From NCBI GenBank assembly GCA_032622095.1, contig CP136062.1:5766001-5830000 (forward strand): a stretch of 64,000 bases of DNA, written 5' to 3'. The translations under genes and the position numbers were made by a program. Positions 1-64,000 of the stretch are shown piece after piece; the stretch's first letter is position 1, and each line of letters opens with the position of its first letter. The DNA comes from Siphonodentalium dalli. Lineage: Eukaryota > Mollusca > Scaphopoda > Gadilida > Siphonodentaliidae. The notes under the pieces are model-generated. The model saw only the letters and a program-made list of their open reading frames with translations. It was not told the DNA's origin and ran no database searches.

Positions 1-968
1 AATCGACTTACCACATAAGAACATCTTTAATGTAACATAAACATATCTTTCATGTAACGAAAATTCAAAACATCGACGCACGTAAATGATATTTTCCAAA
101 TCAGACACATTTTGTAATCTGAAAGAAGAACAAGCCCCAGTTACACCCTCTAGATATTTCAGCTTGGTGTTGCGTGTGTTCGCGCACAAACAGCCTCTGT
201 AAATAGCAGCCTTCCCCTTTCGTTACAGTATTGGTCTCTCCTGTAACGTTTTGGCATGTTACAGCAGAGAACGTTACAGTGGAGATAGTACAGACCACTC
301 TGGTCACGGCATTCAATGAGTTCTCCCTCCAGTATGGCGAAAATAGGGAAGTATAAAATACACCACAGTGGCTTCGGAAACATTTATTTGAAATATAATT
401 ATACATATGTTATAGCGAACAAACATGCGTTATTTAAAATACGACTTTGAAAAGTACGCGAGGGGGTCAACCTACCTATTATATAATTGTGTTATCGCAA
501 GTTGTTTTTTGATTCAGACGACGTGCGTTTCCGATATTGTGACGTACAAAGCATCACGGAGAACAAAATACGGAGATTATAAATATCAGGGATACGTCAT
601 TATGTCAAGTAAATAGCACTTCGTTACATGAGAGACACAATGCTGAGGTACAAAGTTTCTGAGCAATTTTCACTTAGTTAAGTTCAATCTTGGGTAGTGT
701 ATATGTGACAGTAGTTTATATCAAGAACTAAACTAATGATATGCCAGAGGATTTTCTCGGTGGCATGTAGTTAATATATCGAAATTTCGATTTTAGCCTG
801 TAAAATTTTCCTGGGGACAGGCCATTTTGGTCAAATCTGGCCATGAATGAGCCCATTACATACATATATACCCGAACATCACGCTTATTTGTGTGTGCAT
901 GTTGTGACGGTGATAGAGATGCACACTGGGAACAATAGTTGGGATCCGCACGTTGCATTATGCACTCA
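1..968. other. Non-coding stretch, nothing recognised
   Basis: AT-rich sequence with only short open frames on both strands and no protein family that I recognise. The frames at 101-406 and 159-383 overlap on the same strand and look random in composition. No tandem array, terminal inverted repeat or RNA gene was seen. The part from about 728 to 968 lies directly downstream of the retrotransposon fragment on the minus strand and could be its decayed continuation, but no endonuclease motif is visible there. Confidence 0.5.
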
Positions 969-1427
969 TCATCCACCGAGGACATCAATGTTGACCAAAA
1001 TTGATATTGACTCTAATAGGCATGCGTCGTACTCGCCACTTGATGTTTCGGCCGCAAGTATATCTAATTTATTTCTGATACTCTGTGTATTCAACACAAG
1101 TACCGAGTGACTGTGTTGTTCGGTTGAAGGGCCTGGGTTAGTCTCGACGTTTCCTGCGAGGATCATGAGAACCCTTGCCAAAAATACCGTTAGTACTGTT
1201 AGAATGCTCGCGCACGTGAAGAGAGATGCAGCTGTGTATGACCTCGCAAGTTTTGTGTTCAGTCTCATCTTTTCTTCGGAATGTGGTGCATATGATATTT
1301 TCTTGTGGGTCATGATATATTTGAGAGTAGATAGTTGTTCCATCGTGAAAATAATGGAAACCAGTAGTGTCATTATTAGGGAAGTTGTAAGATTCAGACC
1401 ACGTTGGCACAGCATAATATAAAACAA
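969..1427 (-). pseudogene. 5' fragment of a CR1/L2-like non-LTR retrotransposon ORF with a 2A-like motif
   Basis: A 152-residue frame. Residues about 66-90 form a hydrophobic run, followed directly by AGNVETNPGP at residues 91-100, which matches the viral-type 2A ribosome-skipping signature (D)(V/I)ExNPGP except that N replaces the usual D. After a short linker, VLNTQSIRNKLD (residues 111-122) and EYDACLLES match the first strand and helix of an APE-type endonuclease, where families read roughly LN..S...K...L...YD...L.E. That order (hydrophobic leader, 2A, endonuclease start) is the one known for the N-terminus of CR1-like elements in sea urchin, amphioxus and molluscs. The frame stops soon after the first endonuclease strand; no later endonuclease or reverse transcriptase is seen, so the copy is truncated or decayed. 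The true start is uncertain. Product inferred from motif order, not from a search. Confidence 0.72.
1128..1157 (-). other. 2A-like ribosome-skipping motif
   Basis: Encodes AGNVETNPGP. In known 2A peptides the ribosome fails to form the bond between the last G and P, giving two products from one frame. Here the upstream product would be a short hydrophobic leader and the downstream one the endonuclease-containing protein. N replaces the nearly invariant D of the consensus, which may lower activity; this is inference. Confidence 0.7.
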
Positions 1428-2128
1428 GCATGTTTATGATTGTCTCACACAAAGAGGCCCCCTCCCTGACAGTCTGACAGCAAGATTGTGAAATGCACCG
1501 ATCCTTGCCCTGTGTAACATTATATCCATCATTAAAGATCATATCAAAATTCAGATATTTATTGTTTGGGCATCCTCGGTGCACGTTAAGAAGTATATAA
1601 TTTGAGCATACTCTGACAACATATAGAAATGAAAACCTATCATGGGTGTTTTTTTACATCTGTTTTCAGCTCAGTCCGTTTTCCCAGTGGGGGTAAGCAA
1701 GTGGGGACAAGATAACAAGATAGAGCAGAAAATGAGTTGAGAAGAGGATAAGGCCGTGATGATTGATACTTTGGTACAAGGAGTGGGGGAAAGCAGAAAG
1801 AGTAAGAGAACAGAAAAAGAGGAGATAAAAACATTACATTGGGTGTATCTCATGGTATTAGATTCCTAGGACTAATGGGGGACAAGAGCTGCAAATATGT
1901 TTCCAAATATATTCAGATTCAGTTTCATGCATGTGCGTTGTTTATGCTGCTCATATACAGTGCGGTTTCGTATAAGAAGATTCAAATATTGTGGCAAGTG
2001 TGTTCACCAATTAACAGTGCATAATCAAGAAAAGGAACGTCATGTTTCCGTCCTGTACGTAAGCAGATCTATGTAGAAGTGTATTGTTATGCACGATATG
2101 TTAAAAGAGACGAACATGAATAGTATAC
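1428..2128. other. Region upstream of the retrotransposon fragment, unassigned
   Basis: On the minus strand this would be 5' of the 2A-bearing frame. An overlapping minus-strand frame at 1,138-1,584 runs through part of it with several cysteines, but it shows no family motif and overlaps the 2A frame in a different phase. A purine-rich tract lies at about 1,690-1,830. Nothing else is recognised. Confidence 0.35.
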
Positions 2129-2388
2129 TTTGCTGGAAGTGGCATGGAACGGTATATGTATACATGTGGAAACATTCAAGGCTTATCACAGAAGTGTAAT
2201 AAATCAAACGGAGCAGCTAAGAAGTACATGAATAATTCTGAGAGACATATGTAAATAATATTTAAGTTTCATGTGCGTTGTTAAGAAGTACATTAATAAT
2301 TATGAGAGACTCTATATGTGTATGTATATGTCTCCCATAATTATTCATATATACATACATAGACACATATACATACACCTATACATAT
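2129..2388 (+). repeat. Truncated copy of the foldback element at 3,542
   Basis: Nearly identical to 3,530-3,786, including GGAACGGTATATGTATACAT at the left end and an internal hairpin around 'cataattattcat'. The right inverted repeat is missing; after CCTATACATATG the sequence continues into unrelated DNA. Confidence 0.75.
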
Positions 2389-3541
2389 GCGTTGTTATCA
2401 AACTACTCACACACAATGGGGTTCCGTTCATGTATTATAGAGAAATTAAATATTGTGGCATGTTTTCACAAGTATAGTTCTCCACTTACATGTATATTAA
2501 TCAACTAAAGGATATGTAAGTATATAAATAGTATAGTCTATCGTCATGCCAATCAGAATCTTGACTACAACGGAAGCTGTGAGTTAAAGGCACGTGAGGC
2601 CTTAATTGTCATAAAGACCTACTATATTTTACCTAAGCAAGAGCCTGATTGTGTTACAGAAGACAGCACAATGCTACTGGCTAATCACACATAAATGGCA
2701 TAAACGCTCTTTATTAGTTCCATATCAGGAATTCACCCACAAAGAACGCTCTTTATGTTTACCATCATAATATAAACAAACACCAGAAAAGTAACTTTCT
2801 ATGCTTTTGTTTACATAACAATAGTCAAATATATGACAATAACATACTGTTTATGCGATATTTCTTATTTGTATACGGACAAAGTCTGTCTACATTTTGA
2901 TGTTCTTCTGTTTGTGGCGGTTTTTGACGGGTGGAAATATTTTTACAGGATACCCACCGCCAAGGCCAACCGCACCTTTAATCAACATTACCTATTTTGA
3001 GCCAGGCACCATTATTACAAATATATGCATGGATGCATATTTAGGTGGTATATTGGTAAGGATCGAGTATGAATCCATGGTATGCACTATATGGACATGA
3101 AACGTGTCTCAAATGATCCAGGTAAGTGAAGGAGTCATTGTTAGCATGACAGAAATATAGCACTCATTTGTACGTGGTACATCGAACAAAATCGAACACT
3201 AAGCATGGACAAACGACAGGTATCTTTGATAAGTGTATTTACGCATTGAGCTTTTTGGAAGATGATGTATAGCGCGTACTTTTCGTACAATGATATACGC
3301 ACGGCAATAGCTTTGATTGATGTGAAGTACATATAAAGAGGCTGGTGTGGGTGTACACCAGAACATAAACAAAATATGTCTATCGTGCAATGGAGGTGGT
3401 GGGTGCATCCGAGTATAAACAGTATAAATTCCATGGCAGGGGCAGACAAGAAACGGCACGACTGAGTTGACTTACATGCGTGTAAGTGCAGTGATAATTG
3501 ACGTGACATGTGATTTGCGATAATGCCACTTTGCTGGAAGT
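2389..3541. other. Non-coding stretch, nothing recognised
   Basis: AT-rich, with no recognisable protein. Sequence near 2,390-2,480 loosely resembles 1,930-2,010 (both contain 'gcgttgtt' and 'caaatattgtggca' or 'taaatattgtggca'), suggesting an old dispersed repeat. Confidence 0.4.
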
Positions 3542-3802
3542 GGAACGGTATATGTATACATGTGGAAACATTCAAGGCTTATCACAGAAGTGTAATAAAT
3601 CAAACGGAGCAGCTAAGAAGTACATGAATAATTCTGAGAGACATATGTAAATAATATTTAAGTTTCATGTGCGTTGTTAAGAAGTACATGAATAATTATG
3701 AGAGACTCTATATATGTATGTATATGTCTCCCATAATTATTCATATACACATACATAGTCACATATACATACACCTATACATATGTATACATATACCGTT
3801 CC
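3542..3802. mobile_element. Foldback/MITE-like element, 261 bp
   Basis: Begins GGAACGGTATATGTATACAT and ends with its reverse complement (ATGTATACATATACCGTTCC), giving about 20-bp terminal inverted repeats. The interior folds again: 'gaataattatgagagac' pairs with 'gtctcccataattattc'. A second, right-truncated copy lies at 2,129-2,388. No target duplication is clear. No coding capacity. Confidence 0.65.
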
Positions 3803-4402
3803 ATGTGATTTGCGATAATGACATTTGATTTGCGATAATGAGAACATGCGATACATTGTTTCTCGCTATACAATGTCACTTAAAGCACCTACAGAATTGC
3901 TGAATCCTAGTAAATACAAGCTGTAGAAATAACAAACTTTACAGAAGACTTGGTCGTGAAATGCGTGGTCGAGTTACATGTGTGACACAGTAACCGATAT
4001 GATGAGCTGGTGGTCAGAGAGATGGCTTGTAAGAATCATGCTTAAATAATTCCGTGCGAAGCGAGATTGTCCTCAATGGATGTGCCGGATGGCCGGTTTC
4101 AATCAGGACAGACACATCAGTTCATGCTTATTGGGTCATTCGGTGGTTTAAGGCGTCAACAAATGCTTGTGTCTGAGCTTCAAATTACAGTTTCAAAGGT
4201 AAAAACGATGTATATGTACGATGATATATTATATGCCATGTATCAATGTTAAGTCTTCTCGTTATGCGCGCATTGGAAATATTTTTAAAATCGGATAATC
4301 TGACGTCCTTCCGGAGAGGATGGTTCAGTTGGATGCGTTTTGTTTATTTAGCTGATTTCTGCATAAATCGTTTTCATCGGATATGTAAGTGCATGTGTTA
4401 AT
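3803..4402. other. Non-coding stretch, nothing recognised
   Basis: Contains 'gtgatttgcgataatg' twice at about 3,806-3,841 (a partial third at 3,510-3,525), possibly short tandem or slippage copies. No gene or mobile element ends seen. Confidence 0.4.
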
Positions 4403-4949
4403 TAATATGAACATAAGCTAGCTTAATTAACGAACCAAAGCTGAACAACATGGGTGCCCGTTTGGTGGGGTTGGGCGATTAACTATTTATGTGGTCATTC
4501 AACCAGTAAAACTGCTGTTGTGACATGGCATAGCGGCTGAAATGACGATAAACCATTATCAACCGACCAACATGGATATTCCTGTGGCTTCAATCTCACA
4601 TGATTGAATCATTTTACAACTGGTACCTCAATTTCATAAAGTTAGAAATATTCTAAATGTGGCCATTTGTTGGTCTAGTTATACAACAGATTTTCCACTG
4701 AATACCAAAGTTAGGGGGGGCAAAACCAGAACCCCTCCCACCAATTATGTGGTTCTAAACTCAGCTCATAAATCACCATCTACCGGTACATGTACATCTA
4801 TCAGGACTATGAGTTCGAACTCAAATAACAGAAGCTGAGAAACTGGTGTGAATTAAACTGTGACGGGGTCTCAAGCATGTCTACCCCTGCACATCAGAAA
4901 AATGCCATTAACCTTATCATGACTGGAGCTCAATGAATTTTTGCGAAAA

Positions 4950-5178
4950 ACTTGGTCCAATGCACACTTATATATGGGAGTCTCCCATTGGGAGCCTCGC
5001 ATATATAAGAAAAGACATTGGCCAAACAACATTTGCCTTAACATTGTAAACCAGTGCACTTTTATATGTGAGGCTCACCATGAGAGACATGCATATATTT
5101 GTACATGTATACATCTGCATGTATACGAGTGTGCACAGGCACATTATATTTAATGCTGCACCAGTATGAAAGGGTTAA
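4950..5178 (-). mobile_element. Decayed piggyBac-like MITE, copy C
   Basis: Degenerate relative of the element at 40,336-40,715. It keeps the TTAACCCTTT edge (read on the minus strand at 5,172-5,178) and a hairpin containing 'cttatatatgggag' and 'cctcgcatatataag' between 'ccaatgca' and 'cattggcc'. The second end is not found. Shared with A and B, so it predates the triplication. Confidence 0.5.
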
Positions 5179-7410
5179 ATGGCAAAAGTAGCTTGAGGGT
5201 GGATGTGATCCATCATATCGCAGGTCAATTCAACCAGTCCCACACAATTTCATGTTCAAGTTCTTGTGTACTAATTTATAGCACAAACTCATTGCCAGTT
5301 GATAGAAATACATGATTTTCAATTTTGTCAATAATTCATAATTTCACTCACCTTGCAGTGTGTAGACTATAGTGACTATTGTTATATATTCTGTCATATT
5401 TTCACAATAAAAGGTAAACTACCACCAGGAATGAAAAGAAATTGCAATTCAATATTCATAATTCTCATTTGCAGTAGCAGTAATTGAAATACATACAACT
5501 GATAAGATATCACTTTAGGCAAATGCTTTAGAATTTCTACAGCAAGTCAGGAGCTTTTACAAGAATCAAAGTGTTGAAAATGAGTTAATGAAAATCATGA
5601 ATAATGTAAACATGATTTTACATGTACTCTTGTCGGATCAAAATATTTCTGTCATTTGTTCAGTATAATGGCGGCATGATTGAGATTTCTTGTACTATAG
5701 TGGAATATAAGACAGGGAACTCTCAAGGTTGGGTGTATTTAGAGCGAAAATAAAGTAATGGGGAACATCTCTCAGTCTAATACAAGGTCATAGCTCTGGC
5801 AAAGGGCTATAACTCCGAAAAGAGTGCAGACAAAACTAGCCCTGTGAAGGACGGGGTCAAACGAAGGTCTCCACATATACACTGTACCTCCGAACCATCT
5901 GAATCCTCAATCACAAATTTCCAAGTCAAGGAAGGGTTGTAACTGGCAAATATGAAACTGGTATTTGGGGATCCTTTCCACCAACCTATGCTAAACGTAC
6001 AAGAACACCCTATAATTAACACCCCGAGTTACAAGCTTAAATATTCTTTCAGACACAAATTTCTAACTCAAACAAGGGCCGTAACTCTGGTAAACATTAG
6101 AGGTGTGACTGTCCCAATGGGACTAAGGATACCCCCTTTTTTAAAACACTAAGATGGTTCACATGTCAGTAAACATTTAGTTAAAATAATAAAATAACAG
6201 ATTCCCATTGCAGGTACAAAACCCTAACCCCAATCATAAAACCTATTGAGCAAATGAGAGGCCGATCATGATCGGCAGATGTTAACCCATTCCTTCGCGA
6301 TAGTAAATTACTATGATTGGAAACATAAAGGAGAGTTTTGATGTTGAATTATAGAGCATACTGTTACGTATTATTATAGACCATACATGTACATAACTCA
6401 ACTTATTGGAATTTATGGGTCACTCGCATTTACATGTACCGTATGTAAGATAATGCACTGGAACAGGATCTGTAACGCGCTGCACCACCCCAGCCTTGGG
6501 TTAAATGTGAAAAGGTGACCATGGAATAATTACTTGGTCTGCTTGGTCAAGATATTGCAATTTAAGTTTACAATGACAATGTATCGCATTCTACCAACAC
6601 CAGCCATCAAGATAAGATACCATACTGCTGACCCATTGGTATGAATTATTTATACACCACAGCGGTCAACAAATCACAGGCATCGTTTATGCTGAAGACT
6701 GGTATCACTATTAAACCAATAACATTTACATTTTTTGTATAATAACATCAGACCATCTGTAGAGTGATGATCTAGTCTACTTTTAACAGCATGTGATCTG
6801 AATTGTTGAAACTGTTTTTTTAAATTAGATACAATAACTTTCTTTATCTGCACATTAGCATAAGAGACATCTGAAAATTATATAGCCATATTGTATTAAT
6901 AGCTACAGTAGTCCAAAGGCATGGGATGGAATTGGTGAATTGGGTTTAATGTCGCTCAAAACAAATTTACCAGTACACAACACAATACATGTACGGGTAT
7001 TTTCTACCGATTAAAAACAAAATTTATGTGCTGACTCGGGTACCCTTGGCAGAGTTGTAATGGTGTTATTTTTTTAAATTTTGTTAATTTTGGATTTTTT
7101 TTTTTTTTTTAATTATTTAAACAAAAAAGTTTTTTTTTTTTATTCATTTATTGATATTGTGGGTTTTTTGGATAAATTGAGCAAGGAATTCAATCTAAAA
7201 AAATTTGTTTTGTTTTTTTAATATAGAGTGAATATTTTTTAGAAAAATGGCCATAACTCAGTTAAAAATAGATCTGTCTTTTGGGCTCAGACATTGATAT
7301 GTAAAATTCCGATCAGATAGAAAATGTTTGAGTTATCGCACCATGCATAAATGTCCATGGACACACAGACAGACGACGAGTGGTCACTATCTTTATCATA
7401 CTATGGCATG

Positions 7411-8456
7411 GCTAAACATAATGAACGTGTCAATGACACTGTAGCTCAACTTGGAAAGGGAATAATTTCATGTGTTACAGTCAATGGAGTGATTAGGAAT
7501 GTGGAAAGTTGAAAGGCCTACCGTAGTTATGCAATGAGTGAAATCCAAGATGCCGCTTGCAGCCATGTTTTTTTGCTGAATGACCACAAAGTGACTAATT
7601 CCCATCTACATGTCATTAACATCCATCACAAATTTCATGATGATCTGACAAAAGATCATATGACCTGTGGCCTGTGCCAAAGGATTTATTCATTCAAAGA
7701 GTAAAATCCAAGATGGCTGCTGTCGGCCATGTTTTTTGGCCCAATGACCGAAGATCCGACCAAAGCTACGACCTGTTTTTTGGCCGAACAACCCCAAAAT
7801 GACTCGTTTCCATCGACATGTCAATATTAGCATCAATATTAGCATCAATGACAAATTTCAAGATGACCAGACGAACAGTACAACCTGTAGCCGTTCTAAT
7901 GGATTGAAATTTGAAATTCAAGATGGCCGCTGGCGGCCATGTTTTTTTCCCGAAATTACTCGTTCTCATCTAGCCATGACAAATCTCATAATGATCTGTC
8001 CAAAGGTACAATCTGTAGCCCGTGCCAAAGGATTTAGTCATGCAAAGAGTAAAATTCAAGATGGCTGCTGGCAGCCATGTTTTTTGGCCCAATGACCCCA
8101 AAATGGCTCGTTCCCATCTACATGTACATGTCATTGTTAATATCCATGACAAATTTCATGAAAATCTGAAAATCTATGACCTGTAGCCCGTGCCAAAGAA
8201 TTTAGTCATGCAAAGAGTAAAATCCAAGATGGCTGCCGGCGGCCATGTTTTTTTGCCAAATGACCCCAAAATGACTCGTTCCCATCTACATGTCAATGTC
8301 AACACCATGACAAATTTCATAATGATCTGACCAAAGGTACAACCTGTAGCCCGTGCTAAACGAAATTGTTGACGAGTCACACACCCTCACACACACGGAC
8401 GACGGATACCAAGCCATGGCAATAGCTCAAACTTTACAAAGTAAAGTTGAGCTAAA
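7411..8456 (-). repeat. Tandem array of ~155/164-bp units, copy C
   Basis: About five units, each with a GC-rich hairpin (AAGATGGCYGCYGGCRGCCATG), a poly-T run and GACTCGTTCCCATCTACATG. On the minus strand the element opens with 'tagctcaactttactttg' and closes with 'aagttgagct' plus a GTGTCATTGACAC hairpin. Same element as 32,140-33,943 but with fewer units, so array length varies between copies. Resembles bivalve pearl or Helentron-type non-autonomous elements; the class is inferred. Confidence 0.75.
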
Positions 8457-9805
8457 AATGTAGGACAAAATTATACATTTTGCAAAGATTTTCTAAGTCG
8501 AAAAATGGGGATGTAACTCCACCAAAAAAAGTCTGACAGATGTCATAATCGCTGATCCCCATGTTGTGGATGTCTGTGCCAACTTCCATGGAAAATGATC
8601 AGAAAACAGCTGAGAAAAACTCCAGACAAATGTATGTCCACAGACAAGCTGATTGGAGTATAAACCCCCTTCGCCACAACCGCGTTGCAGGGGGTATTAT
8701 TAATGGACAAAACATTTCCCCCCAACACTACGACATAAGACAACAAAATCCAATAATAAAGACATCCACAGCCAGAGGTCAGAGTAGATTTTATATACCG
8801 GTAGCATTCTCTACCAATACATGTTTTTTCATTGTAAATTGCTTTGCAGAAATTGAAAAACGCATCACAAATTGCAAATCCAGTTACACTGATATACAGC
8901 ATGTTTGTTATGGACGCTACACAAGTCCAGTAAAGGGCCATAACTCTGGGGAAAAAGTCTGAACAAAACCTCCATTATGTGGACATCCACAATCCTGATC
9001 TACATGCACCAGCATGCCGAAGGACACCCAAATTGGAATTCCCATTTTTGAGCTGTGTTGTGAAATGATAGTTATGGACAGACAGAATGACCCACCGAAA
9101 GGAAAGGCAGACTGAGGTACATGTATCACTATATATACCCCTAATCCTTGGTACGGGTACTTTTACATACTGTATACATGTACATGTACACCAATCAGTA
9201 AGCCTGGGAGGCGGGCTTGTGCACGTACATGTATTTACTCATAAAGTTGGTACTGGGCTTACTCACAAGGCCCCCTCCCCTTTGCAAACATTCAGTTAGC
9301 CTTCAAGTGCTGACATACCATCATGTTTTATAGCATTACCGTTATTTTTATTTTGGTACTGAAAAAGATAATGTGTTTTATTTATATCATTAAAAAAATT
9401 AAGTCACATGATAATGACCAGAAACAGTGACAAGACAGTTCTATACATTTGGAATTAAAAAAAGCACAGATGTGCTCGAGTACATGTATCTTCTCCTACA
9501 GGGTACCTGTATTCTAGAGGATAGAAAGACATGATTGTATTCACCTTCCAAATGCTCAACAATTCCAAATTTTCTCACACTGAGCCAAACAACCATGGTC
9601 AGCCGGCTTTTCCTGGTTTTTGCCTGTAGCAGTGTGCATTTGTCTGGAGTTAGACCACTAGATGTTAGGTTTTATGCAATATTTCAGGTTAAAATATCTG
9701 AATGTTCTCATACCGGGATTGGAGTATACAGGTAGAACCATGTTTTATGAATATATAGGGGGGTGCAAATGAAAACAATTTGGTTCAAGCGATATATCAC
9801 ATAGC

Positions 9806-10648
9806 CAGGGTTTCCACTATACCGGCAGGGGGTTCCATTGACGGCCCAGTTCCCCTCACCAAGTTTTCCCCTCCTGCGATACCCCAGGACATACTGCATG
9901 TCTATAAAGTATACAGATGTTTAAAACTTCTGAATTTTGTTGGAATACATGTAGTACTAAGGAATTTTAAAAGGCGAATTTATTTTATATCTTGTGAGTG
10001 TACACACTCTAAACGCGTTGTTAAATTGAAACATGAAGTGATCGGAACTGACATCGCTAGAAGCTATGCCTTTGAAGCTGGTTACTAGTAGTTACGTTAC
10101 CCGGTTATGCTATGCAAAAGAGCAGTATTTTAATCATACCTGTCATGTTTTATACCGCAAAATATACAATTAACTTTGTAATAGAGTGAGAGAGAAATGT
10201 GGGAGTAGCCGCACCGGGCATCAAGGCATCTTACCACTGCCCACAAAGAATACTCGTCAGCCAGATATGTAATCAGCCTTAATATATTCCGATTATGTTA
10301 TCCATCCAAAATATCTGCTGATTCTTCCATTGAGTTTTTTAACATTAATGGGCATGTTTAACTCGGGATCCAAATTACTGGTGTTCTGTACATCTACTTC
10401 GTAAATTAATTTATATCAAATAAATTTACTAGTTTTAAAGTTACAGGTACATGTATAAGGGTTGATAGCTTGGCACTCGGGCAGAAATGTAACAAAACAG
10501 TCTGCCATTTCTACTCTCACATGATTCTATTGGCCGATATAACGAAAGTAGTTCAACCAGTGCTAAAAGTAAAACAGGCTACTTTTACCTGGATTTTTGC
10601 CCTTGATGGCTACCGGTCCCATTCCCCTACCCCCTAGCGGAAACCCTG
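9806..10648. mobile_element. hAT-like non-autonomous element, 843 bp
   Basis: Starts CAGGGTTTCCACTAT and ends with GCGGAAACCCTG, so inverted repeats of about 12-15 bp. Flanked by ACATAGC on both sides (9,799-9,805 and 10,649-10,655); eight bases match with one mismatch. A and B have the uninterrupted site 'atatatcacctagcaaat' (minus strand near 27,295), so it entered C after the copies separated. CAGGG ends and a 7-8 bp duplication fit hAT. A short frame at 9,780-10,088 shows no transposase motif. Confidence 0.72.
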
Positions 10649-11180
10649 ACATAGCAAATATCAAAATATCAAATAATCTGAAATGTGTTGTTCCATGTAG
10701 TCTGTAGAATACTCAAATGTGATTATGTGACTAGATCATGTGACTATATACATGTACACTGTACTAGTACTATGAAATTATGAAAATGAATGTTAATAAA
10801 AACTTTGGCAATCTGCCTATCACTAGAAACGTGATTATGTTGACACATTTCTTGATTAAAGACACTCTTACATGATAAATTCAAATACTAGTAGTATCGT
10901 TATCTGCATTATGCACTGTTCTATTAAAATTTCATGCAATAAACTATTTACAGGGTGGATGTCCAAAACTCACCCGAAAAAAATTCCTGAAATGGAAAAA
11001 AAGGGTGGGTGTCCAAAATTGCCCGTCTGGAAAAATAAAAATGATCATACATGCCTGGAAATTTTTTTGGACCTCCCCCCCCACCCCAATTTTTTATTTT
11101 GTATCCAGTTGCAGAAATACTGAACTACAATCATGTTGTGGTGAAAGTACTAGTATTACTTGAACAACACAGTGGAACTA

Positions 11181-11574
11181 CCCTGCTGGACAAAACAAGT
11201 GTCCACTTAACTGCGGTGCAGTTAGCATTGCTACCGCGGCCGAAATGCTACTACACCGCAGCTCCACAAGCTAACTACAGTTGGGCCGTGGTGTAATTGT
11301 CATTCGGCATGGTGTACATGTAGTTTATACGGTGTACTTTCATCAAACTGAAAAAAGACAATACAAACCAGAAATCTAACCACGGTGTACATGCCATTCG
11401 ACCGCGAGGGTACTAGTAGTTGCCTTTCGCCACAGTGAAGTTGCTGTTTGGCCGCAGTGTACTTGCTGTTAGGCCGCGGTGCTCAACTGCAGTTACAAAC
11501 TCTGACACCGTCACACCGCAGCCGAACTGCACATACACCACGGTGCCAATGGACACTTGTTTTGTCCAGCGAGG
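11181..11574. mobile_element. MITE-1, 394 bp
   Basis: Left end CCCTGCTGGACAAAACAAGT and right end the same in inverse with a small rearrangement (CGAGG for CAGGG). TA on both sides (11,179-11,180; 11,575-11,576). The interior has CCGCGG-type palindromes and 22-bp tandem units around CACCGCAGCCGAACTGCA. Lies in a part of copy C that is uninterrupted in A and B. No coding capacity. Confidence 0.85.
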
Positions 11575-11641
11575 TACATACATGTATTTACATTAAGATT
11601 GAATAAAAGATCAAACTTGGTTTATGCTTAAAGGTACTAGT

Positions 11642-12032
11642 ACTCAATCCGATCAGAGGGTCCTATAAAAATATTTGATTCGATTCAAGGAACCCATTAA
11701 ACAAAGCTCAGAGTTATTAGATATTGATTTTTGAAATTTGTTATTTTCTCGAGATGAGTACTAATAATTGCCCTTAACGTCGTAATCTGCTCGAGATGTG
11801 TACACCAAAACACTATTGAAACAGATAAGGATGGATAACTCTAAAATCAAGTGGTAATAATAACGCAGTTTTGACTGTGTTCTGGGCCAGAAAGAATAGA
11901 AATAACGAAACATCAAATATCGATATATGATCACCCTGAGCGTTGATTGGTAGGTTCCTCAGCACAAATAAATTATTTTTACACCCAAAGCCAAATAAAT
12001 AGTAATATAGGGCCCTCTGATCGGATTGAGTA
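11642..12032. mobile_element. MITE-4, about 390 bp
   Basis: Inverted ends ACTCAATCCGATCAGAGGG and CCCTCTGATCGGATTGAGT. A and B read straight through this point ('tatgcttaagtgtgtgattt' on the minus strand near 26,880), so it is an insertion private to C. The duplicated target is unclear because 'aaggtactag' precedes the left end. A diverged, left-truncated relative lies near the window end (62,870-63,150). Confidence 0.68.
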
Positions 12033-12222
12033 TATGTGTGATTTGTTATTCAAATTTTCATACATTTGGTTACCGGTACATGTACATGTAGCAGTAAGAT
12101 TTATAGTTTACATGAAGATTTGTAGCTTCTTTGAATGTTATGTCAGTCACATGGAATTGTCCCATTACTATTTACATGTACATATACATGTACATGTACA
12201 GTATACTAAATAGAATTAAAAA

Positions 12223-13198
12223 TAACTAATGTACCAAAAGGCTAATTACATATTAGGATATTCATCAGATTGATCAATATTAACAGATCTACTACTAAAT
12301 AGTACTACAGTATGACTGTGAAGACTCATTGTGAATCCAGTGTACCGCTATACATGTACACTTCAAACACTACATATATCGTATTGTGTCACACATGTAC
12401 ATGTTATAGGCCTGTAAAGACTCATCATGAATCCAGTGTACCGCTATACATGTAGATTTCAAACAATAACGGTACACGGTACATGTATCGTATTGCGTCA
12501 TACCGGTAAATGCACAGATAATGATGGATAATGCAGTGTTTTTTTGCAAATACAGTGTATATATACGGTACCTCACTTCAAACTCTCCCGGGAATTTTTA
12601 TTCATCTGAGTTTTCCTGTGTCCGGTGTCCATTGAAAAACCAATCTGATACTGATATTAAAATAATTATAAAAGGAATAATTTTGAGTTAAATATATAAA
12701 CATGCACGCATAAAACACATATCTCAGTTTACGTAGATTATATTGAGCTAGTGACATTTAAATTTACTCGTATCAATGGATGTACGGTATCAATGTTACA
12801 TGTACATTATTACACCAGGACTGGGTACATGTACATCACACGAGTGGGCAGTACTTTATAAACATGGTCATACGGTATGCTATATGGAGAGTCGTGCAGT
12901 GCATGATAGAAGATTAAAGCTCCTGTGGTTTCACACCAGTGATATGTCCTCAATATACCAGTATATGGCAGGGATGTAGGTGTCAACACTGCAGATTACG
13001 GTATGTCTTCAAAATACTACAAATTGGTCAGCTTATAACTACATAGTTTCATGCTCACAGCTAGTTCAATTTGTGCGATGGAATGGGCTCGTGGCCACCG
13101 GTTCGACCATATGGTTTGGGCCGGTGAATTGGATAAATATTTCAATTAAATCCTCCGTACTATCAAATGCTCGGACTACCGGTACATGTAATCATGTA
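12223..13198. other. Non-coding stretch between copy C and a MITE-1
   Basis: Contains the two-unit tandem repeat at 12,315-12,505, many TACATGTAC words and, at about 13,080-13,130, an inverted pair 'ccaccggttcgacc' / 'ggtttgggccggtg'. No gene recognised. Confidence 0.5.
12315..12505 (+). repeat. Two-unit tandem repeat, ~96 bp period
   Basis: 'aagactcatTgtgaatccag' at 12,321 recurs as 'aagactcatCatgaatccag' at 12,417, followed in both by 'tgtaccgctatacatgta' and by a 'tatcgtattg' block. The second unit has small insertions. Confidence 0.65.
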
Positions 13199-13573
13199 CC
13201 CCGCTGGACAAAACAAGTGTCCATTGGTACCGCGGTGTATTTGCCGTTCGGCCGCGGTGTCAGAATTTGTAACTGCAGTTGAGCACCGCGGCCGAACGGC
13301 AAGTACACCGTGGCCCAACAGAAAGTACACTGCGGCCGAAAGGCAACTACACCGCAGCCGAACGGCATGTACACCGTGGTTAGATTTCTGGTTTGTATCG
13401 TCTTTTTTCAGTTGAATGAACGTACACCGCGGCAATTACACCATGGCCGAACGGCAAGTACACCGCGGCCCAACTGTAGTTAGCCGGTGGAGCCGCGGTG
13501 TAGTTGCATTTCAGCCACGGTGGCAACGCTAACTGCACCGCGGTTAGGTGGACACTTGTTTTGTCAAGCAGGG
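13199..13573. mobile_element. MITE-1, 375 bp, well preserved
   Basis: Ends CCCCGCTGGACAAAACAAGT and the inverse of CCCTGCTTGACAAAACAAGT, with TA at 13,197-13,198 and 13,574-13,575. The interior contains about four consecutive 22-bp units (CACCGCGGCCGAACGGCA and variants), a spacer with 'gatttctggtttgtatcgtc', then further units. CCGCGG, CCATGG and GCCGAACGGC/GCCGTTCGGC make much of the element self-complementary. A good template for the family consensus. No protein: the frames across it are artefacts of the repeated units. Confidence 0.88.
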
Positions 13574-13679
13574 TATATATATGTTGTATTGGCTTATCCC
13601 AAAGTGTAGCAGTCTCAATGTTATTGCTACATACAGCTATGCTCTTATTAAGGGACCTGTTTAATGAGGTTATGGGCCG

Positions 13680-13850
13680 GTACGTACCGCGGTGATACCA
13701 CCAGAATACCATGGTGATACCACCAGAATACCACGTTTATTTTGTACCGCGGTGGAGGCGGTCGATCCGCGGTACTGGGCGGTATTCTTACCTCTGGTCA
13801 CCACGTTATTGGTGCTCGTTACCACAATACACCGCGTCATCCTCCACTGC
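13680..13850. repeat. CCGCGGT-rich palindromic block
   Basis: Contains 'gtaccgcggtgataccacca', then 'gaataccatggtgataccac' as a repeated unit, then 'ccgcggtactgggcggtat'. It shares the ACCGCGGT vocabulary of MITE-2 but lacks its terminal repeats, so it is either a further family or a relic. No ends defined. Confidence 0.5.
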
Positions 13851-14589
13851 GAAGTGAAAACATGCATGGAAAAAACTAGGCGGCCTGCAGGAATCCAATT
13901 CATGATCTCGGGAAGTTAAAAAAAACATTATTGTAAGGATGGTACCGCCCTCGTTCTCTCTCGGGCTACATGTATGTCTATGCAATATAGCGTCACGCGG
14001 TTGGATACGTGATGTATAACTTCTATATCTCATGCCAAAAACCAAAAAATAGGTTTGTTTCGGGTATTTCGGTTTCTGCATGGCAACCCTAAACTTTTTT
14101 CCCGACTACATATATTTTCCCCGTACCCAAATAAAAACATAAAAGTGAAAAACAAATAAAGCGACGTTTCGTATAAACAAGGTGAAGTCCCATGCGACTT
14201 GCAGTGATATAATTTACCATCGGCAGTTCAGGGTAAAATTTTCTTTCACATATTCTTATCTAATCACAATTCGGATGAAATGCATGCGTGTTTGGCATTG
14301 GAAAGGGGAAACGTACATGTATGCCTCTATATAATAAGTAAGGTTAGCGCAAGATAAAATTTTACGTACCAATCTGATAATCTGAGTAACGACAATAACA
14401 CTGACAGTGACTAACTAAATTGAAAGTTTTGTTGAAAAAAACATACTGAATTCCAAGATGATTTAAATTGTTTTGTATGCTCGTTCGTTTCTTTGATACA
14501 CCCAGTCATTTGGTAAGACAATCAGCTGCACATTTTGGTATTTGGCTCACACTATTGTGTATTAGCAATACAGTTCACTGAGACTGTCG
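13851..14589. other. Non-coding stretch, nothing recognised
   Basis: No repeat family, RNA gene or protein recognised. The small frames are of random composition. Confidence 0.4.
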
Positions 14590-14790
14590 ATGGCGCTACC
14601 GTTTTACGTGGTGCATTTACTGCATTTCACCGCGGTACTAGCATTCGTTACCGTTGGTAATGCGGTGGTACGCGAACGGTCCGGTGGTACCTCAGTACCA
14701 CACGGTAGAGCAAACGCGAATCGGCGGTATCACGCGTTATTACACTGCGGAATTAATGCATGTACGCCGCTGAACTAACGCATGTACACC
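14590..14790. repeat. Second CCGCGGT/ACCGT-rich block
   Basis: Dense in 'ttaccg', 'cggtgg', 'accgcggtac', 'gcggtatcac' and 'acgcgttattac' words, much more CpG-rich than its flanks. Similar vocabulary to 13,680-13,850 and MITE-2, but no terminal inverted repeat was found. A 62-codon frame runs through it and is not protein-like. Confidence 0.45.
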
Positions 14791-15482
14791 TCGTTAAAGC
14801 AGGTCGCTTACTGTGAGCAGTGCTGTATATATACATGTAGATGGAATTTACATTTGACACCACATTTAGAATTGCTATAACTATGTTTATAAAAAAAATT
14901 CGGGTGTCTAAAATTTGGCGCAGGGCCAGATATTTTCTGACGCCCAGAAACAAACTGTCGACAGACTTAGTTTGTTCTGCATGACGAAAATAGTGCACGT
15001 CACGGGATGTTTGTTTCGCCACTACATGGGTATACAACAATCCAAAGTTGAAAAAATTGTACTTGAATCAGATTACTGTTGTATACATGTACATATGCAT
15101 GTATGTTAGCAATATTAAGTGCAGAAACTTCGGGTGCTCGGAGAGAAATGGCGGCTGGACACATCCCAAAAAATTCTTGCTATTGCGAAAATAAAGGGGG
15201 CATGCACTGAGGGCGCTGGATGGTAGATCCGCCCTTGCACCGCAAGTACATGTACATGACAATTTTTTGTTTATTAAAACCACTTTTAGAAATTGAATTT
15301 TTTTTTTAAATTCACGGATAGCGCACATCCTTAATTATGTGTATTTGACTCATCTAACATGTACATGTAGCTAACTACGGAAAATGATTATTGATTAATT
15401 AATTATTGGCTTTATTAGCATTCATTGATTATACTGTATGATTAATCGTGGCAACCCTAGACAGATGCTTGAACACAACTAA
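14791..15482. other. Non-coding stretch, nothing recognised
   Basis: AT-rich, with TACATGTACAT words at about 15,082 and 15,246. No gene seen. Confidence 0.4.
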
Positions 15483-16850
15483 TAACGTCAATTCTATTTG
15501 TGCCAAAGAATTTAGTCATGCAAAGAGTAAAATCCAAGATGGCTGCTGGCAGAGATGTTTTTTGGCCGAACGACCGCAAACTTACTCGTTCCCATCTGCA
15601 TGTCAATATTAACATCCATGACAAATTTCATGATGATCAGACTAACAGTACGACCTGCAGCCCATGCTAAAATATTGAATTTTTAAATCCAAGATGGCCG
15701 CTGTCCGCCATGTTTTTTTCCGAATGACCCCAAAATGCCCGATCCCATCTACATGTGAATGTCAACAGGGGAACAGCCATTACAAATTTCATAATGATCC
15801 GACCAAAGGTAGAACCTGCGGTACCGGTATGTACACATCTAGCCCGTGCCAAAGGATTTACCGGTATTCAAACAAAGAGTAAAATCTAAGATGACTGCTG
15901 ATGGCCATGTTTTTTGGCTGAACGACCCCAAAATGACTCGTTCCCATCTACATGTCAAAATTAACATCCATGGCAAATTTAATGATGATCAACAAAGATA
16001 CAACCTGTAGCCCATGCTAATGGATTGATTTTTGAAATCTAAGATGGCCGCTGGTGCCTGGTGGCCATGTTTTTTGGCCGAACGACCCCAAAATGACTCG
16101 TTCCCATCTACGTCATGTCAATAGCCATGCCAAATCTCATAATGATCTGACCAAAGATACGACCTGTAGCCTGTGCCAAAGACTTGTTCCCATTTACATG
16201 TCAATATTAACATCCATGACAAATTTTATGATGATCAGATGAATAGTACGACCTGTACTAGTAGTCAGCACCAATGGATTTAATTTTGAAATCCAAGATG
16301 GCCGCCAGTGGCCATGTTTTTTGGCCGAATGACCGAAAATGACCCGTTCCCATCTACATGTACAATTTGTACATGTCAATAGCCATGACAAATCTCATAC
16401 TTGTAATGATCTGACTAAAGGTATTATGACCTGTAGCCTACTAGTATGCCAATGGATTTAGTCATGCAAAGAGTAAAATTCAAGATGTCTGGTGATGGCC
16501 ATAAGCCGAAAAGGACTTGTTCCTAGCCACATGTCAATATGAACATCGACAAACTTCATAATGATCCGGCAGACGAACAGTACGAGCTGCAGACCGCACC
16601 AATAAATTTAATTTTTAAATTCAAGATGGCCACCAGCGGCCATGTTTTTCGGGAGATTGACACCAAAATGACTCGTTCCCATCTGCAGGTCATTGTTAAC
16701 ATCCACGACAAATTTCATGAAGATCCGACCAAAGCTACGATCTGTAGCCTGCGCCAAAGGACTTAGTCATGCAAAGGGTAAAATTAAAAATGGCTACTGA
16801 CGGCCATGTTTTTTGGTCGAACAACCCTAAAATGACTCGTTCCCACAGGG
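15483..16850 (-). repeat. Decayed tandem array of ~155/164-bp units outside the three modules
   Basis: About nine units with the same hairpin (AAGATGGCCGCTG...GCCATG) and GACTCGTTCCCATCTACATG landmarks as in the modules, but more diverged and irregular (one short unit near 16,180). Neither AGCTCAACTT end is visible. The right side stops at 'actcgttcccacaggg', where another repeat (cagggatggatccagag) begins. Probably an older, truncated copy of the same element. Confidence 0.7.
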
Positions 16851-17660
16851 ATGGATCCAGAGATTTTTTGGGGACACCTGTTTTGGGTTGGGCCAGTTTT
16901 TGTCGGATACGATTTAATCGGACCGATCCAACTGAATTTGATTTCATCAGGAAAATCCGGCTCACGACGATGGCAACGTGGGTGTTTTGCTTGTCACATG
17001 ACCAAAACATCATTCATAATATCGGAATAGTTAGCAGCGACCGCTATTCTAAAATTGTATCAAGAATTCTGATCAATCGACAAGAAACAACGGCTGGTAG
17101 ACCTATGTGCAGAAAATAGGTGCCCGTATATAATAATCGCAACAAGAGGGAGGCAGCTGTGGAAAGGTAGATTACGCCAATTTACGGCTATTGGCACTAT
17201 TAACTGTATTGCCCGTGACCTCAATATATTATTATTAATATATTTATTTAGTTTATTATTACTAAATATTAGTCTTTAGAAATTCATATGAATATAAATC
17301 ACCAGGACTACCGGTAGATATAGTAAATGTCTAGATAGGCTGACCACGTACACCAGTTGACTATTTACTACAGTGACATGCATAGCATGCATATGACCAG
17401 AGTGAAAATCGGACTCGTGCGCCCTGAACCCCAGATTTTATCGGGCCCGATTTATCCGGCAGCCGGATTTACCGGGCACAATCGGGGCCGTGTGCGCCGA
17501 CACTTAATTTTTAACACACAGTTGCTTCGGTCAATTTAGAGCTTTTAGAAGTTTAATATTAGTATCGCAATTCGCAATGCTATTTGTGCATAGATAATTT
17601 TGTTTTTATTATTATTGTCACCTAGTCGGCACAGTATGGGATTAGATACAACGGCGCCCA
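16851..17660. other. Unassigned stretch with two repeat-like starts
   Basis: Begins with 'cagggatggatccagag' followed by 'tttttggggacacctg', a phrase also near 21,268-21,286, so a dispersed repeat. GC-rich phrases around 17,400-17,500 ('atcgggcccgatttatccgg') stand out but have no identified partner. No gene recognised. Confidence 0.35.
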
Positions 17661-17972
17661 ATGGCATACCGATCTATTTCATCTGATTTTGCTAGAATCC
17701 ATACCTTTTCACAAGAATACAGGGTAAATTGTGAGAATATTTGCGAGAATCTAGATTTGGATTCTCGCCGAAATATAAGCACTGCGGTTTATGTTTTCAA
17801 AATGAGAGATAATTCTAAGATGCCCTTTATTTCTTACGAAATAACGGCCTTGTCTAAAGAGTTACACCATAAAGACAAAAACTTTGCAAACTTATTGGAC
17901 ACTCAAAACTGCGATGACACATTGCTCATTTTATACGTCATACTGTATGTGCATAGAAATGGGAGCTCTTAG
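17661..17972 (+). CDS. Possible small ORF, 103 aa, function unknown
   Basis: The frame begins at an ATG in a favourable context (gcgcccaATGg). Its composition is more protein-like than most frames here: charged residues are spread through it, it has several D/N/E-rich turns, and it lies outside the repeats I can identify. I recognise no domain, signal peptide or zinc finger. It could be one exon of a gene or a remnant of a transposon. A chance frame of this length is also plausible in 64 kb. Confidence 0.18.
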   Translation: MAYRSISSDFARIHTFSQEYRVNCENICENLDLDSRRNISTAVYVFKMRDNSKMPFISYEITALSKELHHKDKNFANLLDTQNCDDTLLILYVILYVHRNGSS

Positions 17973-18045
17973 AAGGGGTCCGACTAGTCAAGTAGTAGTC
18001 GATTACCCTACAGGTCTCTGAATTTGCAGTTATTTTGTGTCGTTA

Positions 18046-19690
18046 GTGAACATTCAGACGACCATGATACAATCGTAAGTGGAGGCATCGGGACCTGACG
18101 AAATTACGGATAGTTTATTGATAGATACCGGTAGACTGAGGGGTCTTCATACATGATTTTTTACGTACACATGTAACAGAACGAGAAAGAGAAATGCGGG
18201 AGTCGCACCGAAAGTTGGCAGCACCCAGAATCCCAAGCCAGTCACAAATCCAAGCGGCTTCGACATTGCTTAACTTCGGTGATCACACAAAGCGTCTAAC
18301 GACCATGACCAAGAAATCTAGACCTCTCGAGCAGAGAAGTCATCGGCCTTCTACATTTACAATGCGACAGCTACATGTATACACACAACTGCGATTACAT
18401 TGAAAGTGGAAGTATCCAAGGATAAGCCACGATTTTGAATCTATAATCAAACAGTGCTTGATATTATTGACATTATTTTTGTTCTTGCGATTATGACGTC
18501 AGCTACTTCCTACGATGGAAATTCTTCCACTTACGAATGAATCATGGTCACCTTAGTGTACCCTGCTGGACAAAACAAGTGTCCATTGGCACCTCTGTGA
18601 ATTTGCCGTTTGGCCGCGTTGTCAGAGTTTGTAACAGCGGTTGAGCACCGCGGGCCGAACAGCAAGTACACTCAGACACTGCGGCCAAACAGCAAGTTCA
18701 CTGCGGCTGAAAGGCAACTACTCTCGCAGTCGAATGGCATGTACACCATGGTTAGATTTCTGGTTTGTATTGTCTTTTTTCAGTTTGATGAAAGTACACC
18801 GTCGCAACTACACCATGCTGAATGGCAGTTATACCGCGGCCTAACTGTAGTTAGCCAGTGAAGCTGCGGTGTAGTTGCATTTCGGCCGCGGTGGCAACAC
18901 TAACCGCACTGCAGTTAAGTGGACACTTGTTTTGTCCAGCAGGGTACGTTCAGACAACCATGATTCAATTGTAAGTGGAGGAATCGAGCCTGACGTGGAT
19001 GCCGGTTGTTTGTTCAGAGGATTGCAAGGTCGCGTACATTATGATATCATAGATTGTTCCTAAAGCATGCGATTGACTATCCTACGGTCATTTCCAGCTA
19101 CAATTTTTACGTATACAAGACTGCGATTACTCCGCAAGTGGAGATAACCAAGAATACGCCACAATTTCGCATCTAAAATCAAACAGAGCTTGATATTATT
19201 TTATGACCTACGATTTTGACGTGGGCATGCGCAGTCCAGTTACTTCTTACGACGGAAATATGTCCACTTAGTGTACCTTCAGACGACCACGATACAATCG
19301 TAAGTGGAGGAATCGGGCCCGACGAGATCGTGGATAGTTTGTTCAGACGATTGCGATGTCACATGCATTATGATATCGTAGGTTGTTCTAAAGCATGTGA
19401 TTGACTAACCTACGGTCATCTTTACGTACACACGACTGCGATTACGTCGCAAGTGGAGCTGGAGGTAACCAAGGATACGCAAAGATTTCGTATCTAAAAT
19501 CAAACAGCGCTTGATATTAATTTATGACCTACGATTTTTACGTGGGCATGCGCAGTCCATATTCCGGTTACATCCTACGATGGAAATCTTTCCACTTACG
19601 ATTGTATCATGCCTTCGTGGTTGTCTGAAGGTACACAAGTTTACGATTGTATCGTGGTCGTCTGAATGTACACTTAATGTTCACTTAGTG
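18046..19690. mobile_element. Cluster of MITE-3 elements in tandem
   Basis: Repeated ends GTGAACATTCAGACGACCA or variants 'gtgtacgttcagac' occur at about 18,047, 18,555/18,947 (split by a MITE-1) and 19,271, with inverse forms at about 19,605-19,690. Bodies share 'caatcgtaagtggaggaatc', 'gacctacgattttgacgtgg' and 'aaatcaaacag.gcttgatatt'. About three copies abut each other, each copy's end merging with the next one's start. A complete single copy is at 41,784-42,101. No coding capacity; superfamily uncertain. Confidence 0.65.
18561..18944. mobile_element. MITE-1, 384 bp, inserted in a MITE-3 end
   Basis: Perfect 25-bp terminal inverted repeats starting CCCTGCTGGACAAAACAAGT, with TA at 18,559-18,560 and 18,945-18,946. 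Removing the element and one TA restores 'cttagtgtacgttcagac', the known end of MITE-3, so this is a nested insertion with a 2-bp TA duplication. Confidence 0.88.
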
Positions 19691-21784
19691 CAATGATTCA
19701 TTGATTGTAACAGTTGTTGGTATCTTATCAATGGTTGCTGATTGAATATCAGCAAAGAAAGATCACCATATAGAACTGTGAACAGAATGACAATACGGGT
19801 CAATACCACATGCCATGGTCATGTCAGATGCGTTGATGGTGCATCGGATTTTCCAACATAATCCAAGTGTTTCTGTTGTTTACATTTGCAAAATTGTCAT
19901 CACGTTAAAAGTATCTATGCTTAGATTTTTAATAATGGAGTTTACAAACATGCGCACATATCCCCATACGAAAGTACCCCCACATACCAAGTTTCGTCGA
20001 AATGCTGTGATATTCGGGCCTTTGACCTTGAAATTACCCGATTTCAAGGTCAATGTCGCACGAGCAAATTAATAGGTCCATGTCACTCCCCGGCCGAAAA
20101 TACCCCCACATACAAAGTTTCATCGAAATCGGCTCTGCCGTTTTCGTGTCCATCGATTACAGACAGACAGACAGACAGACAGATCTTCCAAAATATACAA
20201 TAACAGTAACAAAAAACTATAAGGCCTAAACAAAAATACATTTGTTTCCGCTAACAAGCTGAAAAAAATTAGGATAGGTAGGTAGGCTTAACTTTTTTTT
20301 TTTTTTAACTTTTTTTTTTCAGTATCTTTAAAACTACATGTAACTGTATAATACTGGTCAATTACCTAAACTATGCACTTCTTAGCCTCAATCAGGTTAA
20401 CCCAAATGACAGAGGAACTAGAAACTCCAATTCAATCTTTCAGATGCTTCAATATTTACATATATTCTAGTCTATATACTAATATAGTCTTTGATAATCC
20501 TAACATTTCCCATATGGTCTGGCGACAACTGGAGTCAGTCCACCACCACTGCACTGTCAGATATTGGAGTGACCGTCTTGTACCGATCTCTTAATGATGG
20601 CTTCACAACCCCACCTTCTCCGCATTCAGTGAAGGATCTAGGTATTTTTTGGCAGGCCTTAATGTTCCCCACAACTCACAGCGTTTACCGATGTCCCCAA
20701 ATTATAGAAATGTCCCCAAATTAGAAGGCACATTCATTTGACAAAATGTCACCGCAAAATCACCCTTTTTGTGACCTGTTTGTTTGCGTATATGGCTTCA
20801 TTTAACCACAACAAATCAACTTTCTAACTTTTTTCAGGTTCACATATACATGTAGTTAGATTAAATTAAATTATAATTGGAAATACCCATGATCAGTGTG
20901 TTGGTGGACTGCTTGGTGAACTTTCAAGCACCATACATATATAAAATGGGTTTGTTGATGTCAAATGATCCAATATTCCCAAATAGTAAATTAATTGTGA
21001 CCTACCGGTACAAAACTTGAATATATAAGGGTAACATAATTTGCTGAAGGCTGATATAAGCCCATGTTGCCAGGAAATGATGTGGGGGCCATTGGTTAAT
21101 TTCTTTCACCTTTCATATGCTTCAGAAACAACCAGACAGCCCCCATTTTGGACTTACTGTAAAAAAGCCCCCGTACCCCTAATAGTCACAATGGAGTACC
21201 CCCTCCTCGCAAACCCACCATCTCGGTCCCCCAATATGTCCCCAAATTAGCCTAATCTAAAAGCCTGTTTTTGGGGACACCTGTTTTTGGGCAATGATAT
21301 TCCAAAGGCATAACCTGAAGGCGGAATGTTTGGGAGGGGTGACCCCCTGCTGATGGTGGGATTCTCCCCCTGGAAATTTTTTGAAAATCCATTGCATTTA
21401 GAGCTAATCTAGGGCATTTTGAGTCAGAATTTTGAATTTTACTGAGAGGTCAATTTGATCAAGTTTTCAAGCATAACTTTGGAAACTTTTTTATATGTAT
21501 GGATTAGAAATGCTTATAAGTTATTATCATAACGAACCAAAGACGCTTTGGGTCGTATATAGGCTATATCTGATTTTGTGACGTCACCAATTTTTAAGTA
21601 ATAACGAACCCCCTTCGTGAAGACGTGATGTAGGTCTATTGTGGGGTGAACAGTTTAACAGATACCTACCATTAGTATCGACTACAACAATTACCGGGTA
21701 TATCGCTGAACAGTGTACCCATGTCCAAGTGTGTCAAATCTTTATTATCTTTATTAACGAACCAAAGACTCTTTGGGTCATATA
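19691..21784. other. Non-coding stretch with old dispersed repeats
   Basis: Includes a block with 'cccccacataccaagtttcg' and 'cccccacatacaaagtttca' as two diverged units (about 19,977-20,130), a short (CAGA)n run, poly-T tracts at about 20,288-20,320, and a phrase 'cgaaccaaagacgctttggg' at 21,535 that recurs at 21,757 and 40,728. No gene recognised. Confidence 0.5.
20160..20184 (+). repeat. (CAGA)n microsatellite
   Basis: About six uninterrupted CAGA units directly after the 'gtttcatcgaaatcgg' repeat block. Confidence 0.9.
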
Positions 21785-21834
21785 TACAATGTAGGCTATA
21801 TCTGATTTTGTCACGTTACCAATTATTAACTAAT

Positions 21835-21926
21835 ACGACATTGTAATTTAGATTTTTTGGGATCACGATTGTCGCACATACGGTACATGTAGGATCGGTG
21901 GGCCTAAAGCATTATTGTCGTAATTG
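21835..21926 (+). repeat. Short element E, copy 1
   Basis: Runs from 'tacgacattgtaatttag' to 'gcattattgtcgtaa', so its ends are TTACGAC-type inverted repeats. Shares 'ggatcggtgggcctaaagca' with copies at 36,975 and 40,796. In B the same element is split by a hAT-like insertion. Confidence 0.55.
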
Positions 21927-22390
21927 AAAAAGAAATTGTTGCTGTGTCTTTCGATTACCGGTACTGGTAATTAATGTAAACGAGAATAGTGAATATGAAT
22001 TACAATTTACATGTAAGTTCATTGCTAGCGGTAATACCTTTTATTGAGAAAATATGACAAAATAAATAACGACAATAGTGTGATGAATGTTGAGGCAGGG
22101 ATAAAATTAACTGGTTACAGGTATTGCATCGCAATTTGCTACCCAAATGTGGATAAAAGCTATCCATTTTGGTATGAATTTTATATGATTTTAGAACAAT
22201 GCTACCCCGCTCGACAAAACAAGTGTCCATTGGCACCGCGGTGTATTTGCCGTTCGTCAGCGTTTGTAACTGCGGTTGAGCACCGCGGCCGAACGGCAAG
22301 TACACTGCGGCCGAAGGCAAGTACAATTTTGGCCGAACGACAAGTACACCATGGCCGAAAGGCAACTACAACGCGGCCGAATGGCATGTA

Positions 22391-22747
22391 CCGCTATTCT
22401 CAAAGTAATTGACCAGAAAAACGGGGTGATACCCCGGTCATGACCGCGGTGATACCGGTAATAAACGGTAGCGGTATCGAGATGGTCACGGCGGTGGAGT
22501 TACGGTATTGGGCGATAATGATACCGCAGTCTTTTAGCGGGCACCGCATTAATTTTGTTGAATACCGCGGTCTTTTAGCGGGCAGGGCACCGCATTAATT
22601 TTTTTGAATACCGCGGTGATTTTCATGGAACTCTTTGAGGGGAGGTATTTACTCCCACATACTTGTTCGCATTAACAAGCGGTATCAGTACCGCGGTATT
22701 GGATGTGACACCACGTTATTGGTGGTCAATTACTTTAAGTATAGCGG
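22391..22747. mobile_element. MITE-2, 357 bp, nested in MITE-1
   Basis: Ends CCGCTATTCTCAAAGTAATT and the inverse of CCGCTATACTTAAAGTAATT, with TA at 22,389-22,390 and 22,748-22,749. The matching site in B (near 44,229) is uninterrupted: 'ggcatgtacaccgtgg'. It therefore entered A after the A/B duplication. The interior carries ACCGCGGTGATACCGGT and several TACCGCGGT palindromes. Confidence 0.9.
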
Positions 22748-22816
22748 TATACCGTGGTTAGATTTCTGGTTTGTATCCTCTTTTTTCAGTTTAATGAACG
22801 TACACCGCGGCAACTA

Positions 22817-23191
22817 CCCTGCTTGACAAAACAAGTGTCCACCTAACCGCGGTGCAGTTAGCGTTGCCACCGTGGCTGAAATGCAACTACACCACGGCTC
22901 CACCGGCTAACTACAGTTGGGTCGCGGTGTACTTGCCGTTCGGCCATGGTGTAATTGCCGCGGTGTACGTTCATTAAACTGAAAAAAGACGATACAAACC
23001 AGAAATCTAACCACGGTGTACATGCCGTTCGGCTGCAGTGTAGTTGCCTTTCGGCCGCAGTGTACTTGTTGTTGGGCCACGGTGTACTTGCCGTTCGGCC
23101 GCGGTGCTCAACTGCAGTTACAAACTCTGATACCGCGGCCGAACGGCAAATACACCGCGGTGCCACTGGACACTTGTTTTGTCCAGCGGGG
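22817..23191. mobile_element. MITE-1, 375 bp, inserted in another MITE-1
   Basis: Opposite orientation to its host. TA at 22,815-22,816 and 23,192-23,193. The host sequence resumes as 'caccatggccgaatggcaag', exactly as in the intact element at 13,199. Present at the same place in B (44,299-44,653), so this self-insertion predates the A/B duplication. Confidence 0.88.
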
Positions 23192-24186
23192 TACACCATG
23201 GCCGAATGGCAAGTACACTGCGGCCCAACTGTAATTAGCCGGTGGAGCCGCAGTGTTGTTGCATTTCGGCCGCGGTGGCAACACTAACCGCACCGTGGTT
23301 AAGTGGACACTTGTTTTGTCCAGCAGGGTATCTAATCAAGTCAATGTGATGTTATTTGCTAATCAAAATTTGAAAAGTAATTTGCTTCCTGTGTTGAGGT
23401 ACGAAAAACACATGGACTGGGCACATGTATTTGTTGACTATTGTTGTGAAAGATCATGTGAAAGGTCACGACATCAGGTGACAGAATTGTGGTTTGTAGG
23501 AATACAGGTCTCTCTCTCGTTGTTTGATCGCCAGTGGGGCAAGTCGACATTGACTTCAGATCTTATTTAGAACGGTTGGCCGAATCAAACTACTTCATCT
23601 GCCCGGTATCATCACATCTGCCATCATTGATAAAGACCACGGACAACGCCCCACGACTACGACGATTCTAAACGGACCACACTGAATACACTTTATACAA
23701 ACAAGAGGAATTAGGTGAGCCATCTTTCTTTTGAGTCTTGATCCCTCTTTCGCCCCATTTGTATTCAATGTCGGAAATATAACGCAATGTTCCATCCAGT
23801 TCGAACAGAAATTTAGGCAAAATTCTAACAATAGTCACCCTGCGGGGCGAGTTCAATTGAAAGTGATAAAAATTTGTGATGTGAAATATGAACACAACAA
23901 CTGAGATAAGCAGGTAACCTACATGTACTAGTACATGTATGTGCGCATATTTGTGAACTCCATTAGAACTTCTAATCTAAGCATCTGTTAGTATTATCTA
24001 TAGATACTTTTATTAGGCTATCGTTTTTCTTTCCCCAATACCACTATATGTATATGTAAAGCGATCATTTCCCGACCATCGGATCAGCTCCAGTTTGATC
24101 CGATGTCATACCACCCTTCTCTATCTCGCATACTGCGCATGTCTGTAAAAATCTAGACGATTTATTGTCCAAAAATATTTCCTTTA

Positions 24187-25760
24187 TTAGCTCAACTTAC
24201 TTTGGAAATTTGAGCTATTGCCAAGGGTTGGCGTCCGTGCGTGTGTGCATCCGTCAACAATTTCCTTTGGTGCGGGCTTCATGTCGTATCTATGGTCTGA
24301 TCTTTATGAAATTTGTCATGAATGTTGGCATTGACATGTAGATGGGAACGAATCATTTTGGGGTCATTCGGCCAAAAAAACATGGCCGCTGGTGGCCATC
24401 TTGGATTTAAAAATTAAATCCATTGGCGCGGGCTACAGGCCGTACTGCTTGTGTGATCATCATACAATTTGTCATGAATGTTGACATTTACATGTAGATG
24501 GGAACGAGTCATTTTAGGATCATTCGGCCATCTTGGATTTTACTCTTTTTATCACTAAAACCTTTGACACATTCTACAGACCACATCTCTGATCCGATCA
24601 TCACCAAACTTCATATGGATCATATGGGGCGACCTCTAGATGGGAACGAGTCATTTGGCAAAAAAACATGGCCACCGTCAGCCATCTTGGATTTTACTCT
24701 TGGCATCACTAAATACTTTGGCGCGGGCTACAGGTCGTATCTTTGGTCTGGTCTTTATGAAATTTGTCATGAATGTTGACATGTAGATGGGAACGAGTCA
24801 TTTTAGGATCATTCGGCCAAAAAACATGGCGCTGGTGGCCATCTTGGATTTTACTCTTTGCATCACTAAATCCTTTGACACATCCTACAGACCACATCTC
24901 TGATCCGATCATCTCCAAACTTCATATGGATCATCGGTTTGACCTCTAGATGTGAACGACTCATTTTGGGGTCATTTGGCCGAAAAACATGGCCACCGTC
25001 AGCCATCTTGGATTTTACTCTTTGCATCACTAAATACTTTCGCGCGGGCTACAGGTCGTATCTTTGGTCGGATCTTTATGAAATTTGTCATGAATGTTGA
25101 CATTGAGATGTAGATGGGAACGAGTCATTTTGGGGTCATTCGGCCAAAAAACATGGCTGCTGGTGGCCATCTTGGATTTCCAATTTGAATCCATTGGCGC
25201 GGGCTACAGGCCGTACTGTTTGTCTGATCATCATAAAAAATTTCTGAATGTTGACATTTACATGTAGATGGGAACGAGTCATTTTAGGATCATTCGGCAA
25301 AAAACATGGCGGCCGGCCCTGCAGCCATATTGGATTTTACTCTTTGCATCACTAAATACTTTGACACACCCTACATACCACATCCCTGATCTGATCATCA
25401 CTAAACTTCATATGGATCATCAGGGTGACCTCTTGATGGGAACAAGTCATTTTAGGGTCATTCGGCAAAAATATATGGCCACCAATGGCCATTTTGGATT
25501 TTACTCTTTGTATGACTAAATATTTCTACAAAATCCATTAGCATGGGTTATACATGTAGACCAAACTGTTTCTTTGATCTGTATGAAATTTGTCATGGAT
25601 GTTGACATTGACATGTAGATGACTTTTAGAATTTATTCTTTGCATCACTAAATCCTTTGGCACACCCTACATACCACATCCCTCCATTTACTGTCAACCA
25701 TTAAATTATTCCTACCTACTAGTAAGTTGAGCTACAGTGTCATTGGCACTTTCATTTTTA
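24187..25760 (+). repeat. Tandem array of ~155/164-bp units, left array of A
   Basis: Opens 'ttagctcaacttactttg', contains about eight units with GATGGGAACGAGTCATTTTG and CATGGCC...GGCCATCTTGG, and closes 'agttgagctacagtgtcatt' followed by a hairpin. It differs in sequence subtype from the right array of A ('catcactaaatactttggcg'), so two subfamilies of the same element are present. In B this array additionally holds a MITE-1. Confidence 0.78.
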
Positions 25761-25972
25761 GTTCTATTTAGTATACTGTATATGTATATGTACATGTAAA
25801 TAGTAACATTGGGGCAATTCCATGTGACTGACATAACATTCAAAGAACTTTTTCCAGATTCAATGTTACCGGTATGTTGTGAGCTACAAATCTTCATGTA
25901 ACTATAAAATCTTACTGCTACATGTACATGTATGTGTGCACTCAAATATTGTATTGTTCCGAATTTGGCATA

Positions 25973-26316
25973 CCGCTATTCTCAAAGTAATTGACCAGAA
26001 AAACGGGGTGATACCCCGGTCATGACCGCGGTGATACCGGTAATAAACGGTAGCGGTATCAAGACGGTCATGGCGGTGGAGTTACAGTATTGGGCGATAA
26101 TGACACCGCGGTCTTTTAGCGGGCACTGCATTAATTTTGTTGAATACCGCAGTGATTTTCATGGAACTCTTTGAGGGGAGGTATTTACTCACACATACTT
26201 GTTCGCGTTAACAAGCGGTATCAGTACCGCGGCATTGGAGGATACCGTGGTATAGTACCGCCATATTAACGGGGTGACACCACGTTATTGGTGGTCAATT
26301 ACTTTAAGTATAGCGG
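25973..26316. mobile_element. MITE-2, 344 bp
   Basis: TA at 25,971-25,972 and 26,317-26,318. Copy B has the empty site 'atttggcatatgttatgatt' at about 49,131-49,150, which equals A after removal of the element and one TA. Direct evidence of a TA duplication and of movement after the A/B split. Confidence 0.93.
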
Positions 26317-27889
26317 TATGTTATGATTGTTATCGTGACTGACATTACACAAACCTATCGAAGATACATGGTACTACATGTAGTAACTTGATTTCAAATT
26401 TAATTTATAGATGTGAATATACATGTATATGCATTGCTGATTTGTCTTACATTACATACATGTACATGTACGTTACACTTATTAACTCTCTTCAAATTAG
26501 CATTTCAGTTAAACATAAAAAATTTGTACATAACGGTTTAGTTAATCTGACTCAAGTACAATTATTTCTACTGTGGATGGATGCATATCATTGCAACTTG
26601 CAAGGGCGAAAACAACATCGCGTGATGTGGACACGCCCTGCATGGACTATTTTCGCTATGCAGAGCGCAATAATTCTTTTGAAATTTTGTTTGTTTGGAA
26701 AATTTGTGCAAGACAATACCGTAGGATGTACTAGTACATGTAATCATCACAATACAAGTACTGGTGTAATGGTGGTATTGTGGGTAAAATTCTCACGAAA
26801 CGTGAGTGACATCAATTTCATGCCAAGTAATATACATGTTTTAACCAAATGTATGAAAATTTGAATAACAAATCACACACTTAAGCATAAACCAAGTTCG
26901 ATCTTTTATTCAATCTTAATGTAAACATGTATTTCCACTCTGTTGTTCAATATTTCTGCAACTGGATAAAAAATGAAAAAATAAAAATTCCCTAGCCACC
27001 CCCGGGACACCCACTCCCTAAATAGTTTATTGCGCGAGATTTTAATAGAACAGTGCATAATGAAGATAACGATACTATTTGAATTTATCATACACATGTA
27101 AGTGTCATTAATCAAGAAATGTGTCAACATACATGTAATCACATTTCTAGGGATAGGCAAAGTGCCAAAGTTTTTATTAACATTCATTTTCATATTATAT
27201 AGTCACATGATCTAGTCACATAATCACATTTGAGTATTCTACAGACTACATGGAACAACACATTTCAGATTATTTGATATTATTTTTTATATTTGCTAGG
27301 TGATATATTGCTTGAACCAAATTGTTTATCAAAACATGTGGAAATACAACTGTTCATCCCAGTTTGAAGAATAATGCTAAAAGCCTAATACCAAACATAA
27401 CCATGATATACATGCATGAAACCTTCTTGGGTTTCATGCATGTATCAGGGACAGGGATGTGGCATATCAGAAACAGGGATGTGGCTAGATGGTCTCCGTT
27501 GGGGGGGGGTATCCACCTTGGGGAAATTCCAACTGCACCCCCCCCCCCCTTGAAATCTGAATCAGACCAAACACAAGTTTTCCATAATTTCATTTGCAGC
27601 CCCCCCCCTTGCACCTCGGTGCTCAGGCCTAATATCCTATATACATGTATTCATAAAGCATGGTTCTACCGGTATATTCCCGGTATGAGAACATTAAGAT
27701 ATTTTAACCAAAATTGCATAAATCCTAACATCTAGTGGTCTAACTCCAGACAAATGCACACGGCTACGGGGCCAGTACGGGCAAGAGACCAGGACAAGCC
27801 GGCTGACCATGGTTGTTCGGCTCAGTGTGAGAAAATTTTGAAAACTATACAAGAAAATCACAAATCCAAGCATCTAGACTTGCCTCAAC

Positions 27890-28970
27890 TGAAGCTTTCC
27901 TAGTGTTGGAAATTTCAAACCTCATGCTCCCCCTCAGGTTGGAAAATTCTCCAACCGATGACCATTTCAGTCCACAAGTTGGACCATACCCTGCTTGACA
28001 AAACAAGTGTCCACCTAACCGCGGTGCAGTTAGCGTTGCCACCGTGGCTGAAATGCAACTACACCGTGGCTCCACCGGCTAACTACAGTTGGGCCGCGGT
28101 GTACTTGCTGTTCGGCCATGTTGTAATTGCCGCGGTGTACGTTCATTAAACTGAAAAAAGACGATACAAACCAGAAATCTAACCACGGTGTACATGCCGT
28201 TCGGCTGCGGTGTAGTTGCCTTTCGGCCGCAGTGTACTTGCTCTTGGGCCACGGTGTACTTGCCGTTCGGCCGCGGTGCTCAACTGCAGTTACAAACTCT
28301 GACACCGCGGCCGAACGGCAAATACACCGCGGTGCCAATGGACACTTGTTTTGTCCAGCGGGGTATGTACACTGTAGTAAAATTGTTGATTATTTTCTTA
28401 AACTAATTGGCAATTTCGCATTGGCCACAGGGGAGGGACAATGACACACCGGTCCGACCATGGTTCGGCCCGGTGTGGACAAATTTTGAAATCTGAACAA
28501 GAAAATCGCAAAATCCTTAAGCATCTAGACTATCCTCAAGCCTTCCTATAGAGTTGGAAATTTCAAACCTGACACACCCACTTAGGTTGGAAAATTTCCA
28601 ACTGATGGCAATTCCAATGACAATGTTAACCAAATGTATGACAATATTGTTTTCTTAAATTAACTAGCAGATTTTGACTGGCCAAAGAGGAGGGACAGGG
28701 ACCCGGACACAAGCTTTCCAAGTGTTGGAAATTTCCAACCTATCACCCTCATAAGGTTGGAAAATTTCCAACTGATGACCATATCAGTCCAAAATTTTGA
28801 CCAAAAATTGGAAAATATGCAAATATTGGTCCAAAAACAATTACTTCCCCCCCCCATTATATAGTTTGAAAATAAAACTACAAGAACATTTTCAACATAT
28901 TGTTGGTGTGAAATTTCCAACTAATGTTTTGGCAGGTATGAAATTTCCAACTGTTGAAAATTTTGACCAA
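27890..28970 (+). repeat. Tandem array with GTTGGAAATTTCCAAC palindromes, copy A
   Basis: Several units, each with two palindromes separated by about 15-20 bp (for example GTTGGAAATTTCCAACC ... AGGTTGGAAAATTTCCAAC), then 'tgatgaccatttcagtcc'. Upstream of some units is a near-palindrome 'ccgaccatggttcggcccgg'. A MITE-1 interrupts the array at 27,989. The array falls in the 3.2-kb part absent from copy C. Confidence 0.62.
27989..28363. mobile_element. MITE-1, 375 bp
   Basis: TA at 27,987-27,988 and 28,364-28,365. Copy B reads straight through: 'ttggaccatatgtacactgt' near 50,780. Removing the element and one TA from A gives that sequence exactly, which fixes the target duplication as TA and the timing as after the A/B split. 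Confidence 0.93.
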
Positions 28971-31900
28971 AGTTGGGGGGTAAGACACCACTCCCTCCCC
29001 ACCCCCCCCCCCCACCTGTCACCACGTCTCTGCTCAGAAACCATAACTGAGGAAACATGTTATAGCGTGTAATGGCAGGCTGGTAGCCACTGCCTGAAGT
29101 AATAGGCTTCGTAATAATTGGGAATAACATATGGATGGATAGCCCATCAATCTCACTTCTTTTTTGCTCACGATATCAGTGACGATAAAATCTTTGTTTT
29201 GTGATTAACATTACAAGCTGATCCACATTGACTTGGAAAACAATTTGAAATTGTTCAAGCTGGCCCGGCTGGCCTTCAATTTATATGTTAAGATTTTTAT
29301 GTTTTACGTTGTCAAAAGTCTATTTTATTCCATTATTTATTACCGGTATATCTTTATTTCCATGTCACATATGATCAAGTGTGCTTTCATATTATTTCTT
29401 ATTTTCAGCTGAGTTCTGCATAGTTATTCTTATTTTGTTGTATCAGTAGATGGAATCCTGATTAAATTTTATTTTTCCAATAGCGCAGTTTCTTGTTCTA
29501 TCAAGTTGAATTTGGGTTATTGTTGGCATTGTGCCACTGATCCAACTTCTGATAACCTCTATATATATAGTACAGCATTTCTAGTAACTATACATTGTAT
29601 ATGACCTGTTTCTGTTCAAAACACATCAAAATAAGACTCAATAACAGAAATGGAAAATAAATTTGGTACATGGAAAAAACTGCTTTTCGGACCTGAGAGA
29701 CACCCACCCACCCTATCATACCAACCTGGAATTTTTTTCGAACCCCCCCCCCACCCTAATTTGTTCACAACGTTAGCGGAAACATACTATCTGATATCCT
29801 GATATCTACATGTACATTGTAGGTTACATAGAGAATAATCACTCGATTGAACTGGTTACGTGAAATAATTCATGAGAGGCAACACAGTTGTTGAACATTA
29901 TGGACCCACGTATGTGTGTTACTGGTCGTGTGTTACACTCCTGCGATCCGGTAAACTTTTGACACTTCAGGTATTTTACTGATTGTGCGATCATTACCCG
30001 TACTTATGGTAGAATCTGTTGTTTACACACTTTTTCTGCCACGGTTTGTACTGGGGCTAATATTTATTTATAATGGCCAACATCAAGTTACTAGTAGAGG
30101 CAGGGATGTTGTACAAGCATGATTGTCTTGATTGAATTGTTCATGTCATCAGTTAAATCAAGTGATCTATTCTGTTTAGGCCAAAGAAAAAAGATTGTAT
30201 GTTTCCGGTAACGGCGCGAAAAAATTAGGGTAGGTACAGGGGGGGGGTGAAAAAAATAATTTTGGCACGTATGCCGGGGTGGGTGGGTGGTCAAAGCCAC
30301 CAACAAGCAATTTTTTCCGCAACTAAAACAAAAATTTCCTGCTTGTTTTTTAGTGTTTTGGCAATGAGTTGGGCTTCAAAACCACTTTGAATGCGAGAAA
30401 TAATGTAATTCTAACTGGTAAACTGACTGCAGGCAGTTATCGTGTTTTATTTTGTTGCAAATTTTGAAATCCAAGATGGCCGCTGGCAGCCATGTTTTTT
30501 TGGTCGAAAGACCTAAAAATGACTCATTCCTATTTACATGTCCATGTTAACATCCGTGATAAATAGTATGCACAGAAATTCATATACAGCTGTTTACAGT
30601 GAATTGCCCCCGCAAATCTCTGTTTTAGTGTTAAAAGGGGGATGGGTGTAAAAAAATGGTCGGAAAAAACTGCCGAAAACGGAAACAAATTTGGCGGTGG
30701 GGTGGGTGGGTACAAAAAATGATTGAAAGGGAAAAAATGCCATACGTGCCTGAATTTTTTTTCCGACCCCATGTGTTTTGCACACTAAAAAGGTCATCAA
30801 TATTTATGAGCATTAGTGGTAAAAACAGTAAATTTTAGAAAATTTTGACTTTTTCTCAAAATATCAATACAAAGTTTAGGGTCGGCGGGTTATTTTTAGG
30901 GTCGGTCGATGTACGGAAACATAGTTTCTTTTTACTTTGGCCTTATTACTGTATACAACCGTTAGTAAGCCCATCCTCGAGGATAAACCCAGTCTCCTCG
31001 TACCGGTAGATAAGCCCAGTTTAGCCCACACCCCCATTGTTGAGCATTTGGAAGGTGAATACAATCATGTCTTTCTATCCTGTAGAATACAGGTACCCTG
31101 TAGGAGAAGATACATGTACTCAAGCACATCTGTGCTTTTTTTTTATCCCAAATGTATAGAAGCTGAACTGTCTTGTCACTGTTTCTGGCCATTATCATGT
31201 GATTTTATCTTGTTATTGATATAAATAAGACACATTATCTTTTTCAGTACCAAAATATGGTAATGATATAAAACATGATGGTATGTCAGCACCTGAAGGC
31301 TATTACTCAATGTTTGCAAAGGGGAGGGGGCCTTGTGAGTAAGCCCAGTACCTACTTTATGAGTAAATACATGTACATGCACAAGCTCGCCCCCCCCAGG
31401 CTCACTGATTGGTGTACATGTATACAGTATGTACAGTACATGTATACAGTACTAGTATGTACATGTACCCGTACCAAGGATTAGGGGTATATATAGTGAT
31501 ACATGTACATGTACCTCAGTCTGTCTTTCCTTTCGGTGTGTCATTCTGTCTATCCATAACTAAAATTTCACAACACAGCTCAAAACTGGGAATTCCAATT
31601 TCGGTTTTGTTCACACTTTTTCCCAGAGTTATGGCCCTTTACTGGACTTTGTGTAGCGTCCATAACAAACATGCTCTATATCCATGTAACTGGATTCGCA
31701 TCGCAATTTGTGATGCGTTTTCCAATTTCTGCAAAGCAATTTACAATGAAAAAAGATGTATTGGTAGGGAATGCTATACAAAATCTACTCTGACCTCTGG
31801 CTGTGGATGTCTTTATTATTGGATTTTGTTGTCTTATGTCGCAGTGATATCACAGGTTGGGGGGAAATGTTTTGTCCATTAATTATACCCCCTGCAACGC

Positions 31901-32139
31901 GGTTGTGGAGAAGGGGGTTTATACTCCAATCAGCTTGTCTGTGGACATAAATTTGTCTGGAGTTTTTCTCAGATGTTTTCTGATCATTTTCCGTGGAAGT
32001 TGGCACAGACATCAACAACATGAGGACCTGCGATTATGACATCTGTCAGACTTTTTATGGTGGCGTTACATCCCCATTTTTCGAATTAGAAAATCTTTAC
32101 AAAATGTATAATTTTGTCCGAGCTTTTATTCCTACATTT

Positions 32140-33943
32140 TTAGCTCAACTTTACTTTGTAAAGTTTGAGCTATTTGCCATGGCTTGGTATCCGTCATCCG
32201 TGTGTGTGTGCGTGACTCGTCAACAATTTCCTTTAGCACTGGCTACAGGTCGTACCTTTGGTCGGATCATTATGAAATTTGTCATGCCTGTTGACATTGA
32301 CATGTAGATGGGAACGAGTCATTTTGGGGTCATTCGGAAAAAAACATGGCCGCAAGCGGCCATCTTGAATTTAAAATTTCAATCCATTAGCACAGGCTAC
32401 AAGTCGTACTGTTCGTCTGATCATCATGAAATTTGTCATCGATGTTGTAACTGGAGATGGGAACGAGTCATTTTGGGGTCGTTCGGCCAAAAAATATGGC
32501 CGCCAGCAGCCATCTTGGATTTTACTCTTTGCATGACTAAATCCTTCTGCATGGGCTACAGGTCGTAGCTTTGGTCGGATCTTCATGAAATTTGTCATCA
32601 ATGTTAATATTGACATGTAGATGGGAACAAGCCATTTTGGGGTCATTGTGCCAAAAAACAAGGCCGCCAGCGGCCATCTTGAATTTCAAATTTCAATCCA
32701 TTAGCACGGGCTACAGGTAGTACTGTTTGTCTGATCATCATGAAATTTATCATCGATGTTAATATTGACATGTAGATGGGAACGAGTCATTTTGGGGTCG
32801 TTCGGCCAAAAAACATGGCCGCCAGCAGCCATCTTGGATTTTACTCTGCATGACTAAATCCTTTGGCATGGGCTACAGGTCGTAGTACCTTTGGTTGGAT
32901 CATTATGAGATTTGTCATGGCTGTTGACATTGACATCTAGATGAGAACGAGTAATTTTTGTGTCATTCGGCAAAAAAACATGGCCGCCAGCAGCCATCTT
33001 GAATTTCAAATTTCAATCCATTAGCACGGGCTACAGGTCGTACTGTTCGTCTGATCATCATGATATTTGTCATCGATGTTAACAATGACATGTAGATGGG
33101 AACGAGTCATTTTGGGGTCATTGGGCCAAAAAACATGGCCGGCAGCAGCCATCTTGGATTTTACTCTTTGCATGAATAAATCCTTGGGCACGGGCTACAG
33201 GTCCTACCTTTGGTCGGATCATTATGAAATATGTCACAGCTGTTGACATTAATAAGTAGATGGGAACGAGTCATTTTGGGGCCATTCCGCAAGAAAACAT
33301 GGCCGCCAGTGGCCATCTTGGATTTAAAAATTTAATCCATTGGCACGGGCTACAGGTCATACTGTTCTTCTGATCATCATGAAATTTGTCGTGGGTGTTA
33401 ATATTGACATGTAGATGGGAACGAGTCATTTTGGGGTCTTTCGGCCAAAAAACATGTCCGCCAGTAGCCAAGTTGGATTTTACTCTTTGCATGACTAAAT
33501 ACTTTGGCACGGGCTACAGGTCGTAGCTTTGGTCGGATCATCATGAAATTAGTCATGGATGTTAACAATGACATGTAGATGGGAACGAGTCATTTTGCGG
33601 TCATTCAGCCAAAAAACATGGCCGCCAGCAGCCATCTTGGAATTTACTCTTTACATGACTAAATTCTTTGACACAGGCTACAGGTCATATGATCTTTTGT
33701 CGGATCATCATGAAATTTGTGATGGATGTCAATGACATGTAGATGGGAATTTAAGTCATTTTGTGGTCATTTGGCAAAAAAACATGGCTGCCAGCGGCCA
33801 TCTTGGATTTCACTCTTTGCATAACTAGGCCTTTCAACTTTCCACATTCCTAATCACTCCATTGACATTATGACATAACACATGAAATTATTCCCTTTCC
33901 AAGTTGAGCTGCAGGGTCATTGTCACTTTTATTATATTTAGCC
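32140..33943 (+). repeat. Tandem array of alternating 155- and 164-bp units, right array of A
   Basis: GATGGGAACGAG-type landmarks at 32,307, 32,456, 32,620, 32,775, 32,940, 33,095, 33,259, 33,414, 33,578 and 33,742 give spacings of 149, 164, 155, 165, 155, 164, 155, 164 and 164. Two unit types alternate: one with 'atttcaatccattagcacgg', one with 'ttttactctttgcatgacta'. The element opens 'tagctcaactttactttgta' and ends 'aagttgagctgcagggtcat'. Probable pearl/Helentron-type non-autonomous element, by structure only. Confidence 0.8.
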
Positions 33944-36206
33944 ATAGCATAGTATGATAAAGATAGTGACCACTCGTCGTCTGTCTGTGTGTCCATGGAC
34001 ATTTATGCATGGTGCGATAACTCAAACATTTTCTATCTGATCGGAATTTTACATATGAATGTCTGAGCCCAAAAGACAGATCAAGTTCGAATATGGGTTT
34101 GATGCGACTATTTTTAACTGAGTTATGGCCCTTTTTCTAAAAAATATTCACTCTATATTAAAAAACAAAACAAAATTTCTTAGATTGAATTCCTTGCTCA
34201 ATTTATCCAAAAAAAACCCCACAAAAATAATCAATAAATAAATAAATAAAAAAAAAAATATATTTTGTTTAAATAATTAAACAATTTTTTTTTCCAAAGT
34301 TACCAAAATTTTAAAAACTAACACCATTATAACTCTGCCAAGGGTACCCGAGTCAGCACATCAAATTTTGTTTAAATCGGAACAAAATACATGTATTGTG
34401 TTGTGTACTGGTAAATTTGTTTTGAGCGACATTAAACCCAAATCACCAATTCCATCCCATGCCTTTGGACTACTGTAGCCATTAATACATAATGGCTATA
34501 TTATTTTCTGATGTCTCTTATGCCAATGTGTAGATAAAGAAAGTTATTGTATCTAATTTAAAAACAGTTTCAACAATTCACATCACATGTAGACTAGATC
34601 ATCACTCTACAGATGGTCTGATGTTATTATACAAAAAATGTAAATGTTATTTGTTTAATAGTGATACCAGTCTTCAGCATAAACTATGCCTGTGATTTGT
34701 TGACCGCTTTGGTGTATAAATAATTCATACCATATTACCAATGGGTCAGCAGTGAGGTATCTTATCTTGATGGCGGTTGTTGGTAGAATATGATACATTG
34801 TAAACTTAAATTGGAATCTCTTGACCAAGTATTCCATGGTCACCTTTTCACATTTAACCCAAGGCTGGGGTGGTGCAGCGCATTACAGATCCTGTTCCAG
34901 TGCATTCTCTTACATAAGGTACATGTAAATGTGATTGACCCATAAATTCCTATAAGTTGTGTTATGTACATGTTTGGTCTATAATAGTACATAACAGTAT
35001 ACTCTATAAATCAACATCAACACTCTCATTTATGTTTCCGATCATAGTAATTTACTATCGCCAAGGAATAGGTTAACATCTGCCAATCATGATCGGCCTC
35101 TCATTTGCTCAATAGGTTTTATGATTGGGGTTAGGGTTTTGTACCTGCAATGGGAATCTGTTATTTTATTATTTTAACTAAATGTTTCCTGATACAATGT
35201 ATGTGAACCATCTTATTGTTTTAAAAAGGGGGGTATCCTTAGTCCCATTGGGACAGTCACACCTCTAATGTTTACAAGAGTTACGGCCCTTGTTTGAGTT
35301 AGAAATTTGTGTCCGAAAGAATATTTAAGCTTGTAACTCGGGGTGTTAATTATAGGGTGTTCTTGTATGTTGAGCATAGTTTGGTGGTGGAAAGGATCCC
35401 CACATACCAGTTTCATATTTGCCAGTTACAACCATTCTTTGACTTGGAAATTTGTGATTGAGGATTCAGAGGGTTCGGAGGTATATAGTGGAGACCTTCG
35501 TTTGACCCCGTCCTTCACAGTGCAAGTTTTGTCGGCACTCTTTTCGGAGTTATGGCCCTTTGCCAGAGTTATGACCTTGTGTTAGACTGAGAGAAGTGCC
35601 CCATTATTACTTTATTTTCGCTCTAAATATAGGCAACATTGAGCGTTCCCTGTCTTATATTCCACTATAGTACAAGAAATATCAATCATGCCACCATTAT
35701 ACTGAACAAATGACAGAAATATTTTGATACATGTGTAGCATGCCTTTAAATCCGACAAGAGTACATGTACATGTAAATCATTATTCATGATTTTCATTAA
35801 CTCATTTTCAACACTTCTGACTTGCTGTAGAAATTCTAAAGCATTTGCCTAAAGTGATATCTTATCAGTTGTATGTATTTCAATTACTGCTACTGCAAAT
35901 GAGAATTATGAATATTGAATTGCAATTTGATTTCATTCCTGGCGGTAGTTTACCTTTTATTGTGAAAATATGACAGAATATATAACAACACTAGTCATTA
36001 TAGTCTACACACTGCAAGGTGAGTGAAATTATGAATTATTGACAAATTTGAAAATCATGTATTTCTATCAACTGGCGACTGAAATACCAGTATGAGTTTG
36101 TGCTATAAATTAGTACACAAGCACTTGGAACATGAAATCGTGTGGGACTGGTTGAATTGACCTGTGATATGATGGATCACATCCATCCTCAAGCTACTTT
36201 TGCCAT

Positions 36207-36440
36207 TTAACCCTTTCATACTGGTACAGCATTAAAGATAATGTGCCTGTGCACACTCGTATACATGTATAAATATATGCATGTCTCTCATGGTGAGCCT
36301 CGCATATAAAAGTTCACTGGTTTACAGTGTTAAGGCAAATGTTGTTAGGCCAATGTCTTTTCTTATATACGCGAGGCTCCCAATGGGAGACTCCTATATA
36401 TATAAGTGTGCATTGGACCAAGTTTTTTGCAAAATTTCAT
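36207..36440 (+). mobile_element. Decayed piggyBac-like MITE, copy A
   Basis: Begins TTAACCCTTTCATACTGG. It contains two diverged hairpin arms: 'catggtgagcctcgcatata' and 'cttatatacgcgaggctccc' with 'gggagactcctatatata'. Right end not found. Orthologous to 4,950-5,178 (inverted) and 59,779-60,010. Confidence 0.5.
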
Positions 36441-36974
36441 TGAGCTCTAGTCATGATAAGGTTAATGGCATTTTTCTGATGTGCAGGGGTAGACATGCTT
36501 GAGACCCCGTCACAGTTTAATTCACACCAGTTTCTCAGCTTCTGTTATTTTACGGAGTTCGAACTCATAGTCCTGATAGATGTACATGTACTTGTAGATG
36601 GTGATTTATGAGCTGAGTTTAGAACCACATAATTGGTGGGAGGGGTTCTGGTTCTGACCCCCCCCCCTAACTTTGGTTTTCAGTGGAAAATCTGTTGTAA
36701 GTAGACCAACAAATGGCCACATTTAGAATATTTCTAACTTTATGAACTTGAGGTACCAGTTACAAAATGATTCAATCATGTGAGATTGAAGCCACAGGAA
36801 CATCCATGTTGGTCGGTTGATAAAGGTTTATCGTCATTTCAGCCGCTATGCCATGTCACAACATCAGTTTTACTGGTTGAATGACCACATGAATAGTTAA
36901 TCGGCCCACCCCACCAAACGGGCACCCATTTTGTTCAGCTTTGGTTCGTTAATTAAGCTAGCTTATGTTCATAT

Positions 36975-37053
36975 TACGACCCTTGGATTTTGAATTTTGG
37001 ATAGCACGAATGTAGGATAAAGGATCGGTGGGCCTAAAGCATTATTGTCGTAA
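36975..37053 (+). repeat. Short element E, copy 2
   Basis: 79 bp from 'ttacgacccttggatttt' to 'cattattgtcgtaa', with 7-bp inverted ends TTACGAC. It lies directly at the right edge of module A. Copies at 21,835 and 40,796. Confidence 0.6.
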
Positions 37054-37198
37054 AACATTAAAACTATAGATATATTACTGTAGTCTATAGGCAGTAATAA
37101 TATATAATGATTATATGTTAAATGATATTTATATATGTATTTTATCTTGGATTACGCTAGAATATGGTCATAACCAATAAATAATTTGAATTTGAATA

Positions 37199-37860
37199 TT
37201 GTCGTAATCGGTTGTCAAGACTGACAAGAGGCTAACACAAATCAGTCGATGATTGTTTACAAATTAATTTTATTTTTTTTTAACATTTGCCCAGAAAACT
37301 AATTCCAGTCGCATCAATGGCCATGTAGAGAATATCTTCAATTTTCTATCGGTATTTTAGCCTGATAGATTGATGCGATATTCATAAAGTTTAAAGCAGA
37401 GTAACCTGGGCCAGGCTAACTTTTACTTGTTTCGATTGAGTGCTCATCGATCAAATCTAAAAATAATATTCGATAAATAAAATTGGAAGATAAGATATAG
37501 TTCCAAACGTATTGACAATTTAAACCCATAATATTCTGCAATTGTATGAAACAAACTATTTATTTAATTATATTGAGTTTTAATAATGTTATGAATTGTT
37601 GTATTAGTAACAACAACGGACGAAGAGATGTGAGTTTGTGCTATAAATTAATACGCAATCACAACACACCCCAAATAGTCCTGCCACAGAACACGCGAAC
37701 ACGAGGTCGAAGAATATATTTGATAGGAATAACAGCATAGAATTAACACAGCAACTGAGATAAGCAGGTAAGCTATGTGTACATATTTGTGAACTCCAGT
37801 ATTCTAACCATAGATACTTTTAACGTGATGACAATTTTGCAAATTAAAACAATTAGACAG
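37199..37860 (+). repeat. Dispersed repeat D, copy 1
   Basis: Matches 40,866-41,700 in order: 'tcgtaatcgg.tgtcaagag', 'catttgcccagaaaa', 'agagaatatcttcaattttc', 'gatgtgagtttgtgctataa', 'aactgagataagcaggtaag', 'atacttttaacgtgatgaca'. The last part also resembles 23,890-24,000 and 45,385-45,490. No coding capacity seen. Confidence 0.65.
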
Positions 37861-38373
37861 AAAAACTTGGAAAATTCGATGCACCGTGACCACCATGAGT
37901 CATGACCATCGACAGTGATCAACGCTCACCATGTCACTGCTATGTCATTCTGATCACAGTTATACGACTACATGGTGATCATTCTTTGTTGATATTCATC
38001 AACAATCAGTGAATCATTGCACCAAGTGAACATTTAGACGAACACGATTCAATTGTTTATGAAAGAATTTCCATCGTAGGAAGAAACCATCATTTTGTTA
38101 CCATGTCCATGGCATGGTCCTAACTCATTAGTCCAAAATTGACTATACATTGAATGTATAGTCCAACTTTCCCCATCGCTGGTAACGGAGCTTTTTCTTC
38201 AAGTCCGGAAAGGAAGAATGTGACGATCGAACTCCGGTCACACCGCCAGCTCGTACCCTCCGAAAAAGTAAATTCGTACCCTAGCGCGAAACTATTTAGA
38301 TATCTCATTAAGGCGTGCGTTCAGTTTCTCATCTAATAACTTTGCTTATCTCATTTTTCACCACGATTGAACT
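37861..38373. other. Non-coding stretch, nothing recognised
   Basis: Contains a partial MITE-3-like end ('aagtgaacatttagacg' near 38,022) and 'cagtttctcatctaataact' at about 38,321, an extra copy of part of the next element's arm. No gene. Confidence 0.4.
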
Positions 38374-38811
38374 ATGCGCCGTGTCGTAATCCAGTTTCTC
38401 ATCTAATAACATAAATTTGTCCTGGGTCTTTCTGATTTTTTTGTATTATACACTTGATGACTACACTTTGTGTCGAACGAGTACAGTCCATCTGAGCGAA
38501 TAGGGAAAGCATACAACAATTGTAAGCAAACTGTCCATTCCTATTTCCCAAATTCATGGAAAAAAATAGAAATTTCCCTTCCATTCACAAGATTTTCTTC
38601 ATACTTAATTTGCATAACAGTATTTGATTACGTTATCTTCACACTGACAGCTCTAGTATTATAATCGTTATCGTTCATAGACATTACAAAGTGTAAACCT
38701 CTATGTCGCAATTTGTTTCCCAGTGGTAAAGACCCAGGACCCATTCCTCAAAACAGGGTGAACAAATTTATAATGTTATTAGATGAGAAACTGGATTACG
38801 ACACGGCGCAT
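38374..38811. mobile_element. Long-inverted-repeat (foldback) element, 438 bp
   Basis: The left arm starts ATGCGCCGTGTCGTAATCCA and continues through 'gtttctcatctaataaca'. The right arm is its inverse, ending GGCGCAT at 38,811. Arms are about 45-50 bp and almost identical. The interior of about 340 bp has no gene. No target duplication is clear; 'acgattgaa' occurs near both sides. Confidence 0.65.
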
Positions 38812-38870
38812 TGTGATGGAATACGACGATTGAAAACAGGTAAATATGTTTATTTAATATGTATATATAT

Positions 38871-39979
38871 TAGAGATGGGCGGTTGTGAAATTTTGCCTC
38901 GGTTTCGGTTGTGGAAAAAGAGTTGAGTCTCGGTTTCGGTTTTTATTAATAAAAATTACTAATGTGAACAAAATCTAATTATGCTTCATCATATTACAAA
39001 GAAAACACACCAATTGTATCACCATAACTTGTGAGGTACATGTCCTTTTATAATATTAAATTATGTATCATATTGTTACTATTAGTCTATTACATGTATA
39101 TTGTTAATGTCCATGTCGAGTGGCAGTGCTAGAATGCAAGTGGGTCTGTGTATTGTGTATGACTGCAATTCAGCATCATATGATCATAAGTGTGAAATAA
39201 TATAATGATCATTTATATTGGCATAAAACTAATGTGTGTGACTAGATATATGTGTATAGTTATGATTTGAAAAATAAAATTGGAAATAAACAACAAAATG
39301 AAAATAAAACATGACTAGAATCTCTCAATCACATTATCTGGCTATATGCCTATTACCCCATATTTAGGGAACATAATATTGTACACACTATACAGTATAC
39401 ATGCATCCAATACAAGTAACCTGGATGAGTGCTATTTCTCAACAGTTTACCGACAAACGGTATAATTCATTCCGGCTCCGATTCCGGCATAACATTTTTA
39501 ATCAACGGCGCACAAATATATTTGACGATTTAACATCCAAACAGTGATAAAAACTAATAGGGAGTGCAGGTAACAATCATTGATACCTTTTGATATCGTA
39601 TCCTCGTTATCAAATTCACCTTTCAGAGTATTTGTACGGCTTTAATAATTAAAATAACATGAGAAATAAACTGACTTGTGTTGTTTTTAGTAGTACTACG
39701 GCGAAAATATGTGTACACGGAAGCAACGTAATTAATTCGTCGCGCGATTTCACCATGCGAACTCCTTTCTGCATATAATACAGGCGACACACTTAGATTT
39801 CTTATCTTTCTTTGAAAAATAATTCCTCACAGGACTCGTTTGTTCGTCGTGTTCTGCCATGATTACAGGAAGTTGTGACAACCGAAACCACGGGTTTTCC
39901 CAACTTACCACGGTTGTCATTTCCGGTTTTTCCCGACAACCGAAACCGAACTGATTCCACGGTTAACCGCCCATCTCTA
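38871..39979. mobile_element. hAT-like non-autonomous element, 1,109 bp
   Basis: Ends TAGAGATGGGCGGTT and the inverse TAGAGATGGGCGGTTAACCG, with an 8-bp ATATATAT on both sides (38,863-38,870; 39,980-39,987). Beside the ends are 'cggtttcggttgtgg' and 'gacaaccgaaaccga', inverted subterminal motifs. TAG starts, 8-bp duplications and subterminal repeats fit hAT. No transposase frame. The duplication is low-complexity, so the flanks are less decisive than for the other hAT elements. Confidence 0.78.
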
Positions 39980-39994
39980 ATATATATGTATATA

Positions 39995-40147
39995 CCCTGC
40001 TTGACAAAACAAGTGTCCACCTAACCGCGGTGCAGTTAGCGTTGACACCGCGGCTGAAATGCAACTACACCGCGGCTCCACCGGCTAACTAGTTGGGCCG
40101 CGGTGTACATGTACTTGCCGTTTGGCCATGGTGTAGTTGCCACGGTA
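39995..40147 (+). mobile_element. MITE-1, right half missing
   Basis: Starts CCCTGCTTGACAAAACAAGT after TA (39,993-39,994), runs through 'accgcggtgcagttagcg' and 'gtgtagttgccacggtac', then ends abruptly in 'tagtacaaataccc'. No right inverted repeat follows. Confidence 0.8.
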
Positions 40148-40335
40148 CTAGTACAAATACCCGCCATGCACCTTATTAGTAACTTGGGGACAGTTGGTGT
40201 ATAAAATAAGAAGGGCCGCTTCATGTGAATGAAATTTATTCTGGTACTTGCATGTAACAACATACATGTAAGGTATGGTATTCTTCAAGTTGAAGTAAAT
40301 TTATAACAGTTTCTTCCATTTCAAACAAGCATTAA

Positions 40336-40715
40336 CCCTTTACCCAACAAACCGGCCAAAACCGGCCAAATAAAGCTTCAACAGCCTAAAATATCTTCGG
40401 TCTGTCTCAATAAAACCATACAAATATGGATATCATTGGAACCGGCTCCTTGACCACATTGTGATAGTTACAGTTATGCCCTGTGCCAATGCATTCTCTT
40501 ATATATGCGAGTCGACCATAGGTCGCCTCGCATATATAAGAGAATGCATTGGCCTAAAAAAAATCTTTTTACCATTTTTTCTTACATTCTTTAACAATTT
40601 TATAATTTTTAATGTGTTAAGCCAATGCATTCTTTTATATATGCGAGGCGACCTATGGTCGACTCGCATATATAAGAGAATGCATTGGCACAGGGCCGTT
40701 CTGTTGGGTAAAGGG
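40336..40715. mobile_element. piggyBac-like MITE, 380 bp, with two long hairpins
   Basis: TTAA on both sides (40,332-40,335; 40,716-40,719). Ends CCCTTTACCCAACAAACCGG and the inverse CCCTTTACCCAACAGAACGG: 22-bp inverted repeats with two mismatches. TTAA sites and CCC starts fit piggyBac; Kolobok also uses TTAA and is the alternative. Inside are two 69-bp hairpins (40,485-40,553 and 40,621-40,689), each with about 33-bp arms and a 3-nt loop, and each close to the reverse complement of the other. No transposase. Confidence 0.85.
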
Positions 40716-40795
40716 TTAAGTAATAACGAACCAAAGATGCTTTGGGTCGTATATAGGCTATATCTGATTTTGTGACGTCACCAATTTTTAAGTAA

Positions 40796-40874
40796 TACGA
40801 CCCTTGGATTTTGAATTTTGGATAGCACGAATGTAGGACATAGGATCGGTGGGCCTAAAGCATTTTTGTCGTAA
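40796..40874 (+). repeat. Short element E, copy 3
   Basis: Runs 'tacgacccttggattttg' to 'gcatttttgtcgtaa'. It follows 'gtgacgtcaccaatttttaa', as at 21,580-21,600, and leads straight into repeat D, the same arrangement as at 36,975-37,199. Confidence 0.6.
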
Positions 40875-41700
40875 TCGGCTGTCAAGAGGCCAACACAAAT
40901 CAGTCGATGTGCAACATTCTCCTATTTATATAAACGTCATACAAACATTGATGTGTTTTGTTATTTATAAGGGCAAGTAGCTAGTTTATACTGCATTTCT
41001 ATCAGGTCTATTCACTCTATTGGATTATAATTGGAAACATATCAAACTAAAGCGCTAGAGTTTTAACAAAGCGTGAATTAAATTGCATGACAAAGTTTTG
41101 TTTACAAAATAAAAAAAAATATTAAAAACATTTGCCCAGAAAATCAATTCCAGCCGCATGAATGCACATGTAGAGAATATCTTCAATTTTCTATCGGTAT
41201 TTTCGCCTGAAAGATTGATGCAATATTCACAAAGTTCAAACCTATAAACAATACTATAAGATTCGATTGAGTGCTTCAATTTAAGTTCATCGATACAATC
41301 TAAAATCAATAAATAAAATTGGAAGATAACAACATATAGTTCCAAACGTATTAACCATTTAAACCCATACTATTCTGTGAGTGTACGAAACAAACTATTT
41401 ATGTAATTATAAGTATTGAAAATGTTATGTATTTCTATCAACAATGGCTGAACGAGCGAAGAGATGTGAGTTTGTGCTATAAATTAATACGCAATCACAA
41501 AAAAATAAATAGTTCTGCCACAGAAATAATTTTCGCGAACATGATCAGCGAAGAATATTATGTGATAATCAGATAATATGAACACAACAACTGAGATAAG
41601 CAGGTAAGCTATGTGTGCATATTTGTGAACTCAATTCTTCTAAGCATCTGTAGATACTTTTAACGTGATGACAGGCAAAATTTTGAAAATGAAAACAACA
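40866..41700 (+). repeat. Dispersed repeat D, copy 2
   Basis: Same landmarks and order as 37,199-37,860, with an extra segment near 40,915-41,060. Together with element E the unit is about 0.8-0.9 kb. No protein recognised. Confidence 0.62.
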
Positions 41701-41783
41701 CAAAAATTGCATTGCGAAAATTCGATGCAACATGTGGTATGTCATTCTGAGCACAGTGTCAAAGTTCATTCATGGTGATCTTA

Positions 41784-42101
41784 GTGAACGTTCAGACGAC
41801 CACGATACAATCGTACATGTATGCTCATGTCAAAATCGTAGGTCAAAAATAATATCAAGCACTGTTTGATTTTAGTCTTTAGATGCAAAATCGTGGCATA
41901 TCCTTGGTCGTATGTATGTAAAATTCGTAGCTGGAAATGACCGTAGGGTAGTCAATCACATGCTTTAGGAACAACATACGATATCAATATCAGAATCTGA
42001 ATGTACGACAACATCGCAATCGTATGAACAAACTATCCACGATCTCGTCGGGCCCGATTCCTCCACTTATGATTGAAATTCATGGTCGTCTGAATGTTCA
42101 C
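41784..42101. mobile_element. MITE-3, complete copy, 318 bp
   Basis: Begins GTGAACGTTCAGACGACCAC and ends with the inverse GTCGTCTGAATGTTCAC, with TTA on both sides (41,781-41,783; 42,102-42,104). The interior has 'cgatctcgtcgggcccgat' and 'caatcacatgctttagg', matching the cluster at 18,046-19,690 in opposite orientation. A TTA target is inferred from this one copy. No superfamily assigned. Confidence 0.7.
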
Positions 42102-42290
42102 TTACTTTACTGATATTCATTCAACAACTATTGATAGGTGTCAACATAGGGACCTGCAAATATTCCAGATTCGATTCGATGTCAATATCAGGGACCTGAT
42201 TCAAGCTCGACACCGAATATTTTCGAATCGGTGTTACTTTGGTGTAATCTTGTTATTTTGAGTTAGATATAAACACATGGCAAATGACCT

Positions 42291-42395
42291 AAGTGTACGT
42301 TCAGACGACCACGATTCAATCGTAAGTTGGGGAATCGGGGCCCGATGAGATCGTAGATAGTTTGTTCACACGATTGCGATGTCGTCGGACATGCT
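42291..42395. mobile_element. MITE-3, left fragment
   Basis: Starts 'taagtgtacgttcagacgac', continues to 'cgattgcgatgtcg', then is cut where a MITE-1 begins. Confidence 0.65.
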
Positions 42396-42397
42396 TA

Positions 42398-42475
42398 CCC
42401 TGCTGGACAAAACAAGTGTCACCGCGGTGTATTTGCCGTTCAGCCGCGGTGTCAGAGTTTGTAACTGCAGTTGAG
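42398..42475 (+). mobile_element. MITE-1, left fragment at the edge of copy B
   Basis: Starts CCCTGCTGGACAAAACAAGT after TA, ends at 'aactgcagttgag', and copy B starts at the next base. The break lies inside the palindromic interior. Confidence 0.78.
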
Positions 42476-42605
42476 TACAATGTAGGCTATATCTGATTTT
42501 GTCACGTGACCAATTATTAAATAATACGACATTGTAATTTAGATTTTTTGGGAGCACGATTGTCGCACATACAGTACGGTACATGTAGGATCGGTGGGCC
42601 TAAAG

Positions 42606-43734
42606 TAGGGCTGGACGATATTAACGAAAATAAAAAATGCGATTTTTGGAAATTAAAACCGTGGTTAACGATATAATCGCGTTTTTTTTAAAACAGATAC
42701 AAGAAACTGAAAACAACTTCTCACTGTTCGCTAGAATCACATCATTGTCATTAGTTTTGACAAGTTGGCATCGGGAATAACATACCCGGTATGCAACCAC
42801 TCAACCAGTGACAACCTCATGCTCGATCGATATTCGGAATGAAAAGTAAATTCACTGGTTAAATTCCGCTATTCGGACAATTTCGTTCCGGTGACTTGAC
42901 AAATTCTGGTAGATACCGGTAATTAATAAAACCATTATCTCGTATATGCCAAAACTAAAAGTGTTCTATACTATAGTATCCTTTTCTAACTCGATATGTT
43001 CAACTATGTTGAGTAAATATATATGCTATTCCCGATGACACTTGCGTCGCTTGACAACTGGAAATGTGGTTTACCGTCAAGACAAATTTGACAATGATGT
43101 TCAGTCTTTTAGCGAAGTCCAAACACACGTAGTACATAACTTTTGGAATTCAGCCAAGCAAGGACATCATGTATTGTTGGGCGGGTTTGAAGCTCTAATT
43201 CTATACAATTGGTTTTAACCAATCGCAGTGAGTGGTTTCTTCTAGACGAGAAGAGGGCGGTATCTTCGCCCATTTATTATTTTGATTGACGGTGCATGTG
43301 CATCGTTGTACTGATGGAAGAGGCGTGGCATGACTGACATTCATATCGATCTATCACCTGATCAGTCGTCGATTCATTTGGTGAATTCTCTTGTAATAAA
43401 TATTTCGCAGGAAAGACGGAGAGCGAAAGAGGGACGTATTCTGGGTTTTCATATTCCCCCAATCTCGTTAGTCGTTCTAAATAAACGTTGTTTACTATGA
43501 TGATTGAATATTGAAAAAATAGGACACGGGATTTAGTTGGAATTTAAAACTTAAATAACTCGATTTAGGCTTGAGTTAAACTATTTATTTGTATATATGC
43601 TTATGATTGGATGGCACGGTTGGCACCCACTGATTGCCGACGATATTACGATTATTTTAGATTAGACGATATTACTGACGATATTGAAATTTTAACCGGG
43701 TATTGTCGATTAATCGGGAAACCGCCCAGCACTA
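42606..43734. mobile_element. hAT-like non-autonomous element, 1,129 bp
   Basis: Ends TAGGGCTGGACGATATT and the inverse TAGTGCTGGGCGGTTTCCCG, with an 8-bp GCCTAAAG on both sides (42,598-42,605; 43,735-43,742). Copy A has the uninterrupted 'gtgggcctaaagcattattg' near 21,900. Subterminal 'cgatatt' motifs recur inside. No transposase motif in the short frames. Private to B. Confidence 0.92.
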
Positions 43735-44036
43735 GCCTAAAGCATTATTGTCGTAATTGAAAAAGAAATTGTTGCTGTGTCTTTCGATTACCGGTACTGG
43801 TAATGTAAACGAGAATAGTGAATATGAATTACAATTTACATGTAAGTTCATTGCTAGCGGTAGTACCTTTTATTGAGAAAATATGACAAAATAAATAACG
43901 ACAATAGTGTGATGAATGTTGAGGCGGGGAGAAAATTAACTGGTATTGCATCGCAATTTGCTACCCAAATGTGGATAAAAGCTATCCATTTTGGTATGAA
44001 TTTTATATGATTAATAATGATTTTAGAACAATGCTA

Positions 44037-44790
44037 CCCCGCTCGACAAAACAAGTGTCCATTGGCACCGCGGTGTATTTGCCGTTCGGCCGCGGTGTCA
44101 GCGTTTGTAACTGCGGTTGAGCATCGCGGCCGAACGGCAAGTACACTGCGGCCGAAGGCAAGTACACTTTTGGTCGAACGGCAAGTACACCATGGCCGAA
44201 AGGCAACTACAACGCGGCCGAATGGCATGTACACCGTGGTTAGATTTCTGGTTTGTATCCTCTTTTTTCAGTTTAATGAACGTACACCGCGGCAACTACC
44301 CTGTCCACCTAACCGCGGTGCAGTTAGCGTTGCCACCGTGGCTGAAATGCAACTACACCGCAGCTCCACCGGCTACAGTTGGGCCGCGGTGTACTTGCCG
44401 TTCGGCCATGGTGTAATTGCCGCGGTGTACATTCATTAAACTGAAAAAAGACGATACAAACCAGAAATCTAACCACGGTGTACATGCCGTTCGGCTGCGG
44501 TGTAGTTGCCTTTCGGCCGCAGTGTACTTGCTGTTGGGCCACGGTGTACTTGCCGTTCGGCCGCGGTGCTCAACTGCAGTTAAAAACTCTGACACCACGG
44601 CCGATTGGCAAATACACCGCGGTGCCAATGGACACTTGTTTTGTCCAGCGGGGTACACCATGGCCGAATGGCAAGTACACTGCGGCCCAACTGTAATTAG
44701 CCGGTGGAGCCGCAGTGTTGTTGCATTTCGGCCACGGTGGCAACACTGATCGCACCGTGGTTAAGTGGACACTTGTTTTGTCCAGCAGGG
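44037..44790. mobile_element. Outer MITE-1 with nested MITE-1, copy B
   Basis: TA at 44,035-44,036 and 44,791-44,792. Orthologous to 22,205-23,328 but without the nested MITE-2. The long open frames across it (up to about 140 codons) come from stop-free translation of its short repeats, not from a gene. Confidence 0.87.
44299..44653. mobile_element. Nested MITE-1, copy B, with 16-bp end deletion
   Basis: Same position and orientation as 22,817-23,191 in A. After CCCTG the terminal repeat lacks 16 bp (the part reading CTTGACAAAACAAGTG), so the left end is broken in B only. Confidence 0.85.
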
Positions 44791-44970
44791 TATCTAATCA
44801 AGTCAATGTGATGTTATTTGCTAATCAAAATTTGAAAAGTAATTTGCTTCCTGTGTTGAGGTACGAAAAACACATGGACTGGGCACATGTATTTGTTGAC
44901 TATTGTTGTGAAAGATCATGTGAAAGGTCACGACATCAGGTGACAGAATTGTGGTGTGTAGGAATACAGG

Positions 44971-44996
44971 ACTCTCTCTCTCCCTCTCTCTCTCTC
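44971..44996 (+). repeat. (CT)n microsatellite, expanded in B
   Basis: About 13 CT-type units with one interruption; the matching place in A (about 23,511) has about five. Confidence 0.85.
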
Positions 44997-45674
44997 GTTG
45001 TTTGATCGCCAGTGGGGCAAGTCGACATTGACTTCAGATCTTATTTAGAACGGTTGGCCGAATCAAACTACTTCATCTGCCCGGTATCATCACATCTGCC
45101 ATCATTGATAAAGACCACGGACAACGACCCACGACTACGACAACTCTAAACGGACCACACTGAATACACTTTATACAAACGAGAGGAATTAGGTGAGCCA
45201 TCTTTCTTTTGAGTCTTGATCCCTCTTTCGCCCCGTTTGTATTCAATGTCGGAAATATAACGCAATGTTCCATCCAGTTCGAACTTTGGTCCATCGCCAG
45301 AAATTTAGGCAAAATTCTAACAATAGTCACTTTGTGGGGCGAGTTCAATTGAAAGTGATAAAAATTTGTGATGTGAAATATGAACACAACAACTGAGATA
45401 AGCAGGTAACCTACTAGTACATGTACATGTATGTGCGCATATTTGTGAACTCCATTCTTCTAATCTAAGCATCTGTTAGTATTATCTATAGATACTTTTA
45501 TTAGGCTATCGTTTTTCTTTCCCCAATACCACTATATGTATATGTAAAGCGATCATTTCCCGACCATCGGATCAGCTCCAGTTTGATCCGATGTCATACC
45601 ACCCTTCTCTATCTCGCATACTGCGCATGTCTGTAAAAATCTAGACGATTTATTGTCCAAAAATATTTCCTTTA

Positions 45675-47640
45675 TTAGCTCAACTTACTTTGTAAATTTG
45701 AGCTATTGCCAAGGGTTGGCATCCGTCGTCCGTGTGTGCGTGCGTGTGTGCATCCGTCAACAATTTCCTTTGGTGCGGGCTTCATGTCGTATCTATGGTC
45801 TGATCTTTATGAAATTTGTCATGAATGTTGGCATTGACATCTAGATGGGAACGAGTCGTTTTGGGGTCATTCGGCCAAAAAACATGGCCGCTGGTGGCCA
45901 TCTTGGATTTAAAAATTAAATCCATTGGCGCGGGCTACAGGCCGTACTGTTTGTGTGATCATCATACAATTTGTCATGAATGTTGACATTTACATGTAGA
46001 TGGGAACGAGTCATTTTAGGATCATTCGGCCATCTTGGATTTTACTCTTTTTATCACTAAATCCTTTGACACATTCTACAGACCACATCTCTGATCCGAT
46101 CATCACCAAACTTCATATGGATCATATGGGGCGACCTCTAGATGGGAACGAGTCATTTGGAAAAAAAACATGGCCGCCGTCAGCCATCTTGGATTTTACT
46201 CTTTGCATCACTAAATACTTTGGCGCGGGCTACAGGTCGTATCTTTGGTCTGGTCTTTATGAAATTTGTCATGAATGTTGACATGTAGATGGGAACGAGT
46301 CATTTTAGGATCATTCGGCCAAAAAACATGGCGCTGGTGGCCATCTTGGATTTTACTCTTTGCATCACTAAATCCTTTGACACGTCCTACAGACCACATC
46401 TCTGATCCGATCATCACCAAACTTCATATGGATCATCGGGTCGACCTCTAGATGTGAACGAGTCATTTTGGGGTCATTTGGCGAAAAAACATGGCCGCCG
46501 TCAGCCATCTTGGATTTTACTCTTTGCATCACTAAATACTTTCCTGCGGGCTACAGGTCGTATCTTTGGTCGGATCTTTATGAAATTTGTCATGAATGTT
46601 GACATTGACATGTAGATGGGAACGAGTCATTTTGGGGTCATTCGGCCAAAAAACATGGCTGCTGGTGGCCATCTTGGATTTCCAATTTGAATCCATTGGC
46701 GCGGGCTACAGGCTGTACTGTTTGTCTGATCATCATAAAAATTTTCTGAATGTTGACATTTACATGTAGATGGGAACAAGTCATTTTAGGATCATTCGGC
46801 AAAAACATGGCTGCCGGCAGCCATATTGGATTTTACTCTTTGCATCACTAAATACTTTGACACACCCTACATACCACATCCCTAATCTGATCATCACCGT
46901 CATCACCAAACTTCATATGGATCATCGGGGTGACCTCTTGATGGGAACAAGTCATTTTAGGGTCATTCGGCAAAAATATATGGCCACCAATGGCCATTTT
47001 GGATTTTACTCTTTGTATGACTAAATATTTCTACAAAATCCATTAGCATGGGTTATACATGTAGACCAATCTGTTTCTTTGATCTGTATGAAATTTGTCA
47101 TGGATGTTGACATTGACATGTACCCTGCTTGACAAAACAAGTGTCCACCTAACCGCGGTGCAGTTAGCGTTGCCACCGTGGCTGAAATGCAACTACACCG
47201 CGGCTCCACCGGCTAACTACAGTTGGGCCGCGGTGTACTTGCCGTTCGGCCATAGTGTAATTGCCGCGGTGTACGTTCATTAAACTGAAAAAAGACCATG
47301 GTGTACATGCCGTTCGGCTGCGGTGTAGTTGCCTTTCGGCCGCAGTGTACTTGCTGTTGGGCCACGGTGTACTTGCCGTTCGGCCGCGGTGCTCAACTGC
47401 AGTTACAAACTCTGACACCGCGGCCGAATGGCAAATACACCGCGGTGCCAATGGACACTTGTTTTGTCCAGCGGGGTAGATGACTTTTAGAATTTATTCT
47501 TTGCATCACTAAATCCTTTGGCACACCCTACAGACCACATCCCTCCATTTACTGTCAACCATTAAATGATTCCTACCTACTAGTAAGTTGAGCTACAGTG
47601 TCATTGACACTCTACAGTGTCATTGACACTTTAATTTTTA
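45675..47640 (+). repeat. Tandem array, left array of B
   Basis: Orthologous to 24,187-25,760, with about eight units. It is split by a MITE-1 at 47,123. The terminal hairpin segment is duplicated: the 19-bp CTACAGTGTCATTGACACT occurs twice in a row at 47,593-47,630, but once in A. Confidence 0.78.
47123..47476. mobile_element. MITE-1, 354 bp
   Basis: TA at 47,121-47,122 and 47,477-47,478. Copy A has the empty site 'ttgacatgtagatgactttt' near 25,610. The spacer 'gatttctggtttgtatcgtc' common in the family is deleted here, making this a shorter internal variant. Confidence 0.93.
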
Positions 47641-47659
47641 GTTCTATTTAGTATACTGT

Positions 47660-48932
47660 TAGGGCCCTGCGAATCGGAAATTCGGCAACCGAATCGAATA
47701 TCGAATCGAATCGGGTGTCCGATGTCGACATCGAATCCGAATCGAATCGGGACAAGCACTGGACGGCAAAAAAATCATAGCTGACTATCGGATATCATTC
47801 TAATTATTGTTCACTTGTTTGTCATAAAAGCTGAGAAATTTTCAAATAGGAAACAAAGACCCAAGACACTGGCAGAGTTCACAGTCAAACGTTTGGCGAC
47901 TGACATCGTTCTCAATTTTATGTTAAAAACGAAAATCGAAGCTATATATCACCTAGTACGAAACAGTAAGCACAGACCTTGACACCGACTATAAAATGAA
48001 TAATTACTACTGAATATACTAGTACACTATTCGACTACCCTACACACGTCATATAACAGTGTATATTAATTCGATAATCGCCATTGACTATGAATGTATT
48101 CCAAGGATTTCAGGCCTGATGTACGCTGTATCATAAACAATGGCAGGCATATCGATGAGCATGGCCCACCATATCAGTACCCTGATGTCTACTTGTAATA
48201 ATGCATTCAGTTTGACAGAGGTAACTCTATGTAATAATCATGTGCGTTTTATCCTTGAATTTAATAAAAGATGGCATTACCTGGCTTGCTTGTCGGTCGG
48301 AATGTATTTATGCGATGGACCTTCAAAACATGCTATTATAGGTGGATCATGGATATAAACAGTGTGGGGTGATTAAAATGTATTAATGTGCACCTAGTAT
48401 AGTCATGACACAAAACACACCTAATTGGAAAGTTAACACAAACTATATAAAATTATATACTACATCTATATAGACCTTTGAGGTCATGACTTTTGACCTG
48501 TATATAGTGATTGTAGTCACTTATATATTGCAATATTGTACCCCAACATTTCAACAACAAAAAACAAGTAATCGCCTAACTAGTCTAGATAAAACTCTAA
48601 ATTACATCACACGCAGTGTCAATCCACAAGTTGCGTCCCTTTGCTGTGCTTCACACTTCGGAACGCATACCGGTAGGAGTGATTGGTTCGCTGGCAGAGC
48701 TTGACGCAGCGCCGACGAGACCTCCAGACGTGAAAACACGGTGCATTGCGGCAATTGCCCAATCAATTGAGTCGACCTCTATAAATCAACAGTTTAGTTG
48801 TGTGTCCCCATAAACTGAAACTAATGGGCCGATTCGAAAATATACGAATCGGAGAACCGATTCGTTATCGATTCCGAATCTGACCGCCGATGTCGACACC
48901 AAATCGAATCTTCGAAGCTTCGTAGGGCACTA
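47660..48932. mobile_element. hAT-like non-autonomous element, 1,273 bp
   Basis: Ends TAGGGCCCTGCGAATCGG and the inverse TAGTGCCCTACGAAGCTTCG, with an 8-bp TATACTGT on both sides (47,652-47,659; 48,933-48,940). Copy A has the uninterrupted 'agtatactgtatatgtatat' near 25,770. Near the ends are repeated 'gaatcgaatcg' motifs. A fragment with similar motifs lies at about 42,150-42,230. Short frames inside show no hAT dimerisation domain. Confidence 0.92.
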
Positions 48933-50639
48933 TATACTGTATATGTATATGTACATGTAAATAGTAACATTGGGGCAATTCCATGTGACTGACATAACAT
49001 TCAAAGAACTTTTTCCAGATTCAATGTTAGCGGTATGTTGTGAGCTACAAATCTTCATGTAACTATAAAATCTTAGTTCTTACTGCTACATGTACATGTA
49101 TGTGTGCACTCAAATATTGTATTGTTCCGAATTTGGCATATGTTATGATTGTTATCGTGACTGACATTACACAAACCTATCGAAGATACATGGTACTACA
49201 TGTAGTAACTTGATTTCAAATTTAATTTATAGATGTGAATATACATGTATATGCATTGCTGATTTGTCTTACATACATGTACGTTACACTTATTAACTCT
49301 CTTCAAATTAGCATTTCAGTGTAAACATAAAAAATTTGTACATAACGGTTTAGTTAATCTGACTCAAGTACAATTATTTCTACTGTGGATGGATGCATAT
49401 CATTGCAACTTGCAAGGGCGAAAACAACATCGCGTGATGTGGACACGCCCTGCATGGACTATTTTCGCTATGCAGAGCGCAATAATTCTGTTGACATTTT
49501 GTTTGTTTGGAAAATTTGTGCAAGACAATACCGTAGGATGTACATGTAATCATCACAATACAAGTACTGGTGTAATGGTGGTATTGTGGGTAAAATTCTC
49601 ACGAAACGTGAGTGACATCAATTTCATGCCAAGTAATATACATGTACATGTAACCAAATGTATGAAAATTTGAATAACAAATCACACACTTAAGCATAAA
49701 CCAAGTTCGATCTTTTATTCAATCTTAATGTAAACATGTACATTGTATTTCCACTGTGTTGTTCAATATTTCTGCAACTGGATAAAAAATGAAAAAATAA
49801 AAATTCCCTAGCCACCCCCGGGACACCCACTCCCTAAATAGTTTATTGCGCGAGATTTTAATAGAACAGTGCATAATGAAGATAACGATACTATTTGAAT
49901 TTATCATAAGTGTCATTAATCAAGAAATGTGTCAACATACATGTACATGTAATCACATTTCTAGGGATAGGCAAAGTGCCAAAGTTTTTATTAACATTCA
50001 TTTTCATATTATATAGTCACATGATCTAGTCACATAATCACATTTGAGTATTCTACAGACTACATGGAACAACACATTTCAGATTATTTGATATTATTTT
50101 TTATATTTGCTAGGTGATATATTGCTTTAACCAAATTGTTTATCAAAACATGTGGAAATACAACTGTTCATCCCAGTTTGAAGAATAATGCTAATAGCCT
50201 AATACCAAACATAACCATGATATACATGCATGAAACCTTCTTGGGTTTCATGCATGTATCAGGGACAAGGATGTGGCATATCAGAAACAGGGACTTGGCT
50301 AGATGGTCTCCGTTGGGGGGGGGGGTATCCACCTTGGGGAAATTCCAACTGCACCCCCCCCTTGAAATCTGAATCAGACCAAACACAAGTTTTCCATAAT
50401 TTCATTTGCAGCCCCCCCCCCTTGCACCTCGGTGTTCAGGCCTAATATCCTATATACATGTATTCATAAAGCATGGTTCTACCGGTATATTCCCGGTATG
50501 AGAACATTAAGATATTTTAACCAAAATTGAATAAATCCTAACATCTAGTGGTCTAACTCCAGACAAATGCACACGGCTACGGGCAAGAGACCAGGACAAG
50601 TCGGCTGACCATGGTTGTTCGGCTCAGTGTGAGAAAATT

Positions 50640-51790
50640 TTGAAAACTATACAAGAAAATCACAAATCCAAGCATCTAGACTTGCCTCAACTGAAGCTTT
50701 CCTAGTGTTGGAAATTTCAAACCTCATGCTCCCCCTCAGATTGGAAAATTCTCCAACCGATGACCATTTGAGTCCACAAGTTGGACCATATGTACACTGT
50801 AGTAAAATTGTTGATTATTTTCTTAAACTAATTGGCAATTTCACATTGGCCACATGGGAGGGTCAATGACACACCGGTCCGACCATGGTTCGGCCCGGTG
50901 TGGAAAATTTTTGAAATCTGAACAAGAAAATCGCAAAATCCTTAAGCATCTAACTAGCCTCAAGCCTTCCTATAGAGTTGGAAATTTCAAACCTGACACA
51001 CCCACTTACCGCTATACTTAAAGTAATTGACCACCAATAACGTGGTGTCACCCTGTTAATACCGCGGTACTATACCGCAGTATCCTCCAATACCGCGGTA
51101 CTGATACTGCTTGTTAATGCGAACAAGTATAGTATGTGGGAGTAAATACCTCCCCTCACAGAGTTCCATGAAAATCACCGCGGTATTCCAAAAAATTAAT
51201 GCGGTGCCCGCTAAAAGACCGCGGTATTCAAAAAAATTAATGCGGTGCCCGCTAAAAGACTGCGGTATCATTATCGCCCAATACCGTAACTCCACCGCCG
51301 TGACCATCTCGATACCGCTACCGTTTATTACCGGTATCACCGCGGTCATGACCGGGGTATCACCCCGTTTTTCTGGTCAATTACTTTGAGAATAGCGGTA
51401 GGTTGGAAAATTTCCAACTGATGGCAATTCCAATGACAATGTTAAGAAAACAATATTGTCATACATTTGGTTAAATTAACTAGCAGGTTTTGACTGGCGA
51501 AAGGGGAGGGACAGGGACCCGGACACAACCTTTCCAAGTGTTGGAAATTTCCAACCTATCACCCTCATAAGGTTGGAACATTTCCAACTGATGACCATAT
51601 CAGTCCAAAATTTTGACAAAAAATTGGAAAATATGCAAATATTGGTCCAAAAACAATTACTTCCCCCCATTATATTGTTTGAAAATCAAACTACAAGAAA
51701 ATTTTCAACATATTGTTGGTGTGAAATTTCCAACTAATGTTTTGGCAGGTATGAAATTTCCAACTGTTGAAAATTTTGACCAAAGTTGGG
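50640..51790 (+). repeat. Tandem array with GTTGGAAATTTCCAAC palindromes, copy B
   Basis: Orthologous to 27,840-28,970. It lacks the MITE-1 of A but is split by a MITE-2 at 51,009. Part of it is rearranged: the 'acaatattgtcatacatttg' piece at about 51,449 reads in the opposite direction to A (about 28,630), a small local inversion. Confidence 0.6.
51009..51398. mobile_element. MITE-2, 390 bp
   Basis: TA at 51,007-51,008 and 51,399-51,400. Copy A reads 'acccacttaggttggaaaat' near 28,577, the exact empty site. The interior has a duplicated segment ('ttaatgcggtgcccgctaaa' twice), as in the copy at 22,391. Confidence 0.93.
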
Positions 51791-53463
51791 GGGTAAGACA
51801 CCACCCCCTCCCCACCCCCATCCCTGTCGTCACGTCTCTGCTCAGAAATCATAACTGAGGAAACATGTTATAGCGTGTAATGGCAGGCTGGTAGCCACTG
51901 CCTGAAGTAATAGGCTTCGTAATAATTGGGAATAACATATGGATGGATAGCCCAATCTCACTTCTTTTTTGCTCACGATATCAGTGACGATAAAATCTTT
52001 GTTTTGTGATTAACATTACAAGCTGATCCACATTGACTTGGAAAACAATTTGAAATTGTTCAAGCTGGCCCGGCTGGCCTTCAATTTATATGTTAAGATT
52101 TTATGTTTTACGTTGTCAAAAGTCTATTTTATTCCATTATTTATTACCGGTATATCTTTATTTCCATGTCACATATGATCAAGTGTGCTTTCATATTATT
52201 TCTTATTTTCAGCTGAGTTCTGCATAGTTATTCTTATTTTGTTGTATCAGTAGATGGAATCCTGATTAAATTTTATTTTTCCAATAGCGCAGTTTCTTGT
52301 TCTATCAAGTTGAATTTGGGTTATTGTTGGCATTGTGCCACTGATCCAACTTCTGATAACCTATATATACATGTATATAGTATAGCATTTCTAGTAACTA
52401 TACATTGTATATGACCTGTTTCTGTTCAAAACACATCAAAATAAGACTCAATACCAGAAATGGAAAATAAATTTGGTACATGGAAAAAAATGCTTTTCGG
52501 ACCCGAGAGACACCCACCCACCCTATCATACCAACCTGGAATTTTTTTCGAACACCCCCCCCCCACCCTAATTTGTTCACAAACATACTATCTGATATCC
52601 TGATATCTACATGTACATTGTAGGTTACATAGAGAATAATCACTCGATTGAACTGGTTACGTGAAATAATTCATGAGAGGCAACACAGTTGTTGAACATT
52701 ATGGACCCACGTATGTGTGTTACTGGTCGTGTGTTACTGGTCGATAGTTTGACACTCCTGCGATCCGGTAAACTTTTGACACTTCGGGTATTTTACTGAT
52801 TGTGCGATCATTACCCGTACTTATGGTAGAATCTGTTGTTTACACACTTTTTCTGCCACGGTTTGTACTGGGGCTAATATTTATTTATAATGGCCAACAG
52901 CAAGTTAGAGGCAGGGATGTTGTACAAGCATGATGGTCTTGATTGAATCGTTCATGTCATCAGTTAAATCAAGTGATCTATTCTGTTTAGGCCAAAGAAA
53001 AAAATTGTATGTTTCCGGTAACGGCGCGAAAAAATTAGGGTAGGTACAGGGGGGTGAAAAAAATAATTTCGGCACGTATGCCGGGGTGGGTGGGTGGTCA
53101 AAGCCACCAACAAGCAATTTTTTCTGCAACTAAAACAAAAATTTCCTGCTTGGTTTTTAGTGTTTTGGCAATGAGTTGGGCTTCAAAACCACTTTGAATG
53201 CGAGAAATAATGTAATTCTAACTGGTAACCCCGGTAGGTACGGTAACCCTGTAGGTAGGGAATTTTTTTTTTTAATTTTATTTTGATATTTTTTATCCAG
53301 CTGCAGAAATATTGAACTACCTCGACCGAAGTAACATAAAATGCCAACCCGTGTTGTGGGGAAAGTATTACTTGATCAACACAGTGGAAATATACATTAA
53401 GATTGATAAAAAAAATCAAATTTCATGTTTAGGTATGTTTTTTATTATTCACAATTTCACATA

Positions 53464-54145
53464 CTGCTATTCTCAAAGTAATTGACCAGAAAAACGGGGT
53501 GATACCCCGGTCATGACCGCGGTGATACCTGTAATAAACGGTAGCGGTATCGAGGCGGTCACAGCGGTATTGGGCGGTAAGGATACCGCGGTCTGATAGC
53601 GGGCACCGCGATAAATGTTTTGAATACCGCGGTGATTTTCATGGAACTCTTTGAAGGGATGCATTTAGTGAACGTTCAGACGACAACGATTCAATCGTAA
53701 GTGGAAAGATTTCCGTCGAGGCCGGAAGTAACCGAGACGAGAAAAAAAATTCCACTCAAGAGATAGTTTTTGATGACTCAGACACATAAAGAAATCACTA
53801 TTGGCAAAAGCATATTATACACATGGACAAATCACTATTGGCAAAAAAACATCATCGTCAATAATAAGTAAATAAAATAACCACTATAAATGAAGATTTC
53901 TTCAGTGTCCTTTGTTTTTTTCCGCGCAAATTGTCCTTTAAAATCACCGCGGTATCGCGAACTGTGACCAAATGCATCGTGGGGTCACCGCGGTATGCGC
54001 GGTGTTGAAGCGTTAATAAGCGGCATCAGTACCACGGTATTGGGAATACCGCAGTACCACGGTATTGGGAATACCGCGGTATCATACTGCGGTATTAACG
54101 GGGTGACACCGCGTTATAGATGGTCAATTACTTTAAGTATAGCGG
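53464..54145. mobile_element. MITE-2, interrupted, 682 bp
   Basis: Left end CTGCTATTCTCAAAGTAATT, right end normal, TA at 53,462-53,463 and 54,146-54,147. The usual interior is broken at about 53,660-53,990 by unrelated DNA that begins with a MITE-3 end (TTAGTGAACGTTCAGACGAC) and carries a duplicated 'aaatcactattggcaaaa'. It lies in a part of B with no counterpart in A. Confidence 0.8.
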
Positions 54146-55966
54146 TACATGTACATGACATACATGTAGCACATTTTCATAAATTTGGCTATAAACTTGG
54201 TAGGAAATTGATGTCACTAACTTTTTATAAGAATTTTACCAATAATACCGCCATTATACCGTACTTGTATTGTGACGACTACATCCCATTGTCTGGGGGT
54301 AGCCAGTACGACCACCGAGCATGCCTGGTTTTTGGAGACAGTAGCTACATTTTATACCCCTGACATATGTGGTGATAACCTCTATACATGTATATATATA
54401 GATACACACCACCATGTCTGTTGATAGTGTTCCATAAGTCCCAAACAAGACATAAAGCAGGCAGGAGATACATGTAGTCCCAGATACACTCAGGAAATTA
54501 AAATTGCAAAATATATGCCCACCAATCCACAACCCATCACACACCTGGGGCCTTTGAGACAGCTGTCAATTCATGGTAACTTTTCACAGGGATATGTTAG
54601 AAACCATGTGTTTTGCACACTAAAGGTCATCAATATTTATGAGCATTAGTGGTAAATTTTAGAAAATTTTGACTTTTTCTCAAAATATCAATAAAAAGTT
54701 TAGGGTCGGCGGGTTATTTTTAGGGTCGGTCGATGTACGGAAACATAGTTTCTTTTTACTTTGGCCTTATTACTGTATACAACCGTTAGTAAGCCCATCC
54801 TCGAGGATAAATCCAGTCTCCTCATACCGGTAGATAAGCCCAGTTTAGCCCACCACCATTGTTGAGCATTTGGAAGGTGAATACAATCATGTCTTTCTAT
54901 CCTGTAGAATACAGGTACCCTGTAGGAGAAGATACATGTACTCAAGCACATCTGTGCTTTTTTTTTTATCCCAAATGTATAGAAGCTGAACTGTATTGTC
55001 ACTGTTTCTGGCCATTATCATGTGATTTTATCTTGTTTAATATTGATATAAATAAAACACATTATTATCTTTTTCAGTACCAAAATATGGTAATGATATA
55101 AAACATGATGGTATGTCAGAACCTGAAGGCTAACTCAATGTTTGCAAAGGGGAGGGGGCCTTGTGAGTAAGCCCAGTACCTACTTTATGAGTAAATACAT
55201 GTACATGCACAAGCTCCCCCCCAGGCTTACTGATTGGTGTACATGTATACAGTATGTATAGTACATGTATACAGTATGTATAGTTGTACATGTACCCGTA
55301 CCAAGGATTAGGGGTATATATAGTGATACATGTACATGTACCTCAGTCTGTCTTTCCTTTCGGTGTGTCATTCTGTCTATCCATAACTAACATTTCACAA
55401 CACAGCTCAAAACTGGGAATTCCAATTTCGGTTTTATTCACACTTTCACCCAAAGTTATGGCCCTTTACTGGACTTTGTGTAGCGTCCATAACAAACATG
55501 CTCTATATCCATGTAACTGGATTCGCATCGCAAATTTGTGATGCGTTTTCCAATTTCTGCAAAGCAATTTACAATGAAAAAAGATGTATTGGTAGGGAAT
55601 GCTATACAAAATCTACTCTGACCTCTGGCTTGGATGTCTTTATTATTGGATTTTGTTGTCTTATGTCGCAGTGATATCACAGGTTGGGGGGAAATGTTTT
55701 GTCCATTAATTATACCCCCTGTAACGCGGTTGTGGAGAAGGGGGTTTATACTCCAATCAGCTGGTCTGTGGACATAAATTTGTCTGGAGTTTTTCTCAGC
55801 TGTTTTCTGATCATTTTCCGTGGAAGTTGGCACAGACATCAACAACATGGGGACGTGCGATTATGACATTTGTCAGACTTTTTATGGTGGCGTTACATCC
55901 CCATTTTTCGACTTAGAAAATCTTTGCAAAATGTATAATTTTGTCCGAGCTTTTATTCCTACATTT

Positions 55967-57765
55967 TTAGCTCAACTTTACTTTGTAAAGTTTGAGCTAT
56001 TTGCCATGGCTTGGTATCCGTCATCCGTGTGTGTGTGCGTGACTCGTCAACAATTTCCTTTAGCACTGGCTACAGGTCGTACCTTTGGTCGGATCATTAT
56101 GAAATTTGTCATGCCTGTTGAAATGTAGATGGGAACGAGTCATTTTGGGGTCATTTGGAAAAAAAACATGGCCGCAAGCGGCCATCTTGAATTTAAAATT
56201 TCAATCCATTAGCACAGGCTACAAGTCGTACTGTTCGTCTGATCATCATGAAATTTGTCATCGATGTTGTAACTGGAGATGGGAACGAGTCATTTTGGGG
56301 TCGTTCGGCCAAAACATATGGCCGCCAGCAGCCATCTTGGATTTTACTCTTTGCATGACTAAATCCTTCTGCATGGGCTACAGGTCGTAGCTTTGGTCGG
56401 ATCTTCATGAAATTTGTCATCGATGTTAATATTGACATGTAGATGGGAACAAGCCATTTTGGGGTTATTGGGCCAAAAAACATGGCCGCCAGCGGCCATC
56501 TTGAATTAAAAATTTCAATCCATTAGCACGGGCTACAGGTAGTACTGTTTGTCTGATCATCATGAAAATTATCATTGATGTTAATATTGACATGTAGATG
56601 GGAACAAGTCATTTTGGGGTTGATTGGCCAAAAAACATGGCCACCAGCAGCCATCTTGGATTTTACTCTGCATGACTAAATCCTTTGGCATGGGCTACAG
56701 GTCGTAGTACCTTTGGTTGGATCATTATGAGATTTGTCATGGCTGTTGACATTGACATCTAGATGAGAACGAGTAATTTTTGTGTCATTCGGCAAAAAAA
56801 CATGGCCGCCAGCGGCCATCTTGAATTTCAAATTTCAATCCATTAGCACGGACTACAGGTCGTACTGTTCATCTGATCATCATGAAATTTGTCATCGATG
56901 TTAACAATGACTTGTAGATGGGAACGAGTCATTTTGGGGTCATTGGGCCAAAAAACATGGCCGGCAGCAGCCATCTTGGATTTTACTCTTTGCATGAATA
57001 AATCCTTGGGCACGGGCTACAGGTCCTACCTTTGGTCGGATCATTATGAAATATGTCACAGCTGTTGACATTAATAAGTAGATGGGAACGAGTCATTTTG
57101 GGGCCATTCGGCAAAAAAACATGGCCGCCAGTGGCCATCTTGGATTTAAAAATTTAATCCATTGGCACGGGCTACAGGTCATACTGTTCTTCTGATCATC
57201 ATGAAATTTGTCGTGGGTGTTAATATTGACATGTAGATGGGAACGAGTCATTTTGGGGTCTTTCGGCCAAAAAACATGTCCGCCAGTAGCCAACTTGGAT
57301 TTTACTCTTTGCATGACTAAATACTTTGGCACGGGCTACAGGTCGTAGCTTTGGTCGGATCATCATGAAATTAGTCATGGATGTTAACAATGATATGTAG
57401 ATGGGAACGAGTCATTTTGGGGTCATTCAGCCAAAAAACATGGCCGCCAGCAGCCATCTTGGAATTTACTCTTTACATGACTAAATTATTTGACACAGGC
57501 TACAGGTCATATGATCTTTTGTCGGATCATCATGAAATTTGTGATGGTTGTTAATGACATGTAGATGGGAATTTAAGTCATTTTGTGGTCATTCGGTAAA
57601 AAAAACATGGCTGCCAGCGGCCATCTTGGATTTCACTCTTTGCATAACTAGGCCTTTCAACTTTCCACATTCCTAATCACTCCATTGACATTATGACATA
57701 ACACATGAAATTATTCCCTTTCCAAGTTGAGCTTCAGTGTCATTGTCACTTTTATTATATTTAGC
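55967..57765 (+). repeat. Tandem array, right array of B
   Basis: Orthologous to 32,140-33,943 with about ten units in the same alternating order; differences are mostly single bases. The first unit lacks 'cattgacat' present in A. Confidence 0.8.
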
Positions 57766-59778
57766 CATAGCATAGTATGATAAAGATAGTGACCACTCGT
57801 CGTCTGTCTGTGTGTCCATGGACATTTATGCATGGTGCGATAACTCAAACATTTTCTATCTGATCGGAATTTTACATATGAATGTCTGAGCCCAAAAGAC
57901 AGATCAAGTTCGAATATGGGTTTGATGCGACTATTTTTAACTGAGTTATGGCCCTTTTTCTAAAAAATATTCACTCTATATTAAAAAACAAAACAAAATT
58001 TCTTAGATTGAATTCCTTGCTCAATTTATCCACAAAAAAACCCACAAAAATAATCAATAAATAAATAAATAAAAAAAATAAATATTTTGTTTAAATATTA
58101 AATTAAACAAATTTTTTTTTCTCCAAAGTTACCAAAATTTTAAAAACTAACACCATTATAACTCTGCCAAGGGTACCCGAGTCTGATGTTATTATACAAA
58201 AAATGTAAATGTTATTTGTTTAATAGTGATTCCAGTCTTCAGCATAAACTATGCCTGTGATTTGTTGACCGCTTTGGTGTATAAATAATTCATACCATAT
58301 TACCAATGGGTCAGCAGTGAGGTATCTTATCTTGATGGCGGTTGTTGGTAGAATATGATACATTGTAAACTTAAATTGGAATCTCTTGACCAAGTATTCC
58401 ATGGTCACCTTTTCACATTTAACCCAAGGCTGGGGTGGTGCAGCGCATTACAGATCCTGTTCCAGTGCATTCTCTTACATAAGGTACATGTAAATGTGAG
58501 TGACCCATAAATTCCTATAAGTTGTGTTATGTACATGTATGGTCTATAATACCGGTAGTACATAACAGTATACTCTATAAATCAACATCAACACTCTCAT
58601 TTATGTTTCCGATCATAGTAATTTACTATCGCCAAGGAATAGGTTAACATCTGCCGATCATGATCGGCCTCTCATTTGCTCAATAGGTTTTATGATTAGG
58701 GTTAGGGTTTTGTACCTGCAATGGGAATCTGTTATTTTATTATTTTAACTAAATGTTTACTGATATGTGAACCATCTTATTGTTTTAAAAAGGGGGGTAT
58801 CCTTAGTCCCATTGGGAGAGTCACACCTCTAATGTTTACAAGAGTTACGGCCCTTGTTTGAGTTAGAAATTTGTGAAATTTGTGTCCGAAAGAATATTTA
58901 AGCTTGTAACTCGGGGTGTTAATTATAGGGTGTTCTTGTATGTTGAGCATAGTTTGGTGGTGGAAAGGATCCCCACATACCAGTTTCATATTTGCCAGTT
59001 ACAACCATTCTTTGACTTGGAAATTTGTGATTGAGGATTCGGAGGGTTCGGAGTTATATAGTGGAGACCTTCGTTTGACCCCGTCCTTCACAGTGCAAGT
59101 TTTGTCTGCACTCTTTTCGGAGTTATGGCCCTTTGCCAGAGTTATGACCTTGTGTTAGACTGAGAGAAGTGCCCCATTATTACTTTATTTTCGCTCTAAA
59201 TATAGGCAACATTGAGCGTTCCCTGTCTTATATTCCACTATAGTACAAGAAATATCAATCATGCCGCCATTATACTGAACAAATGACAGAAATATTTTGA
59301 TACATGTGTAGCATGCCTTTAAATCCGACAAGAGTACATGTACATGTAAATCATTATTCATGATTTTCATTAACTCATTTTCAACACTTCTGACTTGCTG
59401 TAGAAATTCTAAAGCATTTGCCTAAAGTGATATCTTATCAGTTGTATGTATTTCAATTACTGCTACTGCAAATGAGAATTATGAATATTGAATTGCAATT
59501 TGATTTCATTCCTGGCGGTAGTTTACCTTTTATTGTGAAAATATGACAGAATATATAACAACACTAGTCACTATAGTCTACACACTGCAAGGTGAGTGAA
59601 ATTATGAATTATTGACAAATTTGAAAATCATGTATTTCTATCAACTGGCGACTGAAATACCGGTTTGAGTTTGTGCTATAAATTAGTACACAAGCACTTG
59701 AACATGAAATCGTGTGGGACTGGTTGAATTGACCTGCGATATGATGGATCACATCCATCCTCAAGCTACTTTTGCCAT

Positions 59779-60010
59779 TTAACCCTTTCATACTGGTGCA
59801 GCATTAAAGATAATGTGCCTGTGCACACTCGTATACATGTATAAATATATGCATGTCTCTCATGGTGAGCCTCGCATATAAAAGTTCACTGGTTTACAAT
59901 GTTAAGGCAAATGTTGTTAGGCCAATGTCTTTTCTTATATACGCGAGGCTCCCAATAGGAGACTCCCATATATATAAGTGTGCATTGGACCAAGTTTTTC
60001 GCAAAATTTC
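59779..60010 (+). mobile_element. Decayed piggyBac-like MITE, copy B
   Basis: Orthologous to 36,207-36,440; same TTAACCCTTTCATACTGG start and hairpin remnants. Confidence 0.5.
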
Positions 60011-60549
60011 ATTGAGCTCTAGTCATGATAAGGTTAATGGCATTTTTCTGATGTGCAGGGGTAGACATGCTTGAGACCCCGTCACAGTTTAATTCACACC
60101 AGTTTCTCAGGTTCTGTTATTTTACGGAGTTCGAACTCATAGTCCTGATAGATGTACATGTTCTTGTAGATGGTGATTTATGAGCTGAGTTTAGAACCAC
60201 ATAATTGGTGGGAGGGGTTCTGGTTCTGACCCCCCCCCCCTAACTTTGGTATTCAGTGGAAAATCTGTTGTAAGTAGACCAACAAATGGCCACATTTAGA
60301 ATATTTCTAACTTTATGAACTTGAGGTACCAGTTACAAAATGATTCAATCATGTGAGATTGAAGCCACAGGAACATCCATGTTGGTCGGTTGATAAACGT
60401 TTATCGTCATTTCAGCCGCTATGCCATGTCACAACATCAGTTTTACTGGTTGAATGACCACATGAATAGTTAATCGCCCCACCCCACCAAACGGGCACCC
60501 ATGTTGTTCAGTTTTGGTTCGTTAATTAAGCTAGCTTATGTTCATATTA

Positions 60550-61195
60550 TATCTTTTGGTTTAATGGATTATGCTTATCCTGCTTGAAATGAGACTTACC
60601 ATTATCACTCTGATTCATATAATAGGCTATTTTATAAAATTAAAGTGAGACACATACCGGTACATAATAATGATAATATACTACATGTAGTACAGAAACA
60701 ATGTCTATTAAGTTAGTAATTATTATTTATAGTACTACTCTCTATGTTAATTTTTCATTTAGGTATGAGATCCCACCTGATAACCAGGTTGATTCGATCA
60801 AATTGTTAATGTTCCTGTACTGTATTTGATTGAAATACTGAAGTCATAACAAACCTGAACTGAAACTACATTGTATTTGAAGTTTTCACAGAATGAGATG
60901 AAAGCTAAATAAAGCCAAACATACTTTTATACAGCATGATTCCAACTGTTAAACTTAAATCTTTTTGTAAACTAAAATTTCTTATGTCAATATATATAAA
61001 GGTTTTCATCTTGTTATGATATGAATTGGGACCTAAATTGAGATTTTTTTTTTTTTAAATAAATAAAACAAAATTTTGGGTCCAATTTTGTGTGTGCAAT
61101 GGCAATAAAAAGTTTAGGGTCAGGGGTTTAAAATAGGGTCGGTCGGGTTAGCGGAAACAAACGTCTTTTTTTTTTTTAGGCCTAAGTTGATTTCG
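60550..61195. other. Non-coding stretch, nothing recognised
   Basis: AT-rich. Near 61,110-61,185 is a dispersed phrase 'gggtcggtcgggttagcgga' with 'aacaaacgtc', a poly-T run and 'aggcctaa', similar to 30,898-30,950, 54,720-54,770 and, in part, 20,222-20,320. No gene. Confidence 0.45.
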
Positions 61196-61480
61196 TTAAT
61201 TTGTTGCATTCCATATGCGGATGCATGCATGTGGGTGCCAGTGGAATATATAGTTTTTCTGTGAAAAAAAGTTTTCCCAAGCCATAGGCTCATATACATG
61301 TAGGGCTATAGCGCCACCGAATAAATGCTCCCAAATGGAATCTATTTCAGTTAGTAAATAGAGTAATAAAATAACATGTTGATTTTGTTGCATTCCAAAT
61401 CTACATGCATGTACATGTATGTGTGGCAGGTGGGATTACACAATACAGTTTTAGTTCAATAAAGTGTTCCCACGCGCCTC
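61196..61480 (+). repeat. Diverged two-unit repeat, ~187 bp period
   Basis: 'tttgttgcattccatatgcg' at about 61,198 and 'ttgttgcattccaaatctac' at about 61,386 start two units sharing 'atgcatg.atg', 'acagttttagttc' or 'atagtttttctgtg' and 'gttcccacg' or 'gttttcccaag'. Confidence 0.45.
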
Positions 61481-61504
61481 CGATGAAAGAGAAGTATGAG
61501 CAAT

Positions 61505-61545
61505 CCATTTTGACGGGCCAGTCCATTTTGACGGGCAATCCCCCA
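61505..61545 (+). repeat. Short 21-bp tandem duplication
   Basis: 'tccattttgacgggc' occurs twice, 21 bp apart. Confidence 0.8.
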
Positions 61546-61687
61546 GTAAGTACAGATTCTTAGTGACCATCTGTGATATACAATAAATTATATAATGAAA
61601 CGTTATTATAAAAGTAATAATGAGGTCAGTAAGAATCGTTTTCAGGTAGCTGAAGTTCATCATATACATGTACGCTTGAGTACCTAA

Positions 61688-62035
61688 TAAAAGTACAGGG
61701 TGGAATAATAGTACAGGTTGAAAAATGTTGCGTAACTGAATAATAGTACAAGGCGGAATAAACGTACAGACTGGAAATATTAGTACCATACAACCCAACA
61801 AAACGCACCATCTGACTGATTTACTGATGCCATGAGACAGAAATACTTTTGATGGATAGCCAGGTCTGTGAATCTACAGTGTGCTGATCACTGTCAACAA
61901 TCAGCGTTCATTTATCTATGAATTACACAATTTAAGATTGGTGAATTATTTCTTTTGGTTAATTTAATAAACGTACAGGACCAAATAACGATCGTACAGG
62001 TGGAAATTTTACCTCAATTTTAATAATCGTACAAC
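61688..62035 (+). repeat. Irregular tandem repeat around GTACAGG
   Basis: Units such as 'aataatagtacaggttg', 'aataatagtacaaggcgg', 'aataaacgtacagactgg' and 'aataaaagtacagggtgg' recur with an 18-bp core spacing, then again near 61,968-62,035 ('aataaacgtacaggacc', 'gatcgtacaggtgg', 'aataatcgtacaacgg'). Confidence 0.6.
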
Positions 62036-62869
62036 GGTACATGTATGTTTATTAGGAACTCAAGAGTACAGGTACAGCCCTTCGATTATGAGGTTTGCGA
62101 TCACGCTCACGCACCATAACATGCCTGAAATTAAATCTTGGCGAGTAATTAATCACACTCCTCGGCAATATTCGGCGCACGATTGAAAATGGTTTTATGA
62201 TAACGATCAACCTTGTTTGCTGGAGAAGACTGACGGACACGCCGTAAGTAATTGTTTTAAGTTTTGCGCACGCGCTAGAACATTCTTATAGTCAGGTGCG
62301 TTTAGAGATGTTGTCGCATTCGTCTGTAGGTCTGAGGAATTCTCGGCTAGATATTGTTACCAACATGACATATTTAAATTAATCATCACCAACTTGACGT
62401 AATTTTGGTACCATGTGTTGCGTTCTAAAATAAAAGCCGCCCCGATAGAAGGCGAAGATGAATAAAAATCGAAACTTGAGTTCGCGGCAAACAAACATTG
62501 TTTTAAAAAATATCGATGGTTACGTGGTCTCTGGTCGCATTTCATAACAACTTACATCCAACGGAAGCATTACGATGCAATTCGAGAATGGAGTTTTAAT
62601 TACTTCAATGTGAAGAATACATGTGTACAAGATGAATCACAATGGTGATAAAAATTGATTTAATTTTGAGTCTTCGTTCGTCATTTTATACCCCCCCCAA
62701 ATATTCACCAAAATCACACGCCTGGGTTTCAGGTTAGGTGAGTGACCAACCACACTCCTGCATTTTACAGAATCTAAGGACTGCAGGTACCCGGTACTCA
62801 GAAAATTCCCAATGAAAGCTATTATTTGGCATATATACATGTATCACATATTCATTTCTGAAGTCTGTA
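62036..62869. other. Non-coding stretch, nothing recognised
   Basis: No gene, RNA or repeat family recognised; the short frames are not protein-like. Confidence 0.4.
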
Positions 62870-63150
62870 ATTGTCTTGAGATGTGTACTAATAATTGCCA
62901 TAGAAGCTTTTATTCAAACAGACGAACATGGATAACTCTAAAATCAAGTGGTAAATAACACAATTTTGACGGAGAACATCCTTTTGATGGCATGTTTTGG
63001 GACCACAAACAATAGAAATAACAAAACTTCAAACATTTATATATGATCACTCTCTGCATTGATTGGTAGGTTCCTCAACTCAAATCAATTATTTTTTAAC
63101 CCCGAAGCCAAAGAAATAGTAATTTATGAGGGTCTGATCGGATTTAGTAC
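62870..63150. mobile_element. MITE-4 relative, left-truncated
   Basis: Matches 11,750-12,030: 'actaataattgcc', 'ataactctaaaatcaagtgg', 'gattggtaggttcctca', and right end 'ggtctgatcggatttagtac'. The left inverted repeat is absent. Confidence 0.62.
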
Positions 63151-64000
63151 CTTTAATTGCAAACGTCATCAATTCAAATAAAGTGCACACTCATTCTGAG
63201 ACAGTTGACAACACAAGTGACAAAAGTAAAGAACCTGCATGTAGTTCATGTTGAGTCGTTGACAGTGGCCACTCATCGATCGATCGTAGGTTCCAGAACA
63301 AAAAGTTTCCGGTCATTTCCCACGTGGGATAACATTTCTTTTCGTTCGTATTCTCATTTTTGCAACAACAAGCTAGTCAATAAGTAGACGATTACTGTAC
63401 AGGTATCTGAATTTGCAGTTAGGTTAGTACAAGCTTTTTTGAATTATGTAAACTGGCTGAGTGAATAGGTATTTCCGGGCAGCACTACTGTGTCAACAAT
63501 TTGATTCAACCAATCACAGTGAGGAGAGTGTGTGGTCATTGTTTATCAACATAAATGATTGACATGAATATGTAACCTGATGTGCTTTGTCTTGTGACAC
63601 TTAATTGCTACAACATAGCGTCAGCACGCTTTGATCTTTGTTGTGTGTTGTCGCAGTTTAATATAGAAAGACGGTCGAGTGCTTTATTCCTTGCTACAAT
63701 TTAGTTACCAAGTGTCGACATTACAATATTATGCTGTGTGGGTAATTAATTTATTTACAAGGGAAAATTCCCCCTGCACAGTGCTTATTTGGGACCCTAC
63801 GTGTGTTACTTTTCCGATAAAAAATCGAAAGTCATTTGCAAAAACAGAAAATATCAGAACACAAAATGTGTAGATTTGAAACCAAAGTCGCAAACGAATA
63901 AACAGACTACCCATCTCCAATATAAAATAATTCTTTGTCATGTAATTATCTTATAGTGTAGATGGGCAATACGTAAATAACCGTTGATTCTACTATAATA
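63151..64000. other. Non-coding stretch, nothing recognised
   Basis: No repeat ends or proteins recognised. The frames at 63,157-63,387 and 63,679-63,873 have no known motif. Confidence 0.4.

Follow-up and report, generated by a model that had tools for sequence, protein, structure and literature searches.

A predicted 2A-like motif in an apparently dead, duplicated LINE fragment of Siphonodentalium dalli and the LINE families related to it

The window, i.e. the whole stretch of 64,000 nucleotides of Siphonodentalium dalli DNA that was analyzed, carries on its minus strand an open frame of 154 aa, measured from stop to stop, which an earlier sequence-only reading of the same DNA had given as 152 residues. 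A leader, a 2A-like motif and an endonuclease start follow one another in this single frame, as that reading had claimed and as we could confirm (Table 1). The core GNVETNPGP falls within the expanded 2A/StopGo definition (D/G/C/N)(V/I)ExNPGP, to which the core was widened for RNA viruses (PMC12846837, 2026). It is not a chance match, because across the 2.23-Gb genome its own exact pattern has two matches, against 0 for the reversed control, and the pattern GDVExNPGP has 162, likewise against 0. A Pfam search with the 154-aa frame gave nothing above the cut-off, the only match being DUF7775 (E 0.073). The endonuclease stub was not recognised in this search and therefore its assignment rests on the relatives described below. 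The Rfam search of the window returned 0 matches.

Table 1. Positions of the features in the window and of inverted pairs of one leader-pattern spelling elsewhere in the genome.
Feature	Position	Strand	Remark
Segmentally duplicated segment	1-14450		blastn; the block reaches ~1.65 kb past the start of the window
LINE remnant (upstream region, leader, 2A, first endonuclease residues)	1014-2322	-	88% identity over 1,324 bases to L017
Putative leader start	1488-1532	-	Met at 1530-1532, motif HRARIGAF at 1491-1514
In-frame stop breaking the leader	1434-1436	-	absent from the other two block copies
Open frame, stop to stop	972-1433	-	154 aa
Leader, region of the first hydrophobic segment	1347-1433	-	
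Second hydrophobic segment	1155-1244	-	directly abuts the 2A core
AGNVETNPGP	1128-1157	-	preceding A at 1155-1157
2A core GNVETNPGP	1128-1154	-	N codon at 1149-1151
Predicted skip site, G/P	1131-1133 / 1128-1130	-	placed from the literature
AP-type endonuclease N-terminal stub (STEQHSHSVLVLNTQSIRNKLD...)	1014-1127	-	homology to the L013 and L015 frames
LNTQSIRNKLD	1062-1094	-	same frame as GNVETNPGP
Unrelated tail of the open frame	972-1013	-	common only to the three block copies
TACAGAGCTTATATAGGGACATTT inverted pair	C1: 55522580/55527021		
TACAGAGCTTATATAGGGACATTT inverted pair	C1: 155546858/155556832		
TACAGAGCTTATATAGGGACATTT inverted pair	C1: 166076165/166081280		
TACAGAGCTTATATAGGGACATTT inverted pair	C1: 184028580/184033423		
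TACAGAGCTTATATAGGGACATTT inverted pair	C2: 57874179/57878810		

To judge from its letters, the window copy is a dead 5' remnant of a LINE which, by resemblance, we take to be CR1-like. Its homology to two fuller loci of the same genome spans 1014-1611 (L013) and 1014-1741 (L015), and the endonuclease homology stops at 1014. Leader homology runs on upstream of the in-frame stop as far as the Met, and the spacing from this Met to the motif (6 residues before the H/Y) is that of L013 and L015, so it is because of the stop that the window frame begins in the middle of the leader. When L013, L015 and L017 were compared with the window and the 8 kb to its left, no further parts of the element were found, with the exception of non-coding pieces common to the window region and to the surroundings of L017.

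The remnant is part of a segmental duplication. Window positions 1-13198 and 13573-14450 have an inverted match of ~98.7-99.5% identity at C2:~0.90-0.91 Mb, which is at least of this extent since its end is the end of the compared DNA, and positions 1-4758 also match a block at C8:~172.49 Mb with 99.3% identity. Compared in pairs, the window region and C2:0.90-0.91 Mb have about 16 kb in common in inverted orientation, the window region and C8:172.49 Mb have 6.4 kb, and C2:0.90-0.91 Mb and C8:172.49 Mb have about 15 kb. The two sites on contig C2 are inverted and lie ~4.9 Mb apart, the third, partial copy being on C8. As duplicated DNA flanks the LINE remnant for a considerable distance on either side, these three copies are duplicates of DNA and not separate retrotranspositions. 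All three have N in the core, GNVETNPGP twice and GNVETNPGS once, the C8 copy having lost the last Pro. By parsimony from the three copies, the change of D to N is best read as a single event which would have preceded or accompanied the duplications and affected a fragment without an enzyme. Three independent insertions bearing N were also considered and rejected, because the similarity between the copies reaches far outside the LINE remnant. Two stretches of ~260 bp in the window, 2127-2389 and 3528-3785, are inverted relative to each other or repeated, and are 96.6% alike to each other's block copies.

The sequence-only reading had proposed a search of the host genome for full-length relatives of the frame, and had named relatives without the motif, or with this region not joined to an endonuclease, as grounds for abandoning it. 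The protein search gave 1,763 candidates, 150 of which were scored, all of them with matches. An open frame of 1,100 aa or more (stop-to-stop length) is present in 28 of these 150 relatives, and in one of the 28 a stop falls within the matched stretch. GDVETNPGP is kept in 27 of the 28, namely in 16 of 17 among the GDVExNPGP matches listed, in all 10 fetched copies and in L016, while in the remaining one, L068, part of the 2A is deleted and the frame is still open. The sequence-only reading thus withstands the check it had set for itself. The better copies run from leader through 2A and endonuclease to RT in a single frame of ~1,190 aa, and both Exo_endo_phos and RVT_1 were recognised by Pfam in the frames of L013 and L015, the two long frames checked. 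Relatives therefore have what defines an AP-endonuclease LINE, endonuclease and RT, in frame with the 2A, of which the window copy keeps the endonuclease stub only. In L015, the one locus examined in this respect, no ORF1-sized frame precedes the main frame: from position 2475, where the shared region starts, up to the main frame, plus-strand ATG frames reach 89 aa at most.

With D in 27 of the long frames and the segment missing from the 28th, we rejected the idea that N is a family feature of the window element; an intact N-bearing copy of its family was not found among these 28. The N is however not confined to the window block in this genome. A separate LINE family reads GNIETNPGP and has N in 29 of 29 matches and D in none, counting matches to the L021 leader-2A-endonuclease start which have at least 72% identity and span the residue. 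The exact N pattern is present in 26 of them, three (L069, L070 and L071) combine N with later changes of the core, and two matches of the family have frames of 1,180 aa. Altogether 34 sites in the genome have the N pattern, 27 from the GNIETNPGP family, two from the window block and five others. A tree of endonuclease starts (14 rows, with L038 omitted as shorter than 90 aa) has two well supported inner branches out of 11 and leaves the N family unplaced, and because of this poor support the origins of N, C and H are counted to a minimum only.

It could be argued that N in the window copy is a selected, functional variant of the element, as there are natural contexts in which N at p12 retains activity, one natural N variant reaching more than 95% (PMC12846837), and as the sister family carries it in every match. 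We consider this very highly improbable: in the element itself only the three copies of the duplicated block have N, the window leader is broken by a stop and the body of the endonuclease is gone, the C8 copy is also without the last Pro of the core, and D12N placed in foreign contexts has modest activity only (PMC12846837). The N had been put forward as a new feature, which does not hold, since it is confined to three copies of one block and is already a functional natural variant in viruses (PMC12846837). It is probably a single substitution of the kind that accompanies decay, and the hydrophobic context in front of it is common for 2A. The window motif is, as far as sequence can tell, a true 2A-like motif in a dead and duplicated LINE fragment, for which skipping is predicted.

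Constraint was estimated as dN/dS with our own Nei-Gojobori script. Between L013 and L015 it is 0.44 for the leader, 0.11 for the 2A segment (24 residues), 0.14 for the endonuclease and 0.08 for the RT. Leaders of inter-subfamily pairs give 0.44-0.66 and are thus weakly constrained, and the 2A codons vary synonymously between subfamilies. For L079 and L091 of the N family the values are 0.83 (leader) and 0.17 (2A and endonuclease), and for L017 and L018 the 2A segment has 0.57. The window copy differs from each of L004-L007, which are among its nearest relatives, by 0 synonymous and four non-synonymous changes in the 2A segment, i.e. no constraint is visible, which fits decay, such short branches carrying little information. 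These values bear on the alternative that there is no skipping, that the motif is translated through and that leader, endonuclease and RT work as one fusion protein. Such a reading could draw on the dependence of 2A activity on upstream context, chimeras being often inactive (PMC12846837), and on the inhibition of 2A that a translocated upstream sequence can cause (PMC2978324). Still, between subfamilies constraint on the 2A segment is close to that on the endonuclease, which is not so for the leader, and the upstream context resembles a class shown to be active (PMC12846837), so we regard a working fusion as improbable.

The leader of the relatives is ~126 aa long and has a polar start with the conserved motif M-x5-[YH]RAx[IV]Gx[FY]. 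All of the 15 leaders compared have Met, five or six residues and then [YH]RAx[IV]Gx[FY], a figure which is biased because the motif itself had served to pick out 10 of them. In 14 aligned leaders the only invariant columns are M, R, A and G of the motif stretch and P and G of the core. As a DNA pattern YRAxIGxF has 562 sites against 51 for the reversed control; 13 of 20 sampled sites are followed by a 2A-like core and an endonuclease start and seven are not. At the sampled motif sites the core of L041 is in another frame and L038, L039 and L056 have broken frames. Of ten distinct cores reached from the side of the 2A pattern, five have the leader motif (GDVET, GDVEC, GDVEK, GNIET and GNIEK) and five do not (L025, L026, L027, L028 and L033). 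L025, L027, L028 and L033 look broken or unclear, and L026 is a 2A-PHD-endonuclease element: its positions 1078-3021 (C7:68.37 Mb) have a GNIEVNPGP 2A, a PHD-finger-like stretch and an endonuclease, without the leader motif, and represent another type of 2A-bearing element. The leader pattern in the spelling TACAGAGCTTATATAGGGACATTT was found in inverted pairs ~4-10 kb apart (Table 1), L043 being without 2A, and these pairs resemble a LINE leader less than they do the termini of some other repeat.

The leaders fall into two length classes, eight having 114-129 aa before the core and seven having 54-58 aa. With a 19-residue hydropathy window, six of the eight longer ones (long leaders) have two hydrophobic segments, while in L032 and L054 only the segment adjoining the 2A passes the threshold; short leaders have one hydrophobic region, also adjoining the 2A. 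A structural model of the L013 leader has a helix at residues 88-128, in the stretch homologous to the second hydrophobic segment of the window copy, which would run into the core, with low overall confidence (mean pLDDT 66.1, pTM 0.36). A PDB sequence search with the leader profile gave 0 matches at E up to 1, NCBIfam gave one chance-level match only for four leaders, and spellings of the leader motif were not found in the literature text searched.

A hydrophobic run up to the motif is indeed present, and from it the sequence-only reading had suggested a signal-type 2A, in which the leader would target the ER, successful skipping would leave the enzyme in the cytosol and failed skipping would send the fusion into the secretory pathway. 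In sea urchin NLR proteins the 26-aa N-terminal sequences, VETNPG being one of their cores, are established to serve as a signal as well as a 2A (PMC4981915; Roulston 2016), and there as here a hydrophobic leader ends in a 2A core. The NLR sequences belong however to an immune receptor, whereas here we have a LINE leader of ~126 aa (or ~55 aa) with a polar N-terminal motif; the leaders of L013 and L015, ~126 aa long and polar at the N-terminus, are not a short signal peptide fused to a 2A core. In L013 a distance of ~65 residues separates the first hydrophobic segment (residues 43-70) from the scissile Gly (135), and as the ribosome tunnel holds 30-40 residues (PMC2978324), this segment could have left the tunnel before the 2A is made. 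In long leaders, contact of the first segment with SRP is thus conceivable. The segment abutting the 2A would at the moment of skipping still be inside the tunnel, and L-rich runs such as LLLLSG are a known 2A context (PMC12846837), for which reasons a signal function is possible but not likely and the run alone is no sign of it. The start of the leader is moreover polar and rich in R/K, with a conserved non-hydrophobic motif, two of the eight long leaders have only the 2A-proximal segment, and a secreted endonuclease-RT would be of no obvious use to a LINE.

We therefore prefer, with a probability of about 0.8, the reading in which the window holds a dead 5' LINE remnant and the fuller copies are leader-2A-endonuclease-RT elements, most likely with skipping at NPG/P. 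In such copies the ribosome would translate the leader and then leave Gly and Pro unjoined, the leader would be released with a hydrophobic C-terminal helix, and translation would go on with an endonuclease-RT starting at Pro. The enzyme would in consequence not be tethered to the leader, which presumably inserts into a membrane. What speaks for this reading is the common frame, the order of the domains and the constraint on the 2A segment between subfamilies; what speaks against it is that among the nearest relatives of the window copy, L017 and L018 included, such constraint is not visible, that the frame of L068 stays open with a damaged 2A, and that the leader is weakly constrained.

2A/StopGo sequences have reportedly been found in CR1-like and other APE-type LINEs and, as in those, the 2A-like core here precedes an AP-type endonuclease and RT and is in frame with them, while the window core differs by N for D and by its place in a dead fragment. 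A 2A in a non-LTR element, as here, is also said to be present in L1Tc of Trypanosoma cruzi. Viral StopGo sequences have, like the LINEs of this genome, natural N and C at p12, H at p14 and p16 and an L-rich upstream class, H14, H16 and C12 being rare but active variants (PMC12846837). The difference is that the variants here are in LINEs and that H14 and H16 are present together in some families, of which we found no discussion in the available text of PMC12846837. Our literature search for core spellings gave one paper, which deals with mycoviruses and has DVHPNPGP.

Several 2A-like cores seldom met with in viruses are frequent in this genome. There are 187 sites of GD(V/I)HxNPGP (H14), 137 of D(V/I)HPHPG(P/T) (H14 with H16) and 22 of GC(V/I)ExNPGP (C12), each with 0 in the control, all of them counts of DNA-pattern sites, at a few of which the LINE frame was checked. 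In LINE frames H14 is represented by GDIHT (L038) and GDIHQ (L048, L093), H14 with H16 by GDIHPHPGT (L050, L076, L077) and VDVHPHPGP (L052, L072, L073), C12 by GCVER (L051, L094-L096) and GCVEC (L054), and GDV(Q/H)EHPGP by L042 and L092; L074 and L075 deviate within two of these core families. The window copy itself is ordinary and the interest lies in the LINE families around it. As there are many families with different cores and the same leader layout, one genome offers a natural series of cores (D12, N12, C12, H14 and H14 with H16), with which one could test what cores are capable of skipping and how much drift the motif tolerates. A further question, to which we found no answer in the literature searched, is for what purpose the leader of a LINE should require a fixed motif at its N-terminus in addition to hydrophobic segments. 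Tentatively, and as a possibility to which we give clearly less than even odds, these LINEs may have, where a normal ORF1 would be expected, a small membrane protein opening with M-x5/6-[YH]RAx[IV]Gx[FY], which is always made joined to the 2A and released by it. The 2A would free the enzyme and leave the leader with a hydrophobic tail, so that the leader may serve the retrotransposition complex as an anchor or escort at a membrane, and in the absence of the constraint acting on viruses they may have explored cores rare there, with N12 as a family norm, C12, H14 and H14 with H16.

Of the 12 GDVEKNPGP sites among the matches listed, 10 are on contig C3, many of them at 52-61 Mb, which is possibly a local expansion.
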